NCBI RefSeq assembly: GCF_000381125.1
Contig: NZ_KB905933.1
Coordinates: 1-64,000 of the forward strand
Source: Caldimonas manganoxidans ATCC BAA-369
Lineage (GTDB): Bacteria; Pseudomonadota; Gammaproteobacteria; Burkholderiales; Burkholderiaceae_C
Direction: 5' to 3'
Length of the DNA stretch: 64,000 nucleotides
Shown: positions 1 through 64,000 of the stretch, piece after piece
How positions within the stretch are numbered: the first letter of the stretch is position 1
Layout: each line of letters opens with the position of its first letter
Notes under the pieces: model-generated
Seen by the model: only the letters and a program-made list of their open reading frames with translations
The model's database searches: none
Told to the model about the DNA's origin: nothing
Position numbers and translations under genes: made by a program

Positions 1-246
1 ATCGGGCATGCCAAGCACGATCACGGCATGAAGCGCTGCTGGCTCAAGGGCGCTGAGGGCGACGCGCTGCATGCGGTGTTGTGCGCAGCCGGCTTCAACA
101 TCCGTTGGCTGCTGCGTGCCATCGCCCGGCGGGGCATTGCTCCAGCCTTTTTGCGCTCGCTCTGGCTGCTGTCAGCGCTCGCCGCGTTCGCGAGTCGACT
201 CGCTACTCTTGCACCTCCGGCGCTTCTCGTCGGCACCGCGAGATGA
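1..246 (+). mobile_element. IS5-family transposase, C-terminal fragment cut by the window edge
   Basis: Reading frame 1 is open from the first base to a TGA at 244-246. The peptide begins IGHAKHDHGMKRCWLKG and continues through GDALHAVLCAAGFNIRWLL. The closing pattern of H-x-D-H-G-M-x-R-C-x-L-K-G then G-D-x-x-H-A-V-L-C-A-A-G-x-N-I-R-W-L-L is the hallmark C-terminus of IS5/IS1106-like DDE transposases. The N-terminal catalytic part lies outside the window, so I cannot say if the element is complete. A candidate element end is TTTTGCAGGGCCGACTC just after the stop (about 249-265), but the partner terminal repeat is out of view. Confidence 0.85.
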
Positions 247-563
247 ATTTTGCAGGGCCGACTCTGATAGGTGATTGGGCCGGCCACCGCGAATGCCACA
301 TCGGTGGCGGCTTCCTGCTCATTTGTCGCCTGGATGGCTACGCGATCATCTTCGTTCGTGCGGGCACACACGCCGAGCCATTCGAGGAATGGCCGTCAGG
401 CATCAAACCCCGCCACCACGTCCCACTGCACGGCCCAGTCGGTCGGCAGCGGGTTCCTCTGGAACCACGGCAGGCTGATGCAGCGGCGCTGCATCCCTGA
501 CCAGGGATGGTCTGTCGTTTACCCAGTTTTGCCAAGGACCCCCACACTTGCCCCATGGGCACG
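247..563. other. Intergenic stretch without a recognisable gene
   Basis: About 317 bases between the transposase tail and the ParD gene. No ORF here resembles a known family. A minus-strand frame shows a run that could be a decayed coding end (…DWAVQWDVVAGFDA then a stop), but I cannot name it. The first 20 bases probably hold the insertion sequence end. Confidence 0.4.
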
Positions 564-806
564 ATGAACAGCTCGCTCCCCGGCACCCTGAAGTCCTTCG
601 TGGACGAACAGGTCAGGCAGCGCGGCTACGGCACGAGCAGCGAGTACGTGCGCGAGTTGATCCGCAAGGATCAGGATCGCCACCCACTGCGCAACCTGCT
701 GCTGGCCGGAGTCGCCTCGGCCCCGGCGGCACCCGCCGATACCGGCTACTTTGATGGCCTGCGGGATCGGGTGCGCAAGGCCGCCAAACCCGCGACCAAG
801 GCGTGA
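564..806 (+). CDS. parD: ParD-family antitoxin (type II toxin-antitoxin)
   Basis: An 80-residue protein with the ParD/CopG layout: an N-terminal ribbon-helix-helix segment (MNSSLPGTLKSFVDEQV), then GYGTSSEYVRELIRKDQDR, and a flexible C-terminal tail that in the family wraps the ParE toxin. The family binds its own promoter as a dimer and neutralises ParE, a gyrase poison. I chose ATG 564 because ParD proteins normally start two or three residues before the S-L-P/T strand; ATG 555 is an in-frame alternative. The stop overlaps the GTG of the downstream parE remnant by three bases (GTGA), the usual translational coupling of the pair. The antitoxin looks intact while its toxin is not. Confidence 0.85.
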   Translation: MNSSLPGTLKSFVDEQVRQRGYGTSSEYVRELIRKDQDRHPLRNLLLAGVASAPAAPADTGYFDGLRDRVRKAAKPATKA

Positions 807-943
807 AGGCCAAGCCAATCATCCCGCGTGAGCAGGCCGGCCGGGATGTCGATGATGCAGCGCCAGGACCCTATCGACGTCTGGCGGGTGCTGCTGGCCC
901 GAGGGACATCCCGGCATGGGTGCAGGAGCCTGACGGCCCGTGA
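803..943 (+). pseudogene. parE: ParE toxin remnant with internal deletion and frame disruption
   Basis: The frame starting GTG 803 gives 46 codons. The first 19 (VKAKPIIPREQAGRDVDDA) match the start of ParE toxins and the last 12 (RDIPAWVQEPDGP) match the ParE end. The middle, about 60 residues in a usual ParE of roughly 100, is gone. Just before the tail a neighbouring frame spells DPIDVWRVL, the conserved strand that precedes RDIPAW in ParE, so there is also a small indel near 880-900. The result keeps both ends readable but cannot form the RelE/ParE fold. It starts inside the parD stop, as an intact pair would. Confidence 0.75.
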
Positions 944-1357
944 CGGTCGAATCGCCTGGGCATGTCTGCATGCTTGCCGGGGGCCACCCGCGGTAGCGGC
1001 GCCCGGCCACGGCATGGCCCGGCGTCGGTCCACACGAAGTCGCCGTCACTGACCGCGACCCACTCGCGCCTTCGCACCAACGCGGTCATCGCCTTGTGCC
1101 GCGGCGCAGCCGCACAGGTTGACCGGCAGGATCACGCGCGTCCATCGGCGCGGCGGGCGGCGGCGCGCAGCCGCAGGGCCTGGGGCGGGGCGCGTTGGGG
1201 CAGGGTGTCCATGGCATCTCGGGCCCGTGCGACGATCCGATGGACGCGCTGTGAGGGCAGGAAGCCAAGCGCCCGTGTGGCGAGGCATTTTGCTTTTGAC
1301 GTGCAAATAAGCAAACTACAGTTTAACTAAACGCATGATGCAAGTAGAATTTCTGCC
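944..1357. other. Gene-poor stretch, no convincing gene
   Basis: About 414 bases of GC-rich sequence between the parE remnant and the AAA+ ATPase gene. Several overlapping ORFs of 60-120 codons exist on both strands, none with a recognisable motif, and they look like chance reading frames. The last 70 bases turn AT-rich and probably hold the promoter of the next gene. Confidence 0.5.
1289..1332 (+). promoter_or_regulatory. Putative promoter/operator of the DUF4143 ATPase gene
   Basis: An AT-rich island in GC-rich surroundings, 26 bases before the ATPase start. It contains TTGACG at 1296-1301 and TACAGT at 1317-1322 (a short 15-base spacer). It also holds an imperfect inverted repeat (TTTGCTTTTG at 1289-1298 against CAAATAAGCAAA at 1304-1315) and the palindrome GTTTA-AC-TAAAC at 1321-1332. 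This fits a self-controlled promoter, but no binding protein is known. Confidence 0.35.
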
Positions 1358-2812
1358 ATGAGGGTCTCGAAAGAAGAGCTCGTCGCCGTCCTCGCCCAGT
1401 TCAACCCCTGGTGGCGGGGCGAGCCCATTGCGGACTTGCCCACATGGCGGCGTGCGGCCTTCCGCGAGCTGCACACCTGGCTGACCGTGCCGCCCGCGCC
1501 CCGGGCGGTGATGCTCTCCGGCGCGCGGCAGATCGGCAAGACCACGCTGATGCTGCAGGCCGCGCAGGCGCTGCTGGCCGCCGGCGTGCCCGCGCCCAAC
1601 ATCCTCTACGCTACCTTTGACCACCCGATCCTGAAGCTCGCCGGCATCGACGCGGTGCTCGACGCCTGGCGCGAGCGCGAGCCGCGCGCCGAGGGGCCGG
1701 AATACCTGCTGCTCGACGAAGCCCAGTTCATCCGGGACTGGGGCACCTGGGTCAAGCACCAGGTCGATTTCCGCAAGGACCGACGCATCGCGTTCACCGG
1801 CTCGGCCATGCCCTTGGTGGAGGCCGCCCCCGAGTCCGGCGTCGGCCGCTGGCACACGATCCGGCTGACCACGTTGTCCTTCTACGAATACCTGCAGATC
1901 AAGCGCCTGCAACTGCCCGAGCTGCCCCAACTGCGCAGCCTGCGCGACCTGTTCGACTGGGCGCCGACGGACTTTTACCGCGCCATCGAACTGGGCCGCG
2001 ACTACGTGGGCCACTTCCACGAATACCTGTTGCGCGGTGGCTTTCCGCAGACCGCGCAGATCGACAGCGTCACGCAGGCGCAGCGCCTGCTGCGCGAGGA
2101 CATCATCGACAAAGTGCTCAAGCGCGACATGACCGCGCTCTTTGGCGTGCGCCGCGTGCTGGACCTGGAGCACACCTTCCTCTACCTGTGCCTGCACGAT
2201 GGCGGCCTGCTGGACATGGTGGACCTGTGCAGCAACCTCGAGGTCAAGCGCCCCACGGCGCAGCACTTCATCGAACTGCTGGAGGCCGCCCACCTGATCT
2301 ACCGCCTCGCGCCCTACGGCTACGGCAAGGACGTGCTGCGCGCGCGATTCAAGATTTATCTGGCCGATGCCGCCATTGCGCCGGCGGTGATGCTCAAGGG
2401 CAAGGCCATCGTGGAGGATGCCACCGCGCTGGGCGTGGCCACCGAGACGGCCGTGTTCAAGCATCTGTTCGCCCGCTACTACGCGCAGAACGTGCGCTTC
2501 TCCTACTGGCGGGGCAAGCGCGAACACGAGGTCGATCTGGTCGCCGAAGTGGGTGGTGAGCTGATCCCCTTCGAGGTCAAGTACCGCGCCCAGCACACCG
2601 GCGCACGAGACCTCAAGGGCCTGATCGAGCTGTGCCAAGCCAAGCGCATCGCGCGAGGCTACGTGGTCACCAAAGCGCTGGACGACTTCGGGCCGATGCA
2701 GGGCCTGCCGCTGGCCGACGATGCCGCTACCCCGACGCGCATCATGCGCATTCCAGCGCCGCTGCTGTGCTACTGGATGGGAGCGGCGGAGCTTCCGGGA
2801 GATGTGCCGTGA
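1358..2812 (+). CDS. AAA+ ATP-binding protein with C-terminal DUF4143
   Basis: A 484-residue protein. Walker A is GARQIGKTT at residues 55-63 and Walker B is YLLLDEAQF at about 116-124, followed by a sensor-like FTGSAMPL. The C-terminal half carries the DUF4143 pattern, ending with a nuclease-like EHEVDLVAEVGGELIPFEVKY (the D…E-x-K arrangement seen in PD-(D/E)XK-like DUF4143 ends). Members are scattered in accessory DNA of bacteria and archaea and their cell role is not settled; links to defence or mobile elements have been proposed. It appears complete and stands alone between decayed toxin-antitoxin and restriction genes. ATG 1358 has AT-rich upstream DNA. Confidence 0.85.
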   Translation: MRVSKEELVAVLAQFNPWWRGEPIADLPTWRRAAFRELHTWLTVPPAPRAVMLSGARQIGKTTLMLQAAQALLAAGVPAPNILYATFDHPILKLAGIDAVLDAWREREPRAEGPEYLLLDEAQFIRDWGTWVKHQVDFRKDRRIAFTGSAMPLVEAAPESGVGRWHTIRLTTLSFYEYLQIKRLQLPELPQLRSLRDLFDWAPTDFYRAIELGRDYVGHFHEYLLRGGFPQTAQIDSVTQAQRLLREDIIDKVLKRDMTALFGVRRVLDLEHTFLYLCLHDGGLLDMVDLCSNLEVKRPTAQHFIELLEAAHLIYRLAPYGYGKDVLRARFKIYLADAAIAPAVMLKGKAIVEDATALGVATETAVFKHLFARYYAQNVRFSYWRGKREHEVDLVAEVGGELIPFEVKYRAQHTGARDLKGLIELCQAKRIARGYVVTKALDDFGPMQGLPLADDAATPTRIMRIPAPLLCYWMGAAELPGDVP

Positions 2813-2929
2813 AGCTGGCCGCGCGAGCACGGGCGACGCCAAGCAGCGGCCATGCGAAGCTCGGACGCTGCGTGGCAAAGATCATCTTGAGTTGCCCGTT
2901 TGGCTCAAACCAACATTGAAGGGGCAGCC

Positions 2930-2989
2930 ATGCGCGGTGAAGTGATCACCGAAGCCGACACCTGCCGTGAGTTCGTTCGCGAGCTGTGA
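2930..2989 (+). pseudogene. Possible start stub of a type I restriction subunit (HsdR-like)
   Basis: ATG 2930 follows a good ribosome site (AAGGGG, 2919-2924) and opens a 19-codon frame, MRGEVITEADTCREFVREL. The string S/T-E-A-D-T-C-R-x-x-V near the start is characteristic of HsdR endonuclease subunits, in which it is followed by P-K-L…A-G-W. Here the match stops after about 16 codons at a TGA. The remaining bases from 2813 to 3099 show nothing else I recognise. The call rests on a short match and could be chance. Confidence 0.35.
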
Positions 2990-3099
2990 GCCGTGCCCTG
3001 ATTCATGCGCCGTTCCGCCCCGAAGCCAAGCGCGGTGGAGAGCGCAATTGCGCGGATTCCCGCTGATAGACTTTCCCCGGTTTCATCCACTCGAGGCGC

Positions 3100-3345
3100 T
3101 TGCAGTGGGCAGGCACGGACGCCATCACCACAGAACCGTGGGTTTCCGTCGAGCAGGTCGCCCAGCACCTGGGTGTGGCCAAGGACACCGTGTACCGCTG
3201 GCGCGAGCGCTGCGGGCTGCCGGCGCACCGGGTCGGGCGGCTGTGGAAGGTCAAGCTGTTCGAGGTGGATGAGTGGGTACGCGCCGGGGGCGCGGATGAA
3301 GAGAAACACGGCGATGCTGACCCGGCATCGCCGTGCAAAAAATAG
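3100..3345 (+). CDS. Excisionase-family helix-turn-helix DNA-binding protein
   Basis: An 81-residue protein with the MerR-like winged HTH of the excisionase (xis) family: WVSVEQVAQHLGVAKDTVYRWRERCGLPAHRVGRLWKVK and then F-x-x-D-E-W at the end of the wing. Such small HTH genes often sit directly in front of restriction-modification or phage-type operons. The nearest reasonable start is TTG 3100; no ATG or GTG precedes the domain in frame. It is 13 bases upstream of the truncated methyltransferase, so the two probably formed one operon. Confidence 0.7.
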   Translation: MQWAGTDAITTEPWVSVEQVAQHLGVAKDTVYRWRERCGLPAHRVGRLWKVKLFEVDEWVRAGGADEEKHGDADPASPCKK

Positions 3346-3358
3346 AGGGATGGTCTGA

Positions 3359-3733
3359 ATGCCCACACTCCACTGGATCGGCAAAGAAGCCGTCGCCAAA
3401 CACCACAAAGAAGTGCCCTTTCGCCTGCTGGAGCCGGTGCCGGAGCTCTCCTGCGGCCCGGTGCACGGCAAAGACTCGGGCAACCTGATCGTGCAGGGTG
3501 ACAACCTGCACGCCCTCAAAGCCCTGCTGCCGCGCTATGCGGGCCAGGTCAAGTGCATCTACATCGACCCGCCGTACAACACCGGCAATGAAGGCTGGGT
3601 GTACAACGACAACGTCAACAGCCCGGAGATTCGCCGCTGGCTGGGCGAGGTGGTGGGCAAGGAAGGCGAGACGCTGGACCGTCTCCATGCCTTGCCGCAA
3701 GACCACAAAAAGACTATATTAAGTCCTGCTTAA
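3359..3733 (+). pseudogene. Site-specific DNA methyltransferase (type III Mod-like), truncated
   Basis: The first ~108 codons match the N-terminus of type III Mod-like adenine methyltransferases: GNLIVQGDNLHALKALLP, then the catalytic motif IV DPPYNTGNEGWVYNDNVN (DPPY) and the SPEIRRWLGEVVGKEGETLDR segment. After about base 3684 the sequence stops matching and the frame ends at TAA 3731 instead of running on for 400 or more residues. The SAM-binding FxGxG motif and target recognition region are missing, so it cannot work as an enzyme. The break lies just before the Phd/RelE promoter, which suggests that insertion or deletion of the toxin-antitoxin unit cut the gene. No restriction partner remains. 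Confidence 0.8.
3692..3733 (+). promoter_or_regulatory. Promoter and palindromic operator of the Phd/RelE pair
   Basis: TTGCCG at 3692-3697 and TATATT at 3715-3720 are 17 bases apart, a good sigma-70 arrangement. The perfect palindrome TTAAG-TCCTG-CTTAA (3719-3733) overlaps the end of the -10 box and the expected start point. Phd-type antitoxins repress their own promoter by binding such repeats. The antitoxin start codon is 15 bases further on. Confidence 0.55.
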
Positions 3734-3748
3734 AAATGGAGCACGGCC

Positions 3749-4024
3749 ATGCGCTACTCGTCGCGAATCAAGCCGATCAGCTATCTCAAAGCCAACGCAG
3801 CCGAGGTTCTGGCGCACCTCGCGGAGCAGCGTGAACCGATGGTGATCACCCAAAACGGCGAAGCCAAGGCTGTCTTGCAGGACGTCGCTTCGTTCGAGGA
3901 GACTCAAGAAACACTGGCCTTGCTGAAGATCCTCGCGTTGGGTAATCAGGATGTGGCCGCTGGCAAGGTGAAGCCTGTCGCTGACGTCGTTGCCCGCCTC
4001 CGCGCCAAGCGAGCCTCGGTCTGA
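3749..4024 (+). CDS. Phd/YefM-family antitoxin
   Basis: A 91-residue protein: MRYSSRIKPISYLKANAAEVL, then EPMVITQNGEAKAVLQDV, which is the standard Phd/YefM DNA-binding and dimer domain (the I-T-x-N-G-x-A-x-A-V-L/V strand). The C-terminal tail, rich in lysine and arginine, should wrap the toxin. The pair is coupled: the antitoxin TGA and toxin ATG share one base (TGATG at 4022-4026). A promoter and palindrome lie directly upstream. Confidence 0.88.
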   Translation: MRYSSRIKPISYLKANAAEVLAHLAEQREPMVITQNGEAKAVLQDVASFEETQETLALLKILALGNQDVAAGKVKPVADVVARLRAKRASV

Positions 4025-4365
4025 TGGCAGGCACATCAGCCAAGTTCGAGGTCCTGCTCACTGAGGGGGCGGAGCAGGATCTGGAGGCCATCCACGACTA
4101 CATCTCCGAGTTCGACTGTGTGGCCAACGCCAACGATGTATTGGACGAGTTGATGGGCGTGCTGGAGAGCCTATCGAAATTCCCGGAACGCGGCAGTTAT
4201 CCGAAGGAACTGGTCGGCCTGGGGATCAAAGAATACCGCCAGACATTCTTCAAACCCTACCGCGTGATCTATCGCGTCACAGGCAACCAAGTCATTATTT
4301 ACTTGATTGCTGACGGACGTCGTGACATGCAATCCGTGCTCGCTCGCCGCCTGTTAGGTGCTTGA
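4024..4365 (+). CDS. RelE/ParE-family toxin
   Basis: A 113-residue protein of the RelE/ParE superfamily. Visible landmarks are the L-T-E-G-A-E-Q-D-L-E-A-I start of the first helix, the FPERGSYPKEL turn, the central strand EYRQTFFKPYRVIYRV and the final VIIYLIADGRRDMQSVLARRLL helix. The Y-R-V-I-Y-R-V and D-x-R-R-D-M segments are conserved in the Phd-linked RelE/ParE branch. The gene looks full length. Whether it cleaves ribosomal mRNA (RelE) or poisons gyrase (ParE) cannot be told from sequence alone. Confidence 0.88.
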   Translation: MAGTSAKFEVLLTEGAEQDLEAIHDYISEFDCVANANDVLDELMGVLESLSKFPERGSYPKELVGLGIKEYRQTFFKPYRVIYRVTGNQVIIYLIADGRRDMQSVLARRLLGA

Positions 4366-4591
4366 CCCGCAGCAGCCCACGCCAGCGTTCACAAGCTCGG
4401 TAGGCCAGTCAGCACCTGGTCAACCGTCCGCCACCAACACCCCAGGGCTCGGAGGATCGCCGGGCCCTTTGTGCCGATGGCGGAACTTTGGTTTCTCGGG
4501 CGACATTTCCACGCCGCGATGGAAACAGCCCGCCAGCAGGGGCCGGCAGCTCGATGGCAGCCCACGGTTGAAGCGTTGGCCGTGTCAGCGC
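4366..4591. other. Intergenic stretch, no recognisable feature
   Basis: About 226 bases after the toxin gene. With the MerR remnant that follows, nearly 400 bases lack an intact gene. I see no motif in the short ORFs of either strand here. Confidence 0.5.
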
Positions 4592-4750
4592 CTACCGGAT
4601 GGCAACTGACCACGGTACCATCGGGCAGGCCTCCGGCAGGGCCTGCATCAGCGGGCAGCACAGCTTGCCCCGGGCAGTGCAGCAACGCTGCCCCCGGCCC
4701 TGCAGCGCGGCTTCTGTGCGGTGCAAGTCGGCCAAGAGGGCCGGCGAAGT
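4592..4750 (-). pseudogene. MerR-family metal regulator, C-terminal remnant
   Basis: On the minus strand a frame reads LLADLHRTEAALQGRGQRCC, then TARGKLCCPLMQAL, ending at TAG 4592. This lines up with the dimer-helix end and metal-binding loop of mercury-type MerR proteins (L-A-D-L-x-R-x-E-A-x-L … C-x-A-R-G-x-x-x-C-P-L-I). The DNA-binding N-terminus, roughly 90 residues, is missing: upstream the frame runs into the start of the oppositely oriented GDCCVxC gene and the match stops. Presumably a deletion joined the two genes. Confidence 0.5.
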
Positions 4751-4979
4751 GAACGACGTGATCTTGGAGTCCACGCTGACGTGTCCGCAATGCGGTCACT
4801 CAAAGATTGAAACCATGCCGACCGACGCTTGCCAGTGGTTCTACGAATGCGAGCAGTGCCATGCCGTGTTCAAACCCAAGCCCGGTGACTGCTGCGTGTT
4901 TTGCTCTTACGGCACCGTGCCGTGTCCGCCCATCCAAGCGCGTGGCAAGGGCGGATGTTGTGGTTCGTCGGCTGTTTAG
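4749..4979 (+). CDS. Small cysteine-rich GDCCVxC-type protein
   Basis: A 76-residue protein from GTG 4749. It carries three cysteine groups: CPQCGH near residue 13, YECEQCHAVFKPK around 35, and GDCCVFCSYGTVPCPP around 50, which gives the family its GDCCVxC name; some relatives carry selenocysteine at the cysteine positions. The family is often found near mercury or other heavy-metal genes. Its function is unknown; the motifs suggest metal or thiol binding. The C-terminal GGCCGSS tail is also cysteine-rich. The adjacent MerR remnant supports a past metal-resistance context. Confidence 0.75.
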   Translation: MNDVILESTLTCPQCGHSKIETMPTDACQWFYECEQCHAVFKPKPGDCCVFCSYGTVPCPPIQARGKGGCCGSSAV

Positions 4980-5114
4980 CCATCGTGCACGGGGCATCTG
5001 CGGCCGCTGGGTGGCCCCCAGCGGACGACGGGTTGAATGCCGGTCCGACGGTCATGGCGTTCATGACGGATGACAGGCCAGCCGATGTGTCATGCACATG
5101 TCGGCACGCGTCGC

Positions 5115-5600
5115 TCAGCTTCCAGCGGCTTCGTCCGAAGCATCGCCGGCGGTATCTGCGGCGGTGTCGGCCTCGGGCGGTTTGACGATCGTGACGGGCA
5201 CTGGGGAGTGGTCGAGCACTGCACGGGAGACCGAGCCAAACAGGCCGGCACGCAGGGTGCCGATGCCCCGGGCGCCCATCACGATGGCTTGGCAGCCATG
5301 GGTTTCGGTCAGATCGATGATGGCTTGGGCTGGGGCGCCGCTGACGACGTCCAGGTCGTAGGGCAGGCCGGCTTCGCGCAGCAGGGTTTCGGCCGCTTCC
5401 AGAGCGTGGCGGCCGGCGCTTGCGGCCATGCCTTCGAGCACTTCGGCATCGTGCGCCGTGACCACTTCGTACAGCGTGGGCGGCTCTTGCACGTTGGCCA
5501 GCACGAAGTGGGCTTGCAGGCCGCTGCGCGCCAGCGCGATGGCATGGCGGACGGCCCATAGCGAGAGCTCGGAACCATCCACAGGCAGCAAGATCTTCAT
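5115..5600 (-). CDS. Universal stress protein (UspA family)
   Basis: A 161-residue single-domain Usp protein starting MKILLPVDGSELSLWAVRHA. The ATP-binding end is visible as GARGIGTLRAGLFGSVSRAV followed by L-D-H-S-P-V-P-V-T-I-V, the G-x2-G-x9-G-S pattern of nucleotide-binding Usp proteins. The C-terminus has an acidic, alanine-rich tail not needed for the fold. ATG 5600 is preceded by GGGAG. It is the first gene after the accessory patch and appears to be transcribed alone. Confidence 0.92.
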   Translation of the reverse strand: MKILLPVDGSELSLWAVRHAIALARSGLQAHFVLANVQEPPTLYEVVTAHDAEVLEGMAASAGRHALEAAETLLREAGLPYDLDVVSGAPAQAIIDLTETHGCQAIVMGARGIGTLRAGLFGSVSRAVLDHSPVPVTIVKPPEADTAADTAGDASDEAAGS

Positions 5601-5683
5601 GGCGCACTCCCGAGTGTCGTCGGTATGCACCGTTTCTAACTCGAAAGCCCGTGCTTGCCCAGTGGGGGATCGAGCAGCTTGGA

Positions 5684-6052
5684 TCAGGCTTCGGGACGGC
5701 GCCACAGCCACAGGGCCACGGCGAGCAAGAGGAGGTAGACCGTGCCGCGCACCCAGGGCGCCACCGGGCTCCACCAGAGGACGGTGGCGCTGCCCAGCAT
5801 CATCACGGTGGCCAGCCATTTGGCGCGGCGAGGCACGGCGCCGCGCTCACGCCATTGACGGATCATGGGGCCATGCCTGGGGTGGGCCAGCAGCCGCGCC
5901 TCCAGGCTCGGCCAGCCGCGTCCGCCGGCCCAGGCGGCCAACAGCAGAAAGGGCACGGTGGGCAGCAGCGGAAGCACCACGCCCACCAGCCCCAGCAGCA
6001 GCGACACGCCGGCCAGCGTGCGCCAAAGCAGGAGGCGGGTGTGTCGGATCAT
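5684..6052 (-). CDS. YbaN/DUF454-family inner membrane protein
   Basis: A 122-residue membrane protein. It opens with a positively charged MIRHTRLLLWR and the diagnostic DUF454 segment GVVLPLLPTVPFLLLAAWA (L-P-x-L-P-T-x-P-F-L-L-L), then FAR-like soluble loop L-L-A-H-P-R-H-G-P-M-I-R-Q-W and two further hydrophobic helices near the C-terminus. The family has no settled biochemical role. It sits 83 bases from the Usp gene on the same strand; the two may be co-transcribed. Confidence 0.88.
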   Translation of the reverse strand: MIRHTRLLLWRTLAGVSLLLGLVGVVLPLLPTVPFLLLAAWAGGRGWPSLEARLLAHPRHGPMIRQWRERGAVPRRAKWLATVMMLGSATVLWWSPVAPWVRGTVYLLLLAVALWLWRRPEA

Positions 6053-6170
6053 CCGTGGTGTGTGTGCGCGATCGGTGCCGGTGTCGATGGTAGCGCGGCG
6101 GCGCGAGGTCGCGTTGGGGGGGGCTGGCCTGCGCCCACACGACGCGCCCCCGCCTTGGGGGCGGGGCGTT

Positions 6171-6635
6171 TCAGAGAAAGCGATCGAGCAGGCGGCGGCT
6201 GGCGCGATCCAGTGCGGCCGGGTCGCGGATCAAGTAGCTCACGCCGTCGCGGTCGGCGATCAACAGGCGGCCGCCCGGCAAGCGCCGAATGTCTTCCTCG
6301 CCTTTGAGCACGAGTTGTGTGCGGCCGCGGTCGGTTTCGACCTCCCAAGTGCTGGGGGTGGCGAAGCTGGAGACGGCCACCAGGCGCGTGATTTCGGGCA
6401 TGAACTCGCGTTGGGCGAGTTCTTCTTCGATCAGCCGGCGCAGGGGGGAGGGCAAATCCGACAGCCGCTCGATCCAGACGACTTCATGGCCTTCGGGGCT
6501 GACCAATGACACGCCTTCATCGGGTGCGGTGATGGGAAAGGCACGCACGGGCAAGACGCCCACGTGCACTTGTCCTTGGGCGTCGGTGCAGACGAGCTGG
6601 CCGTGCGGGTTGCGGTGCAGCTGAAATGGGGTCAT
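6171..6635 (-). CDS. Cyanophycin-associated DUF1854 protein
   Basis: A 154-residue soluble protein from ATG 6635: FQLHRNPHGQLVCTDAQG, then VRAFPITAPDEGVSLVSPEG and E-V-V-W-I-E-R-L. This is the DUF1854 family, which in Betaproteobacteria is almost always coded next to a cyanophycin synthetase pair and a dedicated ABC transporter. Its stop and the GC-rich hairpin downstream (6142-6167) end the leftward unit. It lies 14 bases after the ABC gene on the same strand. Role unknown; context ties it to cyanophycin handling. Confidence 0.85.
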   Translation of the reverse strand: MTPFQLHRNPHGQLVCTDAQGQVHVGVLPVRAFPITAPDEGVSLVSPEGHEVVWIERLSDLPSPLRRLIEEELAQREFMPEITRLVAVSSFATPSTWEVETDRGRTQLVLKGEEDIRRLPGGRLLIADRDGVSYLIRDPAALDRASRRLLDRFL

Positions 6636-6649
6636 GGCACGGGCTTCCT

Positions 6650-8917
6650 TCAGGCGCTGCGGGCGGGTTGGTCGCGCCAAGCCTCGGGCGGGCTGCCCTC
6701 GCTGTCGACGTTGCGGGCTTGGGCCTCGTACAGGCGCCAATAGGCGCCGCGGCGCTCCATCAGTTCTTCGTGCGGGCCGACCTCGACGATTTCGCCGCGG
6801 TCCATGACCACCAAGCGGTCGGCTTTGCGTAAGGTGGACAGCCGGTGCGCGATGGCGATCGTCGTGCGGCCCCGCACCAGGTTGTCCAGGGCTTTCTGGA
6901 TTTCTTGTTCTGTTTCGGTGTCCACGGCCGAAGTGGCTTCATCGAGGATGAGGATGCGCGGGTCGATCAGCAGCGCGCGGGCGATCGAGATGCGCTGGCG
7001 CTCGCCACCGGACAGACCTTGGCCGCGCTCGCCCACCAGGGAGTCATAGCCTTGGGGCAGGCGCAGGATGAATTCGTGCGCATGGGCGGCGCGGGCCGCT
7101 GCGATGATTTCCTCACGCGTGGCGCCGGGCTTGCCGTAGGCGATGTTCTCGGCGATGGTGCCGAAGAAGAGAAAGGGCTCTTGCAGCACCAGGCCGATGT
7201 GGCGGCGCCAATCGGCCACAGCCAGCTGGCGAATGTCGATGCCGTCCACGCGGATGGCGCCTTCGCTGACGTCATAGAACCGGCAGATCAGGTTGACCAG
7301 CGTGCTTTTGCCCGAGCCGCTGTGGCCCACCAGGCCGATCATCTCGCCGGGCCGAATGTCCAGGTTGAGGCCCTGGATCACGCGGCGGTGGCCGTAGCGG
7401 AAGCCCACGTCCTGCAGCTGAATGCGCCCTTGGACTTCCGGCAGGGGCACGGGTTGTGCCGGCTCGGGCACGGACGAGACGTGGTCCAGGATGTCGAAGA
7501 TGCGCTTGGCCCCGGCAGCGGCTTTCTGGGTGACCGAGACGATGCGGCTCATCGAGTCGAGCCGGGTGTAGAAGCGGCCGATGTAGGCCAGGAAGGCCGT
7601 CAGCGTGCCCACGGTGATGTCGCCTCGCGAGACCTGCCAGATGCCGAAGGCCCACACCACCAGCAGGCCAATTTCGGTGAGCAGCGACACCGTGGGCGTG
7701 AACAGCGACCATATACGGTTGAGCCGGTCGTTGACCATCAGGTTGTGCCGGTTGGCCTCGCGGAAGCGCCGGGCCTCGCGGCTTTCCTGCGCAAAGGCTT
7801 TGACCACGCGGATGCCCGGGATGGTGTCGGCCAGCACGTTGGTGACCTCGCCCCAGACTCGGTCGATTTTCTCGAAGCCGGTGCGCAGCCGCTCGCGCAC
7901 CACGTGGATCATCCAGGCGATGAACGGCAGGGGCAGCAGCGTGACCAAGGCCAGCCAGGGGTTGATGGAAAAGAGGATGACCGCAGTCATGGCGATCATC
8001 AGCACGTCGGTGGCAAAGTCCAGCAGATGCAACGAGAGAAAGACATTGATGCGGTCGGTCTCGCTGCCGATGCGTGCCATCAGGTCGCCGGTGCGCTTGC
8101 CGCCGAAGTACTCCAGCGACAGCTTCAGCAGATGCTCGTAGGTGGTGGTGCGCAAGTCTGCGCCGATGCGTTCACTCACCAAGGCCAAAATGTAAGTGCG
8201 CGCCCACCCCAAGCCCCAGGCGGCGAGGGCGGCCAGCAGCAGCCCGCCCAGCAGCCAGGCCACCAGGGCGGTGTCGATGGCTTGGCCGTTTTGGTAGGGG
8301 ATCAGCACCCGGTCCATCAGTGGCATGGTCAGGTAGGGCGGGACCAAGGTGGCGGCGGTGGAGGCCAGGGTCAGGGCAAAGCCGGCCAGCAACTGGCCGC
8401 GGTAGGGGCGGGCAAAGCGCCACAGCCGCAGCAGGGTCCAGGTCGACGGCGGGGTCGCTTCGGGGTCGGCTTCGGACGCCTCCAGCCCATCGCCCGCAGC
8501 GGCATCGGGGGCCGGCTCGGGCGGCGCCGCGCCTTGCAGCAGGCGTTGTTGCGTCTGGAAACGCTCCACCAGGGTCTGGGCGGCAGGCTGGCGTCCAAGT
8601 GTGAGATGCCACACGGCCAGCCGGCGCTGGGCGTCGTGCAAGGCCAAGTGGGCCACGCCAGCGTGGTCGCTCAGGCGCAGCTCCAGCGTCGGGCTCAAAG
8701 ACCATGCTTGCCATACGGCTTTCGGGTGATCGCGGGCCAACAGGCGGCGGTCGGTCAGCACCAGCCACTGGGGGGCAAACCGCAGTTGCGCATCGAGGTC
8801 AACCTCCAGCGCGGCCAGAACGTTCTCGGCAGGAGCCAGTGCAAGGCGTAAGTCATCCGGCCAGGGGTCGCAAGGGCGGCCCGCCAGGTCGGTCGGGAGG
8901 GAGACGGACAAGTTCAT
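6650..8917 (-). CDS. Cyanophycin-associated ABC transporter, fused membrane and ATPase domains
   Basis: A 755-residue half-transporter. Residues 1-170 form an extra soluble region (L-R-F-A-P-Q-W-L-V-L-T-D-R-R-L-L), unlike ordinary lipid exporters. A six-helix type IV exporter domain covers about 195-480 and the ATPase about 510-740: Walker A GHSGSGKST, signature LSGGERQR, Walker B ILILDEATS and a switch histidine in AIAHRLST. In Betaproteobacteria this family travels with cphA genes. It is divergent from cphA' with a 159-base shared control region and probably co-transcribed with the DUF1854 gene. Substrate is unknown. ATG 8917 was chosen over GTG 9004 because similarity starts there. Confidence 0.88.
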   Translation of the reverse strand: MNLSVSLPTDLAGRPCDPWPDDLRLALAPAENVLAALEVDLDAQLRFAPQWLVLTDRRLLARDHPKAVWQAWSLSPTLELRLSDHAGVAHLALHDAQRRLAVWHLTLGRQPAAQTLVERFQTQQRLLQGAAPPEPAPDAAAGDGLEASEADPEATPPSTWTLLRLWRFARPYRGQLLAGFALTLASTAATLVPPYLTMPLMDRVLIPYQNGQAIDTALVAWLLGGLLLAALAAWGLGWARTYILALVSERIGADLRTTTYEHLLKLSLEYFGGKRTGDLMARIGSETDRINVFLSLHLLDFATDVLMIAMTAVILFSINPWLALVTLLPLPFIAWMIHVVRERLRTGFEKIDRVWGEVTNVLADTIPGIRVVKAFAQESREARRFREANRHNLMVNDRLNRIWSLFTPTVSLLTEIGLLVVWAFGIWQVSRGDITVGTLTAFLAYIGRFYTRLDSMSRIVSVTQKAAAGAKRIFDILDHVSSVPEPAQPVPLPEVQGRIQLQDVGFRYGHRRVIQGLNLDIRPGEMIGLVGHSGSGKSTLVNLICRFYDVSEGAIRVDGIDIRQLAVADWRRHIGLVLQEPFLFFGTIAENIAYGKPGATREEIIAAARAAHAHEFILRLPQGYDSLVGERGQGLSGGERQRISIARALLIDPRILILDEATSAVDTETEQEIQKALDNLVRGRTTIAIAHRLSTLRKADRLVVMDRGEIVEVGPHEELMERRGAYWRLYEAQARNVDSEGSPPEAWRDQPARSA

Positions 8918-9076
8918 GGATACAACATGGACCCCGTCGGACGGGGCAGTGGTCAGGGCGTCTGGGCGGCCACGATGGTTGCGCGATGCCCTGGGAGAGC
9001 TCACGCGCGAACCCTTGCCGAGGTTGACATGCCAGCGCCGCAGGGGCGGCAGGACTGGGATAGAAGGTTGTCAGTC

Positions 9077-11320
9077 ATGAGTCACAGAAGTATCGAATTC
9101 CTACGCATCGCCTACCTGCGTGGGCCAAATCTCTGGACCTACCGGCCGGTGATCGAGGCCTGGGTGGACATCGGCGAGCTGGAGGACCATCCCTCCAACA
9201 CGCTGCCCGGTTTCTACGAACGCCTCTCGTCCTGGCTGCCCGGCCTGATCGAGCACCGCTGTGGTGTGGGCGAGCGGGGCGGTTTCCTGCAGCGCCTGCG
9301 CGAAGGCACATGGCCGGCCCACATCATGGAGCACGTGGCCATCGAGTTGCAGAACCTGGCGGGCATGCCCACCGGCTTCGGCAAGGCGCGTTCCACGGCC
9401 ACCCGAGGCGTTTACAAGGTGGTGGTGCGCGCCCGACAGGAGGAGGTGGGCCGAGCCGCTATTGTCGCCGCTCGTGACCTGGTGATGGCGGCCATCGAGG
9501 ATCGCCCGTATGACGTGGCGGCCACCGTGGCCCGGTTGCGCGAGCTGGTCGACCGCCGTTGCCTGGGGCCGAGCACGGCTTGCATCGTCGATGCGGCCGC
9601 CGAGCGTGGGATTCCTTCCATCCGCCTGAGCCAAGGCAACCTGGTGCAGCTTGGCTACGGGCGGGCGCAGCGTCGCATCTGGACGGCCGAGACCGACCGC
9701 ACTTCGGCGATTGCCGAAAGCATCGCCAGCGACAAGGAGCTCACCCGCCGCTTGCTGGCCGCCGCCGGCGTGTGCGTGCCCGAAGGCCGCGAAGTGAGCG
9801 ATCCGGCCGATGCCTGGGAGGCCGCCCAAGACATCGGCTTGCCCGTGGTGGTCAAGCCCTTGGATGCCAACCATGGACGCGGCATCTCCATCGAGCTGCG
9901 CCGTCGTGAAGACATCGAAGCGGCCTTTCATGTGGCCGCGCGCGAAGGCAGTGGCGTACTGGTCGAGCGCTACATTCCTGGCGGCGAACACCGCTTGTTG
10001 GTGGTGGGCAACCGCGTGGTGGCCGCCTCGCGCGGGGACGCCGCCTGGGTCACGGGCGACGGCCATTCGACGGTGGCGCAATTGGTCGAACTCCAGGTCA
10101 ACAGCGATCCGCGCCGTGGCGAGGACGAGGCCTACCCGCTGGACATCGTGCGCCTGCACGAGCCGGCCAACGTGTTGGAGCTGGCTCGCCAAGGCTACAC
10201 GGCCGACTCCGTGCCACAGCAAGGCCAGAAGGTGCGGGTGCAGCGCAATGGCAATCTGGCCATCGACGTGACCGATCGTGTGCATCCGGAGGTGGCCGAG
10301 ATGGTGGCCTTGGCCGCGCGAGTGGTGGGCTTGGACATCGCAGGGGTGGACGTGGTTGCCCAGGACATCGGCCGCCCCTTGGCCGAGCAAGGTGGCGCCA
10401 TCGTGGAAGTGAACGCCGGCCCCGGACTGCTGATGCACCTGAAGCCGGCCGAGGGCGAGCCGCGCCCGGTGGGGCAGGCCATCGTCGATCATTTGTTTCC
10501 TGCGGGCGAGACCGGCCGCATTCCGGTGGTGGGCGTCAGCGGCTCGCAAGGCACCACGCTGACCTCTCGTCTGGTGGCCTGGTTGCTCCATTTGGGCGGG
10601 CACCACGTGGGGCTGGCCTGTGGGGAGGGGCTGTATTTCGACCGTCGCCGCGTCGAGGCCGGCGACCGCGCCACGTGGGCCGCGGGCCGGCGCGTGCTGA
10701 TGAACCGCATGGTCGATGCCGCCGTGATCGAAAACGGCCCCGAGGCCATCGTGCAAGAAGGTCTGGCCTACGACCGTTGCCACGTGGGCATCGTCACTGG
10801 CGTGGCTGGCGCGGCGTCGCTGGCCCACTACCATATCCATGACGATGAGCAGCTCTACACCGTGCTGCGCACCCAGGTGGACGTGGTGTTGCCCGAGGGC
10901 GTGGCCGTGCTCAACGCGGATGATCTGCTGGCCGCACAGATGGCCGCGCTGTGCGACGGCGATGTGATCTTCTATGGCCGCGATGGTCAGCGCGAGGTGA
11001 TCGAGACGCACTTGGCGGCTGGACGACGGGCCGTCTTCCTGCGGGGGCACCGGGTGCTGATGGCGCACGGCGCAAAGGAGACGCCCTTGATCGAATGGCG
11101 TTGCCTGCCGGTCCTCGAGGGCCATGAGCCCGAGGCCGTGCTGGGCGCCGTGATGGCCGCCTCGGCCGCCGCCTGGGGCTTGGGGATGGAGATCGACGTG
11201 ATCCGCGCGGGCATCAAGACCTTCGCCACCCAATCGGCTCCCTTGGCCACCCCGCCGCTGCCCGTGATCGCCCACGCCACCCCGCCGGCCGAGACCTCGG
11301 TGTTGGTCCCTGCCGCCTGA
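9077..11320 (+). CDS. CphA'-type cyanophycin synthetase paralogue with degenerate Mur domain
   Basis: A 747-residue relative of cyanophycin synthetase. The N-terminal domain (L-R-I-A-Y-L-R-G-P-N-L-W) and the ATP-grasp module are present: DKELTRRLLAAAGVCVPEG, VVVKPLDANHGRGISIEL, and the metal-binding GGAIVEVNAGPGLLMH. The Mur-ligase-like part is present but altered: where CphA has GTNGKTT this protein has GSQGTTL (residues 489-495), so the P-loop lysine is lost. The E-T-A-R-G-G and T-N-I-G-x-D-H motifs are replaced by ENGPEA and TGVAGA. It is also about 110 residues shorter at the C-terminus. It may therefore do only the ATP-grasp reaction or act as a partner of the canonical CphA 21 bases downstream. 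Confidence 0.85.
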   Translation: MSHRSIEFLRIAYLRGPNLWTYRPVIEAWVDIGELEDHPSNTLPGFYERLSSWLPGLIEHRCGVGERGGFLQRLREGTWPAHIMEHVAIELQNLAGMPTGFGKARSTATRGVYKVVVRARQEEVGRAAIVAARDLVMAAIEDRPYDVAATVARLRELVDRRCLGPSTACIVDAAAERGIPSIRLSQGNLVQLGYGRAQRRIWTAETDRTSAIAESIASDKELTRRLLAAAGVCVPEGREVSDPADAWEAAQDIGLPVVVKPLDANHGRGISIELRRREDIEAAFHVAAREGSGVLVERYIPGGEHRLLVVGNRVVAASRGDAAWVTGDGHSTVAQLVELQVNSDPRRGEDEAYPLDIVRLHEPANVLELARQGYTADSVPQQGQKVRVQRNGNLAIDVTDRVHPEVAEMVALAARVVGLDIAGVDVVAQDIGRPLAEQGGAIVEVNAGPGLLMHLKPAEGEPRPVGQAIVDHLFPAGETGRIPVVGVSGSQGTTLTSRLVAWLLHLGGHHVGLACGEGLYFDRRRVEAGDRATWAAGRRVLMNRMVDAAVIENGPEAIVQEGLAYDRCHVGIVTGVAGAASLAHYHIHDDEQLYTVLRTQVDVVLPEGVAVLNADDLLAAQMAALCDGDVIFYGRDGQREVIETHLAAGRRAVFLRGHRVLMAHGAKETPLIEWRCLPVLEGHEPEAVLGAVMAASAAAWGLGMEIDVIRAGIKTFATQSAPLATPPLPVIAHATPPAETSVLVPAA

Positions 11321-11341
11321 ACGCAACGAGACGATTTGCCC

Positions 11342-13912
11342 ATGGACATTTCCCGCCTGCGGGCCCTGCGCGGCCCCAACCTCTGGACGCGCCGCACCGC
11401 CATCGAGGCGGTCGTGATCCTGCGCGACGACGAGCTCGACCTGCAAACCCGGCCCGGCTTCGAGGCCCGTCTGCGCGCCCGCTTCCCCGAAATCGGCGCC
11501 TTGCATGCCACCGGCCACACCGGCGCGGTCTCGATGGCTCATGCCCTGGCGGCCGCCGCGCTGGGCTTGCAGGCTCAGGCCGGCTGCCCGGTGACCTTCA
11601 GCCGCACCACGCCCACCCCCGAGGAACGGGTTTTTCAGGTGGTGGTCGAGTACAGCGAGGAGCCGGTGGGCCGTCTGGCCTTCGAATTGGCCCAGGCGCT
11701 GTGCGAAGCCGCGGTGCAGGACACGCCCTTCGATCTGGCCGATGCCTTGGCCCGCTTGCGCGATCTCGACGAAGACGTGCGCCTGGGCCCCAGCACCGGC
11801 AGCATCGTGCAGGCGGCCGTGGCGCGTGGCATTCCTTACCGCCGCCTCACCGAAGGCAGTCTGGTGCAGTTCGGGTGGGGGAGCAAGCAGCGACGCATCC
11901 AGGCGGCCGAGATGGATGTCACCTCGGCGATCGCCGAATCCATCGCCCAGGACAAGGAGCTCACCAAGGAGCTGTTGCTGGCCGCCGGCGTGCCGGTGCC
12001 CCAGGGCCGACCGGTGACGGATTTCGAGGACGCGCGCCGTGCTGCGGCCGAGATCGGCTGGCCGGTGGTGGTCAAGCCGCGTGATGGCAATCAGGGCAAG
12101 GGCGTGACGGTCGACATCGTCGATGACGAGCATTTGCGCATCGCCTATGACGCGGCGCGCGCGATCAGCGACGACGTGCTGGTCGAGCGTTTCATCCCCG
12201 GCTACGACTTCCGTCTGTTGGTGGTGGGCGACCGATTGGTGGCAGCCGCTCGGCGCGATCCGCCGCATGTGATCGGTGACGGCCTGCACAGCATTCGGGA
12301 GTTGGTGGACCAGGCCAACACCGACCCAAGGCGCGGCGATGGCCATGCCACGCCGCTGACGCGCATGCGCATCGATGACATCGCCCTGGCCCGCCTGGCC
12401 CAGCAGGGCTTTGGGCCCGATGACATTCCGCCCAAGGGGCGGCGCGTGGTGTTGCGCAACAATGCCAACCTCAGCACCGGGGGGACGGCCACCGACGTGA
12501 CCGACGACGTGCATCCCGAGGTGGCGGCCCGCGCCGTCGATGCGGCGCGCATGATCGGCCTGGACATCTGCGGGGTGGACGTGGTGTGCGAGAGCCTGCA
12601 GCAACCGCTGGAGTGGCAAGGCGGCGCCGTGGTGGAAGTCAATGCCGCACCGGGCCTGCGCATGCATTTGAGCCCGTCGTACGGCAAGGGCCGCCCGGTG
12701 GGGGAGGCCATCATCGATGCCATGTTCGCGCCAGGCGAAGACGGCCGCATCCCGGTGGTGGCCGTCACCGGCACCAATGGCAAGACCACGGTGGTGCGTC
12801 TGACGGCCCATCTCTTGGCGCGGCATGGCTGGCGCGTGGGCATGACCAACACCGATGGCGTCTACATCCAAGGCCGGCGCATCGACACCGGCGACTGCAG
12901 CGGTCCGCGCAGCGCGCGCAACGTGCTGGCCCACCCGGATGTGGACGCGGCGGTGCTCGAGACCGCGCGTGGCGGCATCTTGCGTGAAGGGCTGGGTTTC
13001 GACCGCTGCCAGGTGGCCGTGGTTACCAACATCGGCCTGGGCGACCACCTGGGCTTGAACTACATCACCACGGTCGAGGACCTGGCGGTGCTCAAGCGTG
13101 TCATCGTCCAAAATGTCGCGCCCACCGGCATGGCCGTGCTCAATGCGGCCGATCCGATCGTCGCCGCGATGGCCGAGAACTGCCCCGGAGATGTCACCTA
13201 CTTCGCGGCCGACCGCTTCCATCCCGTGATGGCCGCTCACCGGGTGCAGGGCCGCCGAGTGGTGTATGTCGACCGTGGCGACATCGTGGCCGAGCAAGCG
13301 GGCGTCAAGCACCGCTTTGCGCTGGCCGAAGTGCCGCTCACGCGCAACGGCACCATCGGTTTCCAGGTCGAAAATGCCATGGCGGCCGTGGCTGCGGCCT
13401 GGGCGGCTGGGGCCAGCTGGGACGCCATTCGCACCGGGCTGTTGACCTTCGAGAACGATGCGGACAACGCGCCGGGGCGCTTCAATGTCTTCACGGTACG
13501 CGGGGCCACCGTCATTGCCGACTACGGCCACAACCCCGATGCGATCGCGGCCCTGGTGCGGGCCGTGGAGTCCATGCCGGGCCGGCGTCGCACCGTGGTG
13601 ATCAGCGGGGCGGGCGACCGGCGCGATGAAGACATCCGCCAGCAAACGCGCATCCTGGGCGCGGCGTTCGACCGCGTCATCCTCTACCAAGACCAATGCC
13701 AGCGTGGTCGTGCCGACGGCGAGGTGCTGGCCTTGTTGCGCGAGGGGCTCCAAGGCGCCAGCCGCGCTCGCGAGGTGCAAGAGATCCGTGGCGAGTTCGC
13801 CGCCATCGATGCGGCCTTGGAAGACCTGCGCGAAGGCGATCTGTGCCTCATCCTCATCGACCAAGTCGATGCGGCGTTGAACCATCTGCATCGTCGCCTG
13901 GCCCAGGCCTGA
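11342..13912 (+). CDS. cphA: Cyanophycin synthetase
   Basis: An 856-residue canonical CphA. It polymerises arginine and aspartate into cyanophycin using two ATP sites. The N-terminal domain opens RALRGPNLWTRRTAIEA. The ATP-grasp module shows VVVKPRDGNQGKGVTV and AVVEVNAAPGLRMHLSP; the Mur-ligase module has an intact P-loop VTGTNGKTT (about 475-483), ETARGGILREGLGFDRC, TNIGLGDHLG and the late DYGHNPDAI motif. Length is close to the usual 870-900. ATG 11342 is used; TTG 11336 is in frame just upstream. It follows the CphA' gene by 21 bases, so both are likely translated from one mRNA. Confidence 0.95.
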   Translation: MDISRLRALRGPNLWTRRTAIEAVVILRDDELDLQTRPGFEARLRARFPEIGALHATGHTGAVSMAHALAAAALGLQAQAGCPVTFSRTTPTPEERVFQVVVEYSEEPVGRLAFELAQALCEAAVQDTPFDLADALARLRDLDEDVRLGPSTGSIVQAAVARGIPYRRLTEGSLVQFGWGSKQRRIQAAEMDVTSAIAESIAQDKELTKELLLAAGVPVPQGRPVTDFEDARRAAAEIGWPVVVKPRDGNQGKGVTVDIVDDEHLRIAYDAARAISDDVLVERFIPGYDFRLLVVGDRLVAAARRDPPHVIGDGLHSIRELVDQANTDPRRGDGHATPLTRMRIDDIALARLAQQGFGPDDIPPKGRRVVLRNNANLSTGGTATDVTDDVHPEVAARAVDAARMIGLDICGVDVVCESLQQPLEWQGGAVVEVNAAPGLRMHLSPSYGKGRPVGEAIIDAMFAPGEDGRIPVVAVTGTNGKTTVVRLTAHLLARHGWRVGMTNTDGVYIQGRRIDTGDCSGPRSARNVLAHPDVDAAVLETARGGILREGLGFDRCQVAVVTNIGLGDHLGLNYITTVEDLAVLKRVIVQNVAPTGMAVLNAADPIVAAMAENCPGDVTYFAADRFHPVMAAHRVQGRRVVYVDRGDIVAEQAGVKHRFALAEVPLTRNGTIGFQVENAMAAVAAAWAAGASWDAIRTGLLTFENDADNAPGRFNVFTVRGATVIADYGHNPDAIAALVRAVESMPGRRRTVVISGAGDRRDEDIRQQTRILGAAFDRVILYQDQCQRGRADGEVLALLREGLQGASRAREVQEIRGEFAAIDAALEDLREGDLCLILIDQVDAALNHLHRRLAQA

Positions 13913-14235
13913 GCACGGCTGCAACGCGGCACAGGGGCGCGGCATGCGCCCGGCCGCGGCGGCCAACGTGCACGACGCGCTGAAGTCCTTTGCCGAACCG
14001 GATCTGTGGGGTCCGTTGGGGGCTCGATTTCGTTTACAATTAAATTACGAATCATTCGCATTCGTAATTTAATTGTCGTTGCCCATGGTTCCGCCAGAGC
14101 GGCTCATGCAGGGTCGAGGCGGGCCTTGGTGTGCCTGTCGTCCCTTCCCAGAGTGCATCGGGCCGCGGGCGATCCGCGCACGCTGCGGTCAGGCCGGCTG
14201 GTCTTCGTTGTTGTTTCTTTTGAGGAGAGTGGTTC
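13913..14235. other. Intergenic region before the siderophore receptor
   Basis: 323 bases without a gene. It holds a short GC hairpin after cphA (GGGCGC-GGCAT-GCGCCC near 13934-13950, no T-run), and the AT-rich palindrome described separately. The last 150 bases form a long untranslated leader for the TonB receptor, with a weak ribosome site GAGGAGAG at 14222-14229. Confidence 0.6.
14036..14076. promoter_or_regulatory. Perfect AT-rich palindrome, probable Fur box
   Basis: Two 17-base arms (ACAATTAAATTACGAAT, 14036-14052, and its exact reverse complement, 14060-14076) flank the 7-base centre CATTCGC. The core, read on the minus strand as AATGCGAATGATTCGTAA, matches the Fur-box style of Betaproteobacteria (AATGCGAATGATTCTCATT). 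It is the only strongly AT-rich spot between cphA and a TonB siderophore receptor, so iron-dependent repression of that receptor is likely. As RNA it would also fold into a 17-bp hairpin. Confidence 0.6.
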
Positions 14236-16380
14236 ATGTCATCGATACAGCCTCAGTCGCGCAGGACTCCCACGGCCTTGGCCGCCGCAGCCGTGGTGCT
14301 CGGCCTGGGGGTGGCCGGAGGCGTCCAGGCGCAAGCCGTCCAGTCCTCGTCCAGCGAGGCGGCGACCGCGACCGAGGCTGCCGCAGCGCTGCCCTCGGTG
14401 ACCGTCACGGCGCGGCGCGAGAACCGGGTCTCCTCCGGGGCCACCAATTTGCCGCTGGAAATCAAGGAAACGCCGCAGTCCATCAGCACCATCGAGCAAG
14501 ACGTGCTGAGCGACTTCGGCCTCAGCAGCAGCAACGATGCCTTGCGCCTGGGCACCGGCATCAACGTCGACGAGTGGGAAACCAACCGCACCAGCTTCAA
14601 CGCACGCGGCTTCGATGTGATGCTCACCCAGATCGACGGCCAGGGCATGAGCAATGACTGGGGCTTGGTCGTGGGTCAGCTCGACACCTTCTTGTTCGAG
14701 AAAATCGAGGTGATCCGGGGAGCCAATGGCTTGCTCACCGGCGTGGGCAATTCCTCGGGCACCATCAACTTCGTGCGCAAGCGCCCCACCAATCGGGACG
14801 GCGGCCAGGCCCTGGCCTCGGTGGGCTCGCACGATTTCAAGCGCGTGGCGCTGGACTACAACAAGGTCTTGGGCGGCGACGGAATGTGGGCGGCTCGCTT
14901 GGTGGTGGCCCACGAAGACAAGGAATCCTATTTGCGGGCCTTGCACGATCGGCGCAGCACCGTGTACGCCGTGGTCGAGGGGCAGGTCGGCCCCCACGGT
15001 GTGCTCACGCTGGGCACGACGTATCGTGACGCACGCCAGCGCTCGCCGATGTGGGGCTCGCTGACCTTGCGGTATGCCGACGGGCGGCAGGCCGATTTCG
15101 ATGTCTCGGCCTCCACCTCACAGGACTGGACGCGCTGGAACACCGAATCACTCAATGCCTTCGTGGAATACGTGCATGCCTTGTCGCCCGATTGGGAGCT
15201 CAAGGCCAGCTACAACCACAACCGGGGCCAGGAATCCACCCGGCTGTTCTATGCCTACACCCTCACCGGCTATCTGAACGATGACAACACCGGCCTGCTC
15301 GGCTGGCCGTATCGCGGCGAAAGCAGCTCCGAGAGCCACATCGTCGAAACGAATCTGAAGGGCCGCTTCGATGCCTTCGGCCGTCGCCATGAAGCCATCT
15401 TGGGCCTGAGCCATTCACAGCGCACGCATCGCGCTTACTACTACTCCGGCGCGACCTTTCCCACCCTGCCGGCCTTTCCCTATCCGGGCGATGTGTTTCC
15501 AGAACCGGTGTGGGGCGCGAAAAACTTGAGTGCCGATGGCGATCAACACCTCACGCGCCTGTACGCCGCCAGCCGCTGGGCGCTGACCGATCGGCTCAAG
15601 GGCATCGTCGGCTTCAACGCGATCAAGCTGGTGCGCGACGGTTCGGCCATTTATGGCGGGGGCGTCAACCTGGATGACGAAACCACCGAAAAGATCAGCC
15701 CGTACGCCGGCCTGACCTACGACCTGACGCCCAGCACGCTGGCCTATGCCTCATATTCGGACATCTTCCAGGCGCAAGACCAGCGTGACATCAACGGCAA
15801 CTATCTGGCCCCGATGAAGGGGGTCAACCTCGAGGCCGGCCTCAAGAGCGAATGGCTGAACCGGCGCTTGCTCACCACCGTGGCCGTCTTCCAGGCCGAG
15901 CAGAAAGGTCTGGCCACCGAGGCGGGTTTCGATCCGATCGCGCAGCAGTCCTATTACGAGCCGCGTGACGTGAAGTCCCGAGGCGTGGAGCTCGAAGCCA
16001 CGGGCCGGGTCAGTGCGGACACGCGGCTGACGGCAGGCTTTACCGCGCTGAAGCTGACCGGCCCGGACGGTGGCAACACGTATGAATGGGTGCCGCGACG
16101 CACGCTCAAGCTGCTGGCCGACACCCGCGTGCCGGCATGGCCTCAGCTGCGCGTGGGCGCCGGTCTGCGCTGGCAGTCGGACGTGTACAAGCAAGGCGGC
16201 GTGCGCCAAGATGCCTATGCCGTGGTCGATGCCTTTGCGGCTTATGCGCTGTCCGAGCGGGCGGTCTTGCGTCTGAACGTCAACAACCTGTTCGACGAGA
16301 AGTACTTGCGCACCGTGCAGTTCGGCGCGATTTACGGCGCCCCGCGCACGGCCTATCTGGCGCTCGAATACCGCTTGTGA
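14236..16380 (+). CDS. TonB-dependent siderophore receptor
   Basis: A 714-residue outer membrane receptor. A signal peptide of about 32 residues ends at GGVQAQA. The plug domain follows: LPSVTVTARRENR resembles the TonB box region, then NLPLEIKETPQSISTIEQ, and FNARGFDVM, IEVIRGANGLLTGVGNSSG, typical of FpvA/FoxA/FhuE-like receptors. The barrel ends with NVNNLFDEKYLRTV and the terminal YLALEYRL. No N-terminal signalling (STN) domain is present, so it probably does not act through a FecR/FecI system. A Fur-like palindrome lies 160 bases upstream. The siderophore cannot be named. It is transcribed alone. Confidence 0.9.
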   Translation: MSSIQPQSRRTPTALAAAAVVLGLGVAGGVQAQAVQSSSSEAATATEAAAALPSVTVTARRENRVSSGATNLPLEIKETPQSISTIEQDVLSDFGLSSSNDALRLGTGINVDEWETNRTSFNARGFDVMLTQIDGQGMSNDWGLVVGQLDTFLFEKIEVIRGANGLLTGVGNSSGTINFVRKRPTNRDGGQALASVGSHDFKRVALDYNKVLGGDGMWAARLVVAHEDKESYLRALHDRRSTVYAVVEGQVGPHGVLTLGTTYRDARQRSPMWGSLTLRYADGRQADFDVSASTSQDWTRWNTESLNAFVEYVHALSPDWELKASYNHNRGQESTRLFYAYTLTGYLNDDNTGLLGWPYRGESSSESHIVETNLKGRFDAFGRRHEAILGLSHSQRTHRAYYYSGATFPTLPAFPYPGDVFPEPVWGAKNLSADGDQHLTRLYAASRWALTDRLKGIVGFNAIKLVRDGSAIYGGGVNLDDETTEKISPYAGLTYDLTPSTLAYASYSDIFQAQDQRDINGNYLAPMKGVNLEAGLKSEWLNRRLLTTVAVFQAEQKGLATEAGFDPIAQQSYYEPRDVKSRGVELEATGRVSADTRLTAGFTALKLTGPDGGNTYEWVPRRTLKLLADTRVPAWPQLRVGAGLRWQSDVYKQGGVRQDAYAVVDAFAAYALSERAVLRLNVNNLFDEKYLRTVQFGAIYGAPRTAYLALEYRL

Positions 16381-16440
16381 GCCTTGCCGCGGCCGCTTGC
16401 CTGGTACGGGTGGCATTCAGCCATCGGCCAGGCTGCGGCT

Positions 16441-17010
16441 TCACATGGCCGACCATCCGCCGAGGATCAGCACGCCCAGCGCGGCGAACAAGACCGCGGC
16501 GGCTTGATGGATGCGGCGGATCGGCAGTCGCCGCGTCAGCCGCTCGCCCAGCAGCACCGCTGGCGCGTTGGCGATCATCATGCCCAGCGTGGTGCCCAGC
16601 ACCACGGCAAAGAACGCGGCGTACTGGGCCGCCAGGGCCACGGTGGCGATTTGGGTCTTGTCGCCGATTTCGGCCAGGAAAAACGCCAGCGCCGTGGTCC
16701 CGAAGACGCCCCAGCGCGGGCCCTGAGCCGCCTGGGCGTCGTCGAGCTTGTCGGGAATGAGCACCCAGATCGCCATGGCGATGAACGACAGGCCAAGCGC
16801 CCAACGCATCACCTGGGGCCCCAGCATCGAGGTGATCCAGGCGCCCAGCGCACCGGCTGCTGCATGGTTGACGAGGGTGGCCACGAAGATGCCCAGCAGG
16901 ATCGGCAGGGGGCGCCGGTAGCGGGCGGCCAACAGCAGGGACAGGAGTTGCGTTTTGTCGCCCATTTCTGCCAGGGCGACGATGCCGGTCGAGACGAAAA
17001 ATGCTTCCAC
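16441..17010 (-). CDS. TMEM165/GDT1-family manganese exporter
   Basis: A 189-residue membrane protein with two copies of the family motif E-x-G-D-K-T/S: ALAEMGDKTQLLSLLLA near residue 15 and FLAEIGDKTQIATVALA near 115. These repeats define the UPF0016/GDT1 family of Mn2+/Ca2+ exporters (MneA and relatives). Six membrane helices are expected. The start is GTG 17010 with no clear ribosome site. The leader contains a yybP-ykoY riboswitch, which in other bacteria senses Mn2+ and turns on exactly this family, so function and control agree. Confidence 0.9.
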   Translation of the reverse strand: MEAFFVSTGIVALAEMGDKTQLLSLLLAARYRRPLPILLGIFVATLVNHAAAGALGAWITSMLGPQVMRWALGLSFIAMAIWVLIPDKLDDAQAAQGPRWGVFGTTALAFFLAEIGDKTQIATVALAAQYAAFFAVVLGTTLGMMIANAPAVLLGERLTRRLPIRRIHQAAAVLFAALGVLILGGWSAM

Positions 17011-17078
17011 GGGGCAAAGGATTCCGGCCGGCGTTCATACCCATGACCGCACCTGCTCCCGGCACGCAAGCAGGCACG

Positions 17079-17201
17079 GTCAAAGGTCTCGCCAAGTTCG
17101 CTCCACTTCCTGTGCCATGCCCACAGACGGGCAAGTGTGTTGACACAGGACCCTCGGGGGCGCGTCGATGTCGCGCACGAGGGAGGCTACTCCCCAATGA
17201 C
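17079..17201 (-). promoter_or_regulatory. yybP-ykoY (Mn2+) riboswitch aptamer
   Basis: On the minus strand the leader of the GDT1 gene shows the conserved parts in order: GGGGAGTAGCC (17195-17185), then GTGTCAACACACTTG and GCATGGCACAG in the variable arm, then GGCGAGACCTTTG (17093-17081). The ends pair (GTCA at 17201-17198 with TGAC at 17082-17079), forming P1. This matches the yybP-ykoY aptamer as seen in front of mntP and alx in Escherichia coli. Downstream, an imperfect hairpin (17046-17080) may be the expression platform. A -10 box TACAAT lies at 17215-17210, 9 bases before the aptamer. Confidence 0.85.
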
Positions 17202-17260
17202 AGGCGCGCATTGTAGCCGGAGGCGGCATACTGAGGTTTGATGTCCATGAGGAGCCGCCC

Positions 17261-18211
17261 TTGTTGCCACACGCTGAGCTGCCGCACGCCCCGCCTCTGC
17301 GCCCTGCCGGGCCCGAAGACCTGCCGGCCATCACGGCCATGCTGAACGAGCACGCCTTACCCCTGGCGGGGGTGGACGAGCATGGGGCCGACTTTCTCGT
17401 CGCGCGAGATGCCAGTGGCTTGATGGGCTGCGTTGGTTTGGAGTTTCATGGCGACGGCGTGCTGTTGCGTTCGGTGGTGGCGCGCATCGGTCACCAGGGC
17501 CTGGGCGGGCAGATGGTGCGCGCGGCCCTGCGTCAGGCCCGTCAGCGCGGCGCGCAGTGGGCCGTGCTGCGCACCACCACGGCCGCAGGCTTCTTCGCGC
17601 AGCAGGGCTTTCGCCGTGTGGAGCCGTCCGCGGTGCCGGCCGCAGTGCACGCGAGCGTCGAGTTTCAGGGGGCCTGCCCGGACAGCAGCATCACCATGAT
17701 GCGGGATCTGCGCTTTGGCGTGAGCGTGCGCGCTGCCCGCGAAGACGACATGCCGGCCGTGCTCGAGATCTATAACGAGGAGGTGCGCCACAGCACCGCC
17801 ACTTACCAGTATGCCGAGCGCACCCTGGACGAACAGGTGGCGCAGTGGTTGGCCAAGCGCGCCGAAGGCTATCGCTTCTTCGTGGCCGTCACCGACGATG
17901 ACGCCGTGGTGGGTTATGCCAACTATGGGCTGTTCCGCCCGCGTGAGGGGTGGCGTTTCACCTGCGAGCATTCGGTCTATATCCACCGCGACTGGCGGGG
18001 ACGTGGCTTGGGCAAGCTGTTGCTGCCAGCGGTGATGGCGCATGCGCGCGAGCGGGGGTTTCACAGCATGGTGGGTGTGGTCGATGCAGCCAACACCGCG
18101 TCGGTGAAACTGCACGAGTCGCTGGGATTCAAGTTGGCCGGCGTGATCCGCGAAGGCGGCTACAAGTTCGACCGCTGGCTCGATGTGGCTTTCATGCAAG
18201 CCATGCTGTGA
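17261..18211 (+). CDS. Fused double GNAT acetyltransferase (ArsN2-like + ArsN1/phosphinothricin-type)
   Basis: A 316-residue fusion. Residues 1-150 match ArsN2-type proteins of arsenic operons (L-R-P-A…DLPAITAMLNEHALPLAGV, V-G-L-E, LLRSVVARIGHQGLGGQMV, TTTAAGFFAQQGF, CPDSS). Residues 153-316 match the ArsN1/phosphinothricin acetyltransferase family (VRAAREDDMPAVLEIYNEEV, S-T-A-T-Y, EHSVYIHRDWRGRGLGKLLL with the Q/R-x-x-G-x-G/A acetyl-CoA loop, ANTASVKLHESLGFKLAGV, K-F-D-R-W-L-D). The latter confers resistance to organoarsenical methionine or glutamate analogues. No ars operon is nearby. The start is TTG 17261 or 17264, after GAGGAG at 17249-17254; no ATG is in frame. Confidence 0.85.
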   Translation: MLPHAELPHAPPLRPAGPEDLPAITAMLNEHALPLAGVDEHGADFLVARDASGLMGCVGLEFHGDGVLLRSVVARIGHQGLGGQMVRAALRQARQRGAQWAVLRTTTAAGFFAQQGFRRVEPSAVPAAVHASVEFQGACPDSSITMMRDLRFGVSVRAAREDDMPAVLEIYNEEVRHSTATYQYAERTLDEQVAQWLAKRAEGYRFFVAVTDDDAVVGYANYGLFRPREGWRFTCEHSVYIHRDWRGRGLGKLLLPAVMAHARERGFHSMVGVVDAANTASVKLHESLGFKLAGVIREGGYKFDRWLDVAFMQAML

Positions 18212-18222
18212 ATGCCCGGGGG

Positions 18223-18444
18223 TCAGGCGGCCGGCTTCACGTGGATGCGCAGCCCCCGGACCTGCACCACCTGGCCGGCGCGGATCTTGGCGCTCTTGCG
18301 TGTCTCGGGCTGGCCGTCCACCTCGACAAGGCCGGCGGCCACCAGGGCCTTGCCCTGGCCGCCGCTGTCGGCCGCGCCCACCAGCTTGAGCAGGGCGTGC
18401 AGTTCGACGTGCTCGCCGCGCAGTTCGAAGTCGATGTCGGGCAT
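18223..18444 (-). CDS. RNA-binding S4-domain protein (YbcJ-like)
   Basis: A 73-residue single S4 domain: ELHALLKLVGAADSGGQGKA, then LVEVDGQPETRKSAKIRAGQVV. This is the YbcJ family, small RNA-binding proteins of unknown target. The start codon is 1 base after the stop of the FKBP gene on the same strand, so the two are certainly co-transcribed and probably coupled in translation. Confidence 0.88.
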   Translation of the reverse strand: MPDIDFELRGEHVELHALLKLVGAADSGGQGKALVAAGLVEVDGQPETRKSAKIRAGQVVQVRGLRIHVKPAA

Positions 18445-18445
18445 G

Positions 18446-18793
18446 TCAGACGGCCAGCAGTTCGACCTCGAACAGCAGTGTGGCGTTCGGCGGGATCACG
18501 CCGCCGGCGCCGCGGGCGCCGTAGCCCAGTTGCGGCGGAATGAGGAGGCGGCGCGTGCCGCCGACCCGCATGCCTTGCACCCCCTCGTCCCAGCCGCGAA
18601 TCACCAGGCCGGCGCCCAAAGGGAAGACGAAGGGGGCGTTGCGGTCCTTGCTGGAGTCGAACTTGGCCCCTGGCTGGCCGTCGTGAGAGAGCCAGCCGGT
18701 GTAGTGCACCGTGACGTTGCAGCCGACCCGCGCCTCGTCGCCTTGGCCGATGACGGTGTCTTCGTATTGCAGCCCGCTGGCGGTGGTGATCAT
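18446..18793 (-). CDS. FKBP-type peptidyl-prolyl isomerase
   Basis: A 115-residue single-domain FKBP. The family landmarks are all present: VTVHYTGWL, K-F-D-S-S, PFVFPLGAGLVIRGWDEGVQGM, GGTRRLLIPPQLGYGARGAG and IPPNATLLFEVELL. It has no signal peptide, so it acts in the cytoplasm. ATG 18793 has the weak site AAGGAT 6 bases upstream. It heads a two-gene unit with the S4 protein. Confidence 0.93.
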   Translation of the reverse strand: MITTASGLQYEDTVIGQGDEARVGCNVTVHYTGWLSHDGQPGAKFDSSKDRNAPFVFPLGAGLVIRGWDEGVQGMRVGGTRRLLIPPQLGYGARGAGGVIPPNATLLFEVELLAV

Positions 18794-18953
18794 GGCGATC
18801 CTTTCATGTCGAGCGATGGTGGCGATGCCCGGGATGGCAGACGCAGCAGGGGCGCCACGGTAGCACAGCTTTGCGCCCATGGGTGCAAGACGCACCCGCC
18901 GCCGGTGGATTTCTCGGCCACAATGAGAGGGTTTCTGCGTCGTACCGCCGTCC

Positions 18954-20267
18954 GTGGACCCTTCGTCGCCCCATGATTCTTCGTCGGCCCACCGGGCCGA
19001 TGAGCCCATGCGGACCCTGCTGAACGCCGTTCAGCGCGCGCAGGACGGACGCTGGACGGCCCGCCATGCCCGCTTCGAGCTGCACTCCCATTTTCAGCCG
19101 ATCTACAGCCTGTCTCACCACCGGGCCGTCGGGCACGAGGCCTTGCTCCGGGCGGTGGATGCGCAGGGGCGTGCCGTGGCGCCGCCATCGGTGTTGGCTG
19201 CTGCCACGTCACCGGACGATTTGGTGCACTTGGACCGTTTGTGCCGGCTGCTGCATGTGGCCAATTTCAGTGCCCAGGCCGGGCCTGAGCCGGTGTGGCT
19301 GTTCCTCAACATCCACCCGGCCGTGTTCGTGCGTGGCCCAGGGTTGGGGGGGCAGCGCTACATGCGCGCGATGCTGGATCGGTTCGCACTGCCACCATCG
19401 CAGGTCGTGCTGGAAGTGACCGAGGACATGGTCCGACGCGACCAGAGCTTCGAGGCCGCGATGGCCGAGGCCCGGGAGCTGGGCTGTTTGCTGGCGCTGG
19501 ACGATTTCGGGGCGGGCCATTCCAATTTCGACCGGGTTTGGCACATCCGCCCTGAAATCGTCAAACTCGACCGCAGCCTGGTGCGTCGTGCGGCCATGGA
19601 GCCGCGCATCGGCCGCATCGCCACGCAGATGGTGTCGCTGCTGCACGCTTGTGGGGCCATGGTGTTGATGGAAGGCATCGAGACCCTGGACGAGGCATAT
19701 CTGGCGCTGCAGGCCGATGTGGACTTCGTGCAGGGCTACCTGTTCGCGCCTCCGGCGCCCGTGCTGCAGCCGCCGCAATGGCCGCATCCGGTGATCGATG
19801 CGGTGTGGCAGCGCTTCGATGCCCGTTTCGAGGCCGACAAGCGTGCCGAGCGCGAGCGCTTGGCGCCGTACATGAATGCCATCGGCCATGCGGCCGCCTT
19901 GTTGCAGGCCGGCCTGCCGCTGGAGGCGTGTTGCCAGGAATTCCTGCGCCTGCCTGGGGCCGAGCTGTGCTACCTGATCGACGAGCAGGGCTTGCAGATC
20001 GGGCACAACGTCACCTCGCCGCATTTCGAAGCCAGGCGTTCGGCCCAGTTTGCACCGTTGCGCGACGCCCGCGGCGCGCGCTGGGCGCGCCGGCCCTACT
20101 TTCGCCGCGCGCTGGACCACATCGGGCGGGTGCAGGTCACCCGGCCGTACCTGACGGTGCATGGCGCGCATTTGTGCGTCACCGTATCGATCGGTCTGCG
20201 CTGGCAAGAGCGGCTGGTGGTGCTCGGCGGCGACATCGACTGGGACATTCAGCCTGCGCTCGGGTAA
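18954..20267 (+). CDS. EAL-domain cyclic-di-GMP phosphodiesterase
   Basis: Up to 437 residues. The EAL domain (about 40-265) keeps the catalytic set: HEALLR, FLNIHP, LEVTED, ALDDFGAGHSNFD, VKLDRSL, LMEGIET and FVQGYLF. Active hydrolysis of c-di-GMP is therefore likely. Residues 290-437 form a second region (LPGAELCYLIDEQGLQIGHN…RPYFRRAL) resembling the PDC-like sensor found C-terminal to EAL domains in Betaproteobacteria. No membrane helix is seen. The start is either GTG 18954 or ATG 19008; neither has a strong ribosome site. A hybrid kinase gene follows after 62 bases. Confidence 0.9.
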   Translation: MDPSSPHDSSSAHRADEPMRTLLNAVQRAQDGRWTARHARFELHSHFQPIYSLSHHRAVGHEALLRAVDAQGRAVAPPSVLAAATSPDDLVHLDRLCRLLHVANFSAQAGPEPVWLFLNIHPAVFVRGPGLGGQRYMRAMLDRFALPPSQVVLEVTEDMVRRDQSFEAAMAEARELGCLLALDDFGAGHSNFDRVWHIRPEIVKLDRSLVRRAAMEPRIGRIATQMVSLLHACGAMVLMEGIETLDEAYLALQADVDFVQGYLFAPPAPVLQPPQWPHPVIDAVWQRFDARFEADKRAERERLAPYMNAIGHAAALLQAGLPLEACCQEFLRLPGAELCYLIDEQGLQIGHNVTSPHFEARRSAQFAPLRDARGARWARRPYFRRALDHIGRVQVTRPYLTVHGAHLCVTVSIGLRWQERLVVLGGDIDWDIQPALG

Positions 20268-20329
20268 GCTGAGCGCCAATCCTGGCCTTGGTGGTCGATC
20301 GATTCTTCATCCCTGCGGCCCGCCTGTCC

Positions 20330-22570
20330 ATGCCCCAGTCGCCCGTCCGTCCCGACACTGCTGCGGCGCAGGCCGACACGCTGCCGCGGCGATGGCCACA
20401 GGTGCGCGAGCCGGCGCAGCTGGAAGCACGCATGCGCGAGCGGCTGTTCTGGTTCACCGTGGCGCTCAGCCAGGCCGGCGCGCTGGGGCTGTGCGCCTAC
20501 TTTTGGTGGTCGCAACGGCCTGGGCTGGTCGCAGTGGCCGCGCTCTACGTGGCGGCCACTCTGGGCGTGTCGGCCTATGCGGTTCGCACCGGGCGCATCC
20601 GGCGCAGCATTGCCGTGCTGATGGTCGTGCTGGCCGTGGCATTGACGGCGCTCACGTGGTTGATGGGGGGCTGGACGGCACCCAGTCTGTGGTGGTTGGT
20701 CCTGCTGCCGATGATGTGGATGCTGACCGGCGCTCGACGCGAGGGCCTGATGCTCGGTGGGGTCATCCTGGGGGTCTTGGTCCTGACCCCCTGGGCCGTG
20801 GAGGGTTTGGGGCTGCCCGATTTGTCGCCCACCCCACCGGCGCAGCGCGCCCTGGATGCTGGGGCCTGGGCCGCCGCTGCGCTGGTGCTGTTCGGCTGCT
20901 TCGTGCTGTACGCCCTCGGCCTGCGCCGCGGTTTGCGACGTGAGCTCACCCTGGCATTGCGGGAGTTGCGGCGCTCTCGAGACGAGGCCTTGGCCGCCTC
21001 GCAGGTCAAGGCCCGTTTCCTGGCCAACATGAGCCACGAGGTCCGCACGCCGATCAATGGCATTTTGGGGGCGATCGAATTGCTGCGCGGTACCCCGCTC
21101 GATGCCCGCCAGCAGCAGATCGTGGCCTTGCAACGCCAGAGCCTGGACACGCTGATGGCCCTGGTCAACGATGTGCTCGACTACACCAAAATCGAAGCCG
21201 GGCGCATGGAGCTCGAGCCCGTGGACACGGATTTGCGCGAGCTGGTGTTCGATGCGCTGGAGTTGCATGCGGCTTTGGCTCACGAAAAGGGCTTGGAGCT
21301 GACCTTGGGGTGGGCCAGCGAGGTGCCCCCGGTCGTCAGGGTGGACCCCACGCGGCTGCGCCAAGTGCTGGGTCACCTGGTGTCCAATGCCGTGCGCTAT
21401 ACCTCCCGGGGTGGGGTGCACATCCAAGTGGGGGTCGAACCCGAAGGTCTGACGCAGGGACAGGCCCGGCTGCGGATCGAGGTGCAAGACACCGGCGTGG
21501 GCATCGCGCCCGAGCTGCTGCCTCGGCTGTTCGAGGCCTTCCCGCGCAGTGAGGAGGCCGCCGCGCGTGGGCCGGCAGGCTCGGGCTTGGGCCTGGCCAT
21601 TTGCCGTGAGCTGGTCCAGCTCATGGGGGGGCGGATCTCGGTGCGTAGCGAGCTGCACAAGGGCTCGGTGTTCACGCTGGAGCTCACGCTCGATCATGTC
21701 GAGCAGCCCCATGCCGGCCTGCCGCCGGGCGTGCCGCTGCGTGTGCTGGTGGTGGCCAACTACCTGCGGCTGGTGCAGCATGTGGAGGCCGGTTTGCGCG
21801 AGTTTGGCGTCAGCTACGACATCAAGCCCGTGCCTCCCACCCAGACCGAGCTGCTCGCGCTGCGCGATCAGGGGGTCAATGCCATCTTGCTCGATGAGAA
21901 GCTGCTGGGCGCGCGCGGGCACGACCGTCTGGAGCAGATGGCCCGCGAGGTGGGCTTGCCGGTGCTGCTGATGCGCGGCGTGTCGAGCGACACCACGATG
22001 GGCATGCTCGATGGGGTGTTCGTGTTGTCCAAGCCGGTGCGCCCGCATGCCTTGTACGATGGCCTGCGTTGGGCGTTGCACGCGCGTCGGCAAAGCGAAC
22101 GCGCCACCCCGGCCGGGGCGCATGCGGCGCCGGCTGCCGAGCTGTCGGCCTTGGCTGGTCGAGTGCTGTTGGTGGACGACAACCCGGTCAACCAAGTCAT
22201 GACCCAGGCCTTGCTGGAGCGCCTGGGGTTGGCTGTCGTGGTGGCTGGCGATGGACGCGAGGCGCTGCACCGCTTTGCCGAACAGACTTTCGACTTCGTG
22301 CTGATGGACGTGCAAATGCCTGGCATGGATGGCCTGACCGCGACGCAGAAGCTGCGTGAGATCGAAGGCCGGCTCGGGCGTGCCCGCACCCCGGTCATTG
22401 CGGTAACCGGCAATCCCGAGCCGGAAATCCGCCAGCGCGGCCAAGCGGTCGGCATGGATGATTTTCTGGGCAAGCCCTTCACGCTCGAACAGTTGCAGCG
22501 CATGCTGCTGCGCTGGCAGCCCGGGCCGCGGGAGGTGCCGGCAGCGCTGCGGGCCGACGGACCGTCTTGA
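20330..22570 (+). CDS. Hybrid sensor histidine kinase with two receiver domains
   Basis: A 746-residue membrane hybrid kinase. Residues 30-205 hold about six hydrophobic helices without a clear ligand domain. The kinase core follows: H-box FLANMSHEVRTPINGILG, N-box LGHLVSNAVRYTS, G1 VQDTGVGIAP and G2 GSGLGLAICRELVQLMGG. Two receiver domains follow. The first (about 455-565) has lost the acidic pocket at its start (LVVANYL) though it keeps ILLDEK and LSKP. The second (about 605-730) is complete: LLVDDNPVN, FVLMDVQMPGMDG and the closing GKPF. ATG 20330 was preferred over TTG 20288. It may work with the neighbouring EAL protein. Confidence 0.9.
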   Translation: MPQSPVRPDTAAAQADTLPRRWPQVREPAQLEARMRERLFWFTVALSQAGALGLCAYFWWSQRPGLVAVAALYVAATLGVSAYAVRTGRIRRSIAVLMVVLAVALTALTWLMGGWTAPSLWWLVLLPMMWMLTGARREGLMLGGVILGVLVLTPWAVEGLGLPDLSPTPPAQRALDAGAWAAAALVLFGCFVLYALGLRRGLRRELTLALRELRRSRDEALAASQVKARFLANMSHEVRTPINGILGAIELLRGTPLDARQQQIVALQRQSLDTLMALVNDVLDYTKIEAGRMELEPVDTDLRELVFDALELHAALAHEKGLELTLGWASEVPPVVRVDPTRLRQVLGHLVSNAVRYTSRGGVHIQVGVEPEGLTQGQARLRIEVQDTGVGIAPELLPRLFEAFPRSEEAAARGPAGSGLGLAICRELVQLMGGRISVRSELHKGSVFTLELTLDHVEQPHAGLPPGVPLRVLVVANYLRLVQHVEAGLREFGVSYDIKPVPPTQTELLALRDQGVNAILLDEKLLGARGHDRLEQMAREVGLPVLLMRGVSSDTTMGMLDGVFVLSKPVRPHALYDGLRWALHARRQSERATPAGAHAAPAAELSALAGRVLLVDDNPVNQVMTQALLERLGLAVVVAGDGREALHRFAEQTFDFVLMDVQMPGMDGLTATQKLREIEGRLGRARTPVIAVTGNPEPEIRQRGQAVGMDDFLGKPFTLEQLQRMLLRWQPGPREVPAALRADGPS

Positions 22571-22702
22571 GCGGCCGCGCGCGGGGGGCTCGGGCGGGTC
22601 GGGGCCTCGGGCCGTGCCGAGGGCGGCTCACCCGGCACGACGGTGCAGGCCGGGTCGGGCTGGCCCGCGGCACGTCAAGGCGTGTGCGTGCCGGCGCGAG
22701 GT

Positions 22703-22981
22703 TCAACGCGCCCACAGCACCTGTGTTTCGGGGTGGCGCTCCATGTAGGAACGCACGTAGGAACACAGCGGATGAACTTTGAGCCCATGAGCGCGCGCAT
22801 GGTCCAGCGCGGCTTGCACGAGCAGGGCCGCGATGCCGCGCCCGCGCAGCGCCGGCGGGACGCCGGTATGGGTCATGTGCATGATGCCGTCGCGCAGTTC
22901 GTAGTCCGCGACGCTGAGCTGGCCGTCCAGCCTGGCTTCGAAACGCTGGGCAGCGGGGTTGTGCGTGACTTCGACAGACAT
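22703..22981 (-). CDS. Small GNAT-family N-acetyltransferase (YidJ/Gcn5-like)
   Basis: A 92-residue protein of the short GNAT class (COG2388 type). It shows DGQLSVADYEL, MHMTHTGVPPALRGRGIAA with the acetyl-CoA loop R-G-R-G-I-A, and the closing VHPLCSYVRSYMERHPE. Substrate is unknown. The gene converges on the hybrid kinase gene, with 132 bases of GC-rich DNA between the stops and no clear terminator. Confidence 0.9.
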   Translation of the reverse strand: MSVEVTHNPAAQRFEARLDGQLSVADYELRDGIMHMTHTGVPPALRGRGIAALLVQAALDHARAHGLKVHPLCSYVRSYMERHPETQVLWAR

Positions 22982-23209
22982 GGGGTGCGGGTGATGCGGT
23001 GGCTGCAATGCCCCATCGTGCCACAAGGTGTGAGGCCGTGTCCTGAGGGCCGTCAACTCTCGTGATGGACCGTGACGGCTTTGGCATCTCCGGGGACGCG
23101 GGTGGGGGCGGGTGTGGACAGGGCGCCGCGCTCGGAGCACCATCTTGTCCTGCGCGCTGGACCTTGGCCGCTGGTCATAGGCCGATGCTTTGCGCAGCGG
23201 GCACGGAGC

Positions 23210-23566
23210 ATGGCAATGGACGATCGGACCTTTTCGGCCCCCCCTTCGGCCCTGCGGTTTCGCACCTTGCTTTATCGCTATTGGTTTTTTGCCTGGTTGT
23301 TCCGCGACGCAGGCCGTGGGACGGTGTTCGAACGTGCCGCCGCTTGGCGTCACAACCGCGAACAGGCGCGCTGGCTGCCGACCTACCTGCGCCGCTGGGC
23401 CACTTTGGGCTTGGTCTTCTTCGTGTTGGGGGCGGTGGTCGAGCTGGCTGGCGGCACGGCCATGCTGGCGGCGCTGTTCTTCGTGCCTTCGGCCATCAGC
23501 GTGCCGGTCAACGCCGTGATCAGTGTGGCTTGGCTGGGTTTGAAGCTGCTGCCCGGTCCGCTGTGA
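23210..23566 (+). CDS. Hypothetical membrane protein
   Basis: A 118-residue protein I do not recognise. An N-terminal soluble half (FRTLLYRYWFFAWLFRDAG, then A-A-W-R-H-N-R-E-Q-A-R-W-L-P-T-Y-L-R-R-W) precedes two hydrophobic helices (LGLVFFVLGAVVELAGGTAM and A-L-F-F-V-P-S-A-I-S-V-P-V-N-A-V-I). It starts at ATG 23210 or 23216. Codon use and position match the flanking core genes, so I take it as real. Confidence 0.6.
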   Translation: MAMDDRTFSAPPSALRFRTLLYRYWFFAWLFRDAGRGTVFERAAAWRHNREQARWLPTYLRRWATLGLVFFVLGAVVELAGGTAMLAALFFVPSAISVPVNAVISVAWLGLKLLPGPL

Positions 23567-23633
23567 GGCCGGTGCCGGCGAGGCCACGCGCGGCGCGCGT
23601 GCACGACCAGCGGGGCTTTGGCACACTTGAGGG

Positions 23634-24701
23634 ATGAACGCTGCCCTTCCCCGACGTCGCCTGGGCCAAAGCGGCCTGCAAGTCACCCCCATCTGTCTCG
23701 GCACCATGACCTTTGGCGAGCAGGTCGATGAGGCCACGTCGCACCGCATCCTCGATCGGGCGCTGGAGCTGGGGTTGAACTTCCTCGACACGGCCGAGAT
23801 GTACCCCGTGCCACCCTCGGCCGAACGCTATGGCCAGACCGAGTGCATCTTGGGCCGCTGGTTCGCCTCGCGGCCTGGTGTGCGCGAGCGGGTGGTGCTG
23901 GCCACCAAGGTGGCCGGCCCGGTGCGCGGCTACGATTGGATCCGCCAGGGCAGTGCCGATCTGAAGGCGCAAGACATCGTCCAAGCCTGTGACGACAGCC
24001 TGCGGCGCTTGCGCACCGATGTGATCGACCTCTATCAGATCCACTGGCCGGTGCGCAACGTGCCGATGTTCGGGGCGCTGTATTTCGATCCCCAGCGCGA
24101 CCGACCCGTGTCCTCGATCCATGAGCAGCTCGATGCCTTGGGGCGCCTGGTTCGCCAGGGCAAGGTGCGGGCCGTCGGGCTGTCCAACGAGACGCCTTAT
24201 GGTGTGGCCGAGTTCGTGCGTGTGGCCGAACAGCACGGCCTGCCGCGTGTGGCCACCGTGCAGAACGCCTACAGTCTGGTCAACCGCTCGGTCGAAAACG
24301 GCTTGGACGAGGTGATGTATCGCTATGGCATTTCCCTGCTGGCGTACTCGCCGCTGGCCTTCGGCTTGTTGACCGGCAAATATGACCAAGGGGGGCTGAC
24401 GGGCGGGGCCACGGGCCGGCTGGCGCAGTTCGAGTCGATGCGTCGGCAGCGTTGGGGCCGCCCCGAGGCGCTGGCGGCCGCTCGGCGCTACAACGCGCTG
24501 GCGCGTGAGCATGGACTGACGCCCACCCAGATGGCGTTGGCGTTTTGCTACACCAAGTGGCAGGTGACCAGCACCATCATCGGCGTGACCAGCGTGGCGC
24601 AATTGGAAGAGGACGTGGCTGCCTGGGGCACCACGCTGTCGCCCGACCTGCTCGAAGCCATCGACCGCATCCGCTGGGACATGCGTGACCCGGCACAGTG
24701 A
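23634..24701 (+). CDS. tas: NADP(H)-dependent aldo-keto reductase (Tas-like)
   Basis: A 355-residue aldo-keto reductase with the Tas pattern: RRLGQSGLQVTPICLGTMTFGEQ, the catalytic D-T-A-E-M-Y segment (Asp and Tyr), the LATKVAG lysine, and Q-I-H-W-P histidine. The nucleotide-binding end reads GLSNETPYGV…LLAYSPLAFGLLTGKY. The usual length is about 346. It is monocistronic or leads into the ybaK gene, whose GTG is 12 bases downstream. Confidence 0.9.
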   Translation: MNAALPRRRLGQSGLQVTPICLGTMTFGEQVDEATSHRILDRALELGLNFLDTAEMYPVPPSAERYGQTECILGRWFASRPGVRERVVLATKVAGPVRGYDWIRQGSADLKAQDIVQACDDSLRRLRTDVIDLYQIHWPVRNVPMFGALYFDPQRDRPVSSIHEQLDALGRLVRQGKVRAVGLSNETPYGVAEFVRVAEQHGLPRVATVQNAYSLVNRSVENGLDEVMYRYGISLLAYSPLAFGLLTGKYDQGGLTGGATGRLAQFESMRRQRWGRPEALAAARRYNALAREHGLTPTQMALAFCYTKWQVTSTIIGVTSVAQLEEDVAAWGTTLSPDLLEAIDRIRWDMRDPAQ

Positions 24702-24713
24702 GCTGCGGCGCCC

Positions 24714-25205
24714 GTGGCTCGAACACCGCATGTCAGTGAGACGCCGGCCACGCAATGGCTGCGCCGTCACGGTGTGTCGTTCGTCGAACATGTCTACCAG
24801 TACGTCGAGCACGGCGGCACGGCCGAGTCGGCGCGCCAGCTCGGACTGAACGAGCATCGAATCATCAAGACCCTGGTGATGCAGGACCAGGAGGCGCGTC
24901 CGCTGATCGTGCTGATGCATGGCGACCGGCAAGTCAGCCTCAAGGCCCTGGCCCGCGAGATCGGGGCCAAACGGGTTGAACCCTGCCGGCCCGAGGTGGC
25001 CGAGCGTCACAGTGGCTACAAGGTGGGGGGCACCTCGCCCTTTGGCACGCGCAAGGCCATGCCGGTGTATGTGCAAGCCAGCATCCTGGAGCTGCCGCGC
25101 ATCTGCATCAACGGCGGACGTCGCGGCTACCTCGTCGAGCTGGCGCCCGCGGTGCTGGTCGAGCCTCTGGGCGCTCGGCCGGTGCGCTGCGCCAGTGCAG
25201 AATAG
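24714..25205 (+). CDS. ybaK: Cys-tRNA(Pro) deacylase YbaK
   Basis: A 163-residue trans-editing protein. Landmarks are [52 protein letters not shown] and [17 protein letters not shown]. The G-Y-x-V-G-G-x-S-P-x-G loop with a lysine at K-x-L marks the YbaK/EbsC branch, which clears cysteine from mischarged tRNA-Pro. The start is GTG 24714. A distant relative occurs at 34710. Confidence 0.88.
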
Positions 25206-25236
25206 TCTTTTTACACTTTCCAACGATTGTCGCCCC

Positions 25237-25890
25237 ATGGAGACTGCCTACGCCTTGGCCGCCATCGTCGCGGGCTATTTGCTCGGCTCGCTGTCATTTG
25301 CCGTGATCATCAGCCGGCTCATGGGTTTGCACGACCCGCGCACCTATGGCTCGGGCAATCCCGGGGCCACCAATGTGCTGCGTTCGGGCAACAAAGTCGC
25401 GGCCATTCTGACCTTGGTGTTCGATGCCCTCAAAGGCTATGTGCCCGTGGTGCTGGTGCTGGTGTTCGGGCCTGAGCACGGCCTGGGCGAAGGCAGCGCG
25501 GCGCTGGCCGGCGTGGGCGCTTTCGTGGGCCATCTTTGGCCGCTGTTTTTCCGCTTTCAGGGCGGCAAGGGGGTGGCCACTGCGGCCGGGGTGTTGCTGG
25601 GCATCAATCCTTGGCTGGGACTGGCCACCTTGCTGACCTGGCTCATCATCGCGGTCTTTTTCCGCTACGCCTCGCTGGCGTCGATCACTGCTGCGGTGTT
25701 TGCGCCGTTCTATCAGATGCTCATCTGGGGCACCGGGCCCGTGGCCGACGCCATCCTGCTGATGAGCCTGTTGCTGGTGTGGCGGCATGGTGCGAACATT
25801 CAGAAATTGATCGCCGGCACCGAGAGCCGCATCGGCCAGAAGGCGGCGCCGCCCTCGGCGTCGCAGCGCTCGTCGCGTCCACGTCGCTGA
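25237..25890 (+). CDS. plsY: Glycerol-3-phosphate acyltransferase PlsY
   Basis: A 217-residue membrane enzyme that transfers acyl groups from acyl-phosphate to glycerol-3-phosphate, the first step of phospholipid synthesis. Motif 1 [11 protein letters not shown], motif 2 [13 protein letters not shown](S)GNK, motif 3 [18 protein letters not shown] are all present. The C-terminus has a basic tail (SRPRR). ATG 25237 follows an AT-rich stretch (25201-25230), probably its promoter. Confidence 0.95.
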
Positions 25891-25900
25891 AGGATCCTTC

Positions 25901-26251
25901 ATGGTGCAACGTTTTCACCCCGGAGCGCGTCTGTCGGAGATGGCGGTCCACCAGGGCACGGTTTACCTGGCCGGGCAGGTGCCCGAGGACGGCACGCAGG
26001 ACATCCGTGGCCAGACGGCCCAGGTGCTGGCGGCGATCGACCGGCTGTTGGCCCAGGCTGGCAGCGGCAAGGATCGCATCTTGATGGCGCAGATCTTCTT
26101 GGCCGATCTGGCCGATTTCGAGGGCATGAACGAGGTGTGGGATGCCTGGATCGGCGAGGTGCCGGGCCAGGCGCCGCCGCGCGCCACGGTGCAGGCCAAG
26201 CTGGCGCGGCCCGAATGGCGCATCGAAGTGGTGATCACGGCCGCGGTCTGA
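25901..26251 (+). CDS. RidA-family protein
   Basis: A 116-residue RidA/YjgF/Rid protein: LSEMAVHQGTVYLAGQVPED, TAQVLAAIDRLLAQAGSGKDR and I-L-M-A-Q-I-F-L-A-D-L. The arginine at R-A-T-V-Q-A sits at the place used by true RidA for binding the imine, so deaminase-type activity on reactive enamines is possible. It is 10 bases after plsY and 26 before the interrupted kinase, so probably one operon. Confidence 0.9.
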   Translation: MVQRFHPGARLSEMAVHQGTVYLAGQVPEDGTQDIRGQTAQVLAAIDRLLAQAGSGKDRILMAQIFLADLADFEGMNEVWDAWIGEVPGQAPPRATVQAKLARPEWRIEVVITAAV

Positions 26252-26277
26252 CCGGGCCGCTTCAGCCCTGAGCGCCC

Positions 26278-28248
26278 ATGGAATCGCCGCGGGAATCCGC
26301 GCCGCCGGCTGCCGACGCGAGCCTTGAGCGCGCGCCGGAGCTGCTGCGCCATGTGTTCGAGACCAGCCCCGACTGCATCACCCTGACCGAGCGGGCTTCC
26401 GGCCGCTATGTGATGGTCAATGCCGGGTTCACACGCATCACTGGCTACAGTCCCGAAGAGGTGATCGGCAAGACCTCGTTGGAGCTGGGCATTTGGGTGT
26501 ACGCCAGCGATCGGCAGCGACTCGTCGAGGCCATTGCCCGAGAGCGCGCGGTGCGCGACCTGCCGGTCCATTTCCGCATCAAGAACGGCCAAGTGCTCAA
26601 AATGCTGGTCTCGGGCTCGTGTTTCGATTGGCACGGCAAGTCTTACCTGGTGCTCAACGTGCGCGACGTGTCCGAGATCGAGCGTGTGCGCCTGCAGCAA
26701 GAGGCGATCTTGCAGAACGCCTCGATCGGCATCGCCTTCACGCGCGACCGCATCTTCGTGCATGCCAATCCGCGCATGGAGGAGATCTTCGGCTGGCCGC
26801 CGGGCACGCTGATCGGCCAGCCCGGCTCGGTGGTGTGGTGCAGCGAGGAGGACTATCAGCGCATCGGCCTGCAGGCCGGCCCGGTGCTGTCGCGCGGCGA
26901 ACCTTTCGAGACCGAGACCATGATGGCGCGGCGCGACGGCCGCCCGCTGTGGTGCAAGCTGCGTGGGCGGGCGGTCGATCGGGTGTCGCCGGCCACCGGG
27001 GGCACCATCTGGATTATCGAAGACATCACCGAGCGCAAGCGTTTCGAGCAGGAGTTGTCGGCGGCTCGCGATGCGGCCGAGGCGGCCAGCCGCGCCAAGA
27101 GTGCGTTCCTGGCCAACACCAGCCATGAACTGCGCACGCCGCTGCATGGTCTGCTGGGTTTGGCCCGCTTGGCGCTGCGGCAGGACATCGACGAGCGCCG
27201 CCGCCTCGAGTACCTGCACCGCATCCTGGAAAGCGCGCAGCTGTTGCGCGACATCATCAGTGACATCCTGGACCTGTCCAAGATCGAAGCAGGCCAGCTG
27301 GCGATCGAGTCGGCCCCGTTCGATCTGCACGAACTCTTGCACAGCGTGGCGCGCTCGCATGCCGAAGTCGCCCAGGCCAAGGGCTTGGCGCTGCGCGTGG
27401 AGCTGGCCGAGGACCTGCCGTCCTGGGTGCGAGGCGACGCCTTGCGGCTTCGGCAGATCGTGGGCAATTACTTGTCCAATGCCTTGAAGTTCACCGAGCA
27501 TGGCCAGGTGGTGCTGCGGGCCGAGCGGGGCAGCAGCCCGCGCGTGCGTCTGAGCGTGAGCGACACCGGGCCGGGCATTCCGTTGGAGCAGCAAGCGCGC
27601 TTGTTCCGTCCCTTCAGCTAGGCCGACACGTCGGCCACACGCCGGCATGGTGGCACCGGGCTGGGGCTGTCGATCTGCCGTGAACTGGCGCAGCTGATGG
27701 GTGGACAGGTCGGCCTGGACAGCGAGCCAGGCCGCGGCAGCACGTTCTGGGTCGAGCTGCCGTTGCCGTGGGCCGATGAACAGGGCTGCGCCCAAGTGCC
27801 GATGGATGAGTCCATCGACCTGCGGGGCGTGCGGGTGCTGTTGGTCGAGGACAACCCGGTCAACCTGCTCATCGGCGTGGCCATGCTCGAACAATGGGGC
27901 CTGGACGTGACCCATTGCAGTGACGGACGCGCGGCCATCGACGCTGTGCGGGCGGCCGCTGAGGACCAGCGTCCCTATGCCCTGGTGCTGATGGATTTGC
28001 AAATGCCGGTGATGGGCGGCGCGCAGGCCGCGCAGGAACTGCGCCGCGAATTCGGCCCTCAGGAGCTGCCCATCATCGCGCTGACGGCCGCCGCCCTGGT
28101 GTCCGAGCGCGAGGCGGCGCTGGAGGCCGGGATGAACGACTTTCTCACCAAGCCGCTGGACGCCTCGGTGCTGCACCGCATGCTGTGCCGCTGGGTGGCT
28201 GTCCGCACCCGGGGCGCAGGCGCCAGCGAGCGCGATGCCCCGATCTGA
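26278..28248 (+). pseudogene. PAS-PAS hybrid histidine kinase interrupted by an in-frame TAG
   Basis: A single frame of 657 codons encodes two PAS domains (about 20-140 and 145-255), the H-box FLANTSHELRTPLHGLLG, N-box VGNYLSNALKFTE, G1 VSDTGPGIPLEQQ, G2 [19 protein letters not shown] and a complete receiver domain ([29 protein letters not shown]). A TAG at 27619-27621 splits it within the conserved [15 protein letters not shown] segment, exactly where CAG (Gln) is expected. The upstream product (447 residues) lacks G2 and receiver. The rest could only be translated by readthrough or restart (ATG 27697). No other damage is visible, so the event is recent or a sequencing error. Confidence 0.85.
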
Positions 28249-28251
28249 CCC

Positions 28252-28884
28252 TCACTGCGGCGCCAGCCCGAGCGACCGCGGATCACCCCGTCCTTGGCGC
28301 ACCAGCACCGGTTCGTCGCCGCTGAGGTCGATCACCGTCGTGGCTTGGCCTGGGCAGGCCCCCGCGTCGACCACGGCCTGAATTTGTTTTTGCAGTCGCT
28401 GCCGGATCTCCTGCGGGTCGTTCATGGGTTCACTCTCGCCGGGGGCGATCAGTGTGGTGCCCAACAGAGGCTGGCCGAACACCTCCAGCAGCGCTTGCGT
28501 GACCCGGTGGTCGGGCACGCGCAGGCCGATGGTGCGCCGCGAGGGGTGCGATACCCGTCGCGGCACCTCCTTGGTGGCTTCCAGAATGAAGGTGTAGGGG
28601 CCCGGCGTGGCCAGCTTCAGCAGGCGATACTGCCGGTTGTCGACGCGGGCATGGCTGGCCAACTCCGACAGATCACGGCACAGCAGCGTCAGATGATGCT
28701 TGTCGTCCACCCCGCGGAGGCGGCGCAGCGCCTCGGCGGCGGCCTTGTCGTCCAAATGGCAGACCAGGGCGTAGCTCGAATCGGTGGGGATGGCCACGAT
28801 GCCACCGCGGTGCAGGATCTGCGCGGCCTGCTTCAGCAGCCGCGGCTGCGGGTCGTCGGGGTGGACTTCGAAGTACTGGGCCAT
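28252..28884 (-). CDS. YciO-type Sua5/YrdC/YwlC protein
   Basis: A 210-residue member of the threonylcarbamoyl-AMP synthase superfamily. It shows GGIVAIPTDSSYALVCHLDD, the DDKHHLTLLCRDLSEL core, G-P-Y-T-F-I-L-E-A-T-K-E-V-P-R-R and TIGLRVPDH. The spelling follows YciO rather than TsaC (P-T-D-S-S-Y instead of P-T-E-T/A-V-Y-G), so a role in tRNA t6A is not certain. It converges on the interrupted kinase with 3 bases between the stops. Confidence 0.88.
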   Translation of the reverse strand: MAQYFEVHPDDPQPRLLKQAAQILHRGGIVAIPTDSSYALVCHLDDKAAAEALRRLRGVDDKHHLTLLCRDLSELASHARVDNRQYRLLKLATPGPYTFILEATKEVPRRVSHPSRRTIGLRVPDHRVTQALLEVFGQPLLGTTLIAPGESEPMNDPQEIRQRLQKQIQAVVDAGACPGQATTVIDLSGDEPVLVRQGRGDPRSLGLAPQ

Positions 28885-28929
28885 GCGGGGAATTGTCGCT
28901 GCTGTGTCCAGCGGCTGTGGCTTGACGCC

Positions 28930-29892
28930 TCAGAATCCCACCCCGGGGATCGCCTCGCGAGCACGCTGCAGCGCTGCGCGCGCCCGCGCATGACCGAGCG
29001 CGATCATGCGTTCGGCGCAATGGAAGTCGAGCAAGCCGCAGGCATTGGCGGGGATCTCCACCAGGATGTCTGGCCGGTAGGCCGCGATCTGATAGCGGGT
29101 GATGCGGTCTTGCATGGCTTCCAGCGAGCGGCTGATGATGTCGAACGCATCGTCGGAGGGCTCGTCACTGCCACGGGCCAGGCCCAGACTGTCACGGGTG
29201 CGCTCGATCCAGCGCTGCAAGGCCGTGCGTGGCGTCTGCGTGTGGGCGCCGTTGGCCTGCGGGTCGTTGCGCGCGCGCGGCAGGGGCGGCCCATTGAGCG
29301 AGACGGCGACGATGCGTTCGGTGCCATGCCGCAGGCTGGGGGCGATGGGCAGTGGGCTGAGCAGTCCGCCGTCGACCAGGGTCACGCCGCGACGCTCCAG
29401 GGGCGTGAACAGGCCAGGCACCGCGATCGAGGCGCGAATGGCCTCGAACAAGGAGCCTTCGTTCAACCAGACCTCGCGCCGACGCCGAATGTCCGATGCC
29501 ACGGCCGTGAAGGGCAGCGGCAAGGTCTCGATGCGGGCATCGCCCACCAGTTCGGCCAGCTTCTTCATCAGGCGCTCGCCCTCGATCAGCCCACGCCGGG
29601 TGAAGGAAAAATCCATCAAGGCCCACACGTCGGAGCGCGACAGCCCACAGACCCAGTCGGTGTAGGCATCGAGCTTGCCGGCGGCGTACAGCCCGCCGAT
29701 CAGCGCGCCGATGGAGCTGCCGGTGATGGAGTGGATGCGGTAGCCGCCGTCGTCGAGCAACGCACGGATCACGCCGATGTGCGCCAGGCCGCGCGCCCCG
29801 CCGCTGCCCAGCACCAATGCGACCGGAATGGACGGATCGACCGTCACGGCCGTCGAGACATCCGGCCTCTGGGTTTGTCGTGACGCAGACAT
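28930..29892 (-). CDS. Patatin-like phospholipase
   Basis: A 320-residue patatin. The oxyanion loop GSGGARGLAHIGVIRAL, the nucleophile elbow ITGSSIGALIGGLYAAG (G-x-S-x-G, Ser) and the catalytic LVDGGLLSPLP (D-G-G) are all present and in usual order. It has no signal peptide, so it probably acts on membrane lipids from the cytoplasm. ATG 29892 is the first start that fits the domain. It is 45 bases from the YciO-type gene start on the same strand. Confidence 0.9.
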   Translation of the reverse strand: MSASRQTQRPDVSTAVTVDPSIPVALVLGSGGARGLAHIGVIRALLDDGGYRIHSITGSSIGALIGGLYAAGKLDAYTDWVCGLSRSDVWALMDFSFTRRGLIEGERLMKKLAELVGDARIETLPLPFTAVASDIRRRREVWLNEGSLFEAIRASIAVPGLFTPLERRGVTLVDGGLLSPLPIAPSLRHGTERIVAVSLNGPPLPRARNDPQANGAHTQTPRTALQRWIERTRDSLGLARGSDEPSDDAFDIISRSLEAMQDRITRYQIAAYRPDILVEIPANACGLLDFHCAERMIALGHARARAALQRAREAIPGVGF

Positions 29893-29996
29893 GGGCACAG
29901 TATCGCCCAAGCACCCCGGCGGTGGGCTGGTCGCATGTCGGGGGAGTGCGGCCAGCACCCGAACGCTGCGGCCAGGCCGGCCGGTGTGCGCGACCC

Positions 29997-30509
29997 TCAA
30001 TGCTTGTGGTGCCCCCCGCCGTGGGTGTCACGCTTGTCGGCTGCGGCATGCATCGCTTGCACCAGCACCTCCACGGTGACCGAGCCCGCCTTCTCGAAGG
30101 TGAGGACCAGCGGGAATTTGTCGCCGGCTTGTAGCGGGGCCTTCAGGCCCATCAGCATGATGTGCAAGCCGCCGGGTTGCAGCTTGACGGTTTGTCCGGC
30201 CGGGATGTCGATGGAGCCGACCTCGCGCATGCGCATGACATCGCCTTCTTGGTGCATGGAATGCAGTTCGGCGCGGGAGGCCCGGTCGGCCGGCGCTTGC
30301 ACGCGCAGCAGCCGGTCGTCGCTGCGGCCGCGGTTGTCGATCGTCAGGAACGCGCCGCCGGCGCGTTGGCCGGGCACCGTGGCACGGGCCCAGGGATGGT
30401 CGATGTGCAGATCGCCGACGGTGTAGTCGTGCGCCAGGGCCGGTGCGGTCAGGGCGGCCAGCCATGCCGTCACGAGCAGGGCGCGGCGGATCGAAGACAT
30501 GGGTGTCAT
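29997..30509 (-). CDS. Periplasmic copper chaperone PCu(A)C
   Basis: A 170-residue exported protein with a signal peptide ending at APALAHD. The copper site is intact: HSMHQEGDVMRMREV followed by GGLHIMLMGL, matching the family motif H-(x)-M-x(10)-M-x(21)-H-x-M. A histidine-rich tail (DTHGGGHHKH) adds possible metal ligands. These proteins bring Cu(I) to cytochrome oxidase assembly. It is the last gene of a four-gene unit with the PepSY protein, TonB receptor and DUF2946 protein. ATG 30509 follows AAAGGAGCTCT. Confidence 0.92.
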   Translation of the reverse strand: MTPMSSIRRALLVTAWLAALTAPALAHDYTVGDLHIDHPWARATVPGQRAGGAFLTIDNRGRSDDRLLRVQAPADRASRAELHSMHQEGDVMRMREVGSIDIPAGQTVKLQPGGLHIMLMGLKAPLQAGDKFPLVLTFEKAGSVTVEVLVQAMHAAADKRDTHGGGHHKH

Positions 30510-30545
30510 GAGAGCTCCTTTGAACAAAAGGTCGAAACAGGCGGG

Positions 30546-31877
30546 TCAGGCCGTCATGGGAGACCGGCGTCGCCGCAAAAGCGCCAGCCCAACTTCACAG
30601 GCGGCGTAAATCGACAAACTCCAAGCAAACACGGGCTGGGCCCAGGCCAGGCCCCCCAACAGCGCCCACACGCCCCAAGGCACGGCGCGCCAACCCTCTG
30701 CGACCCGCGGCGGGGCGGCCATCCATCGGCCCGGCGGGCGGCGCAACCAGGCCATGCGCAGGCCCGAGACGACCGCTGCGATGCAAGCCAAGGCCACCAG
30801 CACCAGCACGAGCTGATTCCACAGCCCAAACTCACCGCGGTGAAACGGAATGCCCACCGCGGTGGCACGGGCCAACAGGGGCATCTCGTCCCAGCCAGCG
30901 GCGAACAAGACTTCGCCACGATACGCATCCAAGGCCAGCACGAAGCGGCGCGTGGGCTGGCTGCGATCGAAATTCTCGATGCGCCACACCCCCTGTGGAC
31001 CGTGGGGAGGCGTGATCATCATCGCGATGTCGGGGGCCTGCGCGCGCGCGGCCTCGTAGGCGGCTTGCCAGCTCAGCATGCCCCGGCCATCGGCCGGCAA
31101 GGCGCTGCCGAGGTCGGCCGGCGGACGCGGCGCGGCTTGTCCCAACGCATGCTGAGCGGCCCGGAAGCGCTGGCCCGTGTGGGCCGACCAGGTCAGGCCG
31201 GTCAACACGATCACCCCCAGGACCACACTCATCCCCAGCCCCACACGGGTGTGCCATCGGCGCCAGCGCAGCCGCGGCGCGGGGCTGAGGGAGGCAGGCT
31301 GCGCCACGGCCGGCGGCCGGCGGCGGGGCCACCACATCGCCAAGCCCGTGATCAGCAGCAGCAACAGCCAACTGGCGGCCAACTCGATGATCCAGCGCCA
31401 GCCTTCGCCTTGCAGCAGCGAGGCATGCAGCTTGCGCGCCCAGTTGCGGTAGCGTTGCAGTTCATCGAGCGCGCCCACCACCTCGGCGGTGTGGGGGTTC
31501 ACATAGACGATGCGCCCCGACGGCAAGCCATCGGTGGCCGGTGGGGCGGCCGGATCGGCGCCGAAGTGCACCTGTGTGGTCTGGCCGGGCCGGTGGGCCG
31601 GAACGACGAAGCGCAAAGGTCTGTTGGCTTCCACGGCCCGTGCCGCGGCCACCTGATCATCCAGCCGGCGCACCGTGTCGGCCGGCGGCACCCGGTCCAC
31701 CGAGGCATGCCGCCAGGCCTCCATCTGCGGTGTGATCACATACGAGAGCCCGGTCAGCGCGGCCAACACGACCAAGGGCGCCATGACCAGACCGGCCCAG
31801 AAATGCAGCCGCCAAAACATCCGCTCCAGCGCCGTGCGCGCCTGCGGGCCCGTGGCCCATGACGAAAGAGGCTTCAT
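30546..31877 (-). CDS. PepSY-associated transmembrane protein
   Basis: A 443-residue inner membrane protein of the PepSY-TM family (PiuB-like). It starts with R-L-H-F-W-A-G-L-V-M-A-P-L-V-V-L-A-A-L-T-G-L, has two periplasmic PepSY-like regions, and repeats a helix containing R-W-H-T-R-V-G-L-G-M-S-V with paired histidines that could hold haem. Family members often serve as reductases for metal uptake through TonB receptors. It lies 12 bases after the TonB receptor stop and 36 before the PCuAC gene. Confidence 0.88.
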   Translation of the reverse strand: MKPLSSWATGPQARTALERMFWRLHFWAGLVMAPLVVLAALTGLSYVITPQMEAWRHASVDRVPPADTVRRLDDQVAAARAVEANRPLRFVVPAHRPGQTTQVHFGADPAAPPATDGLPSGRIVYVNPHTAEVVGALDELQRYRNWARKLHASLLQGEGWRWIIELAASWLLLLLITGLAMWWPRRRPPAVAQPASLSPAPRLRWRRWHTRVGLGMSVVLGVIVLTGLTWSAHTGQRFRAAQHALGQAAPRPPADLGSALPADGRGMLSWQAAYEAARAQAPDIAMMITPPHGPQGVWRIENFDRSQPTRRFVLALDAYRGEVLFAAGWDEMPLLARATAVGIPFHRGEFGLWNQLVLVLVALACIAAVVSGLRMAWLRRPPGRWMAAPPRVAEGWRAVPWGVWALLGGLAWAQPVFAWSLSIYAACEVGLALLRRRRSPMTA

Positions 31878-31889
31878 CGAGGTCTCCGG

Positions 31890-34166
31890 TCAATGCGACC
31901 AACGCAGCTCGGTGTGCAGCGTGCGCCCTGGGTAGGGATGGAACTGCCAGGCGCGCTGATCGGTCAGGTTGTCGATGCCAAGGGCCCATTCGAGCTTGGG
32001 CTGCAGTTTCACACTGGCGCGCCAGTCCAGTTGCCGGACCCGCGAGACGCCGCCGTACACATCGGGGTTGACATCGAGGTTGTAGACATCGTTGTACGCT
32101 CGGCCGCTGTAGCGCAGACCCAGGCTGGTGCGCCAGCGGTCGTTGGGGCGCCAGCTGACCAAAACCGCCCCGCGCGACTTGGGCACGCGCAGCCAGTACT
32201 TGCCCACACTGGCCGGGTCGCGCGTATTGGCCGTGATGATGCTGCGCGTGAAGGCCAGATGAGCTTCGAGGTCCAGCCCCCGCAGCCCCACGTCCTGCTG
32301 CGCCCACTCCAATTCAATGCCGCGCGTGCGCACCCGATCCACGTTGGACACGCGAGTCACGCTGGGCGTGACCGTGGCATCGGTTTGACGCAGGATGGCG
32401 TCTTTCACCCAGTCCTGGAACACCGACACCCGCAGCCTGTGCGCCGCGCCGCTGTGTTGTGCCGACAGCTCCAAGGCGTTGGAGCGCTCGGGTTGAAGAT
32501 CAGGGTCGCTCACGATGACGCTGCTGCCGGTGGCCGTGCCGTTGTACAGCTCCTCCACGTTCGGAAAACGCACCCCCCGGCCTGCGCTGAACTTCAGCAG
32601 CCAATCGGATGTGGCCCACCAGGCCAGCGAGGCCTTGGGCGAGCGGCCGCTCAGACTGCGCGGCTCGTAGACGGTGAGCACGCCATTGGAGGCCAGCTGT
32701 TCACCCTCGTCCGCACGGAAGTGCTCCAGTCGCAGCCCCAGCGTCAGCTGCAGATCCTCGCGCAGCGTCCATACGTCTTGGGCATACACGGCCGTGATGT
32801 CGGTGCGGCCCCGGTAGTACTGTGTCAAGGTGCCGGTGCCTTGCCGCCAATCGCCGAGAGAGTCCACCGTTTGATCCAGGCGATAGCCGTTGCGATGCAA
32901 GCCCAAGGTCAGGGCGTGCCGGCCGTTGCCAAAGTCGCCTGCCACCGGCGTGTACGACGCCTGCGCTTCCACGGTGTACCAGCCTGTGCCCGCGCGGCGC
33001 GTGAGCGAGCCGGGCCCGCCCAGTGCTGCCACCGGGTCGGGCTGCGTGGCCTGGCGCGCATCGTCCCGCGCGATGTGGTAGCGCGAAGCCACGAGCGAAC
33101 CTTTCCAACCCGTGCCGTGCTCGGTCTTGAGCGTAAAGCCAGCCTGCCAATGGGCTTCGTCACGCTGCGAAGGCGCAAACGCCGTGGCCGGCAGGGTGAA
33201 CTGGTACGTTCCGTCGCTGACGGGGCCCGACCACACCGCATTGCCGTTGGCATCGCGCAAGAAGGTGTGGTTGCGCGTGCTCGAGTCGTTCACCCAGTGC
33301 GCGATGAAGCCGCTGGCCTGCAGCGTCGGCGTCAGCGCTTGACCGAGCTGCAACTTGATCGTGTGCTGCTCGGTGCGGTCGATGGCGCCGCTGCTGGCGC
33401 CGAACACGGCCCGGGGGCGTCCCAGCGGGTCGGTGTCATACCGAATGCCGGTGACGGGCGTGCCCGACGTCCCCGGCGTGAACGTGGTGCTGGTGTAGTA
33501 CTGCATCGGCTGCGAGGTGCTGTCCTGGTGGTTCAGGTGCAGCGCGTACCAGCGTCCGTCGTCCAGCCGCGCAGCGATGCGTGCGCTGAGCTGATGACCA
33601 TCGTCATGGTCACCGTGACCATAGGCCGAGAACCACTGACGGTGTCCACCCAGCCGGGCTGAGGCTTCGAGGCGCTGAGGCGCTCGTTCGTGCACCACCA
33701 CCGTGGTGCCGATGGAGTTGCCCGGGTACAGCGCGGAGTACGGCCCGTAAAGCACATCCACACGCTCGATGGACTCCGGCGTGAGCATGTTCCAGCGCGG
33801 CGCATCGAAACGCCCGAGGAAATTCGACAGCAAGTAGCCATCCACATACACCAGCGCGCGTGAAGGTTGCAAGGGGCCGAAGTTGCGTCCGCCTATCAGC
33901 GCGTTGCGGTCGCCGATATAGCGTTTGCGGAGGGTGGTTGACGGGACGTAGCGCAGCGCGTCCTCGGGATTGACCAGGTTCTGGTCGCGCAGCTGCTCGG
34001 CCGTCTTGGTGGCTGTGGAGGCCGGCAACGTGGGGTCCAGCTCGATGCGCTGTCCGGTGACCCGCACCGGATCGAGCGATGCGTCAGTGGCCACCCCTTG
34101 CGCCAAGACGAGCGAGGCGGGCGCCGCAGCAAGCAGCGCCACGGCAGGCAAGGCAAAAGCTTTCAC
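31890..34166 (-). CDS. TonB-dependent receptor, probably copper
   Basis: A 758-residue outer membrane receptor from GTG 34166, which is preceded by AGGAAT. The signal peptide ends at LVLAQG. The plug has DPVRVTGQRIELDPTLPAS, NPEDALRYVPSTTLRKRYIG, IGGRNFGPLQPSRALVYVDG and VDVLYGPYSALYPGNSIGTT. The barrel closes with NLTDQRAW and the terminal LHTELRWSH. Nothing in the sequence itself fixes the ligand. Its place between a DUF2946 protein, a PepSY protein and a PCuAC chaperone suggests copper or a copper complex. Confidence 0.85.
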   Translation of the reverse strand: MKAFALPAVALLAAAPASLVLAQGVATDASLDPVRVTGQRIELDPTLPASTATKTAEQLRDQNLVNPEDALRYVPSTTLRKRYIGDRNALIGGRNFGPLQPSRALVYVDGYLLSNFLGRFDAPRWNMLTPESIERVDVLYGPYSALYPGNSIGTTVVVHERAPQRLEASARLGGHRQWFSAYGHGDHDDGHQLSARIAARLDDGRWYALHLNHQDSTSQPMQYYTSTTFTPGTSGTPVTGIRYDTDPLGRPRAVFGASSGAIDRTEQHTIKLQLGQALTPTLQASGFIAHWVNDSSTRNHTFLRDANGNAVWSGPVSDGTYQFTLPATAFAPSQRDEAHWQAGFTLKTEHGTGWKGSLVASRYHIARDDARQATQPDPVAALGGPGSLTRRAGTGWYTVEAQASYTPVAGDFGNGRHALTLGLHRNGYRLDQTVDSLGDWRQGTGTLTQYYRGRTDITAVYAQDVWTLREDLQLTLGLRLEHFRADEGEQLASNGVLTVYEPRSLSGRSPKASLAWWATSDWLLKFSAGRGVRFPNVEELYNGTATGSSVIVSDPDLQPERSNALELSAQHSGAAHRLRVSVFQDWVKDAILRQTDATVTPSVTRVSNVDRVRTRGIELEWAQQDVGLRGLDLEAHLAFTRSIITANTRDPASVGKYWLRVPKSRGAVLVSWRPNDRWRTSLGLRYSGRAYNDVYNLDVNPDVYGGVSRVRQLDWRASVKLQPKLEWALGIDNLTDQRAWQFHPYPGRTLHTELRWSH

Positions 34167-34240
34167 GAAGATTCCTGAACGAAATGACCAGGCAGGGGTG
34201 TGCCGCTTGAGATGGCGGCAGCCACGGGGGCAAAGTCGTT

Positions 34241-34648
34241 TCAGCTCAGGACGGGAGGGGCGTGATGCAGCCGCACGGCCCATTGGGCCGCTGCATCCAA
34301 GACAGGACGTGGCGGCGCGGTGGCCGGCGGAGGCAGTCCTTCGGTGTAGAACCGGCTTGGCAGGGTCCAGACCAGGCCCGGCGCGGCATGAGCGACCAAG
34401 CTGGCCAGCACGCAATGCTCCCCGGAGGCGGCCACGGCGTCGGCGTGAGAATCTTCCGGGTCGGCGGAGTCGTCCAGCACCTGCCCGCGGTCATCCAGCA
34501 CCACGGTCTTCACCCCGTAGACCGTGCAGACCTCCACCAGCGTCTTGCCCTGGGCCTGCGCAGCGCCTACGGCCAACCATGGCAAAGCCGCCTTGAGCAC
34601 CAGCATCAAGGCCAGCCAGCACAGACTCAGTGGGCGGGGGGGCGACAT
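34241..34648 (-). CDS. DUF2946-like exported protein
   Basis: A 135-residue protein with an N-terminal hydrophobic segment ending near GAAQAQG. It carries VEVCTVYGVKTVVLDDRG and SGEHCVLASLV, which fit the DUF2946 layout C-T-x-x-G … H-C-x-x-C except that the last cysteine is an alanine. The family is frequently linked to copper and PCuAC genes. It heads the leftward operon, 74 bases before the TonB receptor. Its role is not known. Confidence 0.75.
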   Translation of the reverse strand: MSPPRPLSLCWLALMLVLKAALPWLAVGAAQAQGKTLVEVCTVYGVKTVVLDDRGQVLDDSADPEDSHADAVAASGEHCVLASLVAHAAPGLVWTLPSRFYTEGLPPPATAPPRPVLDAAAQWAVRLHHAPPVLS

Positions 34649-34709
34649 CGGCCGCGATTATGCCTCAGCCAGCGGCCTGGGCTCCGGGTTCGTCCAGCAC
34701 TCGAGTGCG

Positions 34710-35189
34710 TCAATGCCGCGTCGGCTCGCAGATCGGGCCATGGGGCTGCGCACGCATCAACTCATGGAAGGTCTGGTGATTCAGGCGCATGAGCCGCTCG
34801 TGATCGCCCCCTTCGATCCACACTTCGTCCAGACGTTCCAATTCGTCATCGACCACCGTCGGCACACCCCAGGCCATGCCCACGGGGGGCAGGGCGCCCA
34901 AGTCGCAGTCATCGAAGAGCTCGGCAATCCGGGCCTCGTTGGCCAGATGGAGATCCGGCCGTCCGAGCATGCGGGCCACCGCGCCGACCTGGACCCGGCA
35001 GTCGGCCGGCACCACGGCCATCACGCAGCCCTCATCGTCTTCGAGCAAGACCGGCTTGGCCAAATGGTGGGCTGGTACCTGCGCACTGCGAGCGGTTTCG
35101 GCACTGGAGCGGCTGTGGACATGGGCCAGCACCTCGTAACGGGTGCCCCGCTGTGCAAGATAGTGGTAGAGGCGGGGGGGAATGGGCAT
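34710..35189 (-). CDS. YbaK/ProX-type aminoacyl-tRNA deacylase domain protein
   Basis: A 159-residue protein starting MPIPPRLYHYLAQRGTRYEVL. The fold landmarks are LAKPVLLEDDEGCVMAVVPADCRV with the catalytic-position lysine in A-K-P, EARIAELFDDCDLGALPPVG and the extra EVWIEGGDHERLMRL. It belongs to the wider YbaK/ProX group, distinct from the YbaK at 24714, whose G-Y-x-V-G-G loop is replaced here by LGALPPVG. Its tRNA substrate is unknown. Confidence 0.82.
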   Translation of the reverse strand: MPIPPRLYHYLAQRGTRYEVLAHVHSRSSAETARSAQVPAHHLAKPVLLEDDEGCVMAVVPADCRVQVGAVARMLGRPDLHLANEARIAELFDDCDLGALPPVGMAWGVPTVVDDELERLDEVWIEGGDHERLMRLNHQTFHELMRAQPHGPICEPTRH

Positions 35190-35443
35190 GGCGACCTCCA
35201 CGACGGCGAACTCAGCGGCTGGGCGCCGCCAGGGCGCCGTTGCGGCGCATGCGGCAGTGTGCGTCGGCCGTGGCGGGGCCGGAAGGCAAGGCCCTGTTTC
35301 CAACCAGGTCATCGCAGCAGCCCGTCTGTGATGGCACTTGTCACGGTTTGTCGTTCTCCACCGGGACCGATTCATGCCATAGTGCGGCCCTCGTTCCCCG
35401 CCGGGGTCGGCGGGGTGGGACTTCAACCTGAGGACTTTGATTG

Positions 35444-35722
35444 ATGACGAAATCCGATCTGATCGATGCAATCGCGGCCGATGCCGATGTGAGCAAGGCG
35501 TGCGCCCAGCGCATGCTGGACGCCGTGGCCCAGCGCATCACCCAAGCGCTGGCCCAAGGCCAGACCGTGGCCTGGGCCGGCTTTGGCACGTTCGCCGTGT
35601 CCGAGCGTGCCGCCCGCACGGGCCGCAACCCGCGCACTGGCGAGGAGATCCAGATCGAGGCCTCCAAAGCGGCCAAGTTCAGCGCCGGCAAGGCCTTGAA
35701 GGACGCGCTCAACGGTCGCTGA
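35444..35722 (+). CDS. HU-family DNA-binding protein
   Basis: A 92-residue histone-like protein: [49 protein letters not shown] (the DNA-embracing arm with G-R-N-P) and [12 protein letters not shown]. It bends and packs DNA as a dimer. ATG 35444 is preferred to TTG 35441; GAGGA lies at 35429-35433. It is transcribed alone between two leftward genes. Confidence 0.95.
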
Positions 35723-35749
35723 ACCGTCGGCCTGCCGCCTCGAAGGCCG

Positions 35750-35770
35750 GGGGCGCCGCGTGGGCGCCCC
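35750..35770. terminator. GC-rich hairpin after the HU gene
   Basis: Perfect 8-bp stem GGGGCGCC-GCGTG-GGCGCCCC, 28 bases after the HU stop and 27 before the stop of the convergent nucleotidase gene. It lacks a T-run, so it may be a weak or Rho-aided terminator serving both genes. Confidence 0.45.
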
Positions 35771-35796
35771 AAGGCCGCCACGCCGCCGGCGGGGCG

Positions 35797-36717
35797 CTAC
35801 ACGCCAGAGGACGCCCCATTGGTGACACCAAAGGCCACGTGCCCCGCAGGCACATGCGTCGCGGCGTTTTCGACATGGCGCATCTGGTCGTCGAAAAAGA
35901 AGTCGGGCTCGAATTCACGCAGGAACGGGCCCTTGGGCAAGCCGCCGAGAAACATGGCTTCATCGACTTCGATGTTCCAGTCCATCAGGGTGCGGATGGC
36001 CCGCTCGTGGGCCGGAGCGCTGCGGGCGGTGACCAAGGCCGTGCGGATGCGCATGGCCGGGGTGCCCTCGCGCTGCAGACGATGCAGGGCCTCCAGCAGC
36101 GGCTTGAACGGCCCGGCGGGCAGCGGCGTGGAGGATCGGTGGCTTTCGTGGGCTTGAAAGGCGTCCAGGCCATTGTTCTGGAACACCTGTTCGGCCTCGT
36201 CGGAAAACAGCACCGCGTCGCCGTCGAAGGCGATACGCACCTCGCTGGGATGAGCGTCCGAGGCGCGGGCCGATTGTGGATAGACCCGCGCGGCCGGGAA
36301 GCCCGCATCGAGCGCGGCGCGCACATCGGCCTCGTTGGCTGACAGGAACAGGTGGGCGTTGAGCGGGCGCAAGTAGCGGTACGGCGATTGGCCGCGCGTG
36401 AAGACCCCGCGCTGGATCGGCAAGCCGTAATGCTGGGCCGAGCGGAACACGCGCATGCCCGAGACCGGATCGTTGCGCGAGAGGATCACCACTTCCACGC
36501 GCGGCGCCGCCCCAGGGCGGCCGCGGTTGAAGGCCAGCAGCTTGTTCACCAGCGAAAACGCCACGCCGGGGCGGGCCGGTACGTCCAGCCGCTGCAGCTG
36601 CAATTGCATGTAGCTGCGGTCGTCTTGCGCTTCGAACAGTTGGTTTTCTTCTTCGAAGTCGAACAATGCGCGTGAGGAGATGGCCACCACGAGCTGGCCG
36701 TCCAGGGGTCCGGGCAT
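35797..36717 (-). CDS. 5'-nucleotidase (cytosolic cN-I-like)
   Basis: A 306-residue protein of the 5'-nucleotidase family PF06189. It begins LVVAISSRALFDFEEENQLF (the D-F catalytic strand where D is the nucleophile site), then VVILSRNDPVSGMRVFRSAQHYGL, RGVFTRGQSPYRYLRPLNAHLF, RIAFDGDAVLFSDEAEQVFQ and FFFDDQMRHV. The HAD-type fold fits nucleoside monophosphate dephosphorylation. It follows the LapA-like gene by 26 bases on the same strand. Confidence 0.9.
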   Translation of the reverse strand: MPGPLDGQLVVAISSRALFDFEEENQLFEAQDDRSYMQLQLQRLDVPARPGVAFSLVNKLLAFNRGRPGAAPRVEVVILSRNDPVSGMRVFRSAQHYGLPIQRGVFTRGQSPYRYLRPLNAHLFLSANEADVRAALDAGFPAARVYPQSARASDAHPSEVRIAFDGDAVLFSDEAEQVFQNNGLDAFQAHESHRSSTPLPAGPFKPLLEALHRLQREGTPAMRIRTALVTARSAPAHERAIRTLMDWNIEVDEAMFLGGLPKGPFLREFEPDFFFDDQMRHVENAATHVPAGHVAFGVTNGASSGV

Positions 36718-36743
36718 GGCAGGTCAGGGGGTCGAGTGAGGTT

Positions 36744-37259
36744 TCAGGGGCTGCTCGTCGTCGAGACGATCGAACTGGGGTTGGCTTGGGCTTGTCGGTC
36801 GAGTTTGTCTTCGATTTCACCCAAGGCCGCGGCCAGGCCGTTGCCGTTGTCGTTGATCGCTTGGCGCAAACCTTCATCGAGACGGCGGGTTTGCGCCACC
36901 ACCTCGCCCGAGACGGTGGACACGTCCTGACGCAGCGCGGACAGCTCTTGTTCGAGCCATCGGCGCAGCTCGGTGTAGCGTGAGGCCTCCGCCTTCTCGG
37001 CCAGCTCGCGTTGCTCGCGCGCCTCGTGCATCAGGCGGCGGGCGTCGGACAGGCGCTGGGCCTGCATCACCGCAATGTAGGTCAGGAAGGCCACGGCCTC
37101 CACCGCCAGAAAGGCGAGCAGGACAAGGCCCAGCGGGGCCTCCGCTTCGGCTACCAACAGGTTGATCTGCGTGGGAGCCACGATGGCGGGCCAGTTCAAG
37201 GCGGCGAACAGCGCGATCAACGTCAGCATCAGGCCGAGCAGGACAGTACGCAGGGACAT
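36744..37259 (-). CDS. LapA-like membrane protein with coiled-coil tail
   Basis: A 171-residue protein. Two N-terminal helices (TVLLGLMLTLIALFAALNWP and APLGLVLLAFLAVEAVAFLT) surround the short I-V-A-P-T-Q-I-N-L-L strand seen in LapA/DUF1049 proteins. A long charged helix (residues 72-150) follows and ends S-S-I-V-S-T-T-S-S-P. LapA takes part in LPS assembly in enteric bacteria; whether this one does is not shown. ATG 37259 follows GGAGGA. Confidence 0.7.
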   Translation of the reverse strand: MSLRTVLLGLMLTLIALFAALNWPAIVAPTQINLLVAEAEAPLGLVLLAFLAVEAVAFLTYIAVMQAQRLSDARRLMHEAREQRELAEKAEASRYTELRRWLEQELSALRQDVSTVSGEVVAQTRRLDEGLRQAINDNGNGLAAALGEIEDKLDRQAQANPSSIVSTTSSP

Positions 37260-37387
37260 GAACGATTCCTCCAGGCTGATGGCGCCCGCTCTCCGGGTGG
37301 CGGCGCTCGGACGCAATCATGGCATCCTTTGGGGGCTGGTGGCCGCCGTGGGGGGCCGCAGAGCCAAAAGAAGGCGGAGGACTTTCC

Positions 37388-39283
37388 ATGGATCTGTTGT
37401 CGCTCTTGGCTATTCACGGCTTGTCGGGGCACGGCGTGGTGATCTGTCTGTTTACCTTGGCGGTGTTCGTGGTGTTCGTGCTGGACCGCCTACCCGTCGC
37501 GTCGGTCTGTCTGGGCATCCTGGTGTTCCTTCCGGTGTTCTTCACGCTTTTTCCCATGCCGTTGTCCGGCAGCGAGACGCTCGATGTGAGCCGCTTCTAC
37601 GCGGGTTTCGGGCATCCGGCGCTCGTGGCGATCTGCTCGCTCATGGTGATTGGGCATGCGCTTGTCGTCACCGGGGCGCTGGAGCCAGCGGCGCGGCGCC
37701 TGTCAGGATTGGTGGTGCAGCGGCCCTTCCTCGCCCTGGCCGTGGTGCTCTTGGCTGCGGCCGGCGCCAGCGGCTTCGTCAACGACACGCCCGTGGTGGT
37801 GCTGCTGCTGCCGCTGCTGATTGCTGCGGCGCATCGTGCCAAGACGTCGGCGGCGGGCATGTTGATGCCGATGAACTACGCGGTGCTCATCGGCGGCATG
37901 GCCACGACCATCGGCACGTCGACCAACCTCATCGTGGTCAACCTCGCGCAGCAGCTGGGCCTGCCGGCGATCGGCATGCTCGACTTCTATCCGATCGTGG
38001 CGACGGCAGCCGTGCCTGCCTTGCTTTATCTCTGGCTTGTGGCACCGCGTCTCCTGGCCAGCGTCAAGGGAAACGAGGCCATCGAAACGCAGGAGGCCTT
38101 CGATGCCGAGATTTATGTCGAGCCGGGCTCCTGGCTTGAAGGCAAGCGTTTGGGTGAGGTCATCGAGACGACCGAGGGGCGCATGCGGGTGCTAGAGGTG
38201 CGTGACGAGCGCGGGCGCTCGCGCGTGAAGCTGCCCACCTCCAAGCTGCGGGCAGGAGACCGGCTCGTGCTGCAGGACACGGTGGCGAATCTGAAGGAAT
38301 TCGAGACCGTGCTCAAGGCCAGCCTGCACGGTCTGGAAGACGATGAGGAGGAGCGCTCCAATGAGAATGCCTCTGCGTCGCCGGATGAGCAAAAGGACAC
38401 AAAGACCCGCCGCCGGGCCTCGGCGATCGTGGCGCAGATGGTGATCACGGCGCAATCGCCCCTGGTGGGACGCACTGTGCGGCAGATGCGCCTGGGCGAT
38501 CGCTACCAGATCGCGGTGCTGGGGGTGCGGCCGGGCCGCACGCCCCAGGCGAACTGGTCGCGCAAGGAATTGGCCGATCGGCAGCTCTACGCCGGCGACG
38601 TGCTGTTGCTCCAGGGGCCGATTCAGGAGATGCAGGAGGCACAGCGTGACGGCTTTGGTCTGCTGCTCGATTCCCGACATGTGCTGCCCCGGCAGGACAA
38701 GGCGTGGATCGCCCTGCTGACGTTGGGCGCAACGGTGGCGCTGGCGGTCACGAAGATCCTGCCGATCGAGGTGGCGGCCATGGGCGGGGTGATCGTGCTG
38801 CTGGCTGCGGGCGCCCTGAGCTGGCGTGACATCGGCGCCTCGCTGTCGATGAAGGTCGTCATGCTTGTTGCCGCCAGCCTGGCCCTGGGCGATGCGCTGA
38901 TGGCCACGGGGGGCACGGAGTTTCTGGCCTCCCAGCTCGTCACGATGGCCAACGTGCTGGAGCCTCGCTGGGTGCTCGTGGGGCTGATGGGCCTGATGGG
39001 TCTGCTCACGAACTTTGTGTCGAACAATGCGGCCGCAGCCATCGGCACGCCGCTGGGGTTTGAGATGGCGCGCCAGCTGGGTGTGCCGCCCGAGCCCTAT
39101 GTGCTGGCCGTGCTGTTCGGATGCAACCTGTGCTATCTCACGCCGATGGGATACCAAACCAACCTGCTCGTGATGAATGCGGGCGGTTACCGTTTCGGTG
39201 ACTTCGTTCGTGTGGGGGCGCCGCTGTTCCTCATCATGTGGCTGGGCCTGAGTGCGGCGCTTGTCTGGCGCTACGGGCTGTAG
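37388..39283 (+). CDS. SLC13-family permease with TrkA-C (RCK) domains
   Basis: A 631-residue membrane protein. The first half (residues 1-215) has the DASS-type helix hairpins, with S-G-F-V-N-D-T-P-V-V-V-L-L-L-P and GGMATTIGTSTNLIV. Two cytoplasmic TrkA-C domains follow (about 225-310 and 355-435), separated by a charged linker of about 40 residues. The second half repeats the transporter motif: L-L-T-N-F-V-S-N-N-A-A-A-A-I and G-C-N-L-C-Y-L-T-P-M-G-Y-Q-T-N. Such proteins move dicarboxylates, sulfate or similar anions with sodium; the substrate is not clear here. ATG 37388 follows GGAGGA. It is divergent from the LapA-like gene. Confidence 0.88.
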   Translation: MDLLSLLAIHGLSGHGVVICLFTLAVFVVFVLDRLPVASVCLGILVFLPVFFTLFPMPLSGSETLDVSRFYAGFGHPALVAICSLMVIGHALVVTGALEPAARRLSGLVVQRPFLALAVVLLAAAGASGFVNDTPVVVLLLPLLIAAAHRAKTSAAGMLMPMNYAVLIGGMATTIGTSTNLIVVNLAQQLGLPAIGMLDFYPIVATAAVPALLYLWLVAPRLLASVKGNEAIETQEAFDAEIYVEPGSWLEGKRLGEVIETTEGRMRVLEVRDERGRSRVKLPTSKLRAGDRLVLQDTVANLKEFETVLKASLHGLEDDEEERSNENASASPDEQKDTKTRRRASAIVAQMVITAQSPLVGRTVRQMRLGDRYQIAVLGVRPGRTPQANWSRKELADRQLYAGDVLLLQGPIQEMQEAQRDGFGLLLDSRHVLPRQDKAWIALLTLGATVALAVTKILPIEVAAMGGVIVLLAAGALSWRDIGASLSMKVVMLVAASLALGDALMATGGTEFLASQLVTMANVLEPRWVLVGLMGLMGLLTNFVSNNAAAAIGTPLGFEMARQLGVPPEPYVLAVLFGCNLCYLTPMGYQTNLLVMNAGGYRFGDFVRVGAPLFLIMWLGLSAALVWRYGL

Positions 39284-39429
39284 AAATATGTAACGCCTGT
39301 CGGTCGATGCCGACAGGTGCGCAAGCCACCAGCCGACAGGCATCGCAGACCCGTAGTCCTAGAGTTCACTCACGGCCTTCGAACATGAGGCTGGCTGCAA
39401 CTCAACAAATGAACTTGAAGGAGCACACC

Positions 39430-39762
39430 ATGCAAGCGAGCCAACTGTTGCGCATCACGGCCCTGTCGGTGGCGTTGGGCGCCACCATCGGCACCATCGG
39501 CTGCTCGGCGACGCCCACCCAGGCGAGTGCCGGCGAGGTGATCGACGATGCGTGGATCACCACCAAGGTCAAGGCGGCTTTCGTCGAGGACAAGATCGTC
39601 AGTGCGCTGAACATCCAGGTCGAGACGTTCCGCGGCACCGTGCAGCTCAGCGGCTTTGCCAACAGCGCGGCCGAGGTGCAGCGCGCCGGCGAAATTGCCA
39701 GCGGCATCAAGGGCGTGAAGGCGGTGAAGAACGACATCCGACTGAAGCAGTCGGTGAGCTGA
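39430..39762 (+). CDS. BON-domain lipoprotein (OsmY-like)
   Basis: A 110-residue exported protein. The signal ends at the lipobox I-G-C, suggesting a lipid-anchored periplasmic protein. A single BON domain follows: [40 protein letters not shown] and [15 protein letters not shown] domains bind membranes and appear in envelope stress proteins such as OsmY. ATG 39430 was picked because AAGGAG sits 8 bases before it. Confidence 0.9.
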
Positions 39763-39784
39763 TCACCGTCAAAGGAGAACGACC

Positions 39785-39946
39785 ATGCTGCACTACGCTG
39801 CCGTCTTTTTCGTCATCGCCCTGATCGCGGCCGTCTTCGGTTTCGGTGGCATCGCCGCCGGCGCCGCGGGCATTGCCAAGATCCTGTTCTTCATCTTCCT
39901 CATCGGCTTTGTCGTGTCGCTGGTGATGGGGCTGATCAAACGCTAG
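39785..39946 (+). CDS. DUF1328/YtjA-family small membrane protein
   Basis: A 53-residue protein, [20 protein letters not shown] through a glycine-alanine hinge ([14 protein letters not shown]) to a second helix and a final LIKR. This is the complete DUF1328 family, made of two short membrane helices. An AAAGGAG site lies 9 bases before ATG 39785. It is 22 bases after the BON gene, and both are typical osmotic or general stress genes, so they probably share one mRNA. Confidence 0.92.
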
Positions 39947-39971
39947 CCGCGTTCCTGACGACACCACGGAC

Positions 39972-40000
39972 CGGCCCGCCCTGCGCGGGCCGTTCTTCTT
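39972..40000. terminator. Rho-independent terminator after the DUF1328 gene
   Basis: An 8-bp stem CGGCCCGC with loop CCTGC and GCGGGCCG (39972-39992), followed by TTCTTCTT. It closes the BON-DUF1328 unit and lies just before the stop of the convergent SulP gene. Confidence 0.75.
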
Positions 40001-40015
40001 TACGGCGACGCCGGC

Positions 40016-41812
40016 TCACTGGTCCAGTTGGCTGCATTCCCAGAAGATGCGCGCACGGCAGGTGCGGCAGATCTGCGGGTCCAGGGTTTGGAAGATGCGG
40101 GCGATGGCGGTGCGCTTGTCCGGGTGGATGTGGTCCGGCCCCAGGGCGTCGAGGAAGCCGGTGCGCTCCCACATCTCCAGCACTTGCGGGCGGGGCCGGT
40201 GGAAGTGCAAGTCGCCTCCCATGGCGCGCCGGGCGGCCAGTTCGGCTTGCCACAGCTCGGCGCCGGCCAGGTCGATGAAATTCATGCTCTTGGCCATGAC
40301 CAGCAGGTGTTTGGGGGCGTTGGGCGCGGTGCGCAAGGCGTGCAGGGTGTCGGCCACGTGCTGGGTGGCGCCGAAATAGATCGACCCCTCCATGCGGAGC
40401 AGTTTGACTTGCGGGCATTCGGGCAGCGCGCCTTCGGGGTGTCCGTCGATCACCTCGAAATGGCGCCCTTCGTCCATCGACATGAAGCCCATCGTGCGCA
40501 TCGCCGGCCGTGCCGTGCGATACAGGTAGCTCATCAGCGAGGCGATGGTGCCCAGCAGGATGGCGACCTCCAAGCGAAGGCCGACCGTTGCCGCGAGGGT
40601 GAGCGCAGCGATGCCGAATTCCGTGCGGTTGAGCAGGTACAGACGGCGCCAGCGGGGCAGGTCCAGCAGCGTCCAGGCCACCAGCAGCAGCAAGCCTGCG
40701 ATGGCCGCCATCGGGATCAGCGCCAGCACCGGTGCCGTGAAGGCCACCAAGCCCATCAGCAGCACGGCCGAAAACACCGCCGCCAGAGGCGTGCGCGCGC
40801 CGGCTTCCAGGTTGGGCATGGAGCGGTTGAGCGATCCGCAACTCACGTACGAGGAAAAAAAGCCGCCAATGAGGTTGGACAGGCCCTGGCCAAGGAATTC
40901 ACGGTTGGCATCGATGCGCTGCCCCGAGCGTTGGGCGACCGCCTTGGCGATCGAGATCGACTGACCCAGGGCCACGATGGTCAGTGCGGCGGCCAAGCCC
41001 AGCAGCTCGGGCAGTTTCGACCAGTCCACGGCCGGGACCGCGAAGACCGGCCACGCTCCCGGAATGGCTCCCACCACCTCGACGGGGGGCCAGCCGAACG
41101 CCGCGGCATGCCGGTTCAGCCCCGTGGCCAGCAGCGTGCCGGCGGCCAGTCCCACCAGCATGTGCGGCCAGCGCGGCTGGAGGCGGCGCAGCCCCAGGGC
41201 CGCCAGCAGCGTGACCGTTCCCACCGCCAAGGCCGTCAGCTGTGCCTCACTGGCCTGGCGCACCAGGTGGGTCAGCACGGCCCAGGCACCGTGGCCCGGC
41301 GGCGCAGGCAGGCCCATCAGATCAGGCAGTGCGTACAGGGCGATCAGCAGCGCTGCGCCGCTGGTGAAGCCCAGCAGCACCGACGGCGCAATGAAGTTGG
41401 CGATCGAGCCCAGGCGCAAGGCGCCCACCAGCGTTTGCATCAGGCCCACGAGCACCGTCACCGCCAGAGCGAGTTGGATGTACGGCGGCGTGCCAGCGGC
41501 CGCCAGCGGGCTGAGCATGGTGTACAGCGCCACGGAGTTCGCATTGGTCGGGCCTGACATCACATGCCGGCTCGAACCGGCCAGCGCCGCCACGATGCAT
41601 GGCACGATGGCCGTGTACAGGCCGTACTGCGGCGGCAGGCCCGCCAGGGTGGCGAATGCAATGCCCTGCGGCAGCACCAGCAGGGCCCCCAGCAGGCCGG
41701 CCAGGCCATCGGCACGCAAGGAGGCGGGGCTCACCTCATGAACCCAGTCGCCCAGCACGCGGGCCAGCCGTCGCTGCCAAGGCGCGGGATGCGAGCTCAC
41801 GGAAGGGGGCAT
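40016..41812 (-). CDS. SulP-family anion transporter with STAS domain
   Basis: A 598-residue transporter from ATG 41812 (GTG 41833 adds seven residues). Membrane motifs are LLVLPQGIAFATLAGLPPQYGLYTAIV, H-V-M-S-G-P-T-N-A-N-S, LGFTSGAALLI and GQSISIAKAVA. The STAS domain spans about 445-545 and includes VKLLRMEGSIYFGA and SMNFIDLAGAELWQAE. A final segment DPQICRTCRARIFWECSQ adds three cysteines outside the normal domain. SulP proteins carry sulfate, bicarbonate or organic acids; the substrate is not settled. Confidence 0.9.
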   Translation of the reverse strand: MPPSVSSHPAPWQRRLARVLGDWVHEVSPASLRADGLAGLLGALLVLPQGIAFATLAGLPPQYGLYTAIVPCIVAALAGSSRHVMSGPTNANSVALYTMLSPLAAAGTPPYIQLALAVTVLVGLMQTLVGALRLGSIANFIAPSVLLGFTSGAALLIALYALPDLMGLPAPPGHGAWAVLTHLVRQASEAQLTALAVGTVTLLAALGLRRLQPRWPHMLVGLAAGTLLATGLNRHAAAFGWPPVEVVGAIPGAWPVFAVPAVDWSKLPELLGLAAALTIVALGQSISIAKAVAQRSGQRIDANREFLGQGLSNLIGGFFSSYVSCGSLNRSMPNLEAGARTPLAAVFSAVLLMGLVAFTAPVLALIPMAAIAGLLLLVAWTLLDLPRWRRLYLLNRTEFGIAALTLAATVGLRLEVAILLGTIASLMSYLYRTARPAMRTMGFMSMDEGRHFEVIDGHPEGALPECPQVKLLRMEGSIYFGATQHVADTLHALRTAPNAPKHLLVMAKSMNFIDLAGAELWQAELAARRAMGGDLHFHRPRPQVLEMWERTGFLDALGPDHIHPDKRTAIARIFQTLDPQICRTCRARIFWECSQLDQ

Positions 41813-41940
41813 GGACAGTGTGACATGTTGCACTTGGCAGGACCGGCCGGCCTCGCTAGATTATCGGCCGGCACGTCGGACCCGGCGCAGGCCCGGCGAC
41901 CCACCGATCCATGATGCGCAATGTGTCTGATCGAGCCTCG

Positions 41941-42150
41941 ATGTGGAGAGTGTGCTTTCTCAACGGCAGCCCACGTCGCCTGTCCACGGCTGACAAAGGC
42001 CCTTGGCACCCGGACGAGCAGCGCGTGCGTCAGTGGGCGCAATGGTTCCAACAGCGCGGCTACCGCGTGGCCGTGCAGCACAGCAACGGGGATCTGTTCG
42101 AAGGCGACCGTCTGATCGGCAACGTGATGGGGGGGCGCTTCAGGGGCTGA
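41941..42150 (+). CDS. Small hypothetical protein
   Basis: A 69-residue protein from ATG 41941 (ATG 41911 adds ten residues) that I do not recognise: WRVCFLNGSPRRLSTADKG, then H-P-D-E-Q-R-V-R-Q-W-A-Q-W-F-Q-Q-R-G-Y and VAVQHSNGDLFEGDRLIG. The composition is protein-like, with a plausible helix and strands. It is divergent from SulP and ends 3 bases before the stop of the amidohydrolase gene. Confidence 0.45.
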   Translation: MWRVCFLNGSPRRLSTADKGPWHPDEQRVRQWAQWFQQRGYRVAVQHSNGDLFEGDRLIGNVMGGRFRG

Positions 42151-42153
42151 GGT

Positions 42154-43023
42154 TCATCCGATCTGGCGGCGCACATGGCCGGCCAGGGTCTCCAGCAGTG
42201 TCGAGAGGTCGCGGCGCAGGCGTTCGAAACCTTCGTTCGGCTCGCGTGTGATCTCGTCCATGTAGAGCGGACGGCGGATCTCGATCTGCAGGCTGTGGCG
42301 CCCGGCCGCCGGCCGGCCGATGCGGCCGATCAGCTCCACGCCCTTGTAAGGGTCGTTGACCGCCACCGTGTAGCCGAGGCGGCGCAGCGTGTGTCCCACC
42401 AGGTCCACGAAGGCCGGGTCGCAGGTGGTGCCGTCACGATCGCCCAGCACGAAGTCGGCCAGCGGCCGGGCCGAGACTTTGCCCAGGCGCGCGTATGCGT
42501 CGTTGGGCATCGAGTGCAGGTTCAGATGCCACACCCGGCCGAAATCACGCAGGGCAGCGTCGATGCCGGCCTGCAGCGCGGTGTGGTAGGGCTGCCAGCA
42601 CCGCCGGATGCGGCCCTGCACCTCGTTCACTGTGAGTCGCCGGTCGTAGATCGGCGTGGCCGCGTCCACGCGGCTCCACACCAGCCCGTAGCCCAGGCGC
42701 GACTTCTCGCCCGGGGCCAGCGGTTCGGGCCAGGGGCCGTCGAGCAGGGCCGGGTCCAGATCTGCCAGCGACCGGTTGGGGTCGATGTAGGTGCGCGGGA
42801 AGTTGGCCGCGATCAGCGTGGCCCCGTGCGCAGGGGCATCGGCCCACAGAGTCTCGATGTGGGTGTCCTCGCCTTGGCGCAGCCGCGCCAGCGGCACGGC
42901 GGCGCCGAAATCCGGCGGGTACCAGGTGCCGCTGTGCGGCGAGTCGCACACCAAGGGCAGGCGCGAGCCCACGGGCTCGCGCACCACCACCATCGGCGGT
43001 GGGGTCAGGGGATCGGTATGCAT
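42154..43023 (-). CDS. N-formylglutamate amidohydrolase
   Basis: A 289-residue protein of the N-formylglutamate amidohydrolase family (FGase, HutG/HutF-route type). It shows PLVCDSPHSGTWYPPDF, EDTHIETLWADAPAHGATLIAANFPRTYIDPNR, WHLNLHSMPND and GRHSLQIEIRRPLYMDE. The enzyme frees formate from N-formylglutamate in histidine breakdown. No hut genes are nearby; instead it is coupled by one base (TGATG) to a Bug binding protein, which points to use of an imported acylated amino acid or related acid. Confidence 0.9.
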   Translation of the reverse strand: MHTDPLTPPPMVVVREPVGSRLPLVCDSPHSGTWYPPDFGAAVPLARLRQGEDTHIETLWADAPAHGATLIAANFPRTYIDPNRSLADLDPALLDGPWPEPLAPGEKSRLGYGLVWSRVDAATPIYDRRLTVNEVQGRIRRCWQPYHTALQAGIDAALRDFGRVWHLNLHSMPNDAYARLGKVSARPLADFVLGDRDGTTCDPAFVDLVGHTLRRLGYTVAVNDPYKGVELIGRIGRPAAGRHSLQIEIRRPLYMDEITREPNEGFERLRRDLSTLLETLAGHVRRQIG

Positions 43024-43994
43024 CAGTCCAGCTTGATGTTGGCCTTTTGGGCGATGCGGCGGTAGCGCGCCATGGCTTCCTGGATCTGCGCGGCGAACTG
43101 CTCGGGCGTGCCGGCCATCGGGACGCCGGAGATCTCCTTCATCGTCGCCTGGAAGGCCGGCGTGGCCATGGCCTTGTGGACCGCGGCGTTCAGGGTCTTG
43201 ACCACCTCGGCGGGCGTGCCGGCCGGTGCCACCAGGCCGAACCAGCCGCCTTCGCGCATTTCGGTGAAGCCCAGTTCGGCATAGGTGGGCACGTCCGGCA
43301 GCGCCGGGCTGCGCTGCGGCGAGAGCACGGCCAGCGCGCGCAGCTTGCCGGCCTTCACGTTCGGCAGGGTCGAGGGCAGGTTGTCGGTCATCGCATGCAC
43401 CACGCCGGCCAGCGCGTCGCTGGCGGCCTGGCCGGCGCCCTTGTAGGGAATGTGCAGCAGCTCGATGCCCGCCAGGTCCATGAAGTGCTCGATATTCGCG
43501 TGGCCCAGCGAACTGTTGCCCGGCGAGGCGAAGGTGTAGTGGCCCGGCTTGGCCTTGGCGAGCTTGATGAACTCGGGCATGGTCTGTGCCGGCACGCTGG
43601 GGTGGACCACGAAGACGCTGGGCACGGACATCACGTTGACCACGGGCACGAAGTCCTTGACCGGGTCATAGGGCAGCCTGCTGTAGATCGCCGGGTTGGA
43701 GCCATGCGTGCTCACCGTCGCCATGCCAATGGTGTAGCCGTCGGGGCGCGACTTGGCCACAACGTCCATGCCGATGGCGCCCCCGCCGCCCCCGCGGTTC
43801 TCCACCACCACGGCCTTGCCCAGGATGGGCGCCATCTGGTCGGCCAGCAGGCGGGCGACGATGTCCGTGGAGCCGCCAGGTGCAAAGGGCACGATCAGCT
43901 TGATCGGGCGCTCCGGATACTGGGCGCGCGCAGCCAGCGGCAGGAGCAGGGAGGCGGCGGCCAGGCTGGCCAGCCAGAGTCGGCGTGAAGTCAT
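43023..43994 (-). CDS. Bug-family tripartite tricarboxylate transporter substrate-binding protein
   Basis: A 323-residue periplasmic binding protein. The signal ends at LAARAQ. Conserved Bug landmarks are PERPIKLIVPFAPGGSTDIVARLLA, VVVENRGGGGGAIGMDVVAKS, PDGYTIGM, LLHIPYKGAGQAASDA and LPDVPTYAELGF. Bug proteins bind carboxylates or amides and are very numerous in Betaproteobacteria. There are no TctA/TctB genes here, so the permease would be encoded elsewhere. It overlaps the amidohydrolase gene and is divergent from the LysR gene. Confidence 0.92.
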   Translation of the reverse strand: MTSRRLWLASLAAASLLLPLAARAQYPERPIKLIVPFAPGGSTDIVARLLADQMAPILGKAVVVENRGGGGGAIGMDVVAKSRPDGYTIGMATVSTHGSNPAIYSRLPYDPVKDFVPVVNVMSVPSVFVVHPSVPAQTMPEFIKLAKAKPGHYTFASPGNSSLGHANIEHFMDLAGIELLHIPYKGAGQAASDALAGVVHAMTDNLPSTLPNVKAGKLRALAVLSPQRSPALPDVPTYAELGFTEMREGGWFGLVAPAGTPAEVVKTLNAAVHKAMATPAFQATMKEISGVPMAGTPEQFAAQIQEAMARYRRIAQKANIKLD

Positions 43995-44128
43995 GGTGGT
44001 CTGTGGTCCTGTAAACGTTGTGCAAGTCACACCCAAGGGCTGCCGTTGATTCTGGAGGGCACCTCACGCCGGAAAAAGCGACAAAATAGCTTGCTGCCAT
44101 GAGCAACGCTCATAGTTGACGCCCCCGC

Positions 44129-45028
44129 ATGCGCATTCGGTCCCCCTCGCTGCACGAACTCCACGCTCTGGCGGTCACGGCCGAACAGGGCAGCTTTTCG
44201 CGCGCTGCCGAGGTCCTGTGCGTCACGCAGGGGGCCATCAGCCGGGCGGTGGCGCGCCTGGAGGAGCATGTCGGCCAGCCCCTGCTGCGCCGCCAGGGCC
44301 GCCGCAGCGAGCTCACCGAGGCCGGCCGCGCCTACCTTGCGCAGGTGGGCCCGGCCCTGTCGGCCATCGAGGCCGCCACCATCGAACTGCAGGCCCACCG
44401 CGCGGTGGGGGCCTTGCGCATTTCGGTGCTGCCCACACTGGCCAGCAAGTGGCTCATCCCCCGCCTGCCCGACTTCCAGGCCCGACACCCCGGCATCCAG
44501 TTGTCCTTTGCGCCCTACCGGCGCGACGACCCGCTGGAAGACCCGCAGATCGATGCCTGGGTGCGCAACGGCGACGGGCGCTGGCCGGCGCCCATCGTGT
44601 CCGATTACGTGGTGGGCCGCGACATCGTGCCCATTTGCCGTCCGCAAGACCTCCACGGCCCGCAGGCGCTGCGCGAGCCGGCCGACCTGCTCGCACGGCC
44701 GCTGCTCTTCCACACCAACTATCCCGACAACTGGGCCTACTGGTTCGCTGCGGTTGGCGTGCAGGCGCCGCCGCTGAGACCGGCTGCCGACTTCGACCAG
44801 GTGGCCATGCTGGTGCAGGCCGTCATCGCCGGGCTCGGGGTGGCCGTGGTGCAGCGCTGCCTGATCGAGGACGATCTGGCCGCTGGTCGCGTTGTCGTGC
44901 CCTTCGAGCGCCCGGTGCTCAACCAGCGCGGCTACTTCCTGTGCTACCCCCGCGGGCGGCGCCATCACCGGCCGCTGGCCATCTTTCGGGAGTGGTTGCT
45001 GGACCAGGCGCAAGGGGCGCCGGCCTGA
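44129..45028 (+). CDS. LysR-family transcriptional regulator
   Basis: A 299-residue LysR protein of the GcvA-like branch. The HTH reads EQGSFSRAAEVLCVTQGAIS then RAVARLEEHVGQPLLRR. The sensor domain begins LRISVLPTLASKWLIPRLPDFQ and includes VQAVIAGLGVAVV. It faces away from the Bug-amidohydrolase unit with a 134-base gap, the usual arrangement for a regulator of that unit. Confidence 0.92.
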   Translation: MRIRSPSLHELHALAVTAEQGSFSRAAEVLCVTQGAISRAVARLEEHVGQPLLRRQGRRSELTEAGRAYLAQVGPALSAIEAATIELQAHRAVGALRISVLPTLASKWLIPRLPDFQARHPGIQLSFAPYRRDDPLEDPQIDAWVRNGDGRWPAPIVSDYVVGRDIVPICRPQDLHGPQALREPADLLARPLLFHTNYPDNWAYWFAAVGVQAPPLRPAADFDQVAMLVQAVIAGLGVAVVQRCLIEDDLAAGRVVVPFERPVLNQRGYFLCYPRGRRHHRPLAIFREWLLDQAQGAPA

Positions 45029-45031
45029 GCC

Positions 45032-45865
45032 TCAGGCCCGGCGTCCCCCGCTGCAACGGCGGTGACCCACCAGATCGCAGCGGCTGGCCACGGCCTCGAA
45101 CCCGGCCTGGCGCAGCAGGGTCTGCACGGCATCCGCCTGGTCGTGGCCATGTTCGATCAGCAGCCAGGCGCCGGCGCGCAGATGGTGGGGGGCACCCGCG
45201 ATGATCGTGCGGATGGCGTCCAACCCGTCGGGCCCGGACGTGAGCGCCAGCCGGGGCTCGTGCGCGAGGTCGGCCAGATGCGGGTCGCCCTCGGCGATGT
45301 AGGGCGGGTTGCTCACGACCAGATCGAACGGCGCTTCACCGGCAGGCAGGGCCTGCCACCAAGACCCCTGGAACGTGCGCAGTGACAGCCCCAGGCGGTG
45401 CGCATTGGAGACGGCCACGGCCAGCGCGGGTGCGCTGAGGTCGACCGCGCTGAGCTGCGCATCGGGCCGCTCGTGCGCCAGGGCCAGGGCAATGGCGCCA
45501 CTGCCGGTGCCCAGGTCGAGCACGCGCGGCGCATGGCAACCATGCAGGAGCTCCAGCGCCCAGTCGACCAGCACTTCGGTGTCGGGCCGCGGCACCAGCA
45601 CATCGGGGCCGACCTGCAACATCAGCCCATAAAACTCTTTGCGCCCCAGCAGATAAGCCACGGGCTCGCCGGCGCGGCGTCGCTGCAGCCAATGGCGAAA
45701 GCGCTGCAGCGTCGGCCCATCCAGCGTGTCGGTGTCGTGTGCCCGCAGCCAGGCGCGCGCATCTTGCTCGCCCAGCTGCAGCGCCTCGGCCAACAGCAAT
45801 TGGGCATCGAGCCGGTCGATGCCCAGGGCTGCGGCCTCTTGAAGGGCTTGGGCCACCGTGCTCAT
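45032..45865 (-). CDS. prmC: Release-factor glutamine methyltransferase
   Basis: A 277-residue SAM-dependent enzyme that methylates the GGQ glutamine of release factors. It shows [48 protein letters not shown] (SAM site) and the catalytic [15 protein letters not shown]. It overlaps the prfA stop by 4 bases (ATGA), so enzyme and its substrate protein are made together. Confidence 0.95.
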
Positions 45866-46953
45866 TCGATCCCCATCTCTTGCAGCAAGTCGGCCACCTG
45901 CTGAGCCTGACGAGCACTGCGCAGGGCCTCGATCACCTCGTCGAGATCGCCGTCCATCACGGCGCCCAACTTGTACAACGTGAGGTTGATGCGGTGATCG
46001 GTGAGCCGCCCTTGCGGAAAGTTATAAGTGCGGATGCGGTCGCTGCGGTCACCGCTACCGATCAGACTCTTGCGCGTGGCCGCTTCCTTGGCCGCGCGCT
46101 CGGCGCGTTCTTTCTCACGCAGCCTTGCCGCCAGCATGGCCATGGCCTTGGCCTTGTTGCGATGTTGCGAGCGGTCGTCCTGGCACTCGGCCACCAAGCC
46201 AGTGGGCAGATGCGTGATGCGGATGGCCGAATCCGTCTTGTTCACATGTTGCCCGCCAGCGCCGCTGGCGCGAAACGTGTCGATGCGCAGCTCGGCCGGA
46301 TCGAGCCGGATCTCCTCGGCTTCATCCGGTTCGGGCAACACCGCCACCGTGCAGGCGCTGGTGTGGATGCGTCCTTGCGCTTCCGTGGCCGGCACGCGCT
46401 GCACACGGTGGCCGCCCGATTCGAAGCGCAAGTGCCCATAGACCTCCTCGCCTTCGATGCGCACCACCACCTCTTTGTAGCCTCCCAGGTCGGATTCGCT
46501 GGCCGAGAGGATCTCGCTGCGCCAGCCGCGACGCTCGGCATAGCGCAGGTACATGCGCAGCAAATCGGCCGCGAAGAGCGCCGATTCATCCCCTCCGGTG
46601 CCGGCACGAATTTCCAGGAAGGCCGGTCGTGCGTCATCGGGGTCGCGTGGCAGCAAGGCTCGCTGCAGCTCGGTCTCCAAGCGCTGCAAGTCGGCCTGCG
46701 CTTGCGAGATCTCTTCAGCGGCCAGGTCTGCCAATTCCGGATCGGCCAGCATCTCGCGGGCTGCGGTCAGATCCCGTTCGCGTTGCAGATAGCGGCGATA
46801 GCGCTCGGCCAGCGCCGAGACCTCGCTGTGCTCGCTTGTCAGATCCCGAAAGCGGGTGATGTCGGCCACCACGTCCGGGGCGGCCAGCACGGCATCCAAG
46901 TCTTGCAGGCGTTGCAAGGTGCGGTCGAGTTGCTGGCGCAGGGCGTCTTTCAT
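45862..46953 (-). CDS. prfA: Peptide chain release factor 1
   Basis: A 363-residue RF1. The GGQ motif is in [17 protein letters not shown]; the [20 protein letters not shown] and [20 protein letters not shown] segments are standard. RF1 reads UAA and UAG, which matters for the TAG-split kinase at 27619. ATG 46953 is 58 bases downstream of hemA. Confidence 0.96.
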
Positions 46954-47011
46954 GGGGCGGGCGGATGGAGAGGGGCGGGCCATGGCGCGGCCCGGGCGCA
47001 GGTCCGCCGGG

Positions 47012-48298
47012 CTAGCGCTTGCCTTGACGGCTGGGGTCGGTGGAGGTGCGGCGCAGGAACAGGCGCGAGACCGTCTCGGCCAACTGTTGGCGATGCTTGG
47101 GGTCGGCGCTGTGCAGCTCGGCCAAGGCTCCGTGCAGCATTTTGTTGGCCATGCCCCGTGACAGCGCCTCCAGCACGGCCTCGACATCTTCGCCCCGGGC
47201 CAAGGCCTTGCGTGCCCGAGCGATTTCGATGCGGCGCCACTCATCGGCCTGGGCATTCAAAGCCTGGATCAGTGGCACGCTGGCGCGTTGATCCAGCCAG
47301 TGCACGAAGCTTTGGACACCGGTTTCGATGATGGCCTCGGCCTGAGCCACGGCGGCTTGGCGCTTCTCGCCGGCGGTTTGCACCACGGCGCTCAGATCGT
47401 CCACCGTGTACAGGTAGACGTCGTCGAGCTGGGCCACTTCGGGCTCGATGTCGCGCGGCACGGCCAAGTCCACCATGAACATGGGGCGGTGCTTGCGCAG
47501 CTTCAAGGCGCGCTCGACCGCCCCCAGGCCGATGATCGGCAGCGAGCTGGCCGTGCAAGACACCACCACGTCGAACTCAGCCAGGCGGCTGGGCAATTCG
47601 GCCATGCGCATGGCCTCGGCGCCGAAATGAGCGGCGAGTTTCTCGCCACGTTCGAGCGTGCGGTTGGCCACGGCCATGGCCTTGGGCTTTTTGGCCGCAA
47701 AGTGGGTGGCCGCCAACTCGATCATCTCGCCGGCGCCGACGAAGAGCACCTTGACTTCGCGCAGGTCCTCGAAAAGCTGGCCGGCCAAACGCACGGCTGC
47801 GGCGGCCATGCTGATCGAATGCGCTCCGATCTCGGTGGAGGTGCGGACCTCTTTGGCCACGGCGAATGAGCGCTGGAAGAGCTGATGCAGCGTCGTGCCC
47901 AGCGTGCCGGCCGCGTCGGCTTGACGCACCGCCTGCTTCATCTGGCCCAAGATTTGCGGCTCACCGAGCACCATGGAGTCCAGCCCGCTGGCCACCCGGA
48001 AGGCATGGCGCGCGGCGTGCCCGCCTTCGAGCACGTAGGTGTGGTGCCGAAGCTGGCTGGCACTGACCCCACCCAACTGGGCGAACCACTCCAGCGTGGG
48101 GTCCACCACTTCGGGCGAGGCAGCGCAGTACAGCTCGGTGCGGTTGCAGGTGGAGACGAGCGCCGCCTCCCGGGTCTGGTGCAAGCGATCGCGCAATTGG
48201 CGCAGCAGCCCAGGCAGTTGCTCGGGCGTGAACGCAAAGCGGCCGCGCAGGTCCAGCGGCGCGCTCGTATGGTTCAGGCCCAGGGCAATGACGCTCAT
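47012..48298 (-). CDS. hemA: Glutamyl-tRNA reductase
   Basis: A 428-residue enzyme for the first step of 5-aminolevulinate synthesis by the C5 route. The active-site cysteine is in [24 protein letters not shown], the NADPH site [17 protein letters not shown] and [16 protein letters not shown] are present. It leads the hemA-prfA-prmC unit. A TATAAT box ends only 7 bases before ATG 48298, so the mRNA may have almost no leader. Confidence 0.96.
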
Positions 48299-48305
48299 GG
48301 GCTCG

Positions 48306-48311
48306 ATTATA
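48306..48311 (-). promoter_or_regulatory. TATAAT -10 box close to the hemA start
   Basis: On the minus strand TATAAT occupies 48311-48306. Transcription would begin about 7 bases on, at or next to the ATG at 48298. The best -35 candidate, CTGCGA at 48334-48329 with 17-base spacing, is weak. No ribosome site lies in front of the ATG. Confidence 0.4.
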
Positions 48312-48378
48312 AAATTTGACGCTTTGGCTCGCAGCCTGCGGACGACGAGCCGTTCTTGACGCATATCAATCGTCCTCC

Positions 48379-48663
48379 ATGGGTTTCCTCGACGCCCTGT
48401 GGCACCTGCTCAATCTGTTCGCACCGGCCCTGGGCTTGGCGGCGATCGCCACGGCGCTGAGCAAGTGCTTGTGGTGGCGCCAGCTGCGTGGCGTGGCCTG
48501 GGCGCGGCTGCTGGGGTGGAGTGCGGCAGGCGCCACGGTGGCTTTGTTGGGAGGGCTCGTTCTGTGGGGGGCTGACGGTCGCATGGCCACCTATGCCGCG
48601 ATGGTGTTCGCCACGGCCGTGGCCTTGGCCTGGGCCGGCTTTGGTGGACGCCGCGATGCCTGA
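48379..48663 (+). CDS. Hypothetical small membrane protein
   Basis: A 94-residue protein with three hydrophobic helices ([40 protein letters not shown] and [18 protein letters not shown]) and a short basic end. Not matched to a named family by me. It overlaps the start of the next gene by 8 bases, so the two are translated together. Confidence 0.65.
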
Positions 48664-49831
48664 GCTGGATCTGCTGTGGCTCGGGCTGTTCCTGGGCGTG
48701 GCGGCCATGGCCTTGGCCTATGCCAGCGGCGAGGCGTTGATGCGCGGCGATGCGGTCAATGCCTGGTATGCCCTGCATGTCGTGATGATGGTGCTGTACC
48801 AAGGGGTGCAGCTGGGCTACGCCGATGGGTTGGACGTGGGGCACGATGCCGGCATGCGCGAGGCCGTGCGCTTGATGGCTGGCGCCTTGTTGGCGGCGGT
48901 CAGTCTTCTGTTCGCGCGGCGCTTGCTGCCCCGCGCTCTGGGAGACCGGCGGGCCGACCGCTGGGCGGTGGTGGTGGCCGCCGTCGGTGTGGCGCTGACG
49001 GCCGGCTACCTGGCATGGCCGGAGCTGGCCCGCGAGCCCACGGTGGTGCTGGCGCAGCGGGCGTATGACCTGTTGGCTTTGTCGTCGGTGATATTCCTGC
49101 TGTGGGCCTTGCGCGGCGTGCGCTTGCCCTATATCGGTTGGTATGCGGCGGCTTTCCTGTCGGTGGCGGCCGGCCTGGCGCTGGCTGCGGCGGCCGAGCG
49201 TGGCTGGCTGCCTGCGCAGGGCGGATGGGAGCGCTATGGCATGCTGGCCGGCGCCGGGCTGGAAATCCTGATCCTCACTTATGCCTTGAATTTCAGCGCC
49301 CGCGACTTGTCGCGTGGCCCCGGCGAGCGCCGCCACGGCGCCCGCCTGGACCGTTGGACCGGCCTGCTGCACGGCGGCGAGCTGCCGGGCCTGTTGATGT
49401 CGCTGTCGGTGCGTTCGCTGCGCATGAACACCGCTGGCGCAGTGATCATGCTGCGCCTGGCCAATCTGGAGGACCTGCAGCGTGCCCATGGATCCGAAGT
49501 GACCGAGGCCGTGATGAAGGCGTGCGCCCGCGTGCTGCGCGAGGCCTGCAGCCCGGACGACCTGCCCTTGCGCTTGGACGACGCGCGCTTCGTGGTGGTG
49601 CTCGAGCAGGTGCAAAGCCGGTCCGAGGCTCATGCGCTGGCCCAGCGCATCCTGGAGCTGGGCCTGCGGCATCATCCTGAGCTGCCGCCGCTGGAACGGC
49701 TGCATTGGCATGCGGCCGTGGCCTGCATTCCGCAGGATCTCAAGGGCAAGCCGCAAACCTTGATCGAACGTCTGGACCAGGCCGTCGCCCAGATCCGTCG
49801 CGGCAGCGGCGCGCTGATTCGCAGTCTGTGA
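48656..49831 (+). CDS. Seven-helix membrane protein with degenerate GGDEF domain
   Basis: A 391-residue protein. Residues 1-220 contain about seven hydrophobic helices, like 7TM sensor modules. Residues 230-391 have the GGDEF fold pattern (LDRWTGLLHGGEL where active enzymes have L-T-G-L-x-N-R, RLANLEDLQRAHG, VLREACSPDDLPLRLDDARFVVVL). The signature G-G-D-E-F is replaced by LDDARF, and the metal-site aspartate region is altered (VIMLRLANL), so it cannot make c-di-GMP. It may sense or bind a ligand instead. The start is ATG 48656. Confidence 0.78.
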   Translation: MPELDLLWLGLFLGVAAMALAYASGEALMRGDAVNAWYALHVVMMVLYQGVQLGYADGLDVGHDAGMREAVRLMAGALLAAVSLLFARRLLPRALGDRRADRWAVVVAAVGVALTAGYLAWPELAREPTVVLAQRAYDLLALSSVIFLLWALRGVRLPYIGWYAAAFLSVAAGLALAAAAERGWLPAQGGWERYGMLAGAGLEILILTYALNFSARDLSRGPGERRHGARLDRWTGLLHGGELPGLLMSLSVRSLRMNTAGAVIMLRLANLEDLQRAHGSEVTEAVMKACARVLREACSPDDLPLRLDDARFVVVLEQVQSRSEAHALAQRILELGLRHHPELPPLERLHWHAAVACIPQDLKGKPQTLIERLDQAVAQIRRGSGALIRSL

Positions 49832-49843
49832 TGCCCGCGGGCT

Positions 49844-51211
<1,368 letters not shown>

Positions 51212-51229
51212 GGCCCTTCTCCTTCTCCT

Positions 51230-51613
51230 TCAGCGCGGGGTCCAGGTTTGAGAGATGGGCTCGAACTGCCAGCGGCTGGCTTCCTCGGCCGTGCGCGGCC
51301 AGGGCTTTTTGAGTTCGTCGTCTCGCAAGATCCAGACGTCTTTGACGAAACCTTGGGTGTCCAGCGTGTAATGGACCATCGCTTTGGTGCCGATCAAGGA
51401 GCCGGACAGCACCAGCAAGTTGTTCGTGCCGCGGATGCGTGAAGCCGGCACCATGCGGGCCGGCTTGCCGTTGAGCAGGACTTCGGGCGGCTGTCCGAAC
51501 ACCATCTCGCCACGCAAGGCCGTGGCAGGGAACTGGCGCGCCACGACGGCCTGGGCCTGGGCGACGAGGGTGGCGGCCGACAGGGTCAGGCCGATGAGCA
51601 CACAGCGAAACAT
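51230..51613 (-). CDS. Exported hypothetical protein
   Basis: A 127-residue protein with a clear signal peptide (MFRCVLIGLTLSAATLVAQAQA). The mature part, VVARQFPATALRGEMVFGQP, PARMVPASRIRGTNNLLVLS, then MVHYTLDTQGFVKDVWILRDDE and WQFEPIS, is predicted beta-rich and periplasmic. I do not recognise the family. It is upstream of miaB on the same strand with 18 bases between them. Confidence 0.7.
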   Translation of the reverse strand: MFRCVLIGLTLSAATLVAQAQAVVARQFPATALRGEMVFGQPPEVLLNGKPARMVPASRIRGTNNLLVLSGSLIGTKAMVHYTLDTQGFVKDVWILRDDELKKPWPRTAEEASRWQFEPISQTWTPR

Positions 51614-51671
51614 GGTGTAGATCCAGTGGCTGTCAGGGTGCTGCGCAGTATGGACCACGGCAGCGCAAAAC

Positions 51672-51702
51672 GAAAACGGCCCCAGTGGAAGAACTGGGGC
51701 CG
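51672..51702 (-). terminator. Strong Rho-independent terminator after tRNA-Met
   Basis: Read on the minus strand: a perfect 10-bp stem (CGGCCCCAGT with its complement, 51702-51693 and 51686-51677) around a 6-base loop, followed by TTTTCGTTTT (51676-51667). It ends transcription 7 bases after the tRNA. Confidence 0.88.
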
Positions 51703-51708
51703 AACATC

Positions 51709-51785
<77 letters not shown>

Positions 51786-51859
51786 AAGAGCCTGCGATTA
51801 TAAGCCGATATCCGATGACTTGCCAAGTCGCCTTCCGGTTTCAGCGGTCACTCATCAGC

Positions 51860-51956
51860 ACAAAACATTATAAAGAAAAGACTATTTATTATTTTTCATT
51901 CTGATTGCGCGTCGCTAGCATCCCTGCGCATCGAAAGATTTTCAGGATGGGTGCCC
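51860..51956 (+). promoter_or_regulatory. AT-rich leader of the sulfate operon
   Basis: A strikingly AT-rich run (51860-51900: CAAAACATTATAAAGAAAAG then ACTATTTATTATTTTTCATT) lies 57 bases before cysA. Such runs precede cys operons that need the LysR-type activator CysB. Possible -35/-10 pair TTGCGC (51905-51910) and a weak GCTAGC follow. The ribosome site is AGGATGG at 51944-51950. Confidence 0.45.
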
Positions 51957-52988
51957 ATGAGCATCGAAGTGCGCAATCTGTACAAGGCCTTCGGGAAGAC
52001 GGTGGTGTGTGACCACCTGAACCTGGACATCCCCTCGGGCGAGTTGGTGGCGCTGTTGGGGCCGTCGGGGTCGGGCAAGACCACGTTGCTGCGCATCATC
52101 GCCGGCCTGGAGCGCCCCGATGCCGGCACGGTGCATTTTCATGGGGAGGATGCCACCGATGCCGATGTGCGCGACCGCGGTGTGGGCTTCGTGTTCCAGC
52201 ACTATGCCCTGTTCAATCACATGACCATCTTCGAGAACGTGGCTTTCGGGCTGCGTGTGCGCCCGCGCGCCACGCGGCCCAGCGAGGCCCAAATCCGCAA
52301 GAAGGTGATGGAGTTGCTGGAGCTCGTGCAATTGGACTGGATCGCCGACCGCTATCCCCACCAGCTCTCGGGCGGTCAGCGGCAACGCATTGCCCTGGCC
52401 CGAGCATTGGCGGTGGAGCCCAAGGTGCTGCTGCTGGACGAGCCGTTCGGCGCGCTCGACGCCAAGGTGCGCAAGGAGCTGCGCCGCTGGCTGCGTCGGC
52501 TGCACGATGAAGTGCATCTGACCAGCGTCTTCGTCACGCACGACCAGGACGAGGCCATGGAAGTGGCCGACCGCATCGTGGTGATGAACCATGGTCGCAT
52601 CGAGCAGCAAGGCACCCCCGACGAGGTCTACGACCATCCAGCCACGCCATTCGTGTTGGAGTTTCTCGGGGATGTCAACCTCTTTCACGGCCGCTTGGGG
52701 CATGCTCCGGGTGGCGCCACCGACGAGGTGAGCTACGTGCGGCCGCACGAGCTCGACATCTTGGGCCAGCCCGAGGAGGGCAGCTTGCCGGTGACGCTGT
52801 CGCAGATCCTGACCGTCGGGCCCAACACCCGCATCGAATTCAAACGATTGGACGATGGTTGCTATGTGGACGTCGAGATGCCGCGCGCCCGCTTTGTCGC
52901 ACTGCGCGAGCAGCTGGGCCTGCAGCCCGGCAGCACGGCCTACTTGAAGCCGCGTCGGGTGACGCGCTTCGAGGTCGAGGCGGCTTGA
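51957..52988 (+). CDS. cysA: Sulfate/thiosulfate ABC transporter ATP-binding subunit
   Basis: A 343-residue ATPase of the CysA type. Walker [11 protein letters not shown]-loop [13 protein letters not shown], signature LSGGQRQR, Walker [13 protein letters not shown] and the switch [11 protein letters not shown] are present. The C-terminal TOBE-like region has [12 protein letters not shown] typical of CysA. It is the first gene of the unit, ahead of the binding protein and both permeases. ATG 51957 has AGGATGG upstream. Confidence 0.95.
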
Positions 52989-53034
52989 GTCCTTTCGTCT
53001 GTCCCGATTTCTTCCCATTTCAAGGAACGTCATC

Positions 53035-54051
53035 ATGTTCAAATCTCTGCTGCGTGTGGGCCTGGCCGTGGCCGTGTGGGCTGCTGTATCGACCGCATGG
53101 GCGCAATCCGGCCCCACCTTGCTCAATGCGTCGTACGACATCGCTCGCGAACTGTTCGCCGCCATCAACCCCAAGTTCGTCGAGCATTGGAAGAAGAAAA
53201 CCGGCCAGGATGTGCGGATCGACCAATCCCACGCCGGCACGTCACGTCAGGCCCAGGACATCATCCAGGGCAAAAAGGTCGATACCGTCACTTTCAACCA
53301 GGCCACGGATGTCGATTTGTTGGCCAAGCGCGGCTTGGTGGCCTCCGACTGGAGGAAGAAGTTCCCGAACAACGCCTCGCCGTACTACAGCACCATCGCC
53401 TTCTTGGTGCGCAAAGGCAATCCCAAGAACATCAAGTCCTGGGACGACTTGGTGCGTGATGATGTGAAACTCATCTTCCCCAATCCCAAGACCTCCGGCA
53501 ACGCACGCTACACCTACCTGGGCGCCTGGCTCTACGCGAACGAGAAGTTCAATGGCAATGAGGCGCAGGTGCGTGACTTCGTGGCCCGGTTGCTGGCCAA
53601 CGTGCAGAACTTCCCCACCGGCGGCCGCGGTGCCACCGTGGCCTTCGCTCAGAACAACCAGGGCGACGTGCTGTTGACCTTCGAGTCCGAGGTGATCAAT
53701 ATCGCTCGCGGCGACGAGTTCAAAGCCCTGGGCCTGGAGGTCGTGGTGCCGCCGGTGTCGGTGCTGGCCGAATTCCCGGTGGCCGTGGTCGACAAGGTGG
53801 TCGACGAGAGGGGCACCCGCGCCTTGGCCACCGAATATTTGAACTTCCAGTACACCCGCGAGATCCAGTTGCTGCTGACCTCGTTCAACTACCGGGTGCA
53901 CGAGCCCACGGTGGTCAAGGCGACGGCCGACAAGTTTCCGTCCATTCGCCTGATCGATCCGGTCAAGGTGCTGGGGCCGTGGGACAAAATCAGCGAGACC
54001 CACTTCGCCTCGGGCGCCATCTTGGACCAGTTGCTGGCCCGCCGCCGTTGA
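53035..54051 (+). CDS. sbp: Sulfate-binding periplasmic protein
   Basis: A 338-residue sulfate-binding protein. The signal ends at STAWAQS. Markers are LLNASYDIARELFAAINPKF, QSHAGTSRQAQDIIQGKKVDTV, F-N-Q-A-T-D-V-D-L-L and PKTSGNARYTYLGAW with GGRGATVAFAQNNQGDVLLTFESE. These match Sbp rather than CysP in general look, though either name could apply. It lies 46 bases after cysA. Confidence 0.94.
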   Translation: MFKSLLRVGLAVAVWAAVSTAWAQSGPTLLNASYDIARELFAAINPKFVEHWKKKTGQDVRIDQSHAGTSRQAQDIIQGKKVDTVTFNQATDVDLLAKRGLVASDWRKKFPNNASPYYSTIAFLVRKGNPKNIKSWDDLVRDDVKLIFPNPKTSGNARYTYLGAWLYANEKFNGNEAQVRDFVARLLANVQNFPTGGRGATVAFAQNNQGDVLLTFESEVINIARGDEFKALGLEVVVPPVSVLAEFPVAVVDKVVDERGTRALATEYLNFQYTREIQLLLTSFNYRVHEPTVVKATADKFPSIRLIDPVKVLGPWDKISETHFASGAILDQLLARRR

Positions 54052-54103
54052 TTCACCCCTGTCGTTTGGAACCTGAGCGAGCCCATGACGGGCTCGCCTT
54101 GCC

Positions 54104-54961
54104 ATGGCTGTCACCACCTCCCGTCCCTTGCTGCTGATGCGGCCTGCCGTGTTGCCCGGCTTTGGGCTGAGCCTGGGCATCAGCAGCTTTTATGTCTCGT
54201 TGATCATTCTCTTTCCGGTCTCGGCGCTGTTGGCCTATGCGGCCGAGCTGAGCCCGGCGCAGTACTGGCAGGCCATCACCGATCCGCGCGTGCTGTCGAG
54301 CTACCGCGTCACCGTGGGGGCTGCGCTGTATGCCACCGTGGCCTCGGTGCTGATCGGGCTGTTGTTGGCCTGGGTGACGGTGCGCTACGAGTTTCCCGGC
54401 CGCCGCTTGCTCGACACCCTGATCGATCTGCCCTTTGCACTGCCCACGGCCGTGGCGGGCCTGACCTTGTCGGTGCTGCTGGCCCCCACCGGTTGGGTGG
54501 GCCAGTGGTTCGAGCTCGTGGGCCTGAAGATCGCCTATGCCTATCCAGGCATCGTGGTGGCCATGACCTTCACCAGCCTGCCCTTCGTGGTGCGTACCGT
54601 GCAGCCCGTGCTGCAGGATTTCGGCACCGAGGTCGAGGAGGCCGCGCGCACGTTGGGGGCAACGCGCGTGCAGATTTTTTGGCGGGTGATCTTGCCCACG
54701 CTGATCCCTGCCGTGGTCACCGGAGGCGCTCAGTCCTTCATCCGCAGCCTGGGTGAGTTTGGCGCGGTGGTGATGATCGCCGGCAACATTCCCTTCCAGA
54801 CCGAGGTCAGCTCACTGATGATCTTCGTGCGCCTGCAAGAATACGAATACCCGGCCGCTGCGGCGATTGCCACGGTGATCCTGCTGGCGTCGCTGCTGCT
54901 GATGTTCAGCCTGTATGTGCTGCAAGGCCGCGTGCTGCGTTGGCAGAGGAGCGCCGGATGA
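54104..54961 (+). CDS. cysT: Sulfate ABC transporter permease CysT
   Basis: A 285-residue permease with the sulfate signature: VLPGFGLSLGISSFYVSLII, the IDLPFALPTAVAGLTLS loop and the EAA motif EVEEAARTLGATRVQIFWRVIL. It is 52 bases after sbp and overlaps cysW by 4 bases. Confidence 0.94.
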   Translation: MAVTTSRPLLLMRPAVLPGFGLSLGISSFYVSLIILFPVSALLAYAAELSPAQYWQAITDPRVLSSYRVTVGAALYATVASVLIGLLLAWVTVRYEFPGRRLLDTLIDLPFALPTAVAGLTLSVLLAPTGWVGQWFELVGLKIAYAYPGIVVAMTFTSLPFVVRTVQPVLQDFGTEVEEAARTLGATRVQIFWRVILPTLIPAVVTGGAQSFIRSLGEFGAVVMIAGNIPFQTEVSSLMIFVRLQEYEYPAAAAIATVILLASLLLMFSLYVLQGRVLRWQRSAG

Positions 54962-55788
54962 AGCGACCCCAACACCTGCATCAATGGGCTTTGATCGGCC
55001 TGGGCGTCGGGGTGGCCGCTTTGCTGCTGGTGCTGCCGCTGCTGCTGATCTTCGTCCAGGCGCTCAGCGGCGGCTGGGCGTTGCTGGCGGCCAACCTGTC
55101 CGAAGGCTACATGCGCCACGCCTTGGGGTTGACCCTGCTGGTGGCCATGCTCACCGTGCCGGTCAACCTGGTCTTCGGCATCGCCCTGGCCTGGTGCGTC
55201 ACGCAGTATGAATTCCGCGGGCGGCGGCTGCTCACCACGCTGATCGACATCCCTTTTGCCACCTCGCCGGTGGTGGCCGGCCTGTGCTATCTGGTGGTCT
55301 ACGGCATGGAAGGGTGGCTTGGCCGCTGGCTGGCCGCGCACGACATCCAGATCATCTTTGCCTGGCCGGGCATCGTGCTGGTGACGATATTCATCACCTC
55401 GCCGTACGTCGCTCGCATCCTCATTCCGCTGATGCAGACGCATGGCAACGACGAGGAGCACGTGGCTTTGACGCTCGGGGCCAACGGCTGGCAGATCTTC
55501 TGGCGCGTGACGCTGCCCAAGATCAAGTGGGCCCTGCTCAACGGGGTGGTCACGACCAACGCGCGGGCCGTGGGCGAGTTCGGGGCGGTGGCCGTGGTCT
55601 CCGGCACCATCATGAACCAGACGCTCACCTTGCCCCTGCTGGTCGAGCAGCTCAACAACGACTACAAAGTGGCCGCGGCTTTCACGGCTGCGGCCTTGCT
55701 GGCGTGCATGGCCTTGTTGAGCCTGCTGCTCAAGAGCGTGATGGAGTGGCGCCAGCAGCGGCTGGAGGCACTGGCGGCGGGGCGTTGA
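54958..55788 (+). CDS. cysW: Sulfate ABC transporter permease CysW
   Basis: A 276-residue second permease: LVLPLLLIFVQALSGGW, TLIDIPFATSPVVAGLCYL, FITSPYVARILIPLMQTHG and the EAA-like EEHVALTLGANGWQIFWRVT. The ATG overlaps the cysT stop (ATGA), completing the CysA-Sbp-CysT-CysW transporter. Confidence 0.94.
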   Translation: MKRPQHLHQWALIGLGVGVAALLLVLPLLLIFVQALSGGWALLAANLSEGYMRHALGLTLLVAMLTVPVNLVFGIALAWCVTQYEFRGRRLLTTLIDIPFATSPVVAGLCYLVVYGMEGWLGRWLAAHDIQIIFAWPGIVLVTIFITSPYVARILIPLMQTHGNDEEHVALTLGANGWQIFWRVTLPKIKWALLNGVVTTNARAVGEFGAVAVVSGTIMNQTLTLPLLVEQLNNDYKVAAAFTAAALLACMALLSLLLKSVMEWRQQRLEALAAGR

Positions 55789-56003
55789 GCGCAGCCCGGG
55801 CCAGCGGCCAGAGGGAGGGGCTTGCGGCTTGGGCCGGATGCACCGCGGTCATGCGCCACCGCGGCAGCGCCAGTGGCGTTGGACCTGCGCGCGGCACGGT
55901 TCAAATATCTTTACTCGCGCCGCACAACGGGGACACGCTGGCGCTTCACAGTCATGCCCATGGACGCCGGGCATGGGGCCCGGCACCCACCAGGAGTAAG
56001 CGC

Positions 56004-56591
56004 ATGGACATGACGAATCTGACTTGGAATTGGTTCAAACGAGGGGTGTCCGTCGGGGCCGCCGCCGTGGCACTGACGGCCGCCGGGGCAGCCGTTGCGG
56101 CTGCCTCCAACCCGGGGCCTGGCAGCCCGCCCGCGCTGCACATGGCCATGCATCACGGCGGGCCGTCTGGGGGGCTGGGCTTCAGGCTGGGCGACGACCC
56201 GCAGCATGTGGACCGCATGGTCGATCGCGTGGCGCGAGACCTGGCGCTGAGCCAAGCCCAAGCAGACCAGATCCGGGCCATTGCTCGGGCGGCTGCTCAG
56301 GATCTCCAGGGGCAGCGCGACAAGATGCGCGCGCTCAAAGAACAAGCCGCGCGAGTGTGGACGCAACCTCAGGTCGATGCGGCGGCGGTGGAGTCGATGC
56401 GGCAGCAACACATGGCCTTGATGGACGAGCGCAGCCGACGCATCAACCGTGCCTTGCTGGAGATCAGCGCCGTGTTGACGCCCGAGCAACGCACACAGCT
56501 GGTGCAACGGATGCAGGAACGCAGGCACGAACGCCGGCAGGAGCGTCATGAGGGGGCGCATCGGCGCAACGCGCCGCCTCCGACGCAGTGA
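56004..56591 (+). CDS. Spy/CpxP-family periplasmic chaperone
   Basis: A 195-residue exported protein. The signal ends around AAVAAASN. The LTxxQ-type repeats of Spy/CpxP are seen as LALSQAQADQIRAIARAAAQD and LEISAVLTPEQRTQLVQRMQ. The C-terminus is basic and histidine-rich (RRHERRQERHEGAHRRN), as in CnrX or Spy-like metal or stress sensors. GGAG lies 7 bases before ATG. Its leader can fold into GC hairpins near 55945-55990. It precedes a response regulator and kinase, like CpxP with CpxRA. Confidence 0.85.
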   Translation: MDMTNLTWNWFKRGVSVGAAAVALTAAGAAVAAASNPGPGSPPALHMAMHHGGPSGGLGFRLGDDPQHVDRMVDRVARDLALSQAQADQIRAIARAAAQDLQGQRDKMRALKEQAARVWTQPQVDAAAVESMRQQHMALMDERSRRINRALLEISAVLTPEQRTQLVQRMQERRHERRQERHEGAHRRNAPPPTQ

Positions 56592-56699
56592 GCCGGTGGC
56601 GCCGTTGGCCTGGTGCGGTGCTCAGTGATGCTGCTCGTGCTGCGTGCCAGCGCCCGGCGCTATGCTGTGCGGCCAAGAACCTGCGGCGAGGAAACGCTC

Positions 56700-57422
56700 A
56701 TGTCTGCGCACCTGTTGCTCATCGATGACGACACCCGCCTCACCGGCATGGTGGGTGATTACCTGCGTCAGGCCGGCTACCAGGTGACGGCCGCACCGAC
56801 GTTGGCCGTGGCGCGCAAGCTGCTGTCGGCCAAGGAGCATGGCTTTGACGGGCTCATCCTCGATTTGATGCTGCCCGACGGCGATGGCCTGGACCTGTGT
56901 CGGGAATTGCGCGCGCAGCCGCGCACCCGGGCTTTGCCGGTGCTGATGCTGACGGCGCGTGGCGAGCCCATGGACCGCGTGGTGGGCCTGGAAATCGGGG
57001 CTGACGACTATCTGCCCAAGCCCTTCGAGCCGCGCGAACTGTTGGCCCGTGTGCGCGCCGTCTTGCGCCGTGCCAGCGGCGGTCAGGCCGAAGATGAGGC
57101 CGATGTGATGCGCTTTGGCCGCTTGGAGATCGACTTGGGCGCGCGCGTGGCCCGCGTGGATGGCCGCGAGTGTGACTTGACCGGTTACCAGTTTCAGATG
57201 CTCACGGTGCTGGCTCGGCATCCTGGGCGAGTGCTGTCGCGCGACCAGATCATGGATGCGCTCAAGGGCCATGCCTTGGAGGCATTCGACCGCTCCATCG
57301 ATGTGCATATCTCGCGCATTCGGGCGGCCATCGAAGACGATCCCAAACATCCCAGGCGCATCCTGACGGTGCGCGGCACGGGGTACGTGTTCGCCAAGAA
57401 GCAAGATGCAGAAGACGCCTGA
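56700..57422 (+). CDS. OmpR-family response regulator (CpxR-like)
   Basis: A 240-residue regulator. The receiver domain has LLLIDDDTRL, the phosphorylated aspartate in LILDLMLPDGDG, the MLTARGE threonine and YLPKPFEPREL lysine. The winged helix ends with GHALEAFDRSIDVHISRIR and ILTVRGTGYVFAK. It is 3 bases from the kinase gene and 108 after the Spy-like gene. Confidence 0.93.
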   Translation: MSAHLLLIDDDTRLTGMVGDYLRQAGYQVTAAPTLAVARKLLSAKEHGFDGLILDLMLPDGDGLDLCRELRAQPRTRALPVLMLTARGEPMDRVVGLEIGADDYLPKPFEPRELLARVRAVLRRASGGQAEDEADVMRFGRLEIDLGARVARVDGRECDLTGYQFQMLTVLARHPGRVLSRDQIMDALKGHALEAFDRSIDVHISRIRAAIEDDPKHPRRILTVRGTGYVFAKKQDAEDA

Positions 57423-57425
57423 AAC

Positions 57426-58805
57426 GTGAAGAGCTTGTACCTGCGCATCTATGTCACCGTGGTGGCGGTGTTGCTGTTGTTCGCGCTGGTGGCAGGGTGG
57501 CTGTTCAAGCACAACTTCGAGCGCGAGCAGGCGCAGCGCGCCGTGGCGCTGTCTTCGGAGCGGCAGGCCGCATGGGGCGAGTTGTTCGCCCATGCCCTGC
57601 CCCCGGCCAGCGCGCCGCGGCAGACGCAGGCCCAAGGGGTGCAAGAGTGGTCCGAACGCCTGCGCGTGCCGCTGGCGTTGGATGATGCGCAAGGTCAACG
57701 CATTGCCGAGTCCGCCAGCTTCCGCGAGGCGCTGGACGAAGGGCCCCGTCGCTTTTGGCGCATGGAGCTCAATGACGGACGGGTGTTGTGGGCGCTGCGA
57801 GGTCCCCCGCGGCCCGGGCCACGAGCCGAAGGAGGCTGGCGCCGTGAGGTGCGCGTCATCACCGAGTCGGGCGAAGTGCGTGCCTGGCCGCCACCGGGGC
57901 CGCCGCCGGGGGCGCCTCCCTGGGTGTGGTTCGAAGGGGCGCAGGGCCTGTTGATCGCGCTGGTGCTGCTGTTCGTGGCCGTGTCCGTGGGGGCCTATCC
58001 GGTGGTGCGCCGGCTCACCCGCCAGCTCGAAGCGCTCAAGCGCGGCGTCGAGGCCTTCGGCGCCGGCCGGCTCAGCCAACGCGTGCATGTCAGCGGCCGT
58101 GACGAAGTGGCCGCCGTGGCCGCGAGCTTCAACCGGGCGGCCGAGCGCATCGAGGAGCTGGTGCGTTCGCACAAATCGCTGCTGGCCAATGCCTCGCACG
58201 AGCTGCGCTCTCCGTTGGCGCGCTTGAAGATGGCCGTCTCACTGCTGGAGACGGCGCCTGCCGATGCGCGGGTCGCGTTGCGGCAGGAGATCGAATCGAA
58301 CATCCGCGAGCTCGATGCCCTGGTCGAAGAAGTGCTGTTGGCCAGTCGGCTCGATGCGGCCCAGACCTTGGATCGTCGCGAGCCGGTGGATTTGCTGGCC
58401 CTGGCCGCCGAGGAGGGGGCTCGGTTCGATGCTCAGGTGGAAGGGGACCCCGTGGTGGTGCTGGGCGACGAACGCCTGCTGCGCCGCGCCTTGCGCAACC
58501 TGCTGGAGAACGCGCGCCGCTATGGCGGCAGCGAGCCGCCATTGGTGCGCGTCGGTGTGGACGGTGGGCAGGCCCGTGTGCAGGTGTGCGATCGCGGCCC
58601 GGGGGTGCCGCAGGACCAGCGCGAGCGCATCTTCGAAGCCTTCTATCGTCTGCCTGGTCATGCGGAATACGCCGGCGGCGTGGGCCTGGGGCTGAGCCTG
58701 GTGCGCCAGATCGCGCAGCGCCACGACGGGCAGGTTTGCTGCGAGCCGCGCGAAGGCGGGGGCAGTTGCTTCAGTTTGTCCCTGCCGCTGGAGATGCCGC
58801 AGTGA
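57426..58805 (+). CDS. HAMP-domain sensor histidine kinase (CpxA-like)
   Basis: A 459-residue kinase from GTG 57426. Helix 1 is at 9-28. A periplasmic region of about 130 residues follows, ending in a proline-rich PPPGPPPGAPP, then helix 2 (about 180-200). The HAMP domain carries RRLTRQLEALKRGVEAFGAG; the H-box is LLANASHELRSPLARLKMAV, with N-box RRALRNLLENARRYG, G1 VCDRGPGVPQDQ and G2 GGVGLGLSLVRQIAQRH. It should phosphorylate the preceding regulator. The last 35 bases overlap the end of the gene on the other strand. Confidence 0.93.
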   Translation: MKSLYLRIYVTVVAVLLLFALVAGWLFKHNFEREQAQRAVALSSERQAAWGELFAHALPPASAPRQTQAQGVQEWSERLRVPLALDDAQGQRIAESASFREALDEGPRRFWRMELNDGRVLWALRGPPRPGPRAEGGWRREVRVITESGEVRAWPPPGPPPGAPPWVWFEGAQGLLIALVLLFVAVSVGAYPVVRRLTRQLEALKRGVEAFGAGRLSQRVHVSGRDEVAAVAASFNRAAERIEELVRSHKSLLANASHELRSPLARLKMAVSLLETAPADARVALRQEIESNIRELDALVEEVLLASRLDAAQTLDRREPVDLLALAAEEGARFDAQVEGDPVVVLGDERLLRRALRNLLENARRYGGSEPPLVRVGVDGGQARVQVCDRGPGVPQDQRERIFEAFYRLPGHAEYAGGVGLGLSLVRQIAQRHDGQVCCEPREGGGSCFSLSLPLEMPQ

Positions 58806-59217
58806 TGGCCGCATCCCCTTGGGTGCGCTCGGCATAGCGGTTGAAGCGCCAAGCCGTGCCTTGCAGCGTGATGCGCCGCCAGGTGGCGCGTTTTTCGGCG
58901 GGGCTCATCTGTGGCCAGCGCTGCACCTCGCTGAAGCTGCGCCCGCAGCCTTTGCACACCTCGTCTCCCTGGCTGGTCGAACAGATCGCGATGCATGGCG
59001 TGTCGGGCGTGGTGGCATACCAGGCCAACCAGGCGGCCTTGGCCTGAGGCGGCATCGTGTGCTCGTCGCATTCGCTGTGGCGGTAATAGACCATCAGCGC
59101 ATACACCTCGGCCAAGGCGCGCACCTCGGGGCAGGCCGTCACGCCATCGGGCGAGGGCTGCCGCTGACGCCACCAGTTGATGGCCGCTTCGATGTCGGTG
59201 ATGTGGATCCCGGCCAT
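58771..59217 (-). CDS. Two-domain protein: DUF3717 + DUF1289
   Basis: A 148-residue protein. Residues 1-65 match DUF3717 (IHITDIEAAINWWRQRQPSP and E-V-R-A-L-A-E-V-Y-A-L-M). Residues 75-130 match DUF1289, a small iron-sulfur-like or zinc-binding unit: DTPCIAICSTSQGDEVCKGC then GRSFSEVQRWPQMS, with four cysteines in C-x3-C-x7-C-x2-C. In other Betaproteobacteria these are usually separate proteins. The 3' end overlaps the kinase gene in the opposite strand. Confidence 0.82.
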   Translation of the reverse strand: MAGIHITDIEAAINWWRQRQPSPDGVTACPEVRALAEVYALMVYYRHSECDEHTMPPQAKAAWLAWYATTPDTPCIAICSTSQGDEVCKGCGRSFSEVQRWPQMSPAEKRATWRRITLQGTAWRFNRYAERTQGDAAITAASPAAGTN

Positions 59218-59234
59218 GAGGGCTCCTGCGGGGC

Positions 59235-60545
59235 TCACTCCTGCGAGGCCACCAGGGCGGCCAGCGCCGCCTCGACGGTGGCGCGATCGACCCCGTCACC
59301 GAGCGACACTGGCGCCTCGTCCAAGACCGCAGCGCCTTCGGTGCGCAAGCGCTTGACCCACACGCCGGCTTGGCGGCCTTCGGCCAGCCCGTGGCTTTGC
59401 AGCAGCACGCGGCCGTCGGCTGCGGTGAGCTTGAAATAGAACAAGCCGTTTTCGCGGTACTGCTTGAAGTCTGGCAAGGCTGGGGCCTTGACCGCCGGGG
59501 CGGCTTTCACCGGCGCAGCCCGCGGCACCGCCACCATGGGCCGCAGACCCACGGCATGGCGCAATTCCTTCAAGAACGGCGTGGCCACTGCGCGAGCTTT
59601 GCGAGCACCGTCTTGCAAAATGTCCTCGACCTGCTCGGGATGGGCCATGTAGCGCTCATAGACCTCGCGCATCGGCCCGATGTGTCCTTCGATCAGGTTC
59701 ACCAAACGTCGCTTGGCTTCGCCCCAGCCCAGTCCGGCGCGCAGGTCGGCCCGGAAGGCTTCGCGTTGCTCGGCGTCGGCAAAGGCGTCATAGATCATCA
59801 CCAGCGCCGAGCCTTCGGGCTCTTTCGGTTCGCCGGGCGCGCGCGAGTCGGTCACGATGCGGGCGACGGCTTCCTGCAGGCCCTTGGCGCCGCCTTCGAA
59901 CAGTGGGATGGTGTTGTCGTAGCTCTTGGACATTTTGCGGCCGTCCAGGCCGGGCAGGGTGGCCACATGATCGTCGATTTGGGCTTGCGGCAGCACGAAG
60001 TAGTCGCGCCCGCGCCCGAACAGGTGATTGAAGCGCTGCGCGATGTCGCGGGCCATTTCGATGTGCTGCACCTGATCGCGGCCGACCGGAACGCGGTGGG
60101 CATTGAACAGCAGGATGTCGGCGGCCATCAGAATGGGGTAGCTGAACAGACCCATCGTGACATTGGCGTCGGGATCCTCGCCGGCGGCTTCGTTGGCATC
60201 GGTGGCCGCTTTGTAGGCGTGTGCGCGGTTCATCAATCCCTTGGCGGTCACGCAAGTCAGCAGCCAGGTCAGCTCGGGCGTCTCGGGGATGTCGCTTTGC
60301 CGGTAGAAGGTCACGCGCTGGGGATCGAGCCCCGCGGCCAGCCACGCGGCGGCGATCTCCAGGCGCGAGCGCTCGATGCGTTCGGGTTCGTCGCACTTGA
60401 TCAGCGCATGGTAGTCGGCCAGGAACAGAAAGCTCTCCACCCCGGGCTCCAGGCTGGCTTGCACGGTCGGGCGGATGGCGCCGACATAGTTGCCCAGGTG
60501 GGGCGTGCCGGTGGTGGTGATGCCGGTGAGGACGCGTTGGGTCAT
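59235..60545 (-). CDS. trpS: Tryptophan--tRNA ligase with C-terminal extension
   Basis: A 436-residue enzyme. The class I signatures are [16 protein letters not shown] (HIGH-like) and [13 protein letters not shown] (KMSKS). Bacterial TrpRS is usually about 330-340 residues; here the catalytic part ends near 345 and an Ala/Pro-rich linker leads to an extra domain [20 protein letters not shown] then [11 protein letters not shown], resembling the YegP/DUF1508 fold. The start is ATG 60545. Confidence 0.94.
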
Positions 60546-60649
60546 GGGTCAGGCCACAAATGGGAACGGCACAAGGTGAGCGCTGGATTTTAGGTGGGCG
60601 GCTTCAGCCCTGCCGAGGCCGGCGCAGGCAAAGGCTACACTGCCGGCCC

Positions 60650-61276
60650 ATGAAACGTATCGTGATCCTGATCTCGGGGCGGGGCTCGAACATGGAAGCC
60701 ATCGTCCAGGCCTGCGAAGCCGAGCAATGGGCCGCGCGTGTCGTCGCCGTGGTCAGCAACCGTCCACAGGCCAAGGGTTTGCAGTTCGCCGCGGCGCGCG
60801 GCATTCCCACGGCGGTGGTCGACCACAGCCAGCATGCCAGCCGCGAGGCTTTCGATGCCGAACTGGCTCGCGTGATCGATGCCTTCGAGCCCGATGTGGT
60901 GGCTCTGGCCGGCTTCATGCGCATCTTGACCGCGCGTTTCGTGGAGCACTACCGGGGCCGGCTCGTGAACATTCATCCCTCGCTGCTGCCGGCTTTCCCG
61001 GGCCTGCACACCCATCGGCGTGCGCTGGAGGCCGGCTGCAAGCTGGCTGGTGCCACGGTGCACTTGGTCACCCCCGAACTCGACCACGGGCCCATCATCA
61101 TCCAGGCGGCCGTGCCCGTGCTGCCCGACGACACCGAGGATCGCCTGGCCGAACGGGTGTTGGCCAAGGAGCATGTCATCTATCCGCGTGCGGTGCGGTG
61201 GATGGTCGAAGACGCGCTGCAGGTGCGTGACGGGATCGTCATTCATCGCGCGGGGGAGCCGCAGCTGTTGCTGTGA
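60650..61276 (+). CDS. purN: Phosphoribosylglycinamide formyltransferase
   Basis: A 208-residue PurN: RIVILISGRGSNMEAIV, then VVSNRPQAKGLQF, and the formyl-transfer site RGRLVNIHPSLLPAFPG with LDHGPIIIQAAVPV (Asn, His, Asp). It makes formylglycinamide ribonucleotide in purine synthesis. It is divergent from trpS with a 104-base gap. Confidence 0.96.
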   Translation: MKRIVILISGRGSNMEAIVQACEAEQWAARVVAVVSNRPQAKGLQFAAARGIPTAVVDHSQHASREAFDAELARVIDAFEPDVVALAGFMRILTARFVEHYRGRLVNIHPSLLPAFPGLHTHRRALEAGCKLAGATVHLVTPELDHGPIIIQAAVPVLPDDTEDRLAERVLAKEHVIYPRAVRWMVEDALQVRDGIVIHRAGEPQLLL

Positions 61277-61307
61277 TGGACTGCGCGGCCGGGGATAATC
61301 CCGCGCC

Positions 61308-62564
61308 ATGCATCCGAATGCTTTGCTCGATCTCGCCACCGCCTTGCTGCGCGCCGTCTTGAAGCTGGAGGCGCCGGCCGATGCGGTGGTGTCCCAGTTC
61401 TTTCGACAGCATCGCGCGCTGGGGCCGCGCGAGCGGCACGCCCTGGCGGAAACCGCTTATGCGGTGCTGCGGCGGCGGCTGTACTACCAACACTTCGCCC
61501 AATCGGGCCATGGCGCTTTGGAGCGCCGACTGGTGTTGCTGGCCTGGCAAGGCAGCCCGGCCGTGCTGCGCGCTGCCACAGGTCCCAATGAACAGGCCTG
61601 GTTGGAGCAGGTTCAGGCGGTCGATGCGACGACCTTGCCGGAGAAGCTGCGTCACAACCTGCCCGATTGGCTGGCCGGTGCGCTGAAGACGGCGCTGGGC
61701 AACGAGTTCTGGCCGCTGGTGGACAGTCTGTCCCGTCCGGCGCCGTTGGACCTGCGGGTCAACGTACTGAAGGCCAAGGTGGAGTCGGTGCAGGCTGCAC
61801 TGGCGGCTGCCGGCATCCAGGCCGAGCCCACGCCCTATTCCCCCTGGGGCTTGCGTGTGCAGGGCAAGCCGGCGTTGCACACGCTGGAGGTGTTCACACG
61901 GGGCGATGTCGAGGTGCAAGACGAGGGCAGCCAACTGCTGGTGCTGCTGACGGGGGCCAAACGCGGCGAGATGGTGGTGGACTTCTGCGCCGGCGCGGGC
62001 GGCAAGACCCTGGCACTGGGGGCGGCCATGCGCAATACCGGGCGGCTGTATGCCTTCGACGTGTCAGGGCATCGGCTGGAAAAACTCAAGCCCCGCTTGG
62101 CGCGCAGTGGCCTGTCCAACGTCTACCCGGTTCAGATCGCCCATGAGCGCGACGAACGCATCAAGCGCCTGGCAGGCAAGGTGGATCGGGTGCTGGTCGA
62201 TGCGCCTTGCTCCGGTCTGGGCACGCTGCGTCGCAACCCCGACCTGAAGTGGCGTCAGTCGCCGCAGGCCGTGGCCGAATTGCAGGCCCGGCAGCGCGCC
62301 ATCCTCGACAGTGCGGCGCGGCTGCTCAAGCCGGGCGGGCGCCTGGTGTATGCCACTTGCAGCGTTCTGCCCGCAGAAAATGAACAGATCGCGGCGTCTT
62401 TCTCCGAAGCCCATCCCGACTTTTGCCGACTTGGCGCGGCCGAGGCGCTGACCCAGGCCAAGGTGCCGCAGCCTGAGCGCTTGGTGCAAGGCGATAGTCT
62501 GCAGCTATGGCCGCACCGGCATGGCACCGATGGTTTTTTTGCGGCCGTGTGGGAACGGCGCTGA
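61308..62564 (+). CDS. RsmB/NOP-family SAM-dependent RNA methyltransferase
   Basis: A 418-residue m5C methyltransferase. The SAM site is VDFCAGAGGKTLALGAAM, the first catalytic cysteine is in DAPCSGLGTLRRNPDLKW and the second is TCSVLPAENE. The N-terminal helical domain (first 100 residues) is NusB-like and similar in size to RsmB. It could be RsmB itself (16S C967) or a related enzyme; 31 bases after purN, probably same operon. Confidence 0.9.
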   Translation: MHPNALLDLATALLRAVLKLEAPADAVVSQFFRQHRALGPRERHALAETAYAVLRRRLYYQHFAQSGHGALERRLVLLAWQGSPAVLRAATGPNEQAWLEQVQAVDATTLPEKLRHNLPDWLAGALKTALGNEFWPLVDSLSRPAPLDLRVNVLKAKVESVQAALAAAGIQAEPTPYSPWGLRVQGKPALHTLEVFTRGDVEVQDEGSQLLVLLTGAKRGEMVVDFCAGAGGKTLALGAAMRNTGRLYAFDVSGHRLEKLKPRLARSGLSNVYPVQIAHERDERIKRLAGKVDRVLVDAPCSGLGTLRRNPDLKWRQSPQAVAELQARQRAILDSAARLLKPGGRLVYATCSVLPAENEQIAASFSEAHPDFCRLGAAEALTQAKVPQPERLVQGDSLQLWPHRHGTDGFFAAVWERR

Positions 62565-62796
62565 GGGGCGGGACTCCAAGCAGAGCCTTCCTGCTGGACT
62601 CTGACGGGCGGGAGGCGCCTCGCAGGCCGCGCAGGGCCTGCGGTGACTGTGCGATGTGGCCGCATCGGCTCGGAATTTCGGGGGCGGTGTGCCCCCGACG
62701 GCGCGGCCCGTCCTACAATCGCCTGGACTCAAGCGTGGGTGCCATGAGGGTGCTGACGGCTTGAGGGTTTCGTTTGTTGCTGAAAGGATCGGTTCA

Positions 62797-64000
62797 ATGT
62801 CCGACATTCTCATCGTGTGGGAGAGCCTGGTGGACTGGCTCGCCAACGGGATGCTGCAGGCTGCCTGGTGGCAGATCCTGGTCTTTACGCTGGTGGTCAC
62901 ACACATCACCATTGCCTCCGTCACGATCTTCCTGCACCGTTCGCAGGCGCACCGGTCCTTGGATCTGCATCCGATCGCGTCGCATTTCTTCCGCTTCTGG
63001 CTGTGGTTGACCACCGGCATGGTCACCAAGGAGTGGGTGGCCATCCATCGCAAGCACCATGCCAAGTGCGAGACCGCGGACGATCCACACAGCCCGCAGG
63101 TGTACGGCATTGGCAAGGTGTTGCGCGAAGGCTCCGAGCTCTACCGTGCCGAAGCCAAAAACCAGGAAACCCTGGCCAAGTATGGGCACAACACGCCCGA
63201 CGACTGGCTGGAGCGCCACGTCTACAGCCGCTACACCTGGCAAGGGGTGGGCTTGATGTTGATCATCGACCTGGCGCTGTTCGGGGCCATTGGCTTGACG
63301 GTGTGGGCGGTGCAGATGCTGTGGATCCCGGTCACGGCCGCCGGCATCATCAACGGCTTGGGCCATTGGTGGGGTTATCGTAACTTCGAGGCGGCCGATG
63401 CCTCGACCAACATTTCGCCTTGGGGCATCCTCATCGGCGGAGAGGAGTTGCACAACAACCACCACACCTACCCGACCTCGGCCAAGCTCTCGGTGAAGAA
63501 GTTCGAGTTCGACATCGGCTGGGTGTACATCCGGGGCCTGCAAATGCTGGGCTTGGCCAAGGTGCGCAAAACGCCACCGTTGCTCAAGCTGGGGGCGGTC
63601 AAACCGGTGGCCGACGCCAAGACCCTGGAGGCCATCATTGCGAACCGCTACGAGGTCATGGCCAAGTACGCCCGTGAACTGCGTCGCGTGTGCCAAAACG
63701 AACTGCGTGCCCTGAAGCAGGCTGGGGCGAAAAACACCGCGCGTTGGAAGGAACTGCGTCTGGCCAAGCGTTGGCTGCATCGGGATCAGGACCGCATTCC
63801 CAGCGATCTCAAGCCCCATATCGACAGGGTGTGTGCCCAATCGCCGACGCTGGCCAAACTGGTGGCGATGCGAGAGGAATTGCGCCAACTGTGGACGCGC
63901 ACCAATGTCTCGGCCGAACAGCTCGTTGCCGACTTGCAGGCTTGGTGTAAGAAGGCCGAGGAAAGCGGTGTGGCTGCCTTGCAAGAGTTTGCGTTGAAAC
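62797..64000 (+). CDS. Acyl-CoA/fatty acid desaturase, 3' end outside the window
   Basis: At least 401 codons are open from ATG 62797 to the window end with no stop. The three histidine boxes of the diiron site are HRSQAHR, HRKHH and EELHNNHHTYP; membrane helices lie between. After about residue 270 a long soluble helical region (RYEVMAKYARELRRVCQNEL and later A-R-W-K-E-L-R-L-A-K-R-W-L-H) continues to the edge. The desaturase puts a double bond in membrane acyl chains. A TACAAT box at 62714-62719 is the best promoter candidate. Confidence 0.92.
   Translation, partial: MSDILIVWESLVDWLANGMLQAAWWQILVFTLVVTHITIASVTIFLHRSQAHRSLDLHPIASHFFRFWLWLTTGMVTKEWVAIHRKHHAKCETADDPHSPQVYGIGKVLREGSELYRAEAKNQETLAKYGHNTPDDWLERHVYSRYTWQGVGLMLIIDLALFGAIGLTVWAVQMLWIPVTAAGIINGLGHWWGYRNFEAADASTNISPWGILIGGEELHNNHHTYPTSAKLSVKKFEFDIGWVYIRGLQMLGLAKVRKTPPLLKLGAVKPVADAKTLEAIIANRYEVMAKYARELRRVCQNELRALKQAGAKNTARWKELRLAKRWLHRDQDRIPSDLKPHIDRVCAQSPTLAKLVAMREELRQLWTRTNVSAEQLVADLQAWCKKAEESGVAALQEFALK

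Follow-up and report, generated by a model that had tools for sequence, protein, structure and literature searches.

A yybP-ykoY-class riboswitch before a GDT1-type transporter gene of Caldimonas manganoxidans, and a covarying helix beside the ribosome site in related leaders

By its sequence, the leader of a GDT1-type transporter gene in Caldimonas manganoxidans ATCC BAA-369 is a genuine yybP-ykoY-class riboswitch, an ordinary member of a well-known family. In related leaders, a helix termed here S2, which joins the apical loop of the hairpin behind the aptamer to the strand just before the Shine-Dalgarno (SD) sequence, is conserved and covarying. This comparative result outweighs the locus itself in importance. 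We tentatively propose, with somewhat more doubt than confidence, that many proteobacterial Mn2+ riboswitches contain S2 as an undescribed second switch helix, that a three-helix exchange (an anti-P1.1 hairpin, AP, against P1.1 plus S2) couples Mn2+ sensing to the ribosome site, and that this architecture persists before GDT1, MntP and Na/Ca-exchanger-type genes despite changes in its letters. For the Caldimonas locus, the best explanation as a whole, and in our judgement a probable one, is a Mn2+ ON switch on a GDT1 exporter that works by AP against P1.1 and S2 and has a translational output.

Identity of the Riboswitch and Probable Start of Its Transcript

A preliminary description of this DNA, made from the letters, had recognized a yybP-ykoY aptamer with its conserved parts and had suggested a covariance-model scan as the check, with a low score as the outcome that would speak against it. 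That scan, run over the whole window (the entire 64,000-nucleotide stretch of DNA analysed), matched Rfam family RF00080 (yybP-ykoY, Mn2+) at 17207-17016 on the minus strand with 72.0 bits, against a gathering cut-off of 45 bits, and confirmed the assignment. The match spans model positions 1-177 of 177, and its E value of 7.5e-17 rules out a chance origin. At gathering level, the window yielded RF00080 and one tRNA, and nothing else. The interval first given for the element, 17046-17215, carried no strand; it extends from the -10 box through to the 3' arm of the post-aptamer hairpin, all on the minus strand.

The matched stretch (17016-17207, minus strand) holds the aptamer and most of the platform. 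Helix names follow PMC6754395, and their placement on the Caldimonas leader was made in the present analysis. On the minus strand, the L1 core GGGGAGUAG lies at 17195-17187 and the L3 region GUCAACACACUUG at 17132-17144, the latter one letter (U to C) off the aligned Rfam consensus GUCAACAUACUUG; the conserved letters of L1 and L3 are otherwise kept. The P1 pairing of the preliminary description is present as the switch helix P1.1, with its 5' strand GUCAUUGG at 17194-17201 and its 3' strand CCUUUGAC at 17079-17086 (both minus strand), and as P1.2 (GCC/GGC). Across 157 related leaders, P1.1 has an own-partner pairing excess of z 3.7. Mn2+ is presumably the ligand of the Caldimonas leader, and the direction of control presumably ON.

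The -10 box TACAAT (17210-17215, minus strand) ends 8 nt before P1.1, at the right distance, as had been noticed at the outset. A TAnnnT motif ending 4-20 nt 5' of P1.1 is found in 154 of the 157 related leaders; a control region displaced by 40 nt in the upstream direction had one in 9 leaders, a count printed without its denominator. A consensus scan of 16380-17350 gave no sigma-70 pair, and no good -35 box was visible by eye. Because TACAAT ends so close to P1.1 and TAnnnT is kept in relatives, transcription probably starts at or just before P1.1, so that the RNA begins at about the aptamer. This RNA reads away from the divergent plus-strand gene at 17261, and control of that gene by the riboswitch is thereby ruled out.

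The Downstream Gene and Its Start Region

The gene behind the switch (16441-17010, minus strand) encodes a GDT1/UPF0016 (TMEM165/MneA-type) membrane transporter of 189 aa with a GTG start, 5 nt from the end of the RF00080 match. The protein matches PF01169 in two stretches with 151.4 bits, and its translation contains EMGDKT and EIGDKT, two instances of the E-x-G-D-(K/R)-(T/S) motif that the accessible text of PMC7380456 gives for GDT1/UPF0016; the GDT1-type gene proposed earlier is thus borne out. Mn2+ export is reported for Vibrio MneA in the same accessible text, and the Caldimonas protein may likewise export Mn2+. GDT1 proteins have a conserved first residue, with which the GTG coincides; 168 leaders use ATG there 126 times, TTG 24 times, GTG 9 times and another codon 9 times. 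The preliminary description had seen no strong ribosome site before it, and indeed only a weak SD-like GGAA (17022-17025, minus strand) is present, 11 nt before GTG; relatives have a GGAG-like consensus at the aligned place.

The pairing of a yybP-ykoY element with a GDT1 gene is already known, because 328 of the 333 strains that were screened and possess a UPF0016 gene have this gene under yybP-ykoY, according to the accessible part of PMC7380456, and the Caldimonas locus adds one more pair. Within its own assembly (3.5 Mb, 89 contigs) the RF00080 match is single. Genomes with a match, the own genome included, numbered 7 of 9 in a genus search, 86 of 150 in a family search, 113 of 300 in an order search and 24 of 369 in a class search, the last three having been run with stricter filters than the genus search, which lose weak matches.

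Sample of Related Leaders

A total of 245 loci were collected, of which 53 without the exact GGGGAGTAG core were dropped, including 40 of the 80 named GDT1 loci. The 193 core matches contained 2 duplicates and 23 loci without GDT1 within reach, leaving 168 GDT1 leaders. Nine of these had no ATG, GTG or TTG at the expected first residue, and from the remaining 159 one duplicate and L174 (for its length) were removed, which gave 157 aligned leaders, some of them near-identical. A divergent set comprised 97 of the 157, less than 80% identical. For RF00080 places without a locus, 100 were fetched; those below about 41 bits in the family search and about 51 bits in the order search were left out.

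A further set of 35 loci was picked after a first look. Thirty-three passed (L246 and L259 fell out): 17 GDT1 leaders that lie outside the order and came from the class search, together with 11 MntP leaders and 5 exchanger leaders. Left out of this set were L185 (start misassigned), L135 and L205 (no known target), L268, L270 and L271 (already in hand), as well as L120, L140, L142, L212, L214 and L227, whose exchanger starts were far or uncertain; these last six have no clear S2 before their assigned exchanger starts.

The Anti-P1.1 Hairpin

The hairpin proposed earlier at 17046-17080 is real and folds as 17086-17040 on the minus strand. This AP hairpin (17040-17086) has 18-19 bp, and its 3' strand, GUCAUGGG, resembles the 5' strand of P1.1. 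In folding of the Caldimonas leader, the P1.1 3' strand is also used by AP, into which it folds unless P1.1 is forced. The 157 relatives share this layout: a hairpin follows P1.1, its 5' arm opens with the P1.1 3' strand and its 3' arm is like the P1.1 5' strand. This likeness is not clearly species-specific, with 5.50 of 8 positions for own strands against 5.35 for swapped ones and a largest swap of 5.52.

P1.1 and AP thus compete for one strand, and AP is conserved and covaries in relatives. In the 97 divergent leaders, 14 of 15 AP pairs have double changes, and the structure as a whole is 83.7% paired, with 275 double-change cells against 98 ± 14 in shuffled controls. When double changes were mapped on the tree, several AP column pairs were among the top ranks, beside some unrelated pairs. 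The two AP arms ranked second in a partner-swap scan of 13 leader segments (z 15.2, 157 leaders); against swaps among the 15 nearest relatives, own pairing reached -16.0 kcal/mol versus -12.2 ± 0.3. RNAalifold recovered the lower part of AP only.

Helix S2 in Relatives and in Caldimonas

The apical loop of AP contains a strand, often GGCCGG, that is complementary to one just before the SD, often CCGGCC, and S2 is the helix between them. In 136 of 157 leaders, 9-17 nt separate its 3' end from the start codon, which places this end over the SD or near it. Own loops and ribosome sites paired at 22.6, against 18.4 ± 0.23 for swapped partners and 18.9 for the largest of 100 swaps (157 leaders). The excess persists in the 46 of 157 leaders that have no GGCCGG in the loop, where own pairing was 23.5 against 16.0 ± 0.5, and the largest of 300 swaps 17.3. 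Among all pairs of the 13 leader segments, the loop and its S2 partner came first (z 19.8; partner swap, 157 leaders). Since relatedness inflates such partner-swap z values, swaps were also confined to neighbours, and own pairing at -20.2 kcal/mol still differed from the -18.6 ± 0.2 obtained among the 15 nearest relatives. In the 97 divergent leaders, S2 on its own reaches 93.4% pairing and 47 double-change cells, compared with 14.3 ± 2.8 when shuffled and at most 9 when slid.

In the 33 further loci, a chosen set, own pairing was 24.0 against 18.0 ± 0.66, with 19.9 as the maximum of 300 swaps; 7 bp or more were present in 31 of 33. For the 16 non-GDT1 loci of this chosen set, the values were 23.3 against 20.0 ± 0.98, with a largest swap of 22.9. 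Under a stricter home-made G-test/APC procedure, whose null was tree-based, no pair in AP or elsewhere came out at E below 0.5; either the test is too harsh or it is hurt by misalignment. Because it found not even AP, the tree-mapped counts, partner swaps and shuffle and slide controls were used instead.

The Caldimonas copy of S2 is weak. Its 5' strand GCCGG lies in the AP apical loop at 17059-17063 and its 3' strand CCGGC at 17027-17031, just 5' of the weak SD (both minus strand), so that it has 5 bp, where about 7 bp or more marks S2 in relatives. Taken alone, it does not stand out from shuffled sequence, which does equally well in 29 of 40 cases, and in nested folding it is near zero even with P1.1 and P1.2 forced. 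A second species of the genus (L004) has this 5-bp layout as well. This short helix may nonetheless matter for control.

In the structure line of RF00080, both S2 strands are unpaired, and a stretch near P4 is paired with the last model positions instead; if confirmed, S2 could join the Rfam structure. Among the matches listed in searches of open-licence full text, none had a title or abstract that pointed to an S2-like helix in yybP-ykoY; the key 2015 papers (Dambach, Price) lay outside that scope. The accessible parts of PMC11087558 and PMC9495176 do not mention S2. It may already be in print. Translational control by a Mn2+ riboswitch in Proteobacteria has been described only in outline, as far as the accessible texts go, and S2 adds to this a defined helix that covaries and lies next to the ribosome site.

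Proposed Mechanism and Alternatives

As a member of the yybP-ykoY class, the Caldimonas leader would turn on a GDT1-type Mn2+ exporter in response to Mn2+, and its RNA would begin very close to P1.1. Binding of Mn2+ would let L1 and L3 dock and would hold P1.1; without Mn2+, AP would take the P1.1 3' strand and expression would be low. S2 is placed in the P1.1 (Mn2+-bound) state, in which it would compete with AP from the top as P1.1 does from the bottom, keeping the leader open. The switch would most likely act on translation initiation, perhaps with the help of Rho, and less likely through intrinsic termination.

That S2 belongs to the Mn2+-bound state is pointed to by modelling, because S2 rises when P1.1 is forced and a shortened AP eases the linker limit. 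With P1.1 and P1.2 forced in nested folding, the mean over 157 leaders rose from 0.055 to 0.580 for S2 and fell from 0.853 to 0.199 for the upper part of AP; S2 went up by more than 0.05 in 116 of 157 leaders and down in none. A crude rule on linker length leaves no room for S2 as a pseudoknot in 30 of 157 leaders with the full AP and in 1 of 157 with AP shortened by P1.1. Forcing P1.1 and P1.2 costs a median of 12.7 kcal/mol in nested folding, so switching would need Mn2+ and co-transcriptional kinetics.

Another arrangement of the same helices, which we think rather unlikely but take as the strongest contender, would make S2 an OFF-state element. The AP loop would then capture the pre-SD strand without Mn2+ as a ribosome-blocking pseudoknot, and Mn2+ would weaken AP and free the site. 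The position of S2 fits this (its 3' end 9-17 nt before the start codon in those 136 leaders), AP keeps at least 10 bp in 157 of 157 leaders when the S2 strand is held free, and the opening of AP costs a median of 6.1 kcal/mol compared with a median S2 duplex of -15.1. It would also agree with E. coli mntP, which the accessible text of PMC11647493 describes as a translational Mn2+ ON switch with a Rho contribution, its SD masked without Mn2+. Yet S2 is rare with the full AP in the nested model and common with P1.1 (the 0.055 and 0.580 above), although nested folding cannot score pseudoknots, and the same linker limit bars a full-AP pseudoknot in 30 leaders while the linker is long enough in the other 127. 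These counts favour S2 in the Mn2+-bound state without deciding the matter. Under a third reading, transcription attenuation, AP would serve as an intrinsic terminator, with P1.1 held by Mn2+ as its antiterminator; for X. oryzae, such a model of P1.1 against a terminator hairpin is published (PMC6754395, accessible part). In the family, a GC-rich AP and a U-rich linker behind it (the best 8-nt stretch contains 4.0 U on average, compared with 2.2 for controls from the aptamer body, and reaches 5 U or more in 52 of 157 leaders) lend themselves to such a model, but the best count after AP in Caldimonas is 3 U of 8 and a terminator scan of the window finds none at AP. With 3 of 8 U and no terminator-like site, the Caldimonas AP is rejected as an intrinsic terminator, and attenuation is on the whole unlikely. 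Since the Caldimonas copy has no U-tract after AP, translation is the likeliest output. Finally, the aptamer could be present in a switch that has become weak or is no longer Mn2+-responsive, S2 and SD having degenerated. The 5-bp S2, the SD of GGAA only, the GTG start and a score of 72 bits against more than 100 in the best relatives could be read so, but all model positions are covered, L1 and L3 are kept and the 5-bp S2 recurs in L004, which makes this very unlikely.

For the translational ON switch, the access of the ribosome site was also modelled. With P1.1 and P1.2 forced, SD access showed no significant gain over the 157 leaders (0.402 to 0.429, p 0.08); in the Caldimonas copy, SD access went from 0.57 to 0.64 and start-codon access from 0.51 to 0.35. 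The idea in the preliminary description that translation may be controlled through the hairpin at 17046-17080 is reasonable, in that the hairpin is conserved, can take the 3' strand of P1.1 and is followed by no U-tract, but forcing P1.1 and P1.2 brought no significant gain in ribosome-site access in the family, nor a clear one in the Caldimonas copy. In the minimum-energy fold of the Caldimonas leader, the start-codon region pairs with the released P1.1 5' strand. As a general feature this pairing is ruled out, being above 30% in 14 of 157 leaders for the SD and 12 of 157 for the AUG. One hot pairing cell joins the P4 loop and 3' strand to the SD region (-14 to -2), with z 6.8 against 3.4 or less for the rest (157 leaders); against the nearest relatives z is 2.2 (5 nearest) and 2.8 (15 nearest). 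These sequence comparisons are only suggestive of the P4 loop and 3' strand as a Mn2+-free mask of the SD.

Comparison with Known Systems

The Caldimonas element resembles the RF00080 family in its full-length match, in P1.1, P1.2, L1 and L3, and in lying directly before a Mn2+ transporter gene, and differs by its long AP, absent U-tract and weak S2. With the E. coli mntP riboswitch it shares the aptamer, a hairpin behind it that draws on the 3' strand of P1.1, and a possible S2-like helix, whereas the E. coli AP domain is longer and the gene is MntP, not GDT1. A GCUGGGG/CCCCGGU helix that ends immediately 5' of the SD is one of several that the E. coli leader could form; it was computed without a control and is absent from the minimum-energy fold. 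In the X. oryzae yybP-ykoY riboswitch, as proposed for Caldimonas, Mn2+ protects P1.1 from invasion by the strand of a downstream hairpin; this riboswitch is described in the accessible part of PMC6754395 as a terminator/antiterminator, in contrast to the Caldimonas locus without a U-tract. The Vibrio mneA leaders likewise have a GDT1-type gene behind a predicted yybP-ykoY, and mneA is Mn-induced; in V. parahaemolyticus, this induction came without a coverage drop at the riboswitch (both from the accessible text of PMC13274385).

Neighbouring Genes and Other Loci

The divergent gene at 17261-18211 (plus strand) encodes a two-domain acetyltransferase, with an N-half above the cut-off for ArsN2 (arsenic resistance) and a C-half like ArsN1/phosphinothricin acetyltransferases, below their cut-offs. 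A TonB-dependent siderophore receptor gene (14236-16380, plus strand) is convergent to the GDT1 gene, 60 bases apart; its product is FauA/FhuE-like, below those cut-offs. A cyanophycin-synthetase-like protein with ATP-grasp and Mur ligase domains is encoded at 11336-13912 on the plus strand.

In six Burkholderiales loci (L171, L213, L214, L221, L222 and L225), yybP-ykoY aptamers stand before genes of the Na+/Ca2+-exchanger family, confirmed by Pfam Na_Ca_ex for L221 and L214 and judged by motif for L171, L213, L222 and L225. This arrangement suggests that exchangers behind yybP-ykoY may handle Mn2+. In L120, the aptamer is followed by an apparent decayed GDT1 start (MEAFLIST..., from about 1512, plus strand) and then by an exchanger-like ORF, as though the remains of an exporter had stayed behind the switch. 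One genome (G122) has two Mn2+ riboswitches of equal score at C2:152205 and C2:172457 (L008 and L146/L270), separated by 20 kb, and a third elsewhere; the pair suggests a recent duplication.
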